Origin: Climacium dendroides
Lineage: Eukaryota > Streptophyta > Bryopsida > Hypnales > Climaciaceae
Reading direction: 5' to 3'
NCBI GenBank assembly: GCA_950106755.1
Contig: OX467090.1
Span: 4,154,001 to 4,218,000, forward strand
DNA: 64,000 nt
The position numbers and the translations under genes are program-made. A model generated the notes under the pieces. That model was given only the letters and a program-made list of their open reading frames with translations, searched no databases and was not told the DNA's origin. Position 1 is the stretch's first letter, and the number at the start of each line of letters is the position of its first letter. This document shows, one piece after another, positions 1 through 64,000 of this stretch.

Positions 1-1
1 T

Positions 2-716
2 GATTTGCAGACTTTGAAGTTCAAGGCTTTGCTATTGATTCGATCATTTGCCTCTGCCATTGCTAGGCAACCTCGAGAGCTTCAAATTTCTATTGATCCC
101 TCAATTCCTGAGGTTGATTTAACCACAGATGATGTCCTTTTCAACACTATTACGACAACAACTCAATCATGTAGAAAGGAAGATGGCAAGCCATGGAGGG
201 GTGCTAAGGAAAAATCTGAGGTTCTCATGAAGCTTTTTGTTCATGGCTTAAGCCCTACAAATGGTATTGTGGCAGACATGACTGCCTCTACAGGTATTGT
301 AATCTACAACATTGAATCATTATTGTTGTATATTCTGATTTGATTTTTTTCTCTACCTCCAATTTTGATGTTCTTATAATGTCAATATTGTGTCTTATAC
401 AGGTTCTTCCATTAGAATAGCTCATTCATCTAATCGTCATATTCTAGCATTAGAAAGTGATGCCAAGCTTTTTGATGAGGTACTGAAGCCATTACAAACA
501 CCTACTATCATCTCCAAGACTCTTGATTCTACTACCACGGGTAATAGTATGGAGATTGATGACGACTCTCCAATTGAAGATGTCGAATTACTTGACTTAT
601 GTGAGTAAGTTTTTTTTTGTTTTTTTTTCAACAATTGCAATTCAAAATTCAATACTTTGAATTTTAATTTGTTATTACATACTCAAACATATGTTTTGTT
701 GTTTGCAGTTGGATGA
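2..716 (+). CDS. Last exons of a DNA N-4/N-6 methylase-like gene (5' partial)
   Basis: Three exons can be read: about 2-293, 403-600 and 709-716. The introns are 294-402 (GT...AG) and 601-708 (GTGAGT...TTTGCAG). The spliced frame runs from PWRGAKEKSEVLMKLFVHGL through ADMTASTGSS, then RHILALESDAKLFDEVLKP, and ends DLFG-stop at 714-716. This order resembles the C-terminal part of class I SAM-dependent DNA N-4/N-6 methylases: a conserved Lys, then a D-x-x-x-G-x-G-like SAM loop (here DMTASTG), then a strand ending in an acidic residue (ALESD). The catalytic DPPY-type motif would lie upstream, outside the window, so activity cannot be judged. The tail after residue KPL is Ser/Thr- and Asp-rich. 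Genes of this kind in plants may be transposon-derived; that is inference. The family call is by motif order only. Confidence 0.5.
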
Positions 717-736
717 GTCCATCACCAAGATAAACC

Positions 737-940
737 TTGCCTTTTTTCCGACACTCTGGATTTTTTAGAAGTCCTTCTCTGAGTCCTCGTGGCCTACTTA
801 TTTATGCTGAAGATTTAGCATTAGCTTATGCTAATGTTTCATCTGATTCGTCTTCGATCTCTCTATCACCTCATAGATCTTATGATCCTAGAGTATGTTC
901 TTATTTTGAACTCAGTGCATCTGAGTTAGACGATATTTGA
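737..940 (+). other. Coding-like 67-codon stretch after the methylase-like gene
   Basis: An open stretch just after the inferred stop has protein-like composition: Ser-rich, with LLIYAEDLALAYANVSSDSS and a final SASELDDI-stop. It opens with a TTG, not an ATG. A single frame change between 716 and 740 would join it to the exon at 709, so it may be the true or former C-terminus. It may equally be 3' untranslated sequence. No family is recognised. Confidence 0.2.
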
Positions 941-2517
941 GTTTGATTTCATACTTTTATATTTGATTTCTATTTACTTTATTCTATTTTGAATCTAACT
1001 ATGCATGATGTGGCAACAATTCCATTTGATGGCCTTAAACTTCACACTCTGCTCAAATTGAATAATAAATTGCAAGTCTTGAATTACACTACACCATTGG
1101 ACTTTATAAAATTCTACATAATTCACTTTAATTTGGAATTAAATTAAACTATTAGCATTGGATTTGTATCAAAAAAAAAGTTTGATTAAGATAGTTCAAA
1201 AATAGAGGCATTGACTAGAAAAATAATTGCTTAATTCATTCTAGGTTAATGCATATACCTAGTATAATAAATGAATATTTTGTACATTTAAAATATTCAA
1301 AATTCAAGATTTTTTGTTTTTATTTTAAATCATTTAAAAAAAATTAAAAAAAAATAAATGGACCATTTTCATTCTTTAAATTTACATGAAGGCCAACAAT
1401 TAAGACTTCATTTATCACTTAATCATAAACTGAAGACCATTTTTATGATCTAATGCTTGTAATATTTTGCCTATCATCAAATTTATATTCAACATCTACA
1501 ATCCATGTTTATTGCCCCTTCTATTTTTACTTGATAAATGTGCCCTTTAAATAATGGTATTACAATGCATTGTATTTTTCTCATATATGTCTTGTAGTGA
1601 AATATCCTAAACCACTATATAGACCTATTTTCATTATGTGTTACTTACAAAAATTTCCTATTTTATAATATTTCAATTTAATAAAATATATTGGTTCAAT
1701 TTTGGGGGGACAAAATCAAATAGAAACAAATTCATTTGTTGTTTATTTGGACTATAGATCCTTGCATTTAAATCCACGGTCATAGGACCTGAACAAATTT
1801 AGGAAGCCTAAATGGATAAAAAAAAATGGAGGCTCATAGGCTCACGCTCACAAGCTCACAAACTAGTATCCCTGCTAATTTACTTAACTTCCTTGCATTG
1901 TAGGTAGGCAAGAGTAAGCTAGGCTTGATATTTACTTCTCAAAATTTTCATAAGTGTACTTGATAATATTTAGAATTCCATAATGGAGGGACTCAAATTC
2001 ATGAAGAAAAAAATTTTATTCTAAGAGGACTTGAAATCTGCTAATCTTATTTCATTAGAATCAAAAAAGTTTTTTTTTTTTTTTTCTCACTTCAAACATT
2101 ATAAACTTTAAATCCACGCGGTCAAATGACTTGAAATTTTTCTAAAACATTTTCATAGTAGTCTACTACAATTTTGTATGGTCAAAGTTAAATAAAAATG
2201 TTTTCATTTTCAATCTTGCATTATACACTAAAAAATCGCAGTTTCTGAAACTTCTTTTGGAAAACACTCCTAGTCCATTAGGGGTTAAGTGACTAATACT
2301 TTGAGAATAGAAGAATTGCTTTATGTCTTAAACTCCACAAACTTTTAATTCTTGAAGGACCCTAAGGTCAAAAAGCGACAAATGGTTGACTTTCAAGATT
2401 ATTGCAGAAATGAAGAATACACCTATTGATTCATAAATCAAATCATTTTTGACAAAGTACCTTGGTGGTAAGACTTGTCGTATCAGGATTAAAACATTGA
2501 ATTGCTAAGTCTTGAAT
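941..2517. other. AT-rich interval without a recognised gene
   Basis: Very AT-rich with many homopolymer runs. No ORF with coding character was seen. A right-end-like signature TTAGGGGTTAA at about 2278-2288 resembles the termini of the TTAA-flanked elements described below, but no matching left end was found. Confidence 0.5.
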
Positions 2518-4043
2518 CACCCATTTGAAATCTGCTCGTTACTGCAAGATTGCACGAGAAAATTCTTGCGAAACTACCATGACGTTGCCAAAGTAATTGC
2601 ATGGCAACTTCTTGAAATGGCGACAGAGTTAGCCGTTAGCAAGCTGGAAAAGACAGTTAGACTTTCGGACATGATACTTTCGCCCCTCTGTCAGATTCTG
2701 GGGACGCTTGAGCTGAGATTTTGTAATCAGCGAACAATTGCGCAGACATCCACTGCAGAAACTGAAATCATGGCGAATAACGTAACTTAAGTGCTTCCAC
2801 CAAAACGCGCGTGCCTGGGTTCGCCTTGAATTTTTATTTGCAATGAATTCGTCTTTCATTTGTGTCAAAAATTAAATCTTATAAAAAATGCACGAGCTAG
2901 GGTTTGTTTAATATTGCTCAGAGCTACGCGTAGTACTGGAAAGGATTTTGCGTACTTGGCTTTTCGAACCAGTTGACACTGCTATCATATCCAAGTACGA
3001 ATCTGGTTGTTGGCAGTCACGTCCAAAGTACGAATTGAATCCGGTTGTTGAATCTAGCTACTGTAGACGAATTGAAAGTTTGATCGAATTGTCGGTTGCA
3101 GTAGCCCCATTCAATTCCATTGCATGAGGAGGTTGCCGGTCGGCAAGTGGGCCCTTATATAACATTTGGCCCTTACCACCAATATTTCCAGCTAACTTAG
3201 CAGCTGGGTCGGCAAACATCGAGTGGGAAATTCATAGGCATGCCTTTGTTATCACGCAAAAAATGTAGTTGACTTCCTCTATCTCACTTTGCAGGAGAAG
3301 TCTGCATGTGTAGGGGGGGTGGCATTGATCGAGCTAGGATGCGTCTGTCTGCAATTGAAGTCAAGTTAAGTGTCTGAAGGTTACAAGTGAATTCAAATTT
3401 CTGAGTCCGGAAATCAAACCAGAAAATCGTGTTTCAACGTACACCGAGTCACCGATATTTCCAGCACAGCATGCAGAACAGGCCAGAACGACAGTTTTCT
3501 GACGGGAATTGGAGTCAGGTGGTCATGAGACTGCATGCCATGAGCGCAGGTGTCGGTCTTCTCGATCGAAATTTCCCGACACAAGCAAAGGTGATTGAAC
3601 AGGTTCTGTGCACTCCACAAGATAGCTTCAGATTAACTTCCGACTCATCACCGATGTCAACACAGTTCTTATCATTCATTTGTTTTAATTCTAACAGCAT
3701 CACATGAACATCATTGTGACGCATGTTCAGCCGGCTACTTGTGATCTCAGCTGTGACGTACGTTCAGCTGTGATTCTAGATTAAAATTCCATTCATCTGT
3801 TTCAAATAAATAAATAGAAATTCCAACACGGAATTAGTTGAGGATATGAAGGACTTTGCGGTTGTCTGTACCATTAACAATGTTTTCACATAATGGAACA
3901 ACATTTAGAATTCTGTTACGTCAGAGAGTACGAGCATGAACTGGCATGTTCCAATACAGTCTGCAGCTCTGAACAGTTAAAAATTGGTAACAAAGTCAAA
4001 TTGTCGGTGAGATTGGAGGGGTTTAGTTAGGAGGATGGCTTCT
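2518..4043 (+). pseudogene. Gene relic, copy 1 of a duplicated segment
   Basis: This segment is closely similar to 29060-30897 in the same orientation. A candidate first exon is ATGGCGAATAAC at 2770. In copy 2 it is followed by a consensus donor GTAAGT, but here five inserted bases turn it into GTAACTTAAGT. Near the end a coding-like exon reads LKIGNKVKLSVRLEGFS, after a CTGCAG acceptor-like site at about 3965. Here it hits TAG where copy 2 reads TGG (Trp), so this copy is the more damaged. Copy 1 also lacks about 300 bp found in copy 2. The similarity stops at the TTAA where the next element begins. The encoded protein is not recognised. Confidence 0.5.
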
Positions 4044-4948
4044 TTAACCCCTAAAGGACCATTGTCCGTTCAAGGGACAAATTGGATTTCAAATTGGATT
4101 TTGGGCAGGTACCTACGGGTTGAAATTTTGTCATAATTTTTTGAAACTCTTTTTGAAGATAGAAAATTGATGAGCTTCATGGGAATATAATTTTTTTTCA
4201 ATTGATGCCTGGGAAGGAAAGTTATGCCCAAATAAGCTCAAAACAGGGGAGAGGGGGCAGCAAAAAAAATTCAAAAATTTGAATTTTTTTGAATTTTTTT
4301 TCTCATAGATTATATTTTTGTCTACATAGGAAGCTTTGATTCATTCCATTTGGACTTATTATGAGAAAGTTATGGACAATCTAGAGCATCTTCCTAAAAA
4401 AATAACTTATAGACTTCATTTATGAATGCAATTTTTACAATTTTTCTGAAGAAAAAATTTTACATGATTTTATTTGCTTTCTAGAACAATCTCACCATTG
4501 GAATTAGTGCATTTTAATTCCATCTTAAAGATATTAATAATTTAAATTTTCCTTCTTTCTCATACCTACTTTTACTTAACAATTTTTTTGAGCATGAAAA
4601 TTAAGGGTTTTTTTGAATTTTTTTCCTCAACTCAATTTCACACAATAAGGATTTAAAGCTCTAAACTCTTTAGTGCAAAATTTAAGTTAAAAAAGTTCAA
4701 AGTCAAATACTCTAGTCCTGCAAGGTGCTGAAAAAATTAATTTTTTCACTTTAAACGCAAATATCTTTTAATCTATGTTGTTAAAATTTCTGAAATTTTC
4801 CCTCACATTTTCATACCAGTAAGGTATAAGATCCTACGGTTGGATGTGCAAAAAAAAATAATTTTCAAATTTTTTTACTCTTTGCTACAGAAATGGCAGT
4901 GTTGAGTGTTTTTTGGCAGAAATAAAGCCTTGGTCCTTTAGAGACTAA
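4044..4948. mobile_element. TTAA-flanked non-autonomous element 1
   Basis: The left end is TTAA followed by CCCCTAAAGGACC; the right end is GGTCCTTTAGAGA followed by CTAA, a decayed TTAA. The interior is AT-rich, has no coding capacity, and is related along its length to 51414-52200 and other copies. It abuts the end of the duplicated gene relic, and at the same point copy 2 reads on without an element. Confidence 0.6.
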
Positions 4949-5321
4949 GAAATTGCGAGGCAACATTCTTGGTACGGTTAGAAAGCTCTCCAAGTGAAGA
5001 AGGGTTCACAAATTTTGTTTTTGTGGTGTTTGGACCTACAATGTGAAAGTTATTGAATTTTAAAGATTTTATGAATTAGGAAATTGAATTAAATTATTTT
5101 TTATTTAAAAAAAGCAATTTTTATGAAGCATATCAAAACACCACAAATAAAACCTTTACTCTCCTTTAAGCATAAAAGATATTGAATTTAAAATTTTTAC
5201 AGATTCAAAAATCAAAAAAATATTTTTACTTTAATTTTGGTTGTGGCAATGGCACAAGGACATTCTATATAGTTTCATATTTTCATTTGAAGATAAGTTT
5301 CAAAGAATTTTTTAACCTCTA
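4949..5321. other. AT-rich interval with a weak foldback
   Basis: No gene. A loose inverted repeat, GTTTTTGTGGTGTTT near 5015 and AAAACACCACAAATAAAA near 5135, suggests a decayed foldback element. Confidence 0.3.
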
Positions 5322-5636
5322 AAATCCTATTATCCTATAGGGAGACAAAATGGATTTGGGGCAAGCTTGTATGGTTTCAATATTTCAATATTTCAATTGG
5401 TGCCTAAGAAAAAAACTATGGTCTAATAATCCCAAATTTGAGCTTGGTGGGTAGAACCCCCTTACAAGAAGATAAAATTTAAAAATTTAAAATTAGTTTC
5501 TCATAGATTATATTTTTATCTACATGGAAAAGCCTTGATTCATTCCATTTGGACTAGTGATGTGAATATTATAGACAATCTTGTGTTTTAGGCAATTACA
5601 GCATTTGTTGGAATAATAACTTATAGGATTCATTTT

Positions 5637-6530
5637 TTAACCACTAAAGTCCCATTGTCCCTACAGGGGACAAAATGGATTTCGGGCAGGCTCCTATGAT
5701 CTCAATTTTTACTAAATTTTTTAAAAACTTTCTCATAAGATAGAAAAAATCAAGAGCTTTCTGGGAATATCATTTTTATTTCAATTAGTGTCCGGGAGCA
5801 AAAGTTATGCTACAATAACCATGGTTGTCATACTGGACAAGTTACTATTCATTTTTCATCTTGTAGGACAAGTTACTATTCAAATGCAAAGAGTAACTAA
5901 ACATAATTATAGACAAGTTTAAGTGGCCAACAACATGTCACATTTGGGCAAAGTGTGGTATCATAGTCTTTTAGGACTTCATTTGGGTTCTTTTGGTGCC
6001 CTAATGGCTAATTTCAAGGATATTCATCAAATGTACTTGAGAGGTACATTTGATGAATAGTAACTCGTCCTACAGGACAAGAAATGAATAGTAACTTGTC
6101 CAGTATGACAACCATGACAATAACCTCATAATGGGAGAGATTGGGTAGCAAAAAAAATCCACAAAAAATTAAAATAAAATTTTTTAGTATTTTTTTCTTG
6201 TAGATTGTATTTTTTTTTGTAAATGGGAAGCTTTGATTCATTCCATTTGGATTAGAGATGTGAAAGTTATGGAGCTTCTTGTTTTGCGGGCAATCATAGC
6301 GACTTCTTGAAAGAAATTTTTTTCTTTCACTTTGAATGCTAATATCTTTCAATCTATACAATCAAAAATCACAAAATAAATTATCACATAATCTAAGACA
6401 AGTGTAGAACAAGATCCTATGGTTAGATTTTTAAAATAATTTTAAAATTTTATTTTGTAGGTGATTGTAGTAGAAGTGGTAGTTTTGAGTGGTTTTGGCA
6501 GAAAAATGGCCATGGGACTTTAGAGGTTAA
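5637..6530. mobile_element. TTAA-flanked element 2 (nested)
   Basis: The ends are TTAA-CCACTAAAGTCCC and GGGACTTTAGAGG-TTAA. Both TTAA copies are intact. The element sits inside an older relative, and the sequence TTCATTTT before it and the AT-rich sequence after it match the continuous body of that older copy type. It carries the hAT MITE at 5820. Confidence 0.7.
5820..6116. mobile_element. Palindromic hAT MITE, long variant, copy 1
   Basis: The termini are CATGGTTGTCATACTGG and its complement. Perfect 8-bp duplications ACAATAAC lie at 5812-5819 and 6117-6124, typical of hAT transposons. The other four copies are nearly perfect palindromes of about 153 bp. This one has about 140 bp of unrelated AT-rich sequence between the arms, so it is either closer to the ancestral element or carries an internal insertion. 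Confidence 0.85.
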
Positions 6531-7752
6531 TTTAATTTTTTTTTTTAAATTTAAAAAAAGATTTCTAAAACATCTCATAGTTTTGATTAGTGTGTTTCAA
6601 TTCCATCTTTGTGATATTATCGGTTAAGTTTTCTCTTCAATTCTTGAATTTACTTCTACTCAATAATTTATTAATGAATGAAAATTAAGTATTTTCTAAA
6701 AAATAAAAATTCCTAAACTCCCAACTCAATTCTTCAACTTTGAAAATTAGAAATTCAAAGTGATCATTGCAAAAATTTGAAGTTAAAAAGATTCAAAGTA
6801 AAAAGATCTAATTAAGTAAGGAAAATTTTTCTTTCTTTTTAATTGAAATGCAAATATCTTGCAATCTATGTGGTTAAAGTTTCCAAAATTTATTTCTCAC
6901 ACTCTTACACTAGTCTACTACAGGATCTTATGGTTAAATATGCAAAAAAAATAATTAATTTTTTTTTTGCTCTTTGCAATAGAAATGACAATTTTGAGTG
7001 GTTTGGGATGGAAAAAGTGGGTAGCTCTATCAAGCAATGAAAATGACATATCATGCAATAACATTTCAACCATATAGTCAAAAGTTATAAAAATTGTCAA
7101 GTCTTGAAGCTACTCTTTGGGTACATGTTGTGTGAAAATTTCAAAAATAAAAAATAAAAAATTCTATTTGTAATGAATTGCCTAAAATTGCAATGTTGTC
7201 AAAAAATGCAGTTTAGTGTTTTAGGGGTTAAATTAGCATTTTCATTATTTGTTTTAAAGTCATTAGTTTCAACTAAAGGTATATCAACATCTCCATGGTT
7301 GTTCAATCATAGCCAACAACCATATATCTACAACAAAGCAATTGGTCATGGTGTCCAAAAATGGACTCTTCTTTCCTAATTTCATTCAGAAAAGATTCTA
7401 ATTTTTAATGAAATAGAAGATTAAAATTATCATTCTAACTTGACGATATGTATCGTTAGAAAAATAATGAATCCTCAAAGGGGTTTCTTCATCTCTTGAC
7501 AAGCTTCTTGAGAGGTAGTTTGGAAGATTCACTAGCAACAATGATGATCCATGCCAATGTGCCATTTTTTAGTGCCTCGTCAAATAATCACAAGATTAGA
7601 TGATGGATAATGATTGTATTGTTGTCCATTCTTGATTAGTTGGTTTGTTACATCTCCCACTTTACAAATGTGTACAATGATGCTTTAGTTCTACATGTAC
7701 ATTTTGGTAGGTACAACGTTACCTACTAAATTTCAATTTTCATTTGAATACT

Positions 7753-7979
7753 TTAACCCATAAACAATGTTATGGCTATTTTTGGCTAATGAATGACAAG
7801 AAATCTATCCATGCAAGACAGAATGTAACTATTAATCCTCCAAATTTTGTGTAAAAAGGGAAGGTCTTTTCCAAAAGTTTGACTTCTAATGAGTGCTTTT
7901 GCCTTTTTATAAGCCAAGGATTCACATATTACTGAAATGGATGATTTCCATGGTCACATGTTTGTCTTTTAAAAGTTAA
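7753..7979. mobile_element. Short TTAA-flanked MITE, copy 1
   Basis: TTAACCCATAAAC at the left and AAAAGTTAA at the right bound 227 bp. It shares with 40455-40674, 46733-46943 and 52207-53320 a core containing an ACTATT(C/A)ATCC box, CCAATGAATG-like blocks and GATTCACAT...GATGATTTCCA. Confidence 0.55.
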
Positions 7980-10900
7980 TTTGTTCTTGATTTAGTTCAT
8001 TGCTTCTGTTTTTGAGTTCAATGAGTTGTCAAATGGACCACATATGAAATTGTTGACCAACTCATTTTTAATAATATTGAATATTCTTACTGATGTTGAT
8101 GCAAAAAATTAGTTTGAATGTGCTCTCAATCAATTGATATACTTTGGAAGTCTTCTAAACTTTCCTACATTGATTTGTATAGGTATATAGGTGTGGATAT
8201 TATTCTTTGTGAAATTCAATCTCGATAATAGACATATTATTATGACCTTGTAATTGTAGTCACTGCAATGCATATTGCTATGAAGGTTCAATGCTTTATA
8301 TTTGGCTTCATTGAAAATTAAAGTTTAGTAAAATCAATGTCAACTTAGGTTTGATATATTGAAGGATAGAATAGATAGCTAATTGACACCATACAAGACT
8401 CAAACTCCAATCAATTCAAAGTATTGCGCCAATGATCCAACCTTTTGAATCTTCTTTTCCTACAAAAAGAAGAGCCAAGGATACAAATATCACCCTCTAG
8501 TTTGATGGTTTAATATACAAACATGAAAATTCCTAAAATTAAGTTCTCTTAAAGGATTACTAGAATTCATAGGTGATGGTGAAAATTTGTTTTTTGATAT
8601 GTATAATCTTCAACTTCACATGATTTAACCAATAGTCATAAATCTATACAATAAATTGTAATGCTGAAAGAACAAGTGGGGTAATTGTAGCAAAAAATAG
8701 AGTTCCAACAACAAACTAAATGTGGAATGATCTTTCCACATTTTAAGCACAAATAAGATTTCTAGAAGCCTAGAGTAGTTCATTAGAAGAATGTTTGGAA
8801 GTCATATAGATGGAGGGTGATTACAAAAATGATATGTCAATTTTGCACCATTTGGACTAGTACTCAGTGTACTATGACCTTTTGAATTTTTCTAAAAAAA
8901 AAATCAAATTAAGATAATTAATATAACACTAAAAATAACATATCACCAAAAGTTGAGACCTTAAAAAATTTAGGTCAGAAGTTATTCATGAAATTGAGTA
9001 TCAAATTTTTTAAGAAAATAGATACTTTGATTAAATTATTAGAATTTTAAAAATATTTTAAAAATAACTAAAAATTGTCCATTTGTGAGGATTTTGTGGT
9101 GATGAGATTTCACCAAAAGAATGAGCTTGAAACTATTTTAAATGTTTAGAAGTGTGCACACTAGGAATCTAGAAAGCCCTATATACATGAAGGTGGAGGA
9201 TATAAAATAATATTTTTTTTATACCCCTTTGTGAAAATATGCCTACCTATTGTGGAAATAGACCACATAAATTTGAACTCTAAATCATTAATTTTGGGTA
9301 GTCCTAATTTTCCAAATTTCTAAACCTAGAAATATGACAAATTAAAAATTTGACTTTTAAATATAAAATTATTTTTTAAAATAAAAATAAAAATAAAAAA
9401 TACAATAAAAATCAAGATTACCATCTCCAATAATAATTTCAAGTTTATTAGATTCATGCTTCAAAAGTTATATCAAAGGATAGCTTTGTAACTCTCTTTC
9501 TAATGTAATTAAATATTGGTGTTTCTTACAAGTATCTTGGAACTTCATGTAGGTTATGTGGAGAAATTTGATTGGGAACTAGAATTTGATCTTGCTACAC
9601 AATCTCACAAGCTTGTGAAAGAAAGATTGATAAGCGCTCACAAAGAACAACTATAGACAAGGAAATTAGAATTTTCAAAAGCAAACTTATAGTTCACTCA
9701 TCTTCTCAAAAATTGCAAAAATCACTAGTAGGCTTCTGAATTGAAGTGCATGCTCATCAAGATTAGAGTATAAAAATAATTTGCTTCATTGTTTAATAAC
9801 ATGTAATTAGAGTTAGTGTCATTTATCTACATTTTCAACATGGTTACCTTCCACTTTCCAAAAGTTGAAATTAGTTGGACATTCTAGGCTTAAAGTAATC
9901 ACAATCTCTATGCATACATTTGAAAGTATCCAATTTCTATCCATTTCAACTAGATTTTTCCAATTTTTGTATTCATAAGCAATGAGTGCAATATCAATCA
10001 ATTTTGCCTAATTGATGCTTTGGCAATGCATTGAGTTGATGACTATTGAGAAGAATTGTTCTTGTTAGTCTTTAGCTCCAATGGCCAAGCCCTCTACACT
10101 CTATGCCAATATCTTCCTTCTCAAATTGGTACCTTGTCCACCTCATTTGGGTATCTCATCCCACTTAGGTATTAGCCACTAATTATTATTTCATGGTAGC
10201 TTAAATTTGCCAAGTGATGAAAAGAGGCGGTAAAAATATCTTTTACTTTTTTGAGGGCACCAATTAAATTGAAAGTGTACCAAATTCTTTCTATTTTTAC
10301 ATACTTTGTTTTCAAAATGTAATTGTTTTTTTTTCCCTAATTCTATTGGCTAACTTTAAACTAGCCACCATTTTATCCCAATCATTGATTAAATGTATAT
10401 TCATGTATAAAATATAATTTATATAAGAATAATTATTGAAAAAATAAAAATTATAATCTTTGTTGTCTTTGAGCTCTAAAAAGAATGTTTGCATCATGTT
10501 TGGTAGAAGTCCCTACGAATAATGTGAATTATTCCTAAAAATCAAAAATTAGCTTAAGTACTTTCATTTCCTACTTCCAATCTCTAATTAGGTGTTTAAA
10601 CAGTTAGGAGTTTAAGATAGTTAGATAGAATTGGATTCTATTGGCCAAACTAATATAAGATCCCTAAATTAGACAAAACTAGGACCAAACTTCAAAGTGC
10701 ATATGCTAGAACATAGAGTTATAGGAGTTATTAGTACAGTTAGGAAGAGTCCTACTAAGCTTTAGAAATTTATATGGATGACCCACGTAGAAGTCACTAC
10801 TCACTATCCAATTTGTGAAATTTGTAACAAGTTATTTTTGCACATGTATGTAAAATTCAACTAATTCATAGAATGCATGACCAAAGATTGGAGGAAAAAA

Positions 10901-11798
10901 ATTTAGCATAAAAAGCATGCTAAGAGCTCAATGGTGAAGTTGGTTTGTCCAAATTTCCTATTACATGAATAATTTTTCTTTGGAATAATTGAAACAAGAG
11001 GTAATTAATTTTGATATTCTTGTAAAGAGTGCAAAGTTGAAACTTAAATTTTCACTTATGATTTGGAATCTTCTAAGAAGTTATGCAAAAAAATTCAAAA
11101 TTTTTAGAATAATGAAGATGACTCCATAGAAAGTTAACTATAATTACCAATAACAAAAAATTCATAGAAATTATCCAATTGGTGGTAAAATCCCACTAAA
11201 AATTAGGAAAGGTTTTTTGTCATAATAATACACCACAACAAGTTTCAAGGCATTCCAACACCATTAAGTTCCAAAGTGGTGACATCAAATTCAAGTGAAA
11301 TTTCAAAACATTTAGTGAATTGATTGTTGTACCAAGAGTGTAAGTAGGATTTTATTTCTCTTTGCTATAAAAAATAAATTTCCATAAAAGTGAGTTCAAA
11401 CTCTAGGAGGTAGACTATTTCAATTGGGTATTCTATTTAATCCCTTAAAGCATCAATTGCATGATTTTGACATAAACATTTAATTCCATCACATCAATAG
11501 ATATGATTTGAAATCACTTATCATCAATTCGATTGGGCTTGGCTTTTGATTCTTTTCTCCAATTGACCTTCTCTTCCAATTCTTTACTCCCAAATACTCC
11601 ACTGTATTACTTTCCTTTAGCTTTTCTGCAATATCTTTTATCTTTCTCCCATAAAGTTTTCCTTTTTAATTTTGCTCTCCGCCTTCAACTTAAGTTAATC
11701 CCGATTGGAATTGCTTGGATAATTCAACATAAAATATTACAATTTGATCAAAATCATTCATCACCTCCTCCGATTGGCTTCCCATAGGATTTTCAACT
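7980..11798. other. AT-rich interval without a recognised gene
   Basis: About 3.8 kb of low-complexity AT-rich DNA. The short open frames here (for example on the minus strand near 9.8-10.0 and 10.3-10.5 kb) lack coding composition and recognisable motifs. No clear terminal repeats were found. Confidence 0.5.
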
Positions 11799-12116
11799 AC
11801 GGAAAATTCGTTAAAATGGCGGCATTCCATGTGCCATTTTGAGATTGCCTGCTCTAAATTATAAATGCGACATCTAGGACAGGTATAGTTTTCAAGAATT
11901 TTGGACTTTTATAGATTTAATAAATCTATTACTATAGATTTTAAACTACACGATTTGAATTGTAAAAGCGACATCTAGCACAATTGTAGATTTCACACAT
12001 CTAGGAATGATATAGATTTCAGACATCTAGTATGTTTGTACACTTCAAACCGCCTACTCTAAACTGTAAAAACTACCAAAGTAGCGAAATTTCACCATTT
12101 TAACGAAATTGCCTAT
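11799..12116. mobile_element. Element with ATGGGGAATTTC-type ends, copy 1
   Basis: The left end ACGGAAAATTCGTTAAAATG and right end CATTTTAACGAAATTGCCTAT are variants of the ends of the copies at 12383, 13643 and 45648. The interior matches 45648-45965, including repeated GACATCTAGGACAG-like blocks. The target duplication is not clear in this copy. Confidence 0.55.
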
Positions 12117-12382
12117 ACTTTAACTCTCACTGTTCTTTCAAAAATTCATCTCTTGATTGGCTCTATTCTTCATAGCCATAGTCACTCATCAAACTCATCA
12201 CATTCAGGCCAAATTCAAATCTAATTGGCTCACTCAAAATTCTCCATGTAATCTTACATCATTTTATCCTCACACTCTCAATACAATACAGATTTTCTCA
12301 ATCTCTCAATTAGTTTCTCACAATCTATCCATACTCATTAAACTCATTTAATCTTTCCAATTGATATTCACAATCTTCCCAT

Positions 12383-12700
12383 ATGGAGAATTTTATTAAA
12401 ATGGCGTTATTCCATGTGCCATTTTTATAGTGTGTCATTCCCAAAGTTTAGACTGGGCAATCTGAAATCTATTAGTGTCCTAGATTTGTGATTGCCCACT
12501 ACTATTTGATGTATTAAATCTAAGAAAGATGTATATTTCAAACTGGTCGGTTTAGGAAATCTACATATTTTTTAGATTTCAGATATCTAATAATGGTATA
12601 GATTTCAAAAATCTAGAACCCTAAGAGATTAGACCACATGGTCTAAATTGTGGAAATGCCAAAGTCACAAAATATCTGCCATTTTAATGAAATTCCCCAT
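12383..12700. mobile_element. Element with ATGGGGAATTTC-type ends, copy 2
   Basis: The left end ATGGAGAATTTTATTAAAAT and right end ATTTTAATGAAATTCCCCAT form terminal inverted repeats. Flanking 4-bp duplications CCAT lie at 12379-12382 and 12701-12704. The 318-bp interior has no coding capacity. Confidence 0.65.
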
Positions 12701-12704
12701 CCAT

Positions 12705-13638
12705 ACATTCACAATTATCCCGATCATACATCATTCCAAATTCTATCAATAAACACTTCACAATTCACTTAAACACACAATTTCCTTTATTCACTCCAAT
12801 TAAGTATACATTCAATCAATCAATCACACACTCAACATAATGACATAAACTCACAATTATAAACATCCACTTTATTTCATCACAAACACAAAATTACAAC
12901 ACACAATTGTTTTTACTTTTGGCGACTGGAAGGAGTCCCTACATACTGAGGTCAACTGAAAAACAATTGGAAACTCACAGCCTATAAGCTTAGGATTTCC
13001 AAACGATATAACTACCAATTGGAAACTAAATCCTTTTACATCACAATTTGGTTGAATTCCAATCTCAATTGGCAACTACCGATAGTAAGCTTCTAATTTA
13101 CACTACTTATTAGTAAAAGTTACTAATAAATATGTGAAACCACCAATTGGCCAAAAAAATCCGATTTAGACTACATGAATTGTGTGATGTCCAAATGAAG
13201 TCATTTTAGAATCTTTTATTACTTTTTCAAAACTCCAAACAACTCAAGCTAGTCAAAATCATGAGAAACACCAACATTTACACTTTTCAAATTTTCATCT
13301 ATAATTCTTTGGTTTACAATTTGCTAACTTTTGTGATTAATAAAAAAAATGATTGACTTTGATCAAATATAATTGGGAAAAAAACATTATATTGTTTTCA
13401 CATTGGTTTTAAGATTCTAAATTTAGTAATTTTTCTTAAGTCAGGAATTGTTGGATTGACCGACAAAGAATTCTAAATTAACTTGGGCCTCAAACTTTAT
13501 TTTTGGTGCAAATAGATAAAATCTAGATATAAAGGTGGTACCAACTTAATAGATATGGTCTTGGAGTTAGCACTCCCGTCCCGTCCTAGTTGCCTTCAGA
13601 AAATGGGTCTTCATCACGTGATTGCATCTCTTGAAAAT
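12705..13638. other. AT-rich interval without a recognised gene
   Basis: Short, AT-rich and CA/TC-rich. No ORF with coding character and no clear element boundaries were found. Confidence 0.5.
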
Positions 13639-13642
13639 GATT

Positions 13643-15281
13643 ATGGGGAATTTCATTAAAATGGCGATTATTCTGTGAAAATGACACAAAGGGAGATTGC
13701 AAAATGGAAAAAATTCGCAGAAAGATGGCACGGGGGTGAAGAAACATTAGAGTTGTGTTACAATTTGGACTTGTTGGAAACAAAACTGACACGTTGTCGT
13801 GATGTGGGCCGTCTACTATTTGAATTAGACATCTTGTTAGTTGAAAAATTAGTTGTTAGTATTGTATGTTGTGAGTTGCTAGTCGTGGGGTATGTAAGTG
13901 TTAGGAGCCTTAGTCTTGACTATGTTGTTGCCGGTTGATAACCGGTTGTTATTAGTTGATACTAGGGTAGTAGAGTTAGGGTTAGGGTTAGCCGGCGGCT
14001 AGCCGGCGGGGTTTGTGGTGGCTACTAAAGGCAAGGGCTGGTCCTTTGCTCTCTCTCTTTTTTTCTTGTCTCTTGGAGGGTTGGAGGAGGTGGAGGTACT
14101 TGAGTAAGTGAATTGTGTTGTTGTTATGGGAGGTTTATTTGAAGTAAAGTATTGATTTGGGGAGCTTTTGTGTAACATTTTGCAAGAATATTGGTTGAGT
14201 GCTATATTTTGGATCTGGGTTTTTGAAGAGTTGATACATAAGTGTGCCAAGTTTCAAATCTAGATCTACTATGGAGAAAAAATTATGAGGCGTTGAAGTG
14301 GAGGTGTTTGGATTTCAAGGCAGCCAAGGAGGGTATATAGAGGAGCGTCATTCTTATTGGATTTTTGTGATATGAATGTGAAACTTGGAGGGTACTCTTC
14401 TTATCTTATCTTCTACTTTGTGCCAAAATTTTAGCTTCAATGGACTTAAGATTAAAGAGTTGTGTACAAAATACAACCAGGGTGTGGAGGCAGTGAAGGT
14501 TTAGAAAGTCAGTATTGAGGTAATGTCCACCAAAGTTGGACAGTATATTAGATTGAGTTGAAAGTTGGTATAGGAGTATTTAAGTAGTTGATCTACAATG
14601 TGTCCAATAGTTATGCTAGATCAAAGTTAGATATGAGAGTTTAGGGAAATTTGATAAGGGTTAGGAAGTCAGTATTGGGGTAATGTCCACCAAAGTTGGA
14701 CAGTATCTTAGATTGATTTGAAAGTTGGCATAGGAGTATTTAAGTAGTTTATCTACAATGTGGCAAAGTTTCAAGTCATTTGGAACTACTGTCCAATAGT
14801 TATACTAGATCAAAGTTAGGTATGAGAGTTTAGGGAAATTTGACAAGGGTTAGGAAGTCAGTATTGGGGTAATGTCCACCAAAGTTGGACAGTATCTTGG
14901 ATTGAGTTGAAATTTGGTATGGGAGTATTTAGGTAGCTGATCTATAATGTGACAAAGTTTCAAGTCATTTGAAGCTACTGTCCAATAATTATGCTAGATC
15001 AAAGCTAGATATGACAATTTCTAGGTTATTAAAGGAATTATAGGATAGGGATTTAGGAATACAGGGACCTTGAAGGTAGGGTTATGATTATTTAGGGTGT
15101 TAGGGAGATTATTGATGTATACAAAGCACTTTTAGAGCAAAAGCTCAGTGCTATTCCGAACTTAATCACAAAACCTTGTGACAACGTCTATAAGGTTGAC
15201 ATGCCGAGAAGTGATGTCATATGTGCTCTTGACTCCTGTAAATGGCATGCGTAATATTGCCATTTTAATGAAATTCCCCAT
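13643..15281. mobile_element. 1.64-kb element with ATGGGGAATTTC-type ends
   Basis: Left end ATGGGGAATTTCATTAAAAT at 13643 and right end ATTTTAATGAAATTCCCCAT ending at 15281 are exact complements. They are flanked by perfect 4-bp duplications GATT (13639-13642 and 15282-15285). The interior differs from the 318-bp copies. It holds an 87-codon open frame (13675-13938, + strand, no recognised domain), a GC-richer GCCGGCGGCTAGCCGGCGG block near 13991, and tandem repeats at 14504-15010. It may have captured unrelated host sequence. Confidence 0.65.
14504..15010 (+). repeat. Three tandem repeats of about 160-190 bp
   Basis: The block beginning GTCAGTATTG(A/G)GGTAATG recurs near 14508, 14668 and 14857, giving periods of about 160 and 189 bp. 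The longer second unit has about 29 extra bp (a GTTTCAAGTCATTTGGAACT block), which is also in unit three. The repeats lie inside the 1.64-kb element. Confidence 0.8.
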
Positions 15282-15285
15282 GATT

Positions 15286-16837
15286 GTGTTTGTTGCCACT
15301 AGGACACAAACTCAACTAGCATTCTAAAGAGTTAGATTCTTTATTTTTGCATGACGTGCCATACTTCTTCCAATAAATTCACTAAGTGGATGGTCACTAT
15401 AGTTAAATTTGTTAAATTGGCAAGATTTTGGTGCCAAAAATTGTGACATATATGGAAGAGAAGGTCTAAATCAAGGATAGGTATGAATTTGTGTTTCGAG
15501 ACATGCATTCTAAAATATGCCAATTGCAAAGTTTTGGATACCGCCAATTTAAAAAATTGACCTCATCTTATACCATACTCAGCACAAATGTTGATAGAGA
15601 TCTCTTACTAGTGGATGTACACATTACATTATCTTCATTATTAAATTGGCAATAATCATTCCTTTGGGTTGTACAACAAAAAACTGATATCTATACTTGT
15701 CCTAGTTTGTAGTGTGAAATTAGTCCTTTGTGAAGATATGTGTTACAATTTTTGGTTTGTGGAATATTACTAATTTAACAAAATTGATGTTATGTACAAT
15801 TTAAGAAATCAATGCTTGATTCAATGTCACAATTCGATTGGCAACACAAATGTCTATACATGTTTGGTAGTCGGATAGTTTGTAGCAACGGCAACCTTGG
15901 GATGGCACTAGAAGAATAGTTGGGTGACCCATAGAAGAAAGATGAAAGGTACAAATGGAGCAATGTAGCACCTAAACTCTATGTAGTGAGTAAGTAGGGT
16001 AAATATGAAAAGATAAATTCTATTATTGGTCAAGTTCTTTTGTTTATATAAAAATAAATATTTGTTTAATCCATTAAAGACCATGGTCAATAGGAGGGGC
16101 AAAATGTTTTTTAGTCCCAAAATGAAGATGGAAATAAAAACTCAAGTGTGATGCTTTTCAAAAATCTATTTGTACCAATGAAATGGGCATCAATGCTTCT
16201 AGCTCCACATTTAATTTGGTTGTAATTGAAGGTTTCTTTATTAGATATTATAATGCATCTTTGTGCTTCTATATGCTCAGAATTATATGCATACAAGTGA
16301 GGGTTTTTTTGGGATTGTATTTCTTTATAATTCCTTTTGGTTCTTACAGGACTACGTATCTCATTTTTTAAAGTCATGATGGTAACCAACTTGTTGACAA
16401 ACTGTATGGAATTCTAGGTTGGAATTCCCTACACTCAACTTATCCATATCCAAATGCCAAAGTTTAGTTGAACCTTAATTAGTGGATTACTTAGTTGTTA
16501 TATACCCAACAAAAGAATGCCATAAGGTCCAGAACATAAAGAGACACAGAGAGAGTGAACCTCAATTTACATCACACCATTGCTTTCATAGATTACATAT
16601 TGGTTCACATTGAGGGTTCAAAATTGATGCAAACCTATCGTGGAAATGCACCAAACACAAGGACTATAAGTATTCTCATTGATTGTCCAAAACTAAAAGA
16701 TACCATATATTGAATCTAAGCGCTACATCATGTAGGCAGTTATCTAGCCATGTGTACTTGTTGTAATGGTCCTCCAAATGTTGAACATACTTGACATCTT
16801 TCATTTGTTCGCTACAATTCACAAAAGACTAGTAATG
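15286..16837. other. AT-rich interval without a recognised gene
   Basis: No supported gene. Short open frames on both strands near 15.3-16.4 kb overlap each other and show no motif. Confidence 0.45.
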
Positions 16838-16845
16838 AGTGGCAT

Positions 16846-16998
16846 CATGGTTGTCATACTGAACAAGTTACTATTCATTTCTTGTCATGTAGGACGAGTT
16901 ACTATTCATCAAATGTACTTGAGAGGTACATTTGATGAATAGTAACTTGTCCTACATGACAAGAAATGAATAGTAACTTGTCTAATATGACAACCATG
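16846..16998. mobile_element. Palindromic hAT MITE, copy 2
   Basis: 153 bp, almost a perfect palindrome centred on TGTACTTGAGAGGTACA. The ends are CATGGTTGTCATACTG and complement. Perfect 8-bp duplication AGTGGCAT on both sides (16838-16845, 16999-17006). Confidence 0.92.
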
Positions 16999-17006
16999 AG
17001 TGGCAT

Positions 17007-18540
17007 TGCCCTACACAAATGCAAAAGTTGATGGATCTGATATTATATTCATTTCATAACAATCAAATATAAAGTTCAATATTACAAGTAGATGCGCACA
17101 AGAGAATTTTGATCAACATGGCAAGTGGCTAAAATCAATATGTTCAAGCAACAATACATATACCACATTGTTCCCTATCTAAAAAAGTGCACTAAACTCT
17201 CAACACTAGCAAGTCCAATATGTTGGCTCCCTCCATTGACAAAGCTTCCATAGACTACTCAATCCTTTAAAATGGTGTGGCACTATCCCAATCCAATTCC
17301 ATAGCATTTACAAATGTTAGATTCACAAGTATATTAGACATTCAAGCTTTCACATGAGGATGCATCATATAAAACATACCTTTGGAGAACTTCACAATCA
17401 CTACAGTACTAGATTAGAAACAATATTAAAAAAAAAAAGTTAAATACTCAAACTTATAAGGAAGCCCTAATTACAAACCTTCCTCCAAAATCTTATTAGA
17501 AGTAGAGCCATTTCTTGGAGTATAGCTCAGGAACAAGAAATTGCCTATCAAATGAAGGCATGTCTTGGAGATCATTTACTAATGTCTAAAGGTAAACTCA
17601 ATTCCACCAAAATGTACAATCATACAAAAAATCAAACCCTCCACTAATGATCGTTTTGTTACAAGAAAAACTAGGAAAAAAAACAAGGCACATTGGCACC
17701 AACACCTATCGTGGCAATGAAAATCTTAGATTGTTGCTCCTCTAGCATGTTGCTCAATTCACATACACAATCCCGTTTTGTAGTTCCCAACTCACATTTG
17801 TCCCACATATCATTCATGACAATGGGCAAAATTGTAGTGCACCTAGCTTGAGTCCCAAACCCTAAATGCAAGGTTCAATTAATGTTCTTCACTCCAAATT
17901 CAATCCATTGCATGACTTCCCTCTAAACATGATGGATGCACTCCCTTGGGAAGAAAGTAGTCAATATATATAAATATACCAAATTCTAACATGGCATCTC
18001 AAGTAACAAAATTAGGGTGCAAAAAAAGGCTGAGATCATGAATACGTGATGGACAATAGGCTCACACAATGTCTCAGTGATCACTTATTCTTGCACTCTA
18101 CACCTACATTGATTGTGTGCGCTAGGTTCTTCCTTCCATCTTTTTGGTTAGTAGAAAATTGTAGTGCAACCTTCCGACACCCCTCTAACCTGTACAATTC
18201 TTCACCCGCCACGGAGCTTCGCACCCCAATCCCAAGCTCAAATTGATGCGGTCTCTCCACCCCAACTCCACTCCAAGCCACCATTGCAACCAAACTTCTG
18301 AATCCCTAATCTATGATTGACAATCCCAACTCATACTGAGGGAGTTCCCAGTCAGAGTTCGACACTCCTTGCGGATCGTCTTGTTAGTTGTTAGCGTACA
18401 ATGACCGTCTTCTTTTGGTCATCTTTTCACATTGATTGGCATATTTTCAGCCCACAAACCTTGGGTTTTTTGAACCCCTAAATCTCATACTTGCTCCAAA
18501 TTTCCCACAATTTGTCCCAGCAGGTTCATTTCAAAATTCC
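17007..18540. other. Interval with a possible minus-strand gene relic
   Basis: Mostly AT-rich. On the minus strand 17671-17871 reads MNDMWDKCELGTTKRDCV and KIFIATIGVGANVPCF, which has protein-like composition. The upstream segment to about 17935 continues in the same frame (REVMQWIEFGVKNIN) but contains a stop. This may be the remains of a gene. No family is recognised. Confidence 0.2.
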
Positions 18541-19017
18541 AAATTCTTTTTCGAGCTGTGGCTATCAATGAAAAAGTGACAATTTTGCTGGAAAGAGGTC
18601 GACCAAACCTTAATGGGTTAACACTGGGCGAGGGACGCTGGGACGGATGTCCTTCGTTTGTTGGACAGAGCCACAGAGGCGGGAGGCACTCAGCGGACGT
18701 TGCCGCTGCTACACGTATCCCCTGCCAGTCTGTCAGCACAGTCGAGTTGAACTAAAGAACTGGACAAGACACTGCCAGTACATCGTAGCGTGCCAAGCAA
18801 GCTGGTTTAATTTACTCGTACCGACACTTCGACAAATCGAACAGTGCCGGGTAGTGGCATCGTACGTTCGCGCAAACTCAGACTAACTCGCCGTGCAATG
18901 AAAAAATGCAAACGCATGTGGCTTGCCAATCTTATCGTTCGATACACGAACAGGATAGACACCTTGATAAGCAGATGGTGCATGATCGAGATAAATTTGT
19001 CCTAACTTTGTGCTCTT
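18541..19017. other. GC-richer stretch downstream of peptide gene C
   Basis: Distinctly GC-richer than its surroundings, with overlapping short open frames in several directions. It lies just beyond the conserved tail of the peptide gene at 19448. No protein family was recognised, so no gene is called. Confidence 0.3.
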
Positions 19018-19447
19018 TTTTTACATCACCAACTCGGAATTGGCTCAGGCCAAAGAATGGCAACTACTCTAAGCCAGGCCCCTTGATCGACAAAACGGGG
19101 TCCGAAGAATGGTTATATGAATGATCTACTATTCCGAAATGTCGAAACGACATATGGGGCCGGGTCAACTAATTTGACACCAGAAAAATATGCAGATTTG
19201 CTGTAAGGATGATCGAGGTCTCGAAGAAAATACTAGATCCCTCACTCTAGAGTCTGTAACATGATCGCCTCCGCGATCATGTAGATTAATTCTAGCTTTA
19301 GCAAGTGGTCACTCTGGGTGACGGTCATCGCTAGGTGTACAAAAATTGTTGATCAACAATTTTTTGTACATTGATCGCTGCATGTACAAAAATTGTTGAT
19401 CAAATCTCGGCACTTGATCTCCACAGAAGTACTCAAGTCGGATGATT
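19018..19447 (-). other. Conserved downstream tail of peptide gene C
   Basis: This stretch follows the stop codon of the minus-strand gene at 19448. It is similar over about 400 bp to the tails of the two other complete copies (41694-42110, 43381-43766). Shared landmarks include GGTCACTCTGGGTGAC (19307-19322), GAATTGGCTCAG, ACAAAACGGGGTCC and CTTTTTTTTACATC. Two hairpins are special to this copy: ACATGATCGC-CTCC-GCGATCATGT at 19259-19282, and TGTACAAAAATTGTTGA with its complement at about 19337-19371. It is probably 3' untranslated region. Confidence 0.55.
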
Positions 19448-19633
19448 TCAGAAGTCCTTTCCGGGTCTCCATTTGGAGGATCGTCCGTCCCCTTCACAGT
19501 CGTCGTCGCAGGAGCAGTAGTGTGAGTGAGGCCTCCACCGCGAGGATCCACCATCCTCTTCCCAGTTTCCGTAGTCCCGAGAGTAGGAAGACGGGTTCCA
19601 CCTCGAACCACCACCATCACCTTCAGCACCCAT
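19448..19633 (-). CDS. Small GDGGSSRWRP-repeat protein, copy C
   Basis: A 61-aa protein from ATG at 19633, chosen because MGAEGDGGGS matches the starts of copies A and B. An upstream in-frame ATG would add five residues not seen in the others. It has three repeats: EGDGGGSRWNP near residue 4, EEDGGSSRWRP near 25 and EGDGRSSKWRP near 47, ending GKDF. It has no signal peptide, membrane segment or coiled coil. Compared with A and B it has lost the two cysteines in the first linker (SSYSRDYGNW versus SCYAGDYEDC) and carries several other replacements, so its constraint may be relaxed. Its function is unknown. It is acidic and Gly/Ser/Trp-rich with an exposed Gly2 after Met. Confidence 0.6.
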   Translation of the reverse strand: MGAEGDGGGSRWNPSSYSRDYGNWEEDGGSSRWRPHSHYCSCDDDCEGDGRSSKWRPGKDF

Positions 19634-20008
19634 GAATGCAGACCTCACTAAACTCTGTCAAAGTCTACGAATTACTATGCGCAGAAATGAGCAGACAGGG
19701 GCAGAAATTGGAATGATCAGGATTGCAGGCTGAATCTGGCTCTGCAGGGAGCTCAATTTGCACTGACTAAATCCTATCAAGACCCGAATATAATACTGAA
19801 TTAAAAGTCTCCACCTAACTTAAGTTTGACTGATAACACGACTGACGTCAATCGCAGGGTCTGCTGACTTCAGATCACGAGTTGTGCATGTTTAAGTTGG
19901 GCCTTGGGATCGAACGAAGACGAGTGACTCCAGATCGATCAGAAGCTCTCACTGTAAGTTGGGAATGGAGAATGATGGGCACTGCGTCTCTTGTATGGAC
20001 CAGATGGA

Positions 20009-20101
20009 CACAGGGAGAACGGGAGGGCGATACGGGGGGGGGGCTTTTGGGGGGGGGGTTGTAACTACACCCCCCGGTATCGCCCTCCCGGTCTCCCTGT
20101 G
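20009..20101. repeat. GC-rich foldback upstream of peptide gene C
   Basis: The arms CACAGGGAGAACGGGAGGGC and its near complement, each about 31 bp with one or two mismatches, surround a spacer with two long G runs (about 20034-20043 and 20049-20058). A possible 3-bp duplication GGA flanks it. It lies about 380-470 bp upstream of the start codon of the minus-strand gene at 19633, so it could sit in its promoter. It could be a small CACTA-like foldback (CAC- ends). Confidence 0.65.
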
Positions 20102-20109
20102 GGAATTCC

Positions 20110-20945
20110 CGCAGTCACTCACTCAGGTCGGGACTCGGGAGGGTGGTGCTAAATTAAAGGCTTGAACCTGCTACAATTTCGAAAATTTGACTGCCTGGTC
20201 AAAAACTACACTGACCTACGTCGGTACCCCAAATTAGTTTAGGGAGGTGTAGAGAAACAAATTTTACATGGTCCCGAATAGGGGGCAATTTTTACATTTA
20301 CCCCTGGTTGGGGCAATAGAGGGGTCAGTCCTCCCTGGCCCGTCGCGGTCGCGGTAGCCAGCACCCAAACCGCATTGAACGGAAGTTTGCCGATGCGCAG
20401 GAAAGAGTGTGCCTGTTGCCCGAAATTCAAAATTTTTTAAAAATTCTTTAGGCACGCTCAAATTGAAAACTCAATTGCAAAGAAGAGTAAGGAGCAAGGA
20501 GTAAGAACAGTGTGACCGTGAGGCTCTGTCCACTTCAACCAAATCCCAATAGTAACGGCACTATGAATGCATTTGGAAAACTCGGACACAGGTCGATGCC
20601 ATAGTCTTTGTTCTGTCCAAAGGACAGACCCAGCAAACCTGCAGAGGACCAAAGAGGAATTATTTTTCAACGCCTTGAGTGGCTCCTATGTATCTAAGTA
20701 AACTCGCGACGTTGGTGTACTGTAACTGCGATTCGATGCTTCAATTGGACCAGGTAGCCACGCGTCAGGCTGTGATGGAGCACAAATTAAAGACTGGACC
20801 GGGAAGCCCCGACTGCGTCCAAGAAAGTCTTTGCATTTCCCTTACTTGCCGTGATCAGCTGCTACGAGAAAAAACTGTACAAGACGGTAGTCCAAGGTCA
20901 GCTTGGGTACAAAATATATTTTTACATTGGGAAACTATTATTTAA
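20110..20945. other. GC-richer upstream region of peptide gene C
   Basis: No gene is assigned. A block near 20770-20800 (GGCTGTGATGGAGCACAAAT followed by TAAA-GAC) is shared with 44687-44715 upstream of copy B, so promoter sequence is probably duplicated with the genes. A minus-strand open frame of 70 codons (20458-20670) contains an acceptor-like CTCTGCAG but no known motif. Confidence 0.3.
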
Positions 20946-20946
20946 T

Positions 20947-21240
20947 TTAACCCCTAAATGCCCAACATCTGTTGTGAGCTTCTTGGAGTTTGTTGAAAAA
21001 TATACCAAAAAATCAAAGTTTTGACAAGTTTTATCAATATTTTTAAAAATTGTGACCATATCCATTCAAACTAATAAAGGTGTGTGGATCACATAGGAAA
21101 AGAAAACACAACAATATACTTATGGATTGAAAAGTTATAACGTTAGTTCAAGAGAGTGTTAGAACTATGAAAGTGAATTGAAATCTTCTAATTCACTTAA
21201 TTTCTATATGTCAAATGTGAAATCAAGGTCCTGAAGAAGC
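20947..21240. mobile_element. TTAA element, left end only
   Basis: It begins TTAA-CCCCTAAATGCCC at 20947. Its body matches the reverse complement of 49705-50356, for example CATAGGAAAAGAAAACACAA. No right end was found; the end coordinate is where similarity fades. Confidence 0.5.
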
Positions 21241-21470
21241 TGGTTTAAAGAGTATTCAACTAAAAATAGTGCTTTGGTAAGATTTACCGACCCACCCCCG
21301 GAGCCTTGAGAACCACACAGAGCAGCGCCGGGAGGGGCCGTGAGCGACTCCCGTGAAGCCCCTCAGGCCCCGCCAGCCAGCCCAAGCTGAAATCTAAGTT
21401 TAACCCTAAGTAGTAACTATGCTTGGGAGGTCAAGAATTGACTTCGGAATGATTTTGAATCTACACACAG

Positions 21471-21610
21471 TAATGTAATATGGAATGGCCATTGGTTGGA
21501 GCATTATGGAGTCTAATCTGTCGTTCCCCAGCGAGAGGCGGGAGCCGCGAGTGGAGAACTGCAGATTACACTCCACAATGCTCCAACCAATGGTCGTTGC
21601 ATTACGTAAT
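21471..21610. repeat. Foldback of about 140 bp in a GC-rich island
   Basis: The arm TTGGTTGGAGCATTATGGAG (about 21492-21511) pairs with CTCCACAATGCTCCAACCAA (about 21571-21590). Pairing extends outward through TAATGTAAT and ATTACGTAAT. The spacer of about 40 bp is GC-rich (GAGAGGCGGGAGCCGCGAG). A GC-rich stretch of unknown nature lies just upstream at 21285-21390. It could be a MITE or a hairpin-RNA precursor. Confidence 0.6.
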
Positions 21611-22103
21611 CAGCCCTTGCGACAACCACCTTAGAGTTTCGTAAGCTTTTTCAATGCTATTCCTAGCATTTCATTTCTCCCTCGTCTATGCTTGCTCCGC
21701 TTCCGCGTGTTGCTCTTGTTAGGTTGTGAGTTGCATTTGTACGTTGGCCCAAGTTGCTACAGCACTAACTTCTCGTTGTAATTTGTTGTAATTGTTGTGG
21801 TCTCAGTGGAACTTGTTGAAATTTTTGTTGCCTTGTTATGAATTAGTTTACGTTTCGTTAAGAGATTACGTTTTTTCTTCATCAAACTGCTTGTGCTGGG
21901 AGTGTTGGTCCGTTGGGAGGATTATTTTGGATCCTGAAAAGACACCCAAAAAAGCTCATAATATCGAGTAGGAGCTCATTACGGATGAAGAAAACATATT
22001 ATTTGGAATGGAAAACATTATATAAAACTTTAGAATGGCTTGAAATCCATTGTGAAAGTATAATTCTTGGGGTACCAAAGAATGACTTCAAGTCAACAAA
22101 GAG

Positions 22104-22417
22104 TAAGGTAGGAGGTCCATAAATCAACCACCTAAGAGATAAAACTAAATTTTGGGGAGGTGAAGCTTCTTGAAATATTTTTTAGTAAGTTTTCCTCAAA
22201 AGACAAGTAGTTTCATGTTTTGTAGAGCTTTGTGGAATTAGTTATGTAATTTTGAAGTTGGAATGGCATAGGACTCTAAAATTGTCCACCTCCAAAAATG
22301 TACTATGATTGTTTGCAGATTACTAAAGGCTACAAAAAGGCAACACGTACAAATTGTGTATATTTGAGGAGGTGAGCAATTTTAGAGCTTATGTGCTTTT
22401 AGAACCTCCTACCTTTA
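22104..22417. mobile_element. AAGGTAGGAGGT element, copy 1
   Basis: The inverted ends TAAGGTAGGAGGT and ACCTCCTACCTTTA bound about 314 bp. A second copy is at 61230-61556 and a third, interrupted, at 62942-63130. The TA at both ends suggests a Tc1/mariner-type target, but this is not certain. Confidence 0.5.
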
Positions 22418-23497
22418 TTGGATGAAGAATTTTACTATTTCAATCCCTAAAAGATTAGGGCACGTTTTTGTCATACATTGTCTAAAACTTTTACTTCATG
22501 GGCAATGAGAGAAAAATGAAATAAAAAAGTATTTAAAAAAATTTCAACTATACACACTTGTAGTAGACTACTATGGGAGTAAGTGGGAAAAATTTCAGAA
22601 ACTTTGATCATGCACATTAATAGATCATAGTAATTGAAGTATCAAAATAATAATTGATCTTTCATTTCCAAAAGGGTCAACAAGCTTTTAATAATACCTC
22701 CTGGAATGAGATTTTGTACTACACTCGGTACTAAGTATGAATTTTTTTACAATTGCATCCTATGTAAATATTTTTTTTACTTGCCTACCAAATTTTAGAG
22801 GTAGCAGAGGAGTTTTGCTTGGAGTCTTGGACTTGAAGTTCCTCACTTTGCTTGCAAAAATTCTAAAAGTATAACTTTTGATCTAAAAACTTGAATAGAA
22901 AAAATATATATTCCAACAAGGTGGGACATGATTTCAAAAATATACCTTGCATCAAAATTTTAAAAAGATCCACTTGAAATTGACTTGGTAAGAACCTATT
23001 TGAATTTTCAATTGGCTGTTCAACAACCAATTGACCCTTTTGGGATTAATTCCTTTTTTTTTTAAAATGGCTCGAAGTGTATTTTACAAATGACGTTAAA
23101 TCCCTCAATATAATGTAGTACATTTTGGCAGAAGTCCTTAGGACTAGATGTGGGGACTTTTCATGAAGAAAGACTCAATGAATTTGATTTAAATCAACCT
23201 ATCCCAAGGTTGGAATAATATTTCTCACTGTATTTTGAAAACATCTTGATATTAATATGAAAAACAAATTTACACCTCAAGTGGTGCAAAATATCTAAGT
23301 TTGATCCCCACTTTGTGTCCTAAACCTCAATTTAGGGAGGAAACAAGTAAATGTGATTAGATAGAGTGTAACCATGCCTTCTTGTCATTTGAAAAAAAAC
23401 AAATTGAATAAACATTTAAATATATGCAATTAAGAATGAAAAGTGATCTATGGACTAATTGAGGGGTGTCATTTCAAGACTTACTATTATTTGTGAC
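22418..23497. other. AT-rich interval without a recognised gene
   Basis: No ORF with coding character. A TCAATCCCTAAAAG sequence near 22440 resembles a decayed left end of a TTAA element. Confidence 0.4.
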
Positions 23498-24052
23498 TTA
23501 ACCCCTAAACGGTGTTTGGACTAGAGATCCCATACCTACCCACAAACTAAAACTCCTCACAACTATCATCTCATCAATTGAAACACTAGTAGAAAACGCA
23601 GGGATTTCAACAGAATTCTGTTGTTTCGGTCCCATTGTTTCGGTCACTGAACAACAGAATTATGTTGTTCAGTGACCGAAACAACGGGACCGAAACAACA
23701 GAATTCTGTTGAAATCCTTGTGTGTTCTACTAGTGAAATGAAATGATTCAAATCTTTCTATGAATATTTAAGTCTAGAGAACCAATTTCAAATTTTTATT
23801 TTTTAAAATATAATTTTTAAAGAAGTTTTTTGAGCTATCCAAACTGCCTACTAAATGTTGAAAATTACATATCATACAATAACTTTTTAACCATGTAGTC
23901 AAAAGTTATGAAAATTGTTGCACCTTAAAGTTATTCTTCAGTCACATATTGTGTGAGATTTTCAAAGAAAAGAAATAAAAATTCCATTTGTGGTGAGCTG
24001 CCCCAAATTGATACAATGCCAAAATAATAGTGTTTGGATCTTTAGGGGTTAA
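23498..24052. mobile_element. TTAA-flanked element with a CACTA insertion
   Basis: TTAA-CCCCTAAA at the left and TTTAGGGG-TTAA at the right. Its right half is close to the right half of 25644-26350 (shared ATATCAT(A/G)CAATAACTTTTT block). The CACTA foldback at 23584-23735 lies inside it. Confidence 0.7.
23584..23735. mobile_element. CACTA-type foldback MITE
   Basis: It begins CACTAGTAGAAAAC and ends TTCTACTAGTG, the classic CACTA terminus. It is a long inverted repeat (arms about 70 bp, AACAGAATTCTGTTGTTTCGG and complement) flanked by a 3-bp AAA duplication. It has no coding capacity, so movement would need a CACTA transposase from elsewhere. Confidence 0.88.
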
Positions 24053-25643
24053 AGAATTTATGTGAATTTGTCTTAAATGAATAAAAAATAACAAATATAT
24101 TACAATATAGTGTTAAAATAGACCATATACTTGAAGTGGAAAGAGTTGAATATGAATATAGACTTCATCCTTTCAAGGTCAACTTTCTTGAATGAGTTGA
24201 AAGGCCACCTTTTGTAACAATTATGTGAAGGGTTGTAAGCTTACTTACAGCTATGATTAGTATGATAAAACTTCTATTGCATATTCAACCATATGATCTT
24301 TAAAAAGGAAGAAGGTGCAATAAAATAAAATAAACTATTCAATAGTTCTAAAATGGAATCAAAATTTATCAATCCTAATGGTGAAATCTTCTTAGTATGT
24401 AATATATACATTATAGACATTTATTTATTTATTAGAAATACTAAAAATTGAGTTCAAAATTGAATCCTATACATTGTTTTTTCAAGAAGAAGCTATAATT
24501 GCCTAAGAAACAAGACTCTTTTTAATTCTTACAATACTAATACAAATGGAATGAATCAAAGATTTTTGCATGATATAAATATACTCTAAGAGAAAAAAAC
24601 TTAAATTTTTTTATTTCAAACTTTTGTTTCTTATTTTTTGGTTGCCTAGACTCAAATATTCTATACTTAGGATGGCACAACATTTCTCCCATGCACCAAT
24701 TGAAATAAAATTACATTTCTAGAAAGCTAGTAAATTCTATAAATTTTTTAATTTAAAAAAAAAATTACAGTAAAATTTGATGTCATGGGAACTTGCAATA
24801 AATTGTCAAGAAACTGTTCCAAGAATTTGAGTCGTTAGGAATTAAAGGATGTATGATGATGCATATCAAAGGGGCCATAAATGTTGTTGTGCATGTAGTA
24901 TATTAATTAAAATCATCCTTGAAGTGACAAAGGTTACATAATTATTTATGTATTAAAACATATCAATTATCATTTGAAGGAGCTAAATAGAACTATATGA
25001 AAATTCAAGTTTTGACTTTCAAAATGCCTATGGAGCTTGCAATGTCCTTTAAGGGTTAACAATAAAAATTTTAATTTGACATTCCCATGACCTCCATACC
25101 CTCAAAATGAATAATAGTTTTTAGCCCAAGTTGAGGATAATGAATCTAGACTAGAGCAAAGGATTGGTCATATTTAATGATAAGGTGTAACTATACCTAA
25201 AACTGAGCTTATAAGAAATTCAAAATGGTTCTCATTATTATATTGAAATTTTTTGTAGGGCCTTGTTGGTAGTCAAAAGGGGATTCTAGATTCTCCTAGA
25301 ATGCATTTTTAGATATTGTATCAATAAACTGTGAATTATCAAAGTGCTAAAATAGATATTTTAAAAACCAACCTTTGACTTTTATGAATAGTAGAAGTAC
25401 ATTTTAAACAAGAATCCATAGAGGGTGATTTTAAAAAGGGTCAAAATTAGATGTAGTTACTTTATCCCATTTTATTGGATATGATCATACAAAGCGGGGA
25501 ATATGACAAAAAAATTAATGGTATTTTGTATAGTATTGGTGCAAACTTAAGAGATATTATAGAAAAGTGGTATTTATTTATGTTTAGATTTGAGAATGTG
25601 GATACCGAGATCAATAAAATAAACAAGAATTTAGATATGTGAG
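24053..25643. other. AT-rich interval with one TTAA-type right end
   Basis: No gene was seen. AATGTCCTTTAAGGGTTAA ending near 25059 looks like a right end of the TTAA family, and element-like sequence precedes it. No matching left end was identified. Confidence 0.35.
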
Positions 25644-26350
25644 ATTAACCCCTACTGAATGCCCAAACTGCATTTTTTGGCATTTTAGCCATTTTGGGTA
25701 GCTCATTACGAATGGAGTTTTCATTTTTTTTCTTTGAAATTTCACACAACATTTTCCTGGGGAGTAGCTTTAAGGTCCAACAATTTTCATAACTTTTAAT
25801 TGAATGGTTAAAAAGTTATTGCATAATGTCATTTTCAACACTTAGTGGGTAGACTGGGTAGCTCCAAAAACTTCTTTAAAAATCACTTTTTTCAAAATAT
25901 TTATATACAAGTGGAAAGCTTTGAATCATTCCATTTTGATAGATGACAAGAAAGTTATGAAGATTTTTAGTTTGTGAGTAGGTATGATTTTCAAAGACCC
26001 TAAACTAAAATCCTTCATAACTTTCATCTCACTTGTTGAAATGTAATGATTAAAAGCTTTCCACGTGTACATAAATCTAAAGAATCAATTTCAAAAAGAA
26101 AATTTTGAAAAAAGTATTTTTTAAAGTAGATTTTTGGACTGCCCAAACTACCCACTGAGCAATGAAAATCATATATCATGCAATAACTTTTTAACCATGT
26201 AGTCAAAAGTTACAAAAATTGTTGAGCCTTAAAGCTACATTTGGGGGCACATGTTGTGTGAAAATTTCAAAGAAAAAAAAATCCATTTGTATTGAGCTAC
26301 CCAAAATCACAATGTTGCCAAAATGTGCAGTTTTTGCATTTAGGAGTTAA
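25644..26350. mobile_element. Foldback TTAA-flanked element
   Basis: It starts TTAA-CCCCTACTGAATGCCC and ends TTGCATTTAGGAG-TTAA. The left roughly 300 bp are the inverted complement of the right roughly 300 bp: for example, a CAACAATTTTCATAACTTTT block on the left faces AAAAGTTACAAAAATTGTTG on the right. The whole element could therefore fold on itself. Confidence 0.75.
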
Positions 26351-27146
26351 GGCGTTGTAGTCTTTGCAATTATGCCAAGCCTACTTCAAATATATGAGAA
26401 AGAAAAATACCCTTTAAAGCTAGGAAATTATAATTAATTAAATTACCATTTTGAAATAGGTTATGAAATGAAATCTTATGAAATTAAAAAAATTATATAA
26501 TTTGACTTGTTCCAAAAAAATTGAGTATGCATAAGCTACATCTTTCTTTTGTAATTATTAAAAAAAAATTGCATTGCCACTTGGATTTAGGGATTTCAAA
26601 ACCTCTTCCAAAATTGTTTCAAAATAACTCTTGGCTTGAAGTTGTACATAAATTAAATCACAAATAAATAGAAAGTTTTATAAAATGAATATTTTTACAA
26701 TTGACCCCTATATTATTAGGATGTTTTTAGATATAATTTTTTGAAAATCTAAATATATACTTAAAGAGTCAAATATATTTTTTGCGTTTTTTTGTATGTT
26801 CAAAATTAATATAAAAAATATTATAATTTTTTTGAATTTAACTGTAGATGATTGGGTTTGAACCACTAAATTATAAGAACAGCTGTGTATAATATCTTAC
26901 GACATTAAAGCATTTCAGTACAATATACCTTGCCAAAATAAAGACTTCATTTGTTAGATTTTCCAACTTTGAAAATGATCAAAAATTGGATATAAATAGA
27001 AATCAATATACCAAAATATATCAAAATGAGATTTCATTATCTTTTAAATTATTTTTTCAAAGATAGGAAAAGCAGAAAACAAATTAGCATTTGGAAAAAA
27101 TAATTTTTTTTTTCAATGAGTATATGGGAGAGAAAGTCATGCCACC
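26351..27146. other. AT-rich interval; end part belongs to an outer TTAA element
   Basis: No gene. From about 27040 the sequence (GATAGGAAAAGCAGAAAACA, then AGAAAGTCATGCCACC) is the left body of the element that resumes at 28337. Its own left terminus was not found. Confidence 0.4.
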
Positions 27147-28336
27147 TTAACCCCTAAAGTCCCAAAGTCCCTACAGGGGACATTTGGGATTTTAGGTGGC
27201 CTTAAGTGATCTTAATTTTTGACCTGATTTTTTGAAACTTTATTGAAGATAGGAAATCAAATTAGCTTTTGGGGAATATAATTTTTATTTCAATTGGTGC
27301 CTAGAAATAAAAGTTATGCCACCAAAAGTCCAAAAAGAAACTTGAGGGGTAGTTCAAAAGAAATCACAAAAAGTTAAATTTTTTAATTTTTAATTTCTTT
27401 CTCAAAGATTATATTTTTGTTTACATTTGAAGCTTTGATTCATTTTATTTGGACTAATGATGAGAAAGTTATGAACAATCTTATTTTTCAAGCAATCTAA
27501 GCACCTTTTAGAAAAAATAACTTAAGACTTCATTTTTGAATGCAATTTAAATAATTTTTCAAAAAAAATTGTTAAGCAAGGTTAAGTTTTCTTGCTAAAA
27601 CAATCTCACCGTTGGGATTATTGTGTTTCAATTCTATCTTAACCCCTAAAGTCCCATTGTCCCTACAATGGACAAAATGAATTTTGGGCAAGCTCATATG
27701 ATCTCAATTTTTACTGAAATTTTTTGAAACTTTCCCATAAGATAGAAAAATTATCACATGATTTAAGACAAGTGTAGAACAAGATCCTATGGTCAAATTT
27801 TTAAAAATATTTTTAAAAAATTATTTTGTAGATGAGCGTAGCAAAAGTGGTAGTTTAAAGTGGTTTTGACACAAAAATGGCCTTGGGACTTTAGGGGTTA
27901 ATGCTATTAATGATTTAGATATCTCTTCAATCTTGAACCTACTTTTGCTTAATAATTTTTTAATTAATGAAAGTTAAGTGTTTTTTTGTTGAATATTTTT
28001 CTCTAGATTCTCAACTTAATTTTTCAACATAAAATATTATAAAATAAAAAATAATAGTACAAATATTTTAAGTTAAATAGATTCAAAGCCAAAAATCTAA
28101 TTGATCAAGGTGAAAAAAAACCTTGTTTTCTTCACTTTCATTGAATGCACATATCTTGCAATCTATGTGGTTAAAGTTTTTGAAACTTTTTGCATGCATT
28201 CTTATACTACTATAGTACAAGATCTTGTAGTTAGATATGTAAAAAAAACAATTAAGATTTTTTTGCTCTTTATGATGGAAATGGCAATTTTGAGTAGATT
28301 TTGATGGAAAAAAGGCCTTTTGACTTTTGGGGTTAA
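27147..28336. mobile_element. TTAA-flanked element, middle level of a three-deep nest
   Basis: The ends are TTAA-CCCCTAAAGTCCC and GACTTTTGG-GGTTAA, with intact TTAA on both sides. It sits in an older relative: the sequence before it ends AAAGTCATGCCACC and the sequence after it begins GCCCAAAACAAGG. These are the two parts of one continuous block seen elsewhere as GTTATGCCCAAATAAGCTCA. It contains the smaller element at 27639. Confidence 0.75.
27639..27901. mobile_element. 263-bp TTAA element, innermost of the nest
   Basis: TTAA-CCCCTAAAGTCCC to GGGACTTTAGGGG-TTAA. Removing it with one TTAA gives CTATC-TTAA-TGCTATTAATGATTT. This matches the uninterrupted sequences at about 28627 (CCATCTTAAACCTATTAATG) and 4520 (CCATCTTAAAGATATTAATA). 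The comparison shows precise insertion with TTAA duplicated. Confidence 0.85.
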
Positions 28337-29022
28337 GCCCAAAACAAGGTTTGTTGGGCAACACAAAAAAAATTACAAAAAGTCAAAATAAATTTTCAAA
28401 ATTTTAACTTTCAAAGAAATATTTTTGTTCACATAGAAAGATTTGAATCATTTTATTTGGACTAGTTATGAGAAAATTATGGACAAACTTATTTTTCGAG
28501 CAATCTAAACATAATCTTGGAAAAATAACTAACAAGTTTCATTTTTGAATGCAATTTAAAAAAAAATTCAATAAGGTTTAGTCTGCTTGCTAGAACAATA
28601 ACAACAATGGGATTAATGTATTTGGATTCCATCTTAAACCTATTAATGATTTAGTTTTTCCTTCAATCTTGTACTCACTTCTATTCAACAATTTTCTTAA
28701 GAAAGAAAAATAATCAAGCGTGTCTCTTTGAATTTTTTTTCCTAGACTTTCAATTCAATTCTTCAACATAAAAAAATTATAATTCAAAGTCTAATAATTT
28801 AGTCAAGAAAGGTGCAAAAATCCAATTGTCTTTACTTCAAATACAAATATCTTGCAATCTAAGTGGTCAAAGTTTTGTGAAACATTTTCCACACATTCTT
28901 ATATTAATCAAATGCAAGAACTCTTGGTTAGATATGCAAAATAAAGAGAATCTACAAAAATTTGCACTTTGCAATAAAAATAGTTTGGAGTGGATTTTGA
29001 TGGAAAATAGCTTTGGAGTTAA
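28337..29022. mobile_element. Right part of the outermost TTAA element
   Basis: It continues the element whose left body precedes 27147, and ends CTTTGGAG-TTAA at 29019-29022. The body is related to 5637-6530 and 52357-53274. The duplicated gene relic starts shortly after it. Confidence 0.55.
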
Positions 29023-29059
29023 AACAGCAGTGAAAGACCTGCTAGGTCTAGAATAGTTC

Positions 29060-30897
29060 CCTCTTGAAATCTGCTCACTACCGTAAGATTGCACAAAAGA
29101 ACAGATTGCTAGACAAGATTCTTGCGAAAATACCATGTCTTTGCTGAGGTAAATGCATGGCAACAGCCTGAAATGCATGGCGGCATGATAGTTAGCTGTT
29201 AGAAAGCTGGTAAAGAGTGAAGACAGTTAAGACTTTCAGTACAAGCTCACACATTTCGCCCCTCAGTCAGACTTTAGGGACGCCTGAGCTGAGATTTTGT
29301 AATCAACGAGCAATTGCACAGACATCCACTGCAGAAATTGAAATCATGGCGAATAACGTAAGTGCTTCCACCAAAATGCGCATGGGTTCGCCTTGTAACT
29401 TATTATCTTTCACTTGCAATGAATTCGTCTTTCATTTGTGTCAATGATTAAATCTTATAAAATGCGCAAGGGTTTGTTTAGTATTGCTCAGAGCTAAGTG
29501 TAGTACTGGAAAGGATTTTGCGTACTTGGCTTTTCTGAACCAGTTGGCAGTGGTAGATCGAATGTAATCATATCCCAGCACGAATCCGGTTGTTGAATCT
29601 AGCTGGACGAATTGAAAGTTCGATCGAATTGTCGGTTGCAGTAGCCCCATTCCATCCCATTGCATGAGGAGGTTGCCGGTCGGCAAGTTGACCCTTAACA
29701 TTTGGCCCTTACCACCAATATTTCCAGCTAAATTAGCAGCTGGGTTGCCTAACATCGATCGATGACTTGCGACTTGTGAGCATCCTCAATCCAACCCTGT
29801 ACGACTGAGTTCTAAAGCTGAAGCAAAGCAATTAATGTAATGGCTAAGATTCTCTACACCAGCAAAATGGCTGAGAATGTCCACCACGATTGCATTGCTT
29901 TGCTTCACAGGCCGGATTGGTATCACACACTTTAATTTGACTGGCAGAGTGTACATACGTACACCTGGGCTGCATTTCCTCACACAGGGGATTTGCAACA
30001 ATTGTTTGACCCTAGCCTCACGGGAAAAAAGTGAGACTTGAGTGTATTTCCGTGTAATCACATGGGAAATTCATAGGCATGCCTTTGTTATCACGCAAAA
30101 AATGTAGTTGACTTCCTCTATCTCACTTTCACCTGCGCAACAAGACTTTGCAGGAGAAGTACGTGCAAGGGGGTGACATTGATCGACCTAGGATGCGTCT
30201 GTCTGCAATTGAAGTCAAGTTAAGTGTCTGAATGTCACAAGTGAATTCGAATTTCTGAGTCCGGAAATTAATCTTATCAAACCAGAAAATCGTGTTTCAA
30301 CGTACACCGAGTCACCGATATTTCCAGCACGGCAGAACAGGCCAGAACGACAGTTTTCTGACGGGAATTGGAGTCAGGTCGTCATGAGACTGCATGCCAT
30401 GCGCGCAGGTGTCGGTCTTCTCGATCGAAACTTCCCGACACAAGCAAAGGTGATTGAACAGGTTCTGTGCACTCCACAAGATAGCTTCAGATTAACTTCC
30501 GATTCATCACCGATGTCAACACAGTTCTTATCAGTCATTTGTTTTAAATTGCCTAACAGCATCACATGAACATCATTGTGACGCATGTTCAGCCGGCTAC
30601 TTGTGATCTCAGCTGTGACGTACGTTCAGCTGTGATTCTAGATTAAAATTCCATTCATCTGTTTCAAATAAATAAATAGAAATTCCAACACGGAATTAGT
30701 TGAGGATATGTCTGTACCTTTACTTGGCAATGTTTCACATCATAATGGAACAACATTTGGAATTCTGTTGCGTCAGTGAGAGCTTGAACTGGCATGATCC
30801 AGAATCCGGCTGCAGCTCTGGGCGGTTAAAAATTGGTGACAGAGTCAAATTGTCGGTGAGATTGGAGGGGATTAGTTGGGAGGATGGTTTCTTTTCT
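29060..30897 (+). pseudogene. Gene relic, copy 2 of the duplicated segment
   Basis: This copy is similar to 2518-4043 but less damaged. A candidate first exon ATGGCGAATAAC (29346-29357, Met-Ala-Asn-Asn) is followed directly by a consensus donor GTAAGT. A downstream exon-like stretch near 30816-30897 follows a GGCTGCAG acceptor and reads SGRLKIGDRVKLSVRLEGIS then WEDGFF. The same frame in copy 1 has a stop. About 300 bp (29763-30060) are found only here. LKIGDRVKLSVRLEG is faintly like a beta-strand opening of FKBP or S1 domains, but this is too weak for a call. Whether this copy is expressed cannot be told. Confidence 0.45.
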
Positions 30898-31794
30898 TTT
30901 TCAAAGTTCTGACACAAACAGAAAAAGATTTCATTGGAACAGAAAAATACAACAAAATCCAGCAAGTATGGTCTAGAGGGGTTAGCAACTAAAGTAACAG
31001 AAAACATTCTTTGTGTCACTTGCCCCCCGGGCCACTTGTCGCTCAGTTCTTAGTTCTTTTTTCTTCTTCAGTTGTAGTGAAGGTCTCCTTTATTTGTGTC
31101 AAGAAGAAGTAACAAAAAACATAAGGGCCTCGTGCCATGTGAGATTAGTAGGCAAAAAAAGCACTGGAAGACAAGAAGATCCCACAAATATCCTTACTAG
31201 ACAGTCTTGTTGAGCGGGAAAAGAGGATTTCATGTTTCACCAAAATTGGTGGACAACTCCATTGGTTGAGATTGGTCAATCTTGAGGAAATTAATATGTG
31301 GGGAATTCTTACTCAATTTCTTCCCTCATTTCTTCCCCACTCACTAGGTTCACATGTCAATACAAGTTCTCACTTGAATCCTATAGCTCCTTTAAAAACT
31401 TTGCCCATTGGTTTTATATGTCAAAAGGCCCTGAGTAAGGCGAGAACAAAGAGAAGCTGTCATTGTCACTATTAGTGGAAGGAACACCACGGGGTACTAG
31501 TACCAAGTGATTGCAAGAAACACTTTGTCTTCTTAGCTTTATATGGTTGTTTTTCCATCTATAACTTTTGCAAAGTATGTCTAATGTATATGAAATTTGA
31601 AATGAAGATACATGTGATAGTTGTAGACATAATGTAATTTTTTGCACTTTTCAAAAACTAGTTTACTATTTTCAAAGAACCCCCAATTAAATGCCTATTT
31701 TTTTCCATTTTGAAGTTTTTGGTTCTATTTTTGACTTGAAAATGTAATTTTTGAGCCAAAAATTGGGGAAGTAGGTGTTGTACATACTTATACT
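30898..31794. other. Interval without a recognised gene
   Basis: Mixed composition, slightly GC-richer to about 31250, then AT-rich. Short open frames on both strands have no known motif. The first part could be 3' sequence of the relic at 29060-30897. Confidence 0.35.
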
Positions 31795-31948
31795 CATGGT
31801 TGTCATACTAGACAAGTTACTATTCATTTCTTGTCCTGTAGGACGAGTTACTATTCATTAAATGTACCTCTCCAAGTACATTTGATGAATAGTAACTCGT
31901 CCTACAGGACGAAAAATGAATAGTAACTTGTCCAGTATTACAACCATG
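31795..31948. mobile_element. Palindromic hAT MITE, copy 3
   Basis: 154 bp with ends CATGGTTGTCATACTAG and complement. Perfect 8-bp duplication CTTATACT on both sides (31787-31794, 31949-31956). Confidence 0.92.
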
Positions 31949-32006
31949 CTTATACTACACGCAGTGTCAGCAGTGATGACAAGGTATTATGAAAATTCAA
32001 AATTTT

Positions 32007-32160
32007 GATATGTATAGTGTGCACCTTTTGTATGAAGATTTAAACATATGATATGTATAGTGTGCACCTTTTGTATGAAGATTTAAACATATGATATGTA
32101 TAGTGTGCACCTTTTGTATACACATGGATTTAAAGTGTGCATCTTTTGTATGAAGATTAG
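32007..32160 (+). repeat. Tandem repeat with 43-bp unit
   Basis: The unit beginning GATATGTATAGTGTGCACC starts at 32007, 32050 and 32093. The first two units are nearly identical. The third is cut short and followed by a degenerate partial unit. Confidence 0.85.
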
Positions 32161-32457
32161 GATGTAAAAAAATCCTTTTAGAAGTATTTGGTGTAGTTCA
32201 AGTGCATCAAAATGTAGAAAAATGGCCATTTTAAAATTTATTTTTATGAATTTTCAAAATTACTAATAATCAAAATGTTCATGTATCAATTTTGGGTCAT
32301 TGTAAGAAAGAGTGGACCTATTTCAAATCACAATGATATATTTTTTCATCATCCTCTATAACTTTTGAAGCATAAACTTCATGAACTTGAAATTTTTATT
32401 GGAGATGTCTAACTTGATGGTAATTAGATCTTATATTTTTTAGAATTTAAAAAAAAT

Positions 32458-32460
<3 letters not shown>

Positions 32461-32499
<39 letters not shown>
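32461..32499. repeat. (AT)n microsatellite
   Basis: Uninterrupted AT dinucleotides of about 39 bp. Confidence 0.95.
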
Positions 32500-32502
<3 letters not shown>

Positions 32503-33400
32503 CATTTTTATTAATTTATCACACTATAAGATTTAGGATTTTTTACTATGTTAGGAGTTTCTAAATTTAATGATGTGGAGTTGAAATTTTTATGGTCTAT
32601 TTGCATAATAGGAAAGCATATTTCTATCAAAGAGAATCTAAAAATATATTATTTCATCTCAAACATGAGTACAAACAATACTCCCATTAAACAATGAAGA
32701 TGGTTCTAAAATCAATCTTTTGGTAAAATCTCATCACTATGAATTCTTCCCAAATGGACAATTTTTAATTTTAAAAAAATCTCCTTTTTAAAAATTAAAA
32801 TGTGAAACTGCAATAATAGTACCTTTTTCATGAGATTTTGCACTTTTTTAGTTCTCCTACTTAGTGAATTTTTCTATGCTTTTCCTTCTTAGTATGCCTT
32901 TTCTTTAAAGTTGTTTACATTAAATATTTTTTTTTAATATTTTTTACATTTAAAAAAAAATTTAAGTGCTTTTGAAGAAATAAATGAATATTGTACAAAA
33001 TGCTAAGCCTTTTGAACGGTCTCTCTTGCAATGATAATTTTTCTATTAATTTCAAGTCCCTCAATCTTATAGTAGTGCAATAGTTCGATGCACTCAATAG
33101 CAATGCATAGCATTGTAAAGTGGGCCTATTGATCTTTTATATTTTCTAATTCATTATTAATTCATTTTAAAATTTTATTTTTAATGATTATTTTAATGAT
33201 TTTTTAATTATTTAAAAATTCATTTTGAATGAATCTTCAATTTATTTTCATAATTTCTATTGCACTACTCCTTCAATAGTGCTTGTATTAATTGTAGTAA
33301 TAGCAATCCTATGGCTATGAATGTTTTTCACCGTGTGGCAAAAAATACCTTTAGAGTTGGGTCAGTGGGAAGTGTATGAACCCTAAACGCCTCCAAGCAA
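32500..33400. other. AT-rich interval without a recognised gene
   Basis: Homopolymer-rich. The minus-strand open frame near 32915-33103 has no coding character. Confidence 0.5.
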
Positions 33401-33617
33401 CAGGGTTTTCATAGTGGATGGACGTCCGGTTCGCCCGTCCGTCTAGTTTGCCCGTCCATTCGATTCGCTCAACAGGGCGTAGATGCTGTAGTCGGGGCGC
33501 GGACGGGAACGTCAAAGTGCAAAACTCTCAAAATTAAAGCCGTTCAGACCATCCGTCCGTCCATCCGGTCCGGTTTGCCCATCCGTCCGGTCCGGTTCGC
33601 TTGTTATGACAACCCTA
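33401..33617. mobile_element. GC-rich non-autonomous hAT element
   Basis: It starts CAGGGTTTTCATAG and ends TGACAACCCTA, the typical hAT terminus. Perfect 8-bp duplications CCAAGCAA lie at 33393-33400 and 33618-33625. The interior is built of repeated CCGTCCGTCC and CCGGTTCGCC-like units and is sharply GC-richer than the flanks. No coding capacity. Confidence 0.88.
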
Positions 33618-33625
33618 CCAAGCAA

Positions 33626-35000
33626 TGGACTCTTCATTAGTTACATGAATTTATATGTAAATAACCTTAAGAAAAAAAGGGGCAACACTCCAAAGTCATC
33701 CAATTGTGTGTTTTATGACTCTCCAAACATTTTAATACATGTTCCAAAAAATTAAAGCAACCTCATAAACCAAAAATTACTTAGAAATTGCAATTAGGGA
33801 TCTAAATGAGTCAAATTTGAGCCCTAAGTAAAGAAAAACAACACCCAATCAATCACCCAAATACTCAATTTTCCACATACTTTGACATTATTTACTTCCT
33901 CAAACTTTTAGATCTAACACTAACATCCTAACCTTCAATTTAAATCACCTTTAGCATTGTTTTTCCATCAAACACTTCCACTAACTAACCGTAATCTTAA
34001 CCTAACTTGAGTGGTGCCTCCACACTTACTCAAGACCTACAAAAAAACAAGATTCTCTACTTATATCTCAACTATTGAAAAATGAAATACATTCCATTCA
34101 TTATACCAAATACAATCCACAAGTTTCTTCAAAGTAGTATCTATGGACACTCAAGGCCCATGACAATTAGTCCTAAGCCTCTAAATTCCAAAATAATAAC
34201 GTTTTCAACACAATGAACTACAAATCCACTTACAACCAAGAAGGCAGCCAACACCCTTGAAATAAATTGGCCATTGCGTCTTCATTGTTGGTTGTTTTTT
34301 GACGTGTTTAAGCTTTCTAGAAAGTTGACTCCAAGAGCTATAATCCCTCTAAAACTCATCTCCATGCGCTTCTTCGTTCGTGAGATGTAGCCCTCCAAAG
34401 TTGGTTGTCTCAAACACCGTTGGTAGTCAATACCCTTGCAATAAATGGCCTGCCATGTCTTCGTTCTTACTTTGAATCCATTGAGTCTAGACTTTTTGAA
34501 AAGATAACTATATTTCCCACCACCCCTCTAAATTTTAGCCTCATTGAAACTATTGTCCAAAAGTTATCGCTCTCCAAAGTAGGCAACTTTCATTGGCAGA
34601 GGCGGCTACCCATTTTTCTCTTATTTCTCAACACTCTCTTCCCTTTTCATTGTTTCTCCACATAAATGAACCTACTTGACAAATTTGCTACTTTCTTATT
34701 TAACTCATCTTCCTCACACCTCCAATCTATCTTCTCACACTCTCTTCCTCTCACCAAAATGAGAGAGAGGGAGAAAATGAGGGAGAGAAGGTTTACAAAC
34801 CCTACTCTCTTCCATCTACCCAATGCCTACATTTACCTCTTCATCTTGTTTCTTCTAATTTTCATCTTCATTCCTCCTAGTCTTCATTCTTCTTGGTCTT
34901 CATCTCCATTTCTTCATGGTTTTGACTTTCATTTCTATTCATTGTAGTTGATTTCTACCTCTTCTCATTTTTATCATTTGTTTAATTCACTTAATTTTAT
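33626..35000. other. AT-rich interval with a diverged duplication
   Basis: Two units near 34230-34400 and 34420-34560 share TAAAT(T)GGCC...TCTTC, a CTAGA...TTGA block and CCCTCTAAA, spaced about 200 bp apart. Two adjacent open frames (34405-34665 and 34666-34947, + strand) overlap this area, but look like pyrimidine-rich chance frames rather than genes. The repeats may be the remains of a retroelement. Confidence 0.3.
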
Positions 35001-38000
35001 ATATTGTATATTTTGCTTAATGCCTTTTTTATTTTAAATTCTTAGTTCTTTCTTAGGATTTTCTCATTATTTTCACCTACTTGCATTTTTTTAGAATTCA
35101 CATCATTGTTCTAATTTCTTCATTGCTATTTAATGAAAAAACTTACTTTATGATTTAATGCTAAAATCTTCCTATTCATCATACTTACTCCTCATTTCTC
35201 CTAACTTATCAGATTTGTTTTTAAATCTTAATTATGAGTCGCTACGATGGCTCACAACGGCCAAAAATAGAAATATTGTAAAGCGTTTCTTGCAATAACT
35301 CTAACCACCTTTATAGAAGCCTACAAGACTTCCAACTTTGTGGGAGAATTGCACTTGCATTCCAAATCATTTTAGTTAAAGAATTTTTTGAGGATTTTTT
35401 AAAGTAGGATCCCTATGACTTGTTGTAAATTCATTAGTTTCAACTAAAGGACTATCATCATCTCCACAACCATTCAAGAGCCATATATTTGGAGCAAACT
35501 AGTTCATAATATCAAGAAATTAACTCCTCTTTTCTGATTTCATTTAAGAAAAAGACTCTTGTTTTTAGTAAAATAGAAGATGGAAATTATCATTCTCAAA
35601 CACATGTTTGCACTTGGTGCAAAAAGACCATTGTTTTATTAGTGCTAGAGAGGCTTTTAGAAGCTCTTAAAAAAATTTGGTACTCCAGTTTCAAAACATT
35701 TGGGATAATTATAGGACCTTTTTCTTAGCATTAAAATAGCTTAAGACAATGGTTACAAGCATTCATAAAGGTGTGGATGCTTGCTTAAGGCAAGTGCACT
35801 CAGTACGAAGGAAATTCTTTGAAGAAGTGATGATGACAACGTTTGTTGCAATCGAAGACATGATGACAAGCATAATTAGCTTGGATTCATACTAATGTGG
35901 CATTTAGAATCAAAGGTGGTCTCGATCTTGGCACCATTATCAATGCATGGTTGCACATTCAAACTAGTTCACTTGGTTACACTATGAATGCTAATCGGCA
36001 AGAATGCTAGTATCCGTGCCACTTCATAATAGGGTAATGAGTGACAATTACCACAATGCCTAAAGTTGATAAGATGAGGCCCTTGGTTCATCCCAAGTCT
36101 TTCTAATGATAAGACTAGGTTCACTACTTTCACCACTACTAAAACTATTTCTAATACTACGTTTGAAAATCACTTTAGTTTGATTCTTTGTAGAAGATTT
36201 AAGTATACATTTGTAGGTAATGTAGCCAAAGTATTAATTTCTTTAAGAATCCCCTTAATTTGGCAAAGGATCTTCTTCTAATTTTATTCAATCTTAAATT
36301 CACCAACTTGTTCTCAAAGAAAAGTTATTGATCAACATTTTAATTGTAAGATTTATGGATGAAATTGCAGTGTATTTATCATTGCTATGAATAAATTGAT
36401 ATTGTGATTTTAGGGTTCTCATTAGGAAAGCATGTTCAATGTGAGTACTTTCCTACTGCTCACAGGGTTTTAAGTGTAAACTTGCTTCTATTTTGTGATT
36501 GTATATACTTCTAACTTCCAATGGCAAAGTCATTTATACTAAAATGTCCAAATTATGTTTGAATGTGTATTACATCCTAATTAACATATTTTTAAATGAA
36601 ATGTAATCTAAGAAATATAATTTTGGGATTCAATGGAAAATGTGGATAAATGAAAAAATGTTAGTCCAAATGAGCAAGCATGATGCTTCAAAATAAATCA
36701 CAGAAAGTTGTGAAATGTAATTGAAAGAAGCAAATACATAAGTTTTTTGTGATTCTACATCAAAAAGTACTTGTAAATTGATTTGGATTGAAGTAAAATA
36801 TCTTAGTAGGAGAACGGTGGTCTTAGGACACTAAAAATTAGTGTCAAAGTATAGTGCCCAAGGCCCACATTCACACCAAGATAGTGCCGATCTAAGCCTT
36901 GGATACATGCTTTGGCACTATCCTTTACTATCTAAGGACTACCCTTTCTATTAGTGCCTTTTTCTCTTCAAAGTTGAATAAATAATGATGTGATAATTTT
37001 AAAAAATAAATCAATTTTATACATTCTAAGACATCCAAAAATATGTGTTTTAATCATCTAATTTTTGGAGGAGTGTTAAAAAATTTAAACTCAAAAAAAC
37101 TATATAAATTTCAAAGGATTGGAATGGATGATTGGAATGATCGTCTCCTATTTTACAATGTAAAACCTTGATTGTGATTCAAACATGCCCAAGTAGAAAA
37201 GAATTATTTACTTTCTTTAGACTTTAAGAATATATTTAAGTTGTTTGTTGGAACTTTACACAACAATGAACACATGGATATCTACTTTCCAAGAATATAT
37301 AATTTTTTCATTTTTCAAGAACCTTCCACATTGCTTCTATTTGGTTGATTTATTATGGAATTGAACCTAAAAGTCAGAAGTCAAACTTTAATTTTATTTG
37401 TCCATTTCATTATGGATGGAAGGGTTAATATTATTTCCATGATAGAAATTTTTTAATTTTTAAGTGACAATTTTTTTTATAAATTTGGAAATTTGAAATG
37501 TTGAAATGTTGAAATTATTGGATTTGTAGATTTGTATAAACTTGAAATTTATATTTTGAATTTGCAAATCCTTGAGACCTTAAGTGATAATTTTTTCAAA
37601 TTTTTTGGTAGATATATAAATTATAAAATTTGAATAATTTGATCATTATTAATATTTAGTTTATTAAAGAGAAGGTACATTTAAGTTAACTGAATTGAAA
37701 TAGTCTTTTATATTGAATTTTCATATATTTTTATCAATATATCAATAGATTTTAGGGATTCATCATATCTTTCTTTTTAGAATTTGTTATTTTATTTACC
37801 AAAGTATTAGAAAGGAAATTTGGGTCATGAAAATCTGGGCCTCCTTTTGTACTTCATTCTTTAATCCCTAAAGTTCTATAATGTTTAGAGGTCCAAAATT
37901 TCTTCAAAATACTCATACCCAAAGAAAAGTCAGAATTTTTTTTTTCTTTTGTATCAAATTCAATAATAGAATCTTTTAGTTAATTTGTTCTAATAATTCC

Positions 38001-38151
38001 TCCTAAAACTTTACAATGAATATTTCCTCCAATTACAAGATCAATGTGCCTAAACTTAAAATATAGGTTTTACTAACCCTTCCAAAAAGCATTACAAAAT
38101 ATTTGAACTCTATAGAGGGCCACAAGTTTGCATAGTAGTAGTGCAATTATA

Positions 38152-38203
<52 letters not shown>

Positions 38204-39390
38204 TTTGAATATTGACAGAGCGCTACTAGTGCCATTTCAAATTGGCAATTACATAAATATTATTTTATTTTTCCATTTTTAAAATTTTAATTTCCCTTGT
38301 ATTTGTATTGTAGTTAAAAGTCAAACAACCTTCAACAAGGTTCAAATTTTTTCTAATGCAAAGATTTGTCTTTCAACATTAAAAAAATCCATGTATATCC
38401 TATAACTTGTGTATTTTAGTCAATATGTTGGAAAATGAGTTGAAGATATTTGTATCAAAATTTAACCAAAAAAACTTTCACATTCAACATTAGATTTTTT
38501 TAAAGTAGAAGGTGGTACTAAATAAAAGAAAAAACTAAACTACTAATAACTTTTTCTATAAACTAGGATTGTTATTCCCAATGGAGAAAATGTTCCGAAA
38601 AAATAGTAAACACTTCACATCCTTTCTTTTTATTTTACTAGAAGATTTTCAAGATAGAGTTCAAGAAACGACTTTATAAATTTTTTTCTATCTTTATTAC
38701 CCACAAAAAAACTCTTGTCATAACTTTCACCTCATTATTCATTATGAATGGTTAAATTTTTTTTGTGTAGGTATTTATACAATCAAATCAAATCAAATTA
38801 TTGTTTTTTTAATATATATATTTTTTGCTTGCTCAATTTGACATTGAAATCAAAACAACTCTTCTAACTTTTACAATATTTATTGGAATGAGCTTAAAAA
38901 AGCTTAACATAAAGATTAAAATGATTAGCACCCATCCTCAAAATTTCATGAAGGAACTATAAATTGTTAAATGAGTTTTATAACAAAACTCATGAGTTTT
39001 CAAAAAATCCAAAGTAGGCTTGTCAATGCTTTTGGTATTAAGTTTCTATAACTGTTCACCATGTTTTTTCTACTATTTTTGCTACAAATTTTAGAGACTT
39101 TGTAAATTCTTTATATTTGAAAATAGAAAGCACATTTTATAATGTTACAAGAATCTTTTCAGTGACATTCTTATGGTATATTACATGTAAGTGATTTTGA
39201 GAAAAATCTTCTCACTTACAATTTGCAATCAAATTCCTCAACATTTGACTTTGGAGCTATATTGTGTTCTCAATTTTTTTTAATTAGAAAGCGTACTTAT
39301 ATAATTTGAAGAAAAATTTAAAGGCCTTTTTAATTGTAAATTACATAATAGATTTGAAGGAAAATTGTTCCTATAAAAGTTTTGTGTAAA
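35001..39390. other. Long AT-rich interval without a recognised gene
   Basis: About 4.4 kb of low-complexity DNA. It holds an (AT)n microsatellite and a possible TTAA element left end (TTAATCCCTAAAG near 37861). No other structure was recognised. Confidence 0.45.
38153..38198. repeat. (TA)n microsatellite
   Basis: Uninterrupted TA dinucleotides of about 46 bp. Confidence 0.95.
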
Positions 39391-39398
39391 GGTTGAGT

Positions 39399-39551
39399 CA
39401 TGGTTGTCATACTAGACAAGTTACTATTCATTTTTCGTCCTGTAGGACGAGTTACTATTCATCAAATGTACTTGAGAGGTACATTTGATGAATAGTAACT
39501 CGTCCTATAGGACAAGAAATGAATAGTAACTTGTCCAGTATGACAACCATG
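39399..39551. mobile_element. Palindromic hAT MITE, copy 4
   Basis: 153 bp, near-perfect palindrome. Perfect 8-bp duplication GGTTGAGT at 39391-39398 and 39552-39559. Confidence 0.92.
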
Positions 39552-39559
39552 GGTTGAGT

Positions 39560-40454
39560 TCATGTAGCCAATTGACATGGTTTTGCTTTTGCCCAACTCA
39601 TCAAGCCATGTGATCATAACATATTTTACCTTAGACTACAAAGGTCCCTTTTAATCTCAAGATAATTCAAATATTAAAGACAAAAGGAAGTCATGTAGCT
39701 ACAATTATGTAATTCATATGAAGAATAATTTTTTTTCTTATCAATCAATATTCTTCGGAGAACCACAATGCTATAGGTCCCATGATCATCAATTTAAAAT
39801 GTCATGATCAAATAAGTATATAGACATTTCATGGTTTTACACCTTTTTCAATGTCATACTATTTTAAAATAGTGTATATTTCCTCTTCTTTTCTAGTTTT
39901 TTGGTATTATACACAAACATCTTTAATTTGACCCTCTTTTAAATGACATTGTGGAATATCCAATATAATTTCCATATTATCATTCTTTGGAACATATTTG
40001 TTTTACATTCAACCTATTTGACATATACTATGATTGTTAACTTTCTAAGTAGTCAAATTAACTTTGGAAAAATATAGCCCCCCATGGCCAAAGTAGTCAC
40101 CAAATTTTTTTGATTATTGGACCAATAGGTGTATTAACAGTGAAGTCATCCATCGGGACCTTTTAGGTCTCTAATGTCCTTATGAGATTGAGTAGATTAG
40201 AGTATATATATAAAATATTACCAAATGATAGAAACTAGATAGATATTTCTTTTTTGGAGTTTTATTTTGAGGGGAGGAGGGAGCAAATGCTTTGGAGTTT
40301 GGCCCACTATATAAAATGAAGTAAAATGTCAATTAATCTCCTCACCATTCTTTTTCCTTTTTATTTACCCCTTAAAGGATGCAATCCCCATGACCAAGGT
40401 AGTTACCCAAATGCTCTAATTGTATAACCGATAGGTGCATTCTTTGTTCTATAG
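39560..40454. other. AT-rich interval without a recognised gene
   Basis: No coding signal was seen. A block near 40142 (AAGTCATCCATC) recurs at 40680, suggesting another small repeat. Confidence 0.4.
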
Positions 40455-40674
40455 TTAACCCTGTGATTGTTTTTATAGCCTATGAATGAGAGAGAATCCT
40501 TCTCCTTAGCGGGATAGAAGTGCAACTATTCATCCTCGGAATTTTATATGGAAAGGGGAGGTATTGTACAATAGTTTGACTTCCAATGAATGTTTTTGGA
40601 TCCAAAAACCAATGATTCACATGGTAGCAAAAGGGATGATTTCCAAAGACACGAGCCTACCTTGTAAGGGTTAA
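40455..40674. mobile_element. Short TTAA-flanked MITE, copy 2
   Basis: It begins TTAACCCTGTGATTG and ends TTGTAAGGG-TTAA, 220 bp. The interior matches 7753-7979 (AACTATTCATCC, then CCAATGATTCACATGGTAGC and GATGATTTCCA). Confidence 0.6.
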
Positions 40675-40837
40675 AAGGGAAGTCATCCATCAAACACTTT
40701 TGGTCCTCGACGTCCTTCAAGGGTTAAAAAAAAGGAGTCGATTGAAAGAAAAAGATGGTGATGAAGCACTGCGGCCGAAGAGCGAAGGCACTCATGCTAG
40801 CAACGGAGCTCCTCTATTTCTTACACTGAGAACCTGG

Positions 40838-40843
40838 CACGTG
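40838..40843. promoter_or_regulatory. G-box (CACGTG) upstream of peptide gene A
   Basis: CACGTG in the context GGCACGTGCC lies about 370 bp upstream of the TATA-like site of gene A. G-boxes and ABRE cores bind bZIP and bHLH factors in plants. A role here is inference. Confidence 0.35.
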
Positions 40844-41209
40844 CCCCCAGGTCCAGCGCTTTCTTTTTCTTTTCCTTTTCCTTTTTCTTTCAGTTTTATC
40901 TGTTTCAGTTGTTCGCACCCTGCCGTGGTCCTCCTTTTGGGCGTTCATCCGTGTTGCCGCCTCTGCAAAAGCTTTGACGAAGGCACCCCTCGTTCTCATC
41001 CAAGGTCGCTCCTTTCTCATCCAAGGCACCTCCAAGGTGCCTCTCTCATCCATCCTCTCGTTCCCCCATCAGCAACATAACGGAACGCTGCAACCAACGC
41101 GTTCCTGGTCATACCGACTTCGGTCAGCAGCTTTGACCAGGAGTGTCAACACTCCAGCCGACGGCACGAGACTGACTGCGCAGTGGAACGCAAGCTCTCC
41201 ACCCCATAA

Positions 41210-41216
41210 TATAAGG
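41210..41216 (+). promoter_or_regulatory. TATA-like box of peptide gene A
   Basis: TATAAGG, followed by CACTGGCCTCCATTCCTCATTC. A similar TATAAGGAG...CTCATTC arrangement precedes copy B. The start codon is about 290 bp further on, leaving a long 5' leader that is partly conserved between A and B (GAGTTATCAGCCAAGATCA, and AGCAAAGTT then GAGGTCTCTCC). Confidence 0.5.
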
Positions 41217-41507
41217 ACCCGCACTGGCCTCCATTCCTCATTCACAACTCATTCCAGCTCTTCAATACATTCATCAGTCGACCCCTCGACCTCGCATTCG
41301 AGTTATCAGCCAAGATCACTCTCCAGTGAACTCGAGTCCCGGTTTGAGTATTCTCGTAGAATTAAGGGCAGTGCAAGTTTTGGTCCGTTCAGAGAACATC
41401 CCGGTCTCTAGCTAACTAAGTATATAAATTCGATCGTAGAAAGATTTGACAGCAAAGTTTAGCAATTGAGGTCTCTCCTGTACGTGCTAGCAAGCAAAGG
41501 TCTTGCC

Positions 41508-41693
41508 ATGGGTGCGGAAGGTGATGGTGGAGGTTCGAAATGGAACCCGTCTTGCTACGCTGGGGACTACGAAGACTGCGAAGGGGATGGCGGATCCTCG
41601 AGATGGAGGCCGCCCTCGCACAGCCGCTGCTGCGACGACGACTGTGAAGGGGACGGAGGATCCTCCAAGTGGAGACCCGGAAAGGGGTTCTGA
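41508..41693 (+). CDS. Small GDGGSSRWRP-repeat protein, copy A
   Basis: 61 aa, ATG at 41508 in a strong plant context (GCCATGGG). It has three repeats: EGDGGGSKWNP (residues 4-14), EGDGGSSRWRP (25-35) and EGDGGSSKWRP (47-57), ending GKGF. The linkers hold cysteines: SCYAGDYEDC, then SRCCDDDC. No signal peptide or membrane segment, so it is probably cytosolic or nuclear; Met-Gly leaves a Gly2. Two other frames are also open across this stretch. This frame is chosen because all seven substitutions in the aligned parts of copy B fall at third codon positions and are silent here (codons 3, 5, 8, 14, 31, 35, 60). It is acidic overall with basic W-R-P pockets. The family is unknown to me. It is paired tail to tail with copy B. 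Confidence 0.75.
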   Translation: MGAEGDGGGSKWNPSCYAGDYEDCEGDGGSSRWRPPSHSRCCDDDCEGDGGSSKWRPGKGF

Positions 41694-42110
41694 AAGAAAT
41701 CCGAATTGGGTACTTACTTGGAGATCAAGTGCCAATTGAGATTCAACAGTTTTGTACATACAGCGATCAATACAAACACCGAGCAATGGTAGTCACCCAG
41801 AGTGACCAGTTGCGCGAGCTAGATATGCGGAGGCGATGGTTCAGAATCTCAAGAGAATGTATTTTTTTCTCAGAGGCTTCATCCTTTCAGCAGATCTGCA
41901 AAAGAAATTTGGTGTCAAATTAGTTGAACCTAGCTACCATTCCGACCTTCAGAATCCTAGATTATTCATACAACCATTCTTTTGAGACCCCGTTTTGTAG
42001 AGCAGGGGCCAGGGGTAGAGTAGATACCATTCTTTGGTCTGAGCCAATTCCTTGTTGGCGATGTAAAAAAGACCACAAAGACAAATTTTTCTTATGCATC
42101 ATCTTCTGAC
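41694..42110 (+). other. Conserved downstream tail of peptide gene A
   Basis: It matches the tail of copy B (43381-43766) very closely and copy C (19018-19447) more loosely. Shared landmarks run in order: GAAATCCGAATTGGGTACTT, CCAATTGAGATTCA, GTCACCCAGAGTGACC (41792-41807, identical in all three), GCGGAGGCGATGG, GACCCCGTTTTGTAG, GAGCCAATTCC, GCGATGTAAAAAAGACCAC. It is probably the 3' untranslated region. Its length and conservation exceed what chance would keep in diverged copies. Confidence 0.6.
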
Positions 42111-43380
42111 CAAAAGTGTCTATTCATACATGTAATCATGTATCAAACGACGAGATTTTCATGTCATGTTTACGTGTCCGGGAGTGACCATATATTGCTA
42201 TGCTGCACTTGCACTGTATGAAGCTAGTCTGTGACCATGCATTATTATGTAGCACTTGCACTGAACGAAGCCACTGTGCGACACTAGCTGTTGATAGATA
42301 GGCACGGTTGAAGTGTCGGTATCAGTAAATTATTTCAGCTAGCTTGGTACGCACGGTGCACTTGCATTGTCTTGTCGATTCACAGCTTAGTTTGGTTCAA
42401 CTGGATTGGGAGGGACGGACTGGCACGACTTACAGGCAAGTGTATCGCCAGCCGAATCGTGACATGATGGAATTCTTAGATTCGATATGCAGCTGGTGAT
42501 AATATATTGTGCACAACATCTAGAGATATTCTGGTCAGGATCGGAAGAGTTAAACACATTCACTTTCAAGACACGCAATAACGTGATGATATGATGACAT
42601 GCACAGTTTCGGATCGGAAGGCAGCCAGGGTCTCACAGGGCAGGAAAACGGACTGCAAGTCTGCAAGACCATATCTGTAAAGTTGGTACCAGAGTAAAAT
42701 CTAGACTTTATCAGTTTGCAATGAAAATGAATTTTAATTCTTAAATTTATCTGGAGTTCTTTGCCGGGCAATCAAGCATGTAAGAAAAAACCTCTAGTAG
42801 CACACTGAACCTAATTTTAATATATCTTGGAAAGTTGTTCCTCCTTGCTGTAAATCTCAAAATTCTCCATAAAAATGATATTTTTCGAGTTTGATCCCAA
42901 CTTATGAAATGAAGTTCATCTACTCTAGTTTCTACTCCAATTTATTTGAATTTTGAAAAAAAATCCTAAAATTGAATACTTTATTGCAATTCAAAATTGG
43001 GTGTATTTTCAATATAAAAATAAAAATAAAAGTATTCGTTCAGATGTTGATAGTTGCTAAATGGGAGTGCTGGAGTTTGACCTCCAACTCTGTTTCTCAT
43101 AGGCCAGGCCAAAGGGATAAACAGAGAAAGTACATCTCCACAAAAGTAAGACTCTTGAAACATCAATTTAGTTGCACATCTGAAGTTCTGCTAATAAGTA
43201 GAACTGCAGAAGAGTTCAATTATGCAGGGGCTTGAGTTGGCCGCTTCCCGACGCCATACTCTGCATTGTGTGCTAATGCACTTTGATGACCCCGGACGAG
43301 CATTGCTAATAGTCTCAATACGAACGAATACAAAATAGACAATCGTGTTGGATCAGAAGATGACTCATGAAAAATAATTC
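42111..43380. other. Spacer between the tail-to-tail peptide genes
   Basis: 1.27 kb with no assigned gene. The first half is GC-richer (to about 42780), the second AT-rich. Short open frames on both strands have no known motif. Any readthrough transcript of A or B would pass through it into the antisense of the partner. Confidence 0.4.
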
Positions 43381-43766
43381 TTAACTTTTGTGGTCTTTTT
43401 TACATCGCCAGTTGACAAGGAATTGGCTCAGACCAAAGAATGGCAACTCATCTACCCCGCGCCCCCGCTACAAAACGGGGTCCAGAGAATGGTTGTATGA
43501 ATGATCTAGGATTCCGAAGGTCGGAACGGTGGAGTCAACTAGTTTGACACCGAAAAAATTTGAAGATTTGCTGAAAGGATGAAACCTCTGAGAAAAATAT
43601 TAATCTCCCGAGATTCTAAACCATCGCCTCCGCATATCTAGCTCGCGCAACTGGTCACTCTGGGTGACTACCATTGCTCGGTGTTTGTATTGATCTCTGT
43701 ATGTACAAAACTATTGAATCTCAATTGGCACTTGATCTCCAAGTAAGTACCCAATTCGGATTTCTT
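43381..43766 (-). other. Conserved downstream tail of peptide gene B
   Basis: On the minus strand it follows the stop of copy B and is a near copy of 41694-42110 in inverted orientation, including GGTCACTCTGGGTGAC at 43653-43668. Differences from A are scattered and include small indels, unlike the coding part where only silent changes occur. Confidence 0.6.
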
Positions 43767-44000
43767 TCAGAAGCCCTTTCCGGGTCTCCACTTGGAGGAT
43801 CCTCCGTCCCCTTCACAGTCGTCGTGGTAGCCGCAGCAGTGCGAGGGCGGTCTCCATCGGGAAGCGCCCCCATCGCCTTCCACGTGGTGCGAGGGTGGCC
43901 TCCATCTTGAGGATCCGCCATCCCCTTCGCAGTCTTCGTAGTCCCCAGCGTAGCAAGAAGGGTTCCATTTCGAACCACCACCATCGCCTTCAGCACCCAT
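43767..44000 (-). CDS. Small GDGGSSRWRP-repeat protein, copy B (four repeats)
   Basis: 77 aa, ATG at 44000 aligned with copies A and C. It has four repeats: EGDGGGSKWNP (residues 4-14), EGDGGSSRWRP (25-35), EGDGGASRWRP (40-50) and EGDGGSSKWRP (63-73), ending GKGF. The third is an extra 16-aa unit (about SHHVEGDGGASRWRPP) absent from A and C, so the repeat number has changed by an internal gain or loss. The cysteine linker SCYAGDYEDC is as in A; the last linker is SHCCGYHDDC. All substitutions relative to A in the shared codons are silent. Function unknown; probably soluble and intracellular. Confidence 0.75.
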   Translation of the reverse strand: MGAEGDGGGSKWNPSCYAGDYEDCEGDGGSSRWRPPSHHVEGDGGASRWRPPSHCCGYHDDCEGDGGSSKWRPGKGF

Positions 44001-44322
44001 TGCAATATCTTTCTAGCTAGCACAAGATCGGAGAGACCTCAGTGAACTTTGCTAACTGTTCGAATCACCGTAGAAACGAAGCAGGATCGATCGAACGACA
44101 ATTGAACCGATCAGAGTGATCTCTTGACAGAGCCCAACTTGAACTTGCCACTTCCAGGAGGACTAGCTCTAAGTATTTCCCTTCAGAATCAACGAACTGG
44201 AGATCGATCTTTAGCTGATAACGAGAATGCAACTTCAACACTTCGAAAGCTAGAATTCGATCACTGATGGAAATGAATGAATGAGTGAGAGCGGACATGA
44301 GGAGTGGTGCAAGTGCAATTCT

Positions 44323-44330
44323 CCTTATAT
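44323..44330 (-). promoter_or_regulatory. TATA box of peptide gene B
   Basis: On the minus strand the sequence reads ATATAAGGAG about 325 bp before the start codon, followed by CCACTCCTCATG and CTCACTCATTCATTC, much as in copy A. The leader then shares GTTATCAGCTAAAGATC and GAGGTCTCTCC with copy A. Confidence 0.5.
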
Positions 44331-44334
44331 GGCG

Positions 44335-45098
44335 ATCAGCTTCCCCGGCTCTCAGTTCCAGTGCCTTTGCCTTCGGCTCATGCTTGTAGCTAGCAGCTGC
44401 ATCAAATTTGACTGCAGTCTTGGTCAAGTTCCCCGTCGGTAAGCGCGTCTGCTGAAACGAAGCGCAGAGTGTCAATCGGTTACGCCGAGACGACACGAGA
44501 CAGTGAGATCATGACGCCCACCTTCGGCAAAATTAGATAACAAAAGCGAAAGGTAGGCCCAACTGAAAATTAAAAGACCGAGGCAACGGATTCAATTTCA
44601 ACGCCACAAGCTGCTCTGGCACCTATTCCAAGGTAGCTAATTTCGTAGCGCTGGAAGTGGACCAGCCTGGGAGTCCAGGTGCCGGCAGGCTGTTCGAGCA
44701 CAAATTAAAAGACCGGGCGAGGGGCTTAAGAAGGACTAAAGGGCAGCCCTCCTTCTGTCTCTCGTGCCTTCGCTCGTGTGCTGAGCTCCATGAAATTTTC
44801 ATTTTTCTAAGAAAATACCAAAATAGAATTTAAGAAAACAGGCCTTGGCATTGGGGAGAAAAGTACGGTATATTGGAACAGAAGCGGGTCAGGCGGGGCC
44901 GTGAGGATTTTTTCTACGTCAGCAAGCTCGTGCCTAGCTAGCTCGTGGTAGGATTAGTAGGACCCGGCCACCAGGGGGTGCGGATGAGTGATGGCGGGTG
45001 ACTGCGGAAGTTGGACTCCGTGGGGCTTCAGTGGGGCTTCCGTGGGACTCCGTGGGGCTTCAGTTCGGAGCGATGGGGCCGACTTTGGATGAAATTCG
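44335..45098. other. GC-richer upstream region of peptide gene B
   Basis: No gene is assigned. It contains the shared GGCTGT...GAGCACAAATTAAA block (about 44687-44708) and a short tandem array of TGGGGCTTCAG/TGGGACTCCG units near 45020-45065. A minus-strand open frame (44954-45334) runs over the array and is probably a by-product of it. Confidence 0.35.
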
Positions 45099-45101
45099 TT
45101 G

Positions 45102-45311
45102 ATGCGACTCTGTCCAGGGATGGATGATGTCAACAGAGGGGAACTCGTTCCACTGAAGGTAAGTTTTTTGGTCCAAATTGGTTCCCAGGAAGTACCCCTC
45201 GCTGACATGACGATCTCATGTACTCTCTGTGTACAGGCAGAGTCTGTAATGGAGTTTGTAGTGTGGGTCCAATTTGAAAGACATTCTCTGAAAATTAGTA
45301 TTGGTAGTTGA
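45102..45311 (+). CDS. Possible small gene, 69 aa (or 43 aa if spliced)
   Basis: From ATG at 45102 the frame reads MRLCPGMDDVNRGELVPLK and ends FERHSLKISIGS-stop. A canonical intron can be drawn from GTAAGTTTT at 45159 to GTGTACAG ending near 45236. It is 78 nt, so the frame is kept whether or not it is removed. The spliced form joins VPLK to AESVMEFVVWVQ. Nothing in it is recognised. Weak support: good splice sites and a GC-richer context only. Confidence 0.25.
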   Translation: MRLCPGMDDVNRGELVPLKVSFLVQIGSQEVPLADMTISCTLCVQAESVMEFVVWVQFERHSLKISIGS

Positions 45312-45647
45312 CATTCATTACATCTTTTTGACATGCATTATCCTCTTAGTCCTTTTGGAGTGCATAGTCTCCAACACCATGTACTAAGAGACGTACTTGT
45401 AATATGTTGCAAGCTTACTCTCTTGGGAATTCTTCTAAAGTAATCACACCTAATTTCAATCACTTTCTAAAGCTAATCAATCTAGTTTCTTGCCTAAAAT
45501 GTACTCCAAGTTTCCAACTATTCATAAGATTCTATGGTCAATTTTAGAAACACCGGCTTTGAAAGTTCATAGTTTATTTATTCAACGTCCAAAAATTGCA
45601 TTCTAAGAGAATCTAGAATCACCTTTTGACTACCAACAACACCCTAT

Positions 45648-45965
45648 ATGGGGAATTTCGTTAAAATGGCGGCAATCCGTGTGCCATTTTCAGACCACCC
45701 GCTCTGAATTGTAAAAATGACATCTAGGACAGGTGTAGTCTTCAGTAATCTTTGAATTTTATAAATTTAATCTATGACAAATATAGATTTCAGACCACAT
45801 GATTTGAGTTATAAAAGTGACATCTATCACAGATGTAGATTTCTCACATCTAAGAAAGTTATAGATTTCAAACATCTAGGACGTTTGTATACTTCAAACC
45901 ACCCGCTCTAAACTCTAAAAACTGCCTGTGTAACAGAATTTCACTATTTTAACGAAATTGCCCAT
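45648..45965. mobile_element. Element with ATGGGGAATTTC-type ends, copy 4
   Basis: The ends ATGGGGAATTTCGTTAAAAT and ATTTTAACGAAATTGCCCAT are inverted repeats. Perfect 4-bp duplications CTAT flank it (45644-45647, 45966-45969). The interior is close to 11799-12116. Confidence 0.75.
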
Positions 45966-45969
45966 CTAT

Positions 45970-48900
45970 AAAAAGATTTTCAATATAAAAATGGAAACCA
46001 CATTCAATTGTTTATTTGTGTGATTTTAGGTGTAGTTACCTTGTGGCCAAGTATTAAATTTTGACAAAGTTCCAAATCTTGGACTCCCTTATTACTATAT
46101 TGAAAGTCATTTGGCTAGGAACAATTGACTCCCTCCGCATGATATCCATTTTTCACCCTTAGGAAAAATAAAAGAACATGTTATTCATTATGGATGATAA
46201 AATCTTGGGTACACAACTCCCATATTATATAGCCCTTATTACGATAATTTATAATGCATTTTAGTCTAATCTCAAGAGATAGAATTTGTTTTAATGTAAA
46301 AAATTCTTGTAGCCTTTTTAACAAATATGAATATGAATTTTTTAATATATGTATCATAGGACAAGCTATTCAATTTTAGGGGATTTTAATAAAAATTTAA
46401 TTGTAATTGGAAGAAACTTCTTGTATGAATTTTTTTAAACTATGCATACATATTTCAATTCTTTATATATATTGGAAGTTTTTTCTCTAATATGTTTGCA
46501 ATCCAAGATTTTTACATTTAATTCTTTAATTTGTTCTCCACCTAATTTTTTGATCTTTTTAATTTGATACAATTTTTACAAAAGCCATCCTCTAAACTAT
46601 TTTAATGCCAATGATCCATGTGTATAATACAAGAATTGCGTACCCAGGGACTAGGGTTAAAATTTGAAAAACTTTGAATTTATATTTATATATGGAAGCA
46701 AAGATTCCAAATTATCTAGAAAGGATCAATCCTTAAAGGATGTTGTGGTTGTTTTTTGGCCAATGAATGACAATGAATCTTTCTATGGAAGATAGAAGCG
46801 CAACTATTCATCCTCTGAATTTTGTATATAAAAAGAAGGTATTGTACAATAGTTTGAATGCTTTGGGATTTTTTTAAACCAATGATTCACATAGTAGCAA
46901 AAGGGATGATTTTCATGATCACCACCTAGTCCTTCAAGGATAAAGAGTTACAAACGCAACCACTACAAAATAATATGCATATTTTTCATTTATCTTTGAC
47001 TAGAACAACAAATAGGTTATTTCTCTTTTCACTTTATATTAATTTTAATTTTATTACTTAGTAGAAGTTCCAATACAAATTCTAAAGGGGTCTGTTTTTG
47101 TTTTTTTTTACATTTTAGCTTTTTTTTTTTTAAAGGGTGATTACAAAAAAACATTTGTATTATTTGTTGTATTTTAATTATTGTACTGAAAAATTTAGAG
47201 AACAAAAATTTAATCAAGAAAAATATAGAATATTGGTAGAACACTAGAAATAATGATAATTCCAAATATTCAGCATTAAAAAACTATTCTATTAAATTAT
47301 GCACAAATCAGAAAAAATAAGATTTTCAAGATTATTATTTTTTAAATCTTTTTTGTTTTTAGAAATTAGAAAAAAAACTTTCCAAAAAATTAAATTGAAA
47401 ATGCTTGTTTTTCTTAACTAAAAGGGACTTCTAATCAACTAGCTACATCTTGATGAAATGTAATCATTCAATCCCTGTGTTGATACAAAGTCAATGCATT
47501 TTGAACACATATATCCAAAATTCTTGATGGAGATACACAATTTTTAGAAACCATTTGGTCAATTAATGTCATCCTTATAGATGAACTAAAAAACCAATTT
47601 CTAGTTTTAAATTTGCTTTTTAGACCCCAAATGGTTTGGAGACATCCAATTAGGAGTACTTTGAAAATAAAAATTTATTTTTGATAAATATGAAAAAAAA
47701 TTATCAAATGTATATAATAAACTTATGTATCTTGAGTAAGGAATTGGAATCTTGTAGAGGTATAATACAAATGTTATGGCCAAAAAACATGTTGCCCTAC
47801 AAAGTGAGACGAAAAATATTATAAGTTTTTTTTGCAACCATTTTAAAATGAACTATTAAATTAATATGAAGTTTATTCTTAATTCACTAATACACTAATT
47901 TTTTACTTTTGGTTGGAACTAATAAAATTGAGTTTTTGAAGTCCCTCTAGAGCATATTCATTGCAAATTTTGGCATCCCTTTAATTTAGAGGACTATTAA
48001 ATAGGGAATATTATCCAAGGATATATTAATTTTTGGCACTTTATGATTATCTAATTTTCTAAATTTTTCTATTTTTGATAAGCTATTGAATAATTACAAC
48101 TAAAAAATAGCCATATTTATCACACTCTGGTATGTTAGTTTGAAGAATTAATATTATTTGAATGTTTTAGACTTTTAGTATTAACTCCCCTCCTCAGAAT
48201 TTGGTGTTCATAAATTTTGCATACAAATTAGATCTAAGAGTAAACTCAAAATCAATCCATTCAACCTTTCTTACCTTCATTAACTTAGCAAGAATGATAT
48301 GGCAATTGAGGATGAAAGAACAAAAGGAACCAACAAAATAATACACTAGAATACAAGTAGCAACAATACAACCATGCAAATACAAATACTATTGTGCCTA
48401 AATATATAGTGCCAACAAATACTTTTATGCTTAAGTTTAAAGAGACAACAAACTCTTCCCTCCCCTTCTAAAATGGTCATTTTAAAAATGCTCAATGTTT
48501 ATTTTAAAATGAGCACAAAAAACACTTATAATGTTCTTTTAGCCATTTTTTTACAACACTATCAATTGTAAGAGGAAACAAACACTATATCTACATGTAG
48601 CAAGATAACGTTCAACCAAAAACAATTCAAGGTTTTAGACTTTACTGTGAGAATACAATGTCAATACAAGGAAACATTCAGCAAAATAAAAAGCATTTAA
48701 AATAAGTCATGTAAACCCTGGAAGTCAATAGCTTAAAGAATACAAGTATCTTAAACCACCAAACTTCAAGGTCTTTAATATTAGATGCTCCATCCAATGT
48801 GCAAATACTAATTTAATTGTACTACAAAACTCAACTTCCTAGTGAAAATATCCATGATGAATATATTCTTTTCCATATATTTCTAAAATTAATCAAATAA

Positions 48901-49704
48901 TTGTGATTACATTATATCTTTTAATAGTTTATTTGTTCATTATTTAAACACAAACAAGTCTTAGAAGCAAGAAACCTACAATTTTTACCTTACACAAATT
49001 ACTAATACCCTATTTGGGGGAGATCACTTCCCATAATTAAAAGTATACATTTAAGTTAAGAGGGTATTTGATGTGAGGCTATTTACTAGAGTTATTGTAT
49101 TTAAGATGATCAAATTTTTATATAATAAACTAAGAGGGGTATGTTTTCAATTGCTTATGTTTTTTTGTAAATTTATTGATGTGATTAAAGTAGGGTTACT
49201 TAACACTTCACATCTTTTTCCTTACCTCTACTACATACACATATAGGGGATACACCATAAAACTAAGAACAATCAATTCAATTCAAGTACCATTGACCAA
49301 GTGGTATTTTTTAATAACAAATTTACCATTGAGCACTTCAAAATTTCCACTCAAACTATCTACTAATCATTCCATTCAATATGAGTCTATTTAACATATG
49401 TAGCTTCAAAAATTAAACTCAAATAGACTATAAACTTTGTCTTCATATTGTATACCAGTAGTTTTAAGTTTGTTGAACCTACTAAAGTAAACCTCCCTAA
49501 CTGTGCAATGTGACAATTTTGGCCACTTATGGTCAGTGTCATATATTTACACTTAATTTTTTTGATGTATTCACTACTAGTACCATGATACAATTTCAAT
49601 CAACCTTTCATTATAGTTATTTTTATTGTATCCATTCTATCATCCATACCATTTGTTCAAATCTATACTCACTATGCTATGAAAAATTTGTCAAGGCTAA
49701 CTTA
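45970..49704. other. AT-rich interval without a recognised gene
   Basis: About 3.7 kb with long homopolymers. It contains one short TTAA-type MITE (46733-46943). Open frames near 47.0-47.8, 48.2 and 49.4-49.8 kb are AT-driven and without motifs. Confidence 0.45.
46733..46943. mobile_element. Short TTAA-type MITE, copy 3
   Basis: It begins TTAAAGGATGTTG and ends CCTTCAAGGATAAAG (right TTAA decayed). The core shares AACTATTCATCCTC, AACCAATGATTCACATAGTAGC and GATGATTTTCATG with 40455-40674. Confidence 0.45.
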
Positions 49705-50356
49705 TTAACCCCTAAATGCCTGAGGCACCAAAATCTGGTGTTTGCAAAACTTTGAAGTTAAATAAAACCTAACCAAGCTTCTATTTTTAGTAGTTTTTAT
49801 TTTTAGAAAGTTTTTATTGAAGTCTAATTTTAGCATAAAAAATCCAATCTTGAAAATAAATGATAGTGATTTTTCTATTTATGATTTTGTGCAAAGGTAC
49901 CCATTGCAATCTTGACTTCATGTAGTGTTGAGAGCTCTTGGAAATGAGCCTCAAATACACTAGATCTTGGAGAAAAAATCTCATTCAAAATTCATTTAAA
50001 AAATTTATAGAATAGATTTTAAGAAGCCATAAATTGATCGGGGATATACATATTAGGCCCTTTAACCTTGTATTTTTTTGGTCACCAACTTTTTAGATTT
50101 GACATGCAAAAAGAGAGTTGAATGATTTTCATAGTTTTAACACCCTCATGGTCAAACATTATGATCTTTCACTCCATAAGTGATATTGTAATATTATTGT
50201 GTTTTCTTTTCCTATGAGATCTCTAATATGTCTATTTTGAATTTTTGTGATTACAAATCCAAAAAAATTGATGCAACTTATCAAAATGTTGACATTTTGT
50301 TCAATTTTGAGCAAATTTCAAGAAGCTCAAAACAAGCCTTGGGCATTAGGGATTAA
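49705..50356. mobile_element. TTAA-flanked element, TGCC subfamily
   Basis: TTAA-CCCCTAAATGCC at the left and GGGCATTAGGGA-TTAA at the right. The right half, inverted, matches 20947-21240. No coding capacity. Confidence 0.7.
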
Positions 50357-51413
50357 TAAAAATTTCTATTACATGATGTTTTAACCTAGTTTAATTTATA
50401 TATATTGGAGTTTGTAGTATTTTATGGAACCTATAGTAGCCCTATATATTATATTAAAAAAATTTGCTTTGAATTAATTCACATAGCTTTTTAAAAAATT
50501 GATAGTGATTTTCCCATGCCTCTACACTTGTCTTTATGGAGTTGAATAATCCCTACAAGGAATATTCCCCCGATAATTCACTTGAGAACTAATTTTTTTC
50601 CTTCTAAAATGAGCATTTTATTCTACTTGGAGCCAAGAGTTTACATTACATTGTTCACAAGTAAAATTTGTTCCCTTCAGCTTGAGGAAAGATAGTTCGT
50701 ACTTAGGAAAGAATATCACAAAATGGTTAAACCTTTGTGGCTCCTCTAGAGATAATTCCCTTGCTTAAATTCAATGTTCTTGAACCTTCTAGAGTGTTTT
50801 GGAGATCACAAGCTTTGTTTTACAAATGTTTTTATAACCACATTTTAAATACAAAATTACACAAAATTTTGTTTACACCATGATATTCTAAACAATTATA
50901 TATAGATTAATAATTTTTTGAAACTAGAATCTTAAATTTTTTTTAATGTGTTTTGTATTTGATATGAATTTTCTTCACTCTTTCTTCAAACATTAAGAAT
51001 AATTACACATTTTGAAAAGAAAATCTGAAAATTTTAAGATATAGAGAAGATATGTGATTTTATCTTTGGAAAATAAAAGTAAAAACTTCATTCATTTACA
51101 AAATGGAATGCACAAGGCAAAGGAGTCTGAGACTTGCTATGGATAGACAATAATGTCCTTTCAATATTCATAACATTGTTAGCTAGCTAAGGTGCCTCCC
51201 CTCAATTGAAGGTAAAATTTTTCCCTTATATACTTGGGAGGAGGATTCAATTATAATCTTCAAACCTTCATTGGCTTGCACAGCTACTAAATCACTATGT
51301 TGTCAATGCTAGGTACAATTATTGGTTATCATAGGTACTTTCTTGCTAGGGAGCTCCTGATTTTTTGGAGAACAAAAGTGCTTCCTCGAGCAAACATGCC
51401 TCCTTAATTCCTA
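50357..51413. other. AT-rich interval without a recognised gene
   Basis: No ORF with coding character or terminal repeats were found. Confidence 0.45.
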
Positions 51414-52206
51414 AAGGACTGTTGTCCCTTTAGGGACAAATTGGATTTTGGACAAGTATCTATGGGCTGAATTTTTGTCATGATTTTATAATTTAAAAAT
51501 AATAGAATAATTGATTAGTTTCATGGGCATGTAATTTTATTTTTCAAATGGTACTTGGGAAAAAAAGTTATGTCCAAATAAGCTCAAAACAAGGGAGAGG
51601 TGGTAGCAAAAACAAATTTCAAATTTGAATTTGTTTTTGAATTTTTTTACTTATAGATTATATTTTTGTCTTCATGTAAAGCTTTGATTCATTCAATATC
51701 GATTTGTTATGAATAAATTATGGACAATCTTGTTTTGGGGGCAATTAGAGCATCTTTTCAAAAAAAACAACTAGTAGGATTCATTTTTGAATGCAATTTT
51801 TACAATTTTTCAAAAGAAAATTCCACATGGTTTAGCTTTCTTTCTAGAATGATCTCACCATTGGGATTAGTGCATTTTAATTCTATTTTAGAGATATTAA
51901 TATTTTTGATTTTCTTTTATCTTATACCTACTTCTATTTAACAATTTTTTAAGAATGAAATTAAGTTTTTTGAAATTCTTTTCTTTTCCTAGACTCTCAA
52001 GTCAATTCTCCACAATAAAGATTTAAAGCTCAAAACTCTATTGTGCAAAAAAAGAAAGTTAAGAAAGTTCAAAGTCAAACAATCTAGTCCCGCAATGTGC
52101 TAAAAACTTGTTTTTCTCACTTAAAGTGCAAATATCTTACAATCTATGTGGTCAAAATTTCTGAATTTTTTCCACACAATTTCATACTATTAGGTGTAAG
52201 ATCCTA
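51414..52206. mobile_element. TTAA element, left part
   Basis: It begins TTAA-TTCCTAAAGGACTG. The body is close to 4044-4948 but breaks off near 52206, where a short TTAA-type MITE sequence takes over, so its right end is missing. Confidence 0.5.
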
Positions 52207-53320
52207 AAAAATGCTATAGCCATTTTTTGGTTGATGAATATTAGAGAATCTTTGTGCTTAGGATAGGAGTACAACTATTCATCCTTTGGAATTTTGCATG
52301 AAAGGGGGAGGTCTTGTATAGTAGTTTGACTTCCAATGAGTGCTTTGGCATTTTTTTGACCCCTAAAGGACTGTTTGTCCCTTTGGGAAACAATTTGGGT
52401 CCGGGTAGGTTCCTATTGTCTCAATTTGTAGCAAATATTCTTGAGAATTTTTGAGGTTGTGGAGTTTGCTGAGAGCTTTGTGAATATATAATTTTTGTTT
52501 CAATCAGTGCCCGGGAGAAAATGATATGGCACAATAAGCCAAAAACAAAAGTCAACAGGCAACACAAAAAAATCAGGAAAAGTCAAAATATTTTTTCCTA
52601 AAATCTTATATTTTGTCTACATTTGAAGCTTTGACTCATTCCATTTGGACTAGTTATGAGAAAGTTTTGGACAATCTTAGTTTTTCGGGCATTCTAAGCA
52701 TCTTCTTGAAAAAATAACTTATAGGATATATTTGTGAATGCAAATTTTACAATTTTCCAAAAAGAATTTTTAGACAAGGTTAGGTTTGCTTTCTAAAACA
52801 ATCTCATTGTTGGGAATATTGTATGTCAACTCCATTTTAAAGCTATTATAATTTAGTTTTTCCTTCAATCTTTAACCTACTTCTACTTAATAATTTTTTA
52901 ATGAGTAAAAATTATATGTTTTTTTGTTGAATTTTTTTCCTTAGATTCTCAACTCAACCATTCAACATTAAAACCTAGAAAATCAAAATTAACAGTGCAA
53001 AAATTTTTAGTTAAAAAGATTCAAAGCCAAAAAATCTAGTCAAGCAAGTTGTAAAAAAACTTGGTTTCTTCAATTTGGATGCAAATATCTTGCAATCTAT
53101 GCAGCTAAATTTGATGAAATTTTTACCACATGTTCTCAAACAAGTTAAGTACAAGATCCTATAGTTGGATTTTGAAAAAACATATTTTTTTGGTTTTCTT
53201 AGGTGAATGCAACAAAAGTGGTAGTTCTAAGTGCTTTTTGAAAAAAAACCCACCCTTGGGGCTTTAGGGGTTAAGGCAACAATTCACACGATAACAAATG
53301 ATTTCCATCGGCTCGTCGTC
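52207..53320. mobile_element. Short TTAA-type MITE, copy 4, split by an insertion
   Basis: The left part (52207-52356: GCTATAGCCATTTTTTGG, AACTATTCATCC) and right part (53275 on: CAACAATTCACACGATAACA and GATGATTTCCATCGG-like sequence) together match 40455-40674. The interruption is the TTAA element 52357-53274. The far right end is not preserved. Confidence 0.5.
52357..53274. mobile_element. TTAA-flanked element inside a short MITE
   Basis: Left end TTGA-CCCCTAAAGGACTG (TTAA with one change), right end GGGGCTTTAGGGG-TTAA. The flanks rejoin into the uninterrupted MITE core known from the other copies. Confidence 0.65.
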
Positions 53321-53590
53321 GTAAAGTTCAGATTTGCGATTTAGGGTTTCAAAAGGAAACAAGGGAGCATTTCCTACGCACGGAGTCCACTTACTAGTCT
53401 CTCGCACATGTGGCTTCGGAGCCGTCCGGTGTCGCTTCGCAAGATGAAACTCGTCCACGGGAGCCGCTCCAAGCGGCTTTGCTCAAAGCTGCTGGAATAT
53501 CAGAACCGCTCTTTGCCGCATTGAAGCCAGGTAAGAAATGTGCAACTGTTCACGCACTGTTCATAAAAAAACTTCACCCTGTGTAACTTC
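53321..53590 (+). other. GC-richer, exon-like patch
   Basis: From about 53399 to 53530 an open stretch reads HVASEPSGVASQDETRP then EPLQAALLKAAGISEPLFAA, followed by a consensus donor CCAG-GTAAGAA at 53531. It could be an exon of the following Harbinger ORF1 gene or of a captured host gene. The opposite strand is also open. No family is recognised. Confidence 0.25.
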
Positions 53591-53595
53591 GTGAC

Positions 53596-53603
53596 TATAA
53601 AAG
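53596..53603 (+). promoter_or_regulatory. TATA box upstream of Harbinger ORF1
   Basis: TATAAAAG in a GC-richer setting, followed by a C/A-rich leader (CAAAACACACTCCAAGGACT). The ORF1 start codon is about 190 bp downstream. The TTTTTTTTAG just before it suggests a leader intron. Confidence 0.45.
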
Positions 53604-53790
53604 AGAGACCCCACAGCATACAAAACACACTCCAAGGACTTCTCCACTCCAGGGACTCTCACGCTCCAAGCTCACAACGTTTATGCATTTTAGGGACTCG
53701 TGCTCTTATAATAGAGTGAGGGTTAGGTAGCACTTGAGTGAAGTTTTAGTGTGAGTTTGAAATTTTTAATTTGTTTTTTTTAGGATTTGG

Positions 53791-54639
53791 ATGACCAATC
53801 CGGGCTTCTTGGCAAGCATGATGTTTGAGAGTGATGAGAGTGCGGACAGTTTGTCGGAGTCAGAGTTTGAGGGGGGTAGTTTTGAAGAGACCATAGATAC
53901 TCCAACAACGATTCTGTCAACCAATACTTCCATCCCAGCCTCGGCATTACCCACAAGTGTTCCAGTTCCGAAACATTGTGAGTGGGGCAATGACGAGACA
54001 CAATTTTTGCTGGACTTATTGCATGAGCGTATTGTAGAGTCAGGGTGGCAATCTATCCGAGCCAAAGATTGGGAAGCAATTATGCGATTACGTTTGGTTG
54101 AGTATTTTCCATTGGAGGCCAGTCGCCAAGGGTTGCATTTAAAAGACAAGTGGGCCAAAATGCGTCAACAATATTACCGTAAGAAAAAAATTTACAACGT
54201 TTCGGGGGACAACTCTGAACTTACACGGTAGACGTGGTATAATGTCATAAATATCATGTTGAGTGAGACTGCAAAGGCCAACGGTGTTCCAGGTGCTAAT
54301 GATCAAGGGACACATGTCATTAGCACCCAAGTTCCTCCAAAGGAAGTTGAGGTCCACGATGCAGCAGTTCGTGCCGGTAATTTATCGAGAGTTCGTGGAG
54401 TAGTTGTGAAGTGTCAGAAGTTCAATGGTAATATGGCTAGTGCATTGAATCGCTTTGCTAAGTCATCTGCTCGTATTGAGAAGACAAAGATGGAGACTAC
54501 AATTGAGCTTGTAAGAGACAACAAAAAGTTTGAATTAGATGTTCTCCAAGCAACACAAGCTTCTCAAGAGCGTGTAGTAGCTTTATTTGCAATTGTCATT
54601 CGTAGCCAGTGGACTGGAAATGACCACATAGCTAAGTGA
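53791..54639 (+). pseudogene. PIF/Harbinger ORF1: Myb/SANT-like DNA-binding protein, broken
   Basis: One frame of 283 codons with a single internal TAG at 54229-54231. The first part has an acidic Ser/Glu-rich N-terminus (residues about 12-35). A Myb/SANT-like trihelix domain follows (about 64-135), with Trp65 (EWGNDETQFLLDLLHE), Trp86, Trp94 and LKDKWAKMRQQYYRKKK. After the stop the same frame continues with TWYNVINIML and a helical C-terminal region. PIF/Harbinger and related Pong elements encode two proteins, and ORF1 of this type helps the transposase bind and enter the nucleus (established for the family). The convergent transposase remnant at 56580-57714 supports the assignment. The stop makes this copy probably non-functional, although a spliced or readthrough product cannot be excluded. 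Confidence 0.7.
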
Positions 54640-54799
54640 AAAAATTGTATGGATTTTTAAATATGCAATAAAAAATATATATTTTTGTTACAATTTTTTT
54701 ATACCTTTTTTATTTTGTATTGTATTATTACATTTGTCAATAAGAACTAATTATTTATTTTAAACATATATTTCTCAAATCCTATGAAATTCTTATTAG

Positions 54800-55497
54800 T
54801 CAACCCCTAAAGTCTCATTGTCCCTATGGAGGACAAATTGGATTTTGAACAAGCTCCTATGAAGTCAATTTTGTGAGAATTGTATTTTAAACTTTTCATA
54901 AGATAGAAAAACTTATGAGGTTTCTAGGAAAATAATTTTTATTTAAATTGGTGCTCAAGAGCCAAAATTATGCCACAATAAACTCAAAATTGAGGAGATG
55001 AGGCATTCAAAAAAATATGTAATAAATTAAAATTAAATTAGAAAAAAATTCCACATAGATTATATTTTTTGCTAAATGGGAAGCTTTAATTCAATCCATT
55101 TGGATTAGTAATGTGGAAATTATATAATTTCTTTTTTGTGGGCAATTGGAGTATCTTCTTGAAAAAACTTTATCTTTCACTTTGAATGCTAATATTTTAC
55201 AATTTGTGTGTTCAAACATCATGCAATTTTTAGAGTTGACATGCAAAAAGAGAATTGAAAGATTTTCGTAGTTTTAACACCCTTATGATCAAACATTATA
55301 ATTTTCCAATTTATAAGATATATTGTCATGTTTTTATTTTCTTTTGAAACCTCAAACATGTCTAGTTTGAATTTGTATGGCTAGAATATAAAAGAAATTG
55401 GTACAACGTATTGAAATGTTGATTGTTTGTTCAATTTAGAGCAAATTCCAAGTAGCTTAGAACAAGCCCTGGGCATTTAGAGGTTAATATAAAAGAA
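54800..55497. mobile_element. TTAA-type element between the Harbinger genes
   Basis: The left end TCAA-CCCCTAAAGTC (first TTAA changed) is of the GTCCC subfamily. The right end GGGCATTTAGAGG-TTAA is of the TGCC subfamily. It looks like a recombinant of two subfamilies. It lies between ORF1 and the transposase remnant, so it probably inserted into the Harbinger element. Confidence 0.55.
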
Positions 55498-56579
55498 AAG
55501 AAAACCACAATAATTTTTTTTAATTCTTTAATTGGATGCTACTAACCTCTCTAATATCTCTCCAATACGTTTAAAAATAATATATGTAAACTATATACAT
55601 TTCTTGAATAAATATTGAATAAATTAGTTTGCAAAATTGATTTAATAAAATTTCTAGTAGTTTTAAAAGAAAGTCATTTGGAATATCTCTTTACAAGTTT
55701 TATTATAGTCACAGATGTTATATATTTTTAATTGTAGGTATTTTTTTCAACAGTAGGTGCTTTATAGCAAGATTTAAGCCAAAAAAAGAGAAAAATTAAT
55801 TGGGTCATTAAAACGAATGCATCAAATGACTAGTGTGTTGGGCATAATTTTATTTCCTAAGCTACGTAGGCAAAGGTAATAAAGGTTATGTTCAAGGTTA
55901 AAGATTGAAGGTCGATTCTATGATATGGACTTAAAATTAAGTAATCGTGACCCCTTTCTATTCATATGTGTATTTCTAACATCATTGGTCACCCTGTTCA
56001 GTTAGGGTACATCATGAGACGTCGAGCAAGAGACTGATTGTTGTATGGTTGCTGGTCTGAGTTCAATTCCTATTGACCGCAACTTATTAAGCTGTGGGCG
56101 CTTTTCTGATATGAGCATGAATCTATAGTTCATATTTAACACACACATTTTTTTTAGGGGAGGGCAAAATTTAAGAATTTGTTTGAATATGAAGTCATAG
56201 ACATCCTATATGAAAATTCATCTACAAATTTTTATACTAATATTAGACAAAATTCGATATGAAAATATACAAAGAACAATTAGTTCACAATTTTTTTGTC
56301 TGAAAAATAGCAGTAGTCCATATTATTTTTTTAAGAAAAAAAATCCAAAGGCTCAAGTGGTTTGTTTGCATACATTATTAGACTCAATTTTTTTGCAAAA
56401 AATATATTTCACTAAAAAAATTTATATCTAAAATACAAAAAAAAATTCAAACCATTAGAAAAATAAATATATGTACTCCACAATAGAAAAAAACTAAATA
56501 ATCACATATTTAAAAATATATATAAATAAAAAACAAATAAAAAACTATCACAACTCTATAAATATATAGAATTTAATAT
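55498..56579. other. AT-rich interval inside the Harbinger element
   Basis: No gene. A slightly GC-richer piece near 55930-56100 has no motif that I recognise. The stretch probably belongs to the non-coding part of the Harbinger element. Confidence 0.35.
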
Positions 56580-57714
56580 CTATGTACTAGGATTGCTAGC
56601 TAGCCAAGCTCCATATAAAGCCCTCCTCATACTTTTCCTAGCAAGTTTTGCTCCATTACCATCATTTGGCAAATGCTGTGCTCCTTGTTGTCTACCAGCA
56701 AATGGATTAGTTACTTGTCCGAAAATCTCTGGTAATGAAAGTCTTTCACCATGCAATTCACAATAGTTATGCAGGACGCAACAAGCAATTGTTACAGTCG
56801 CGCACTTGTTGACATTGCCACCAAAGCTCTTCAAAATCCTCCACCGATTCTTTAAAGTACCCAAAGCATGCTCAATAACAACCCTGCCCGCATTGATAGA
56901 AGCATCAAATATCTTCTGGTCACGAAAAGCAGGATTTGTTGGCTTATAGTTCTTCAATAGGTAGGGCCGGCTTGAATAAACTGAATGTCCAATCAAGTAT
57001 GGTTTCACTTGAACACCTCTAACTACAATGGTAGGATGTAATAAAATTTGCCTCTAATGTAATTCATGGTTTAAAAAAGACCATCGAAATTGTCCTGCAT
57101 CATAAAGCATGGTTGTCATACTAGACAAGTTACTATTCATTTCTTGTCCTATAGGACGAGTTACTATTCATTAAATGTACTTGAAAGGTACATTTGATGA
57201 ATAGTAACTCGTCCTACAGGACAATAAATGAATAGTAACTTGTCTAATATAACAACCATGTCATAAATTCCACCAGGCTGCCCTGTATAAACATTCCAAA
57301 ATATTCTATTCATATCACAAACCCCTTGTAGTACAAGACTATGAAACTTCTTCCTGTTAAAGAAATCCGAAGCCATGGGTGTAAGGTCACTATTAAGGCG
57401 CCGAGCAAGAGGAATGTGGGTCCCATCTATGGCTCCACAAATGTTAGGCAACCCCGTTGAATTCTTAAATCTCTCCATGATGTCATGTATGTAGTCTATC
57501 TCCAGTTGGAGTGTGAATGTAAGTGGTAAAAAGACCTCCGTCCCGACTACTTAGGACTCCACAAACTATATTAATGTATTTACAGATTGTGGATGCTCCA
57601 CATCCATACAAGTCATTCATCTTCTCACATGTTATTTCGCCAAGGGCATCCTGCTAAGAAAATGAAAAAACCCACTAAAAGAAGCAAATTAGTTTCATCG
57701 TCATTCAACGCCAT
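56580..57714 (-). pseudogene. PIF/Harbinger DDE transposase remnant
   Basis: From ATG at 57714 (MALNDDETNLLLL) the minus strand shows, in order: a helix-turn-helix-like stretch (ALGEITCEKMNDLYGCGAST), IHTPTGDRLHT, the hallmark CGAIDGTHIPL, VYTGQPGGIYD then GQFRWSFLNHELH, KPYLIGHSVY, and VVIEHALGTLKNRWRILKSF. Of the three catalytic acids of IS5/PIF transposases, the first Asp (codon 57425-57427) and the Glu (56871-56873) are present. The second, normally Asp in GDSAY, is His here (56985-56987). Further lesions are a probable intron or stop near 57655, a frameshift near 57490-57500, a hAT MITE at 57108-57260 splitting the YDAGQF motif, and an in-frame TAG at 57054-57056. It cannot make an active transposase. 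It is convergent with ORF1 at 53791. Confidence 0.88.
57108..57260. mobile_element. Palindromic hAT MITE, copy 5, in the transposase gene
   Basis: 153 bp with ends CATGGTTGTCATACTAG and complement. The 8-bp duplication is TCATAAAG at 57100-57107 and TCATAAAT at 57261-57268 (one mismatch). Removing the element restores the continuous GGIYD-AGQF reading of the Harbinger transposase. Confidence 0.9.
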
Positions 57715-58000
57715 AGCTACTAATGTACATGAACAAACTTGAAAACCCCTTGAAAACCAAGGGAACTTCCCAAGTATTTAAGCCAAACGGGAGAGACTCA
57801 AAAAGCCTTTAATGTGGTGTGAAAACAATTAAAACCACATGTGTTTAGAATTTTTAATGAGATATTTAGTTAGATTTTTAATAAGACTTTTAGACTTTTT
57901 AGATATTATATATGACGAGGATTAGAAAAAGAGATATTATGTATATTATTAGAAAATATCGTGATATTAATCTCATGCCATTAATAAATTTATAACACTT
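57715..58000. other. Probable end part of the Harbinger element
   Basis: AT-rich, no gene. The outer terminal repeat and 3-bp TWA target duplication expected for PIF/Harbinger were not identified here or upstream of 53590. Confidence 0.3.
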
Positions 58001-59990
58001 GTGAACTCTACACAAAAAATTAAGCTACTTCCTTGCATTGTGAGACTGCTAGGGCTTCTGAAGCCTGCTGGAGATACACCGCAGCCATGCACGCTGGCAG
58101 TGCTTTTGAGATTTTCCAAAAAAAAAATTTGGCCCCTCCCCCCTCGCCACCTGGATGGGGATGAAGTCCATCCAGGGTTCCCGGCACCCCTGGCAGCCGC
58201 ATGTGCGGGACCCTACTGCGAGCCCGATTTCTTTGGGGAGCTAGCTCGATGGAATGCTGCCACGGCGGGTCAGCGACAGTCGTACACGCGTTTGGATTAG
58301 AACTGCCGGAGAATGTGAAGATGACTAAACGCCTGATGACCTTGAAGAAATTCTTGTATAATACAGGGAATCCTAAAACCTGCCGACCCGTACTTGTGAA
58401 TCGAGTTCTTGTAATTCGGAGGAAGCAGACACCGAAACATTGTTCCAATCAATGAGAAGTGTGCCGTGAGACGCTGTTGGTAAGCCTTCGTATCACTCAC
58501 CTTTGAAGTAACTTGTGGGGTTTTTCATCTTGGATTCATAAGTCAAATGGTGGGAATTTCTTGAATTCTTGTGAATTTTTACTACTGAATGTTTGCGATT
58601 CTCTTGCAGTCGGCATGATGCAAGCACTCGATCAGGCTAGGAAAGCAGTGACGGAGTCGATCCATTGAGGGCAGAACTCTCGCTTGACTGCGATGCGTTT
58701 ACGAATTCAGTCAATTGAAATCCTTGAGTCAGCGTTTTTTTGGGGTTTTTTTGGTTTTTTTTTAAACAAATGAAACGGAATTTCATTGCAAGGGGACAAG
58801 TACAAGGCCGGCAGCCCACAGAGTCAGCGGTTTTCAATTTCAGGGGGTCAAATCTTGTTCGAGTCAAATTGGAATCACTAATAAGCTTCTACTTGATTCT
58901 TTCTGAGTCGTCAACGACTGTGTCATCTGACGTAATCTTGGTTTAAAATTCCGATGGGGAAGTCCACGGATAAGAAGTTAGGGTAGTTATTATTCGGTAG
59001 AACGCATTTGCAGGTCAAGATTGCACTGGTCCCCACTCCCGCAGAAGCAGGTCCGTCTTCCTCCCGCGAACTGAGATTTTAGTTTTTCGATGCGACAGCT
59101 TGGCCAATCAACAAATTGGATCGTTCAAGAGATCAATTGCCCCAGAAACTTCCTATCGTCATGGTCAATGAGTTACTTGGGCACACTGATGTTTCGGTTG
59201 CTCACATCAGTCTTGTCAAGCTCGTCATTAGGTATATCAGAATGGCATAATTAAGCCGAAGGTGGTGATTAGAATGGTCAGATTTTGAATAGACGTGTTA
59301 GCAAATCAACGAGGGTTCTAACGCACCAGAGAATGCATTATTCAGATATCATAAGCAAATGTTATAAGGATTCAAGGTTATATGGTTAGGAATCCTTAAA
59401 CTACCTCGATGTTGAGGTGGTATACTATCTTAAAATCAATCTGAACTCATTGTACTATTTTCTACGGGTGCAGTTCGGTAGGTGTCACAATTAGATACCT
59501 CTAATTACAACAACTTGATCACAACTCCACCTCAGTTAGTCCCATTGGCTAGAAATTCTTCTAACATTTGAAGTTCGATCACATGGCTGTCACCAACGCA
59601 TAGAAAACACGAGACGCAGGGCATTACAAGCGTGAGTGCAGGTCATGAAGGCATTTCTTGCCAGCTTTTGCTTGCTATAAAAATTGATAAATGATACAAC
59701 CGATCTCTTTCTAAGGGCCCCAGTAAAGACAGAAATGGGTGCAGCTTAGAGATCATTCTTCTACGAAATGAAGCAACAGCTCCGAGAATTTCAAGAATAG
59801 AATCAATCTACGTGTTGACAATCAGAGGACAAACTCAAAGTTCTAATGATAACTCAAGTACCAAATAATCGAGCTGGAGCTGGGAATGCCAGCAAGCACC
59901 GATAGCTTCATGTTGTCCATTGAGCAAATGAGAATTTCGAAAACCAGCTTCTACTGCGTCAAGAAAATGCCGCTGAATGGCAGCTCTGAA
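58001..59990. other. GC-richer island with exon-like pieces
   Basis: Composition changes sharply from the AT-rich flanks. On the + strand 58285-58455 is open (LELPENVKMTKRLMTLKKFL and on). A donor-like TTG-GTAAGCC lies near 58480. After an acceptor TTCTCTTGCAG at about 58609, a final exon reads GMMQALDQARKAVTESIH-stop (58614-58669). I cannot join them into one confident gene or name a family. From 58670 to 59990 no coding signal is recognised. Confidence 0.25.
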
Positions 59991-60047
59991 TCACCTGATG
60001 CGCGGTGGATTCCACCGTGAGTTCCCTCCGTCTCCTTCGGAACCCAT
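59991..60047 (-). pseudogene. Fragment of the GDGGSSRWRP-repeat gene, copy D
   Basis: On the minus strand MGSEGDGGNSRWNPPRIR-stop (18 codons) matches the first repeat of copies A-C, including the Met-Gly start and WNP. It ends after one repeat, and the second and third repeats are not found downstream. The sequence at the end, ATCAGGTGATT, holds a possible splice donor, so a longer spliced form is conceivable. The frame is also open upstream of the Met. Confidence 0.5.
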
Positions 60048-60347
60048 TCTGCTCGGCAACGTAATTCTAATCCTGTTGATTAGAAATGGCATCGTTGGGA
60101 ACCTGAAAATTCTCGCTGGTGTAAATTGTCCACCTCTTGGAAAAGTGCCTCTGAATTTAGCTCCGAAACACGGACACGGCAGTTTGTTGTGAGTGAAGAA
60201 CCTCTGAAGACTGTTGGCAATTGTTAACTCTAAATAGTCAAGGCCCAAGTGTCTGAGAGAAATACCGTATACGATTCGGACAAGCTTTGCTCAAGTAGAA
60301 ATGGACTGATGTAGTTCTTGTCTACACAAATCTCGTTAGCTTGAAGT

Positions 60348-60470
60348 TCAAGTCTTCTTGGCGGCATCGTCGGCAACACTGTTCCTGGTCTCCTTCAGTT
60401 GACTGTCATCGAATTTCTTCATTCTTGCGCCACAATCCATCATCCCTCTGTGTACATCTCCAAATGAAGT
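60348..60470 (-). other. Possible C-terminal exon, minus strand
   Basis: The minus strand reads MMDCGARMKKFDDSQLKETR then NSVADDAAKKT-stop, with good coding composition, after acceptor-like sites near 60455-60470. Further frames upstream to about 60710 are open but less convincing. The charged, Ala/Lys-rich tail is not diagnostic of any family. Confidence 0.25.
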
Positions 60471-61229
60471 AACAGGAAATAAGAAATTCAAAAAAAAAGA
60501 ATTGAACATTCTTGTTGAGCAAGGAACCAGTGGCTGTAATTGTTCTGGCGATCTATCATAAAAAACCGACCTCCCGCAGACCTTTGCCACGAGTGTAGGA
60601 AATTTGGGACTTCGGAAATTCACCGAATATAGTTTAAAATAGTCTGGGATGGCGTCTTTTATCACATAAACCATCGCCACATAAGCAACACGGGTCACTG
60701 GAGACTCCAAAACTTACGAACTGGCTGACCAGAGGCTGTTACTGCAGAACTGGCTAGTGCAGTTGCGTCCTAACTTGCAACGAAGATACACATCTATTTG
60801 TGTCGGGGTAATTATGATGATAACTGCAATTGTGCCTTTCACCAATTGCCGAGTCTTAACCACTGTTGATGACAAACGACACGCTGAGAAGTTCAGTTGA
60901 CAGTTGACAACGAAAAAGCTTTTTGATGACCCCACAATTGACGGAGTTCATTGCCTGTGGGGCGAGCCAGCACACTTCCGTGGAGAACCCTAACTCAGCA
61001 GCAACAATGACAATGAAATCGTCTGCCGCCGTCACTTGAATGTGTCAAAAAAACAAAAAACAAAACTTCTGCCGACCGACTCTTCAGTTCGCACGGAAGC
61101 TTAACAGATTTGCTAAAGCGAAGTAAAAAAACATTTCCGGAACAAGTGTATGAAGTAGCCGGGATTGCTTCTTTTTTCTGCTGAAAAGCATGTACTTCAT
61201 GTACTTCATGGGAGTGTTGGGGAGCAAAG
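60471..61229. other. GC-richer interval, no confident gene
   Basis: Several overlapping open frames on the minus strand (60714-60935, 60995-61261). A plausible stretch reads DDFIVIVAAELGFSTEVCW near 60950-61010. No family was recognised and no gene structure is supported. Confidence 0.25.
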
Positions 61230-61556
61230 CTTGTAAGGTAGGAGGTTTGTAAATCGCCCATTTAAGAGCTGAAACTGAATTTTGGGGAGGTGGAGCTTCT
61301 TGAAATAGTTTTCAGTAAATTTTACTTCAAAGACAAGTGGAATTGAAATCTAACCCAAGTGGTTTCATATTTTTTGCAGCTCTATGGAATTAGTTATAAA
61401 ATTTAAAAGTTGAAATGACATGGGGCTACAAACTATCACCCACATCCTCAAAATGTACATTGATTGCACATTGTTGAAGGCAACAAGAAAGGAATAGTTT
61501 GCAATTGAGGAAGTGGCCAATTTTAGAGCTTGTGCGCTTTTAGAATCTCTTACCTT
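61230..61556. mobile_element. AAGGTAGGAGGT element, copy 2
   Basis: The ends TAAGGTAGGAGGT and ATCTCTTACCTTA are inverted. The interior matches 22104-22417 (ATTTTGGGGAGGTG(G/A)AGCTT, GGCCAATTTTAGAGC-like block). Confidence 0.55.
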
Positions 61557-62639
61557 ATATGAACATAGGGTGAGAGTATGGAGTGTTGAACACTTTTGGT
61601 GGTTATAGGATACCTTTAGATCTTTGATGGTTATAAAATACCTCCTTACAACTTTCAAAGGTGCCTATGTTATAAAAGAATAACCTCTAAATTAAGCTTT
61701 AGGCTCACCAAATCTAAACTTTGTATTCTAAGCTCTACATTCTATACTCATATGGTAGCAATCCTTGAATGTTGAGGATATATTCTTCTTTTCTCGAGAG
61801 ACAAATTTGCATAATTGCAACATAAAGACCTTCTTAGATGGGATTATCTAAAATTCCCTCTTGTAATATACAAATTTTGAAAAAAGCAAATCAAGGAGGG
61901 AAATTTTTCACAATTCATCTAAATTTTTGGATGATAACTTTGAGAATCAAGACTAGAGGCCTTTATGTTGGATGAAAAATATAAGAAGAATATGTCAACA
62001 AAGTTCCAACTAGGATGTTGGATGAAAAACAACCCATTGTCCTTTATGACTACATTATCAAGAACAACTTGTTCACAATGACTATGAGTTCCCAAATTTG
62101 TACCATTCAATAAATAAATTTGTTCTTGTAGTAAAAAAAACTTCATTTTCTTCAAGTGATCCCAAATGAGCTCATTAAATACAATATTAATCATCTACAA
62201 AGTAGAAGGTACTTTTTGCATTTATCCATCATACTACTAAAATCATAAGTCCCTCTGTAATATCACAAATGCTACCATTAATACTAGGGGCTCGTGTGTG
62301 CTATGCTACGCATTCATTGTACCACATATTAGTAAAAATTTGATATATTTGAATAGAATACAGGATAACGATTTCAATAAGTCTTTAAAATAATTATTTT
62401 AATATTTTTATAAAAATATTTCCAATCATGCATAGTTACGTAGAAATCATATTTTCACATAATGTGATATTATTGAAATAGAGTAGCAGTTCACAATCAC
62501 CTTTGTAATATCAATTTTTACAAAGAGTGATATTATAGAAATAATATAGTCATTGCAATTGAGGTGATATTAAAGAGGATCAATATGGTGATGTTATAAA
62601 GGTAGCAATTCCATTGCTTTTCTTGACTTTGTACTTCTT
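61557..62639. other. AT-rich interval without a recognised gene
   Basis: No coding signal. The minus-strand open frames near 61.4-61.7 and 61.9-62.2 kb show no motif and partly overlap element sequence. Confidence 0.4.
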
Positions 62640-62941
62640 TTGCATTTCACAAAAAAAAATTTGAAAAATTAAATTTTTTTTTCTCACAGATAGTAAATTT
62701 ATCTATGATTGTGGGATGATTTGATTTATTCCATTTAAATTTGTTATGTGAAAGTTATGGACAATCTTATTTTTTAAGCAATTAGATCATCCTCTTGAAA
62801 AAATAGCTTATAGGATTCATTTTTTAATGCAATTTTCACAATTTTTTCACAAAAAATTGTTTGACAAGGTTAAAATTGTTTGACAAGGCAAATTTTGAGT
62901 TGTTTTTGAAAAAAGAATGGCCTTGGAACTTTAGGGGTTAA
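62640..62941. mobile_element. TTAA element, right part
   Basis: Family-typical body ending GGAACTTTAGGGG-TTAA at 62938-62941. The left end is missing. It inserted into an AAGGTAGGAGGT element: the sequence after it (CAGTCAGAAATTAATTTTGG) corresponds to the point TTTAAGAGCTGAAACTG in the uninterrupted copy at about 61262. Confidence 0.55.
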
Positions 62942-63130
62942 CAGTCAGAAATTAATTTTGGGAGGTTAGACGTCTTGAAATATTTTTCCAGAAAATTTTC
63001 CTTGAAAGCCAAATGAAATTGGCATTTAACTCAAGTTGTTTTCATATTAATTGAAGCTTTGTGAAATTAGTTATGGACTTTTGAACTTGGAATGGCATCC
63101 CCCGCTACAAGCGTCCGCCTCCTGAAATGT
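62942..63130. mobile_element. AAGGTAGGAGGT element, copy 3, interrupted
   Basis: It shares AATTTTGGGAGGTTAGACGT, CTTGAAATATTTTT, and GTTATGGACTTTTGAACTTG-like blocks with 22104-22417. The left end was displaced by the TTAA element, and the right end merges into the GC-rich island. Confidence 0.4.
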
Positions 63131-63738
63131 ACTCTGTTTGTACATGGACGGTGCAATAACAAAGCAGAATGTACCTCTGGGAATGTACCTCTGCGTTGGA
63201 GGACGCTTTAGGGCCGCAGCGGTTTCTGGGCTCCTCCTGCTTGAGCACTCCACCCCATCCAACTTCCCGCAAAGTCCTCCTCCTCTCTCCTTCCGGGAAT
63301 GCCAGTCCGCCTCTCCCTTCCTGCGAACTCCCGATCGAAGGAAATTCTTCAACGCCCTTGGCAGCTGGCGATGGCGCACGAGCTAGCTTGGGTCCCCATG
63401 GCGGAACTTCCAGCGGCAGGCAATCAGCTGTGCCGAAGGCCTATCCGTCTGAATTCGACCAACTCTCTTGAATTGATTTGCGATTCCTTTTCCTGGGAAA
63501 GTCCCGTCCTCCCAACCTCCCGGAGGACATGTCAAGCTGCGATTTCTGGGTCGTCGTTAGAAACCCGTCTTCGCGTTCCCAACTTGTTTTCACACCAGAA
63601 TATTCTTCAACTAGTTTCACTGGAATTCGATCTCAAGCTCCGTCTGGGTCTCATCAATTTATCTTGTCTGGCAAGGCGTCAGTTCTCCGCGTTTGAACAG
63701 AACAGCGTGAGTTGACGTGAAATTGGAGATCAGGAGAA
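63131..63738 (+). other. GC-richer island upstream of a TATA promoter
   Basis: Open frames run on both strands (for example + 63299-63715), but composition alone seems to explain them. No domain was recognised. By position it resembles the GC-richer upstream regions of peptide genes A, B and C. Confidence 0.3.
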
Positions 63739-64000
63739 TATAAATACCACCACTGGAATGAACCAAAACATTCCCTCATTCTGACTGAGTGATCAATTGC
63801 AATACAAACTGAAGAAGGGATACGTACTGCGACTGCACAAAGCTAGGGATCGAGAAACTCGACGTAGTTCAATCTGCAAGACTAACTTGAAATATAATCG
63901 TAGAGCTGTTGTTTGATTGATACAGAGCTTGGGTGGAAACTCTCAAAGTCTTTGTAAGAGATTTGCCCCGAGATTTTGATACAAGAAGTTGTGACCGATC
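63739..64000 (+). promoter_or_regulatory. TATA promoter and leader of a gene running off the window
   Basis: TATAAATA at 63739-63746 is followed by CCACTGGAATG...CATTCCCTCATTCTG. This resembles the start region of copy A (GCACTGGCCTCCATTCCTCATTC). The remaining roughly 200 bp look like an untranslated leader: the only early ATG gives an 8-codon open frame, and a TCGTAGA motif is shared with the leader of A. A further member of the small-peptide family downstream is possible but unproven. Confidence 0.4.

What the first reader, a model, noticed from the sequence alone, without database searches (positions are those of the whole stretch)
41508..44000. Undescribed small protein family built from GDGGSS(R/K)WRP repeats
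Copies A (61 aa) and B (77 aa) consist of three and four repeats of EGDGGSS(R/K)WRP joined by short cysteine- and acid-containing linkers. I do not recognise the family. Seven substitutions separate the shared codons of A and B and all seven are silent third-position changes in this frame, though two other frames are also open. That is strong evidence of a translated protein under purifying selection. There is no signal peptide, so it is not a classical secreted peptide precursor.
Basis: partly seen in the sequence, partly recalled or inferred. Interest (0 to 1): 0.9.

Follow-up and report, generated by a model that had tools for sequence, protein, structure and literature searches.

The report
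Moss microproteins built from docking-like repeats
The window carries several genes for a tiny, probably unfolded, apparently undescribed moss-type protein made of repeats of one short amino-acid motif, and relatives with the same or a similar motif in other mosses suggest that the motif does a conserved job nobody has yet named.

Summary
A (41508-41693, +, 61 aa) and B (43767-44000, -, 77 aa) carry three and four copies of EGDGG[GSA]S[KR]W[NR]P. Their 56 gap-free shared codons differ at seven places, all silent third positions. The window holds two more members: C (19448-19633, -, 61 aa, three repeats, two degraded) and D (59991-60047, -, one repeat). The motif occurs 9 times in the window and 0 times in 100 shuffles. 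A and B match no Pfam family. Three protein searches gave 20 distinct relatives, 9 of them at E<=1e-3. One is a Physcomitrium patens protein with three repeats. Two named Sphagnum proteins score weakly (E 0.46, 6.1) and are accepted on motif order and a PGK ending. So this looks like a moss family; 12 motif strings found no paper. The moss micropeptide PSEP3 matched by length, but its printed sequence rules it out. AlphaFold gives B pLDDT 53.7. Most likely these are intracellular disordered microproteins that present one to four copies of a docking motif to an unknown partner. Coding is well supported by sequence. Transcription, translation and mechanism are inferred.

The parts
41508..41693 (+). 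Copy A CDS, 61 aa, three motif repeats; start codon context GCCATGG
43767..44000 (-). Copy B CDS, 77 aa, four motif repeats
19448..19633 (-). Copy C CDS, 61 aa, three repeats of which two are degraded (EEDGGSS, GDGRSS)
   Evidence: self-blastn; translation
59991..60047 (-). Copy D, 18-aa ORF with one repeat, MGSEGDGGNSRWNPPRIR; an in-frame ATG at 60092 would make it 33 aa. May instead be exon 1 (AG|GTGATT at its end), untested
41210..41215 (+). TATA-like box (TATAAG) 298 nt before the A start codon; no ATG in between
44324..44329 (-). TATA-like box (TATAAG) 329 nt before the B start codon
41112..41138 (+). TACCGAC (DRE-like) then TTGACC (W-box-like), 98 and 77 nt upstream of A's TATA-like box; site names recalled
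44422..44441 (-). TACCGAC then TTGACC, 112 and 98 nt upstream of B's TATA-like box, same order as in A
41694..42124 (+). Conserved 3' flank (probable 3' UTR) of A; homologous to B and C
43334..43766 (-). Conserved 3' flank of B
18990..19447 (-). Conserved 3' flank of C, with a palindromic insertion

Best explanation
A, B, C and D are members of a moss family of intrinsically disordered microproteins. Shown by sequence: the genes encode one to four copies of a short motif, [GP]DGGxS[KR]WxP(P), that is kept while linkers, length and repeat number drift. Inferred: the proteins stay inside the cell (no signal peptide), have no fold of their own, and act by presenting the motif as a short linear docking peptide. 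The Gly-Asp-Gly-Gly turn, the serine and the Trp-x-Pro tip would be read by one conserved partner, and repetition would give avidity or let one molecule gather several partners. Promoters of A and B with a TATA-like box and DRE-like plus W-box-like sites hint, weakly, at induction by stress.
For: Motif conserved, linkers not: A/C changes 3 of 33 in the motif against 11 of 28 in linkers. 11 repeat units in the window give pN/pS 0.18 in this frame and 0.14 within B (units were picked by the motif, so this is biased), and the frame-blind repeats of B agree. Of 20 relatives, 18 carry at least two copies by a relaxed pattern that lets the final proline vary; P0011 and P0018 show one. In six related proteins (P0010, P0012-P0014, P0016, P0017; two of them named Sphagnum) the first two motif stretches are nearly invariant, while P0010 is only 45% identical overall. 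AlphaFold: B pLDDT 53.7, pTM 0.12; P0017 47.9, pTM 0.14, slightly higher around those two stretches. No signal-like stretch in A, B or C. Promoter sites.
Against: No partner is known and none could be sought, so docking is an inference from motif anatomy. AlphaFold on alignments of 16 and 6 sequences cannot tell disorder from ignorance. The antisense frame in which third positions face each other also looks constrained (0.24). C has lost motif residues, and P0010 lacks the third stretch. The promoter sites were noticed after the fact, A and B share ancestry, and W-box-like sites alone are expected 0.84 times per 500 nt in this window.
Confidence: 0.5

Rival explanations
1. The proteins are precursors of a signalling peptide released without a signal peptide, as recalled for systemin and Pep-type precursors: each GDGGxSKWxPP unit would be cut out of the linkers and sensed by a receptor, and several copies per precursor would raise the dose.
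For: Tandem near-identical units with variable linkers; dibasic or basic linkers in some relatives (GGKRRE, GGNKRSE); no signal-like stretch in A, B, C; W-box-like sites.
Against: Linkers in A, B and C are acidic and cysteine-containing, without a shared cleavage site; basic pairs are not conserved across the 16 sequences aligned; single-motif forms exist (D, P0011).
Confidence: 0.22
2. The repeats form a metal-binding or redox-sensitive tether: Asp, Cys and His in the linkers bind ions or cross-link.
For: A and B have five Cys each and acidic linkers.
Against: Cysteines are absent from P0001, P0002, P0004, P0005, P0006 and P0007 and fewer in C (three), so they cannot be the common function.
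Confidence: 0.08
3. The locus acts as RNA: A and B lie tail to tail as an inverted pair (arms 41451-42124 and 43334-44053), so read-through would make a hairpin feeding small RNAs, and the ORF is incidental.
For: About 82% identical inverted arms; the 3' flanks are conserved too, 95% for A/B next to the CDS.
Against: The amino-acid motif is kept in relatives elsewhere and silent changes dominate in A/B; C is not part of the hairpin; the consensus fold of the 3' flanks has only 2 of 107 pairs with compensatory change, in three sequences.
Confidence: 0.06
4. Lineage-specific translated but functionless repeats (junk microproteins or decaying gene copies).
For: C is degraded and under weak constraint (pN/pS 0.44); no transcript evidence was available.
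Against: Seven of seven silent A/B changes; the same motif in Physcomitrium and, less surely, Sphagnum.
Confidence: 0.1

Closest known systems
Physcomitrium patens A9U494_PHYPA (UniRef 'Predicted protein', 219 aa)
   Same: Ends in three copies of GDGGSSKWRPPSK; the last Met-initiated 57 aa have the layout of A and B
   Different: The annotated model has a 162-aa N-terminal extension, probably a gene-model artefact (inference); tail MAWEDN instead of PGKGF; no acidic linkers like those of A and B
Sphagnum fallax BDL97_07G095400 and S. magellanicum CY35_07G103200 (hypothetical proteins)
   Same: Three motif-like stretches in order, the last followed by PGK and an aromatic end (PGK + three residues + W; PGKGF in A and B)
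   Different: About 50 residues before the first motif, Trp replaced by Tyr or Ile in two stretches; weak E-values (0.46 and 6.1)
PSEP3 and other PSEP micropeptides of Physcomitrium (PSEP1, 18, 25)
   Same: Moss micropeptides of 40-61 aa; PSEP3 is 57 aa long
   Different: The sequences printed in PMC13205790 (passage) lack GDGGxSxW; PSEP3 is Asn/Pro-rich. PSEP18 ends GGKGWRPSS, a faint resemblance only
Systemin / Pep-type cytosolic peptide precursors (recalled)
   Same: No signal peptide, small, possible multi-unit precursor
   Different: No sequence similarity that I know of; no shared cleavage site here
AGO-hook (GW/WG) proteins (recalled)
   Same: Spaced tryptophans in disordered sequence; P0020 has GW in two of its repeats, and P0012-P0014, P0016 and P0017 have a GW outside the repeats
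   Different: In A, B and C no Trp touches a Gly, and the Trp context is strictly conserved rather than loose

Membership tests
Moss GDGGxSxWxP repeat microproteins (family as seen here) | One or more [GP]DGGxS[KR]WxP motifs, the first soon after the start Met, small size | tested here: met
   A, B and D: all units intact; C: one of three units intact
Moss GDGGxSxWxP repeat microproteins (family as seen here) | Sequence similarity to proteins elsewhere beyond chance | tested here: met
   9 of 20 hits at E<=1e-3 over (one of them, P0002, only with a profile that contains it); the other 11 at 0.012 to 8.7. Searches scored only the 7985 and 7988 candidates sharing most words
PSEP3 | Sequence identity to the 57-aa PSEP3 | tested here: not met
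   Sequence printed in a table of PMC13205790, passage seen
Classical secreted peptide precursors | N-terminal signal peptide | tested here: not met
   A, B, C: best 15-residue mean hydropathy near the N-terminus -0.93, -0.93 and -1.16; a hydropathy check, not a signal-peptide predictor
Cysteine-rich peptides | Conserved cysteine pattern | tested here: not met
   6 of the 7 relatives P0001-P0007 have no Cys
AGO-hook proteins | Trp next to Gly (GW/WG); definition recalled | tested here: not met
   No GW or WG in A, B or C (sequences); some relatives have GW (P0020, P0012-P0014, P0016, P0017)
SAND domain | About 80-residue alpha/beta domain (recalled) | tested here: not met
   Only PDB hit for B, SP100-B, E 1.2 over 36 residues; no Pfam match for A or B
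Cytosolic peptide-hormone precursors | Release of an active peptide that elicits a response | not testable with these tools
   needs peptidomics and bioassay

The most novel reading that the evidence does not exclude
GDGGxS[KR]WxPP is a moss-wide signalling or docking peptide with a dedicated, still unknown receptor or adaptor, kept since the split of Sphagnum from other mosses and amplified locally as repeat arrays of varying length. Motif number per protein would be an evolving dial of avidity or dose.
Probability: 0.25. Interest if true: 0.8.

Novelty: new variant of a known kind. Interest (0 to 1): 0.55.

Why it matters
Small proteins are among the least annotated parts of plant genomes. 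This one has a motif so regular that it can be made as a synthetic peptide and used as bait at once, in moss models such as Physcomitrium where gene targeting is routine (recalled). If one partner reads the motif across mosses, it would reveal a module that annotation pipelines missed because the proteins are short, disordered and repetitive.

Tried and rejected
PSEP3: the 57-aa repeat ORF at the end of A9U494 matches PSEP3 in length, and PSEP3 is described as proline-enriched and of low complexity (passage of PMC12294436). The printed PSEP3 sequence (passage of PMC13205790) is different, so the lead was dropped. Two original papers on PSEP3 and the moss lncRNA microprotein study are not held.

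SAND-domain resemblance: E 1.2 in the PDB search with B, dropped. Viral and bacterial collections: 20 and 38 pattern matches, none confirmed by tblastn. Rfam on the whole window at gathering thresholds: nothing. Conserved RNA fold in the 3' flank: 2 of 107 pairs compensatory in three sequences, not pursued. Topic searches of papers gave listings, none of which I recognised as being about this family; passages of PMC10638237, PMC8658490 and PMC11055055 added nothing on the motif.

dN/dS on relatives' DNA was not possible: I had only their proteins.

Full report
WHAT IS THERE. Copy A runs from 41508 to 41693 on the + strand (61 aa), copy B from 44000 down to 43767 on the - strand (77 aa). They lie tail to tail as the outer ends of an inverted pair whose arms (41451-42124 and 43334-44053) are about 82% identical. 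A self-comparison of the window found a third copy, C, at 19633-19448 on the - strand (61 aa). A motif scan found a fourth, D, at 60047-59991 on the - strand, a single-motif ORF of 18 aa (33 aa from an in-frame upstream ATG).

MORE THAN CHANCE. The pattern GDGG.S[KR]W.P occurs 9 times in six frames of the window (A 3, B 4, C 1, D 1) and 0 times in 100 first-order Markov shuffles. In A versus B, the 56 codons that align without gaps differ at seven, all silent third positions (pN/pS 0 in this frame). The linker before the last repeat, with its 16-codon in-frame indel, was left out of that count and does change amino acids.

TESTS OF CODING. (a) Three of the four repeats of B, found by a frame-blind DNA search (family D3), differ at codon positions 1, 2, 3 by [2,0,7], [3,4,7] and [3,4,9]. 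(b) Eleven repeat units from A-D give pN/pS 0.18 in frame, 1.06 to 3.39 in four other frames, and 0.24 in the antisense frame whose third positions face those of the sense frame. These units were picked by the motif, so this test leans towards the frame. (c) A versus C: pN/pS 0.44 in frame, 1.20 and 0.91 in the other two sense frames; amino-acid changes hit 3 of 33 motif residues and 11 of 28 linker residues (p 0.007). (d) Identity of A to C is 50% in the leader, 86.6% in the CDS, 72% and 81% in the two parts of the 3' flank. Against: for A and B the 3' flank next to the CDS is as conserved as the CDS (95% and 94%), so that pair shows constraint only through codon position. C has lost motif residues and is under weaker constraint.

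RELATIVES ELSEWHERE. Three searches of a 5.8-billion-protein set gave 2, 18 and 3 hits at E<=10, 20 distinct proteins in all; the second and third scored only the 7985 and 7988 candidates sharing most words, so the list may be incomplete. Nine reach E<=1e-3: P0001-P0007, P0019, P0020. Two qualifications: P0001 and P0002 were part of the profile (alone, with B as query, they score 2.5e-5 and 0.063), and the composite query contains a stretch of P0003. P0019 is A9U494 of Physcomitrium patens, which ends in three GDGGSSKWRPPSK repeats. Among the 11 weaker hits are Sphagnum fallax (P0013, E 0.46) and S. magellanicum (P0017, E 6.1) proteins. I accept these on three motif-like stretches in order and on the ending PGK plus three residues plus W, which recalls PGKGF of A, B (PGKDF in C). 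A tblastn of them against the window gives 2e-9 and 5.6e-9 on copy B with composition correction and low-complexity filter off, which inflates significance. Physcomitrium (Bryopsida) and Sphagnum (Sphagnopsida) are in different moss classes. Bacterial and viral collections gave no confirmed relative. That the window itself is moss DNA is inferred from these relatives and its 34% GC; its species is not known to me.

SUBGROUPS. By eye: A/B/C and the Sphagnum-type proteins with a PGK ending; P0003, P0006 and P0019 with a short acidic tail (LLEDIDNINW, FVEDFLNIN, MAWEDN); P0008, P0009 and P0020 with SVPDGGSSRWRPPK. Motif copies per protein range from one to four.

NATURE OF THE PROTEIN. A and B match no Pfam family; of 10 relatives scanned, none has a match above a curated cut-off (the one weak match, DUF5744 in P0020, E 0.055, is below it). 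No relative of known structure for B. No hydrophobic N-terminus in A, B or C. AlphaFold gives pLDDT 53.7 and pTM 0.12 for B with 16 sequences and 47.9 and 0.14 for P0017 with 6, consistent with disorder, though shallow alignments give low confidence anyway.

GENE ANATOMY. A and B have TATAAG 298 and 329 nt before the ATG; no ATG lies in the 400 nt before the start of A, and in B the nearest upstream ATG (-298) falls about where transcription should begin. Upstream of both TATA-like boxes, TACCGAC is followed by TTGACC, 21 nt apart start to start in A and 14 nt in B. TACCGAC occurs 6 times in the 64 kb, both strands; TTGAC[CT] 107 times (0.84 expected per 500 nt). I recall these as DRE-like and W-box-like stress sites. 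The pattern was noticed after the fact, so it is a hint only. In their 500 nt C has a W-box-like site but no DRE-like site, D has both, and neither has a TATA match.

HOW IT PROBABLY WORKS. A conserved short motif inside unconserved linkers, with copy number free to vary and no predicted fold, is the anatomy of an array of short linear docking motifs. I therefore favour an intracellular disordered microprotein that presents the motif to one conserved partner (0.5). The main rival is a signal-peptide-free precursor of a signalling peptide (0.22). Which partner, which process and whether the protein is made are not shown.

LITERATURE. Searches of 5.39 million open-access papers for 12 motif strings gave 0 papers. 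The PSEP3 lead was tested and failed (passages of PMC9638090, PMC12294436, PMC11756074, PMC13205790). The original PSEP papers were not seen. Absence from print is claimed only for these searches.

Noticed in passing
window 56583-57550 (-): Remains of a Harbinger-type transposase (Pfam DDE_Tnp_4 in two ORFs, E 6.6e-10 and 1.3e-6; 'Harbinger' recalled), with a Myb/SANT-like ORF at 53770-54228 (+) nearby that is just below its Pfam cut-off (26.2 against 27 bits).
   Followed up: partly
window 16845-16999, 31792-31948, 39398-39554, 57108-57260 (and split at 5820-5882/6021-6116): A family of about 155-nt near-perfect palindromes, about 89-96% alike, probably miniature transposons. The copy at 57108-57260 overlaps the edge of a transposase ORF.
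   Followed up: no
window 41694-42124, 43334-43766, 18990-19447: The 3' flanks of A, B and C share blocks unchanged in all three, such as GTCACCCAGAGTGACCA (a short hairpin) and CTGAGCCAATTCC, 72-81% identity overall for A/C; function unknown.
   Followed up: partly
P0003, P0006, P0019 (database proteins): A second possible conserved element, a short acidic C-terminal tail (LLEDIDNINW / FVEDFLNIN / AWEDN), in one subgroup of relatives.
   Followed up: no
PSEP18 in PMC13205790: This 40-aa moss micropeptide ends GGKGWRPSS, faintly like the Sphagnum-type stretch GDGKGSSWRPP; may be chance.
   Followed up: no
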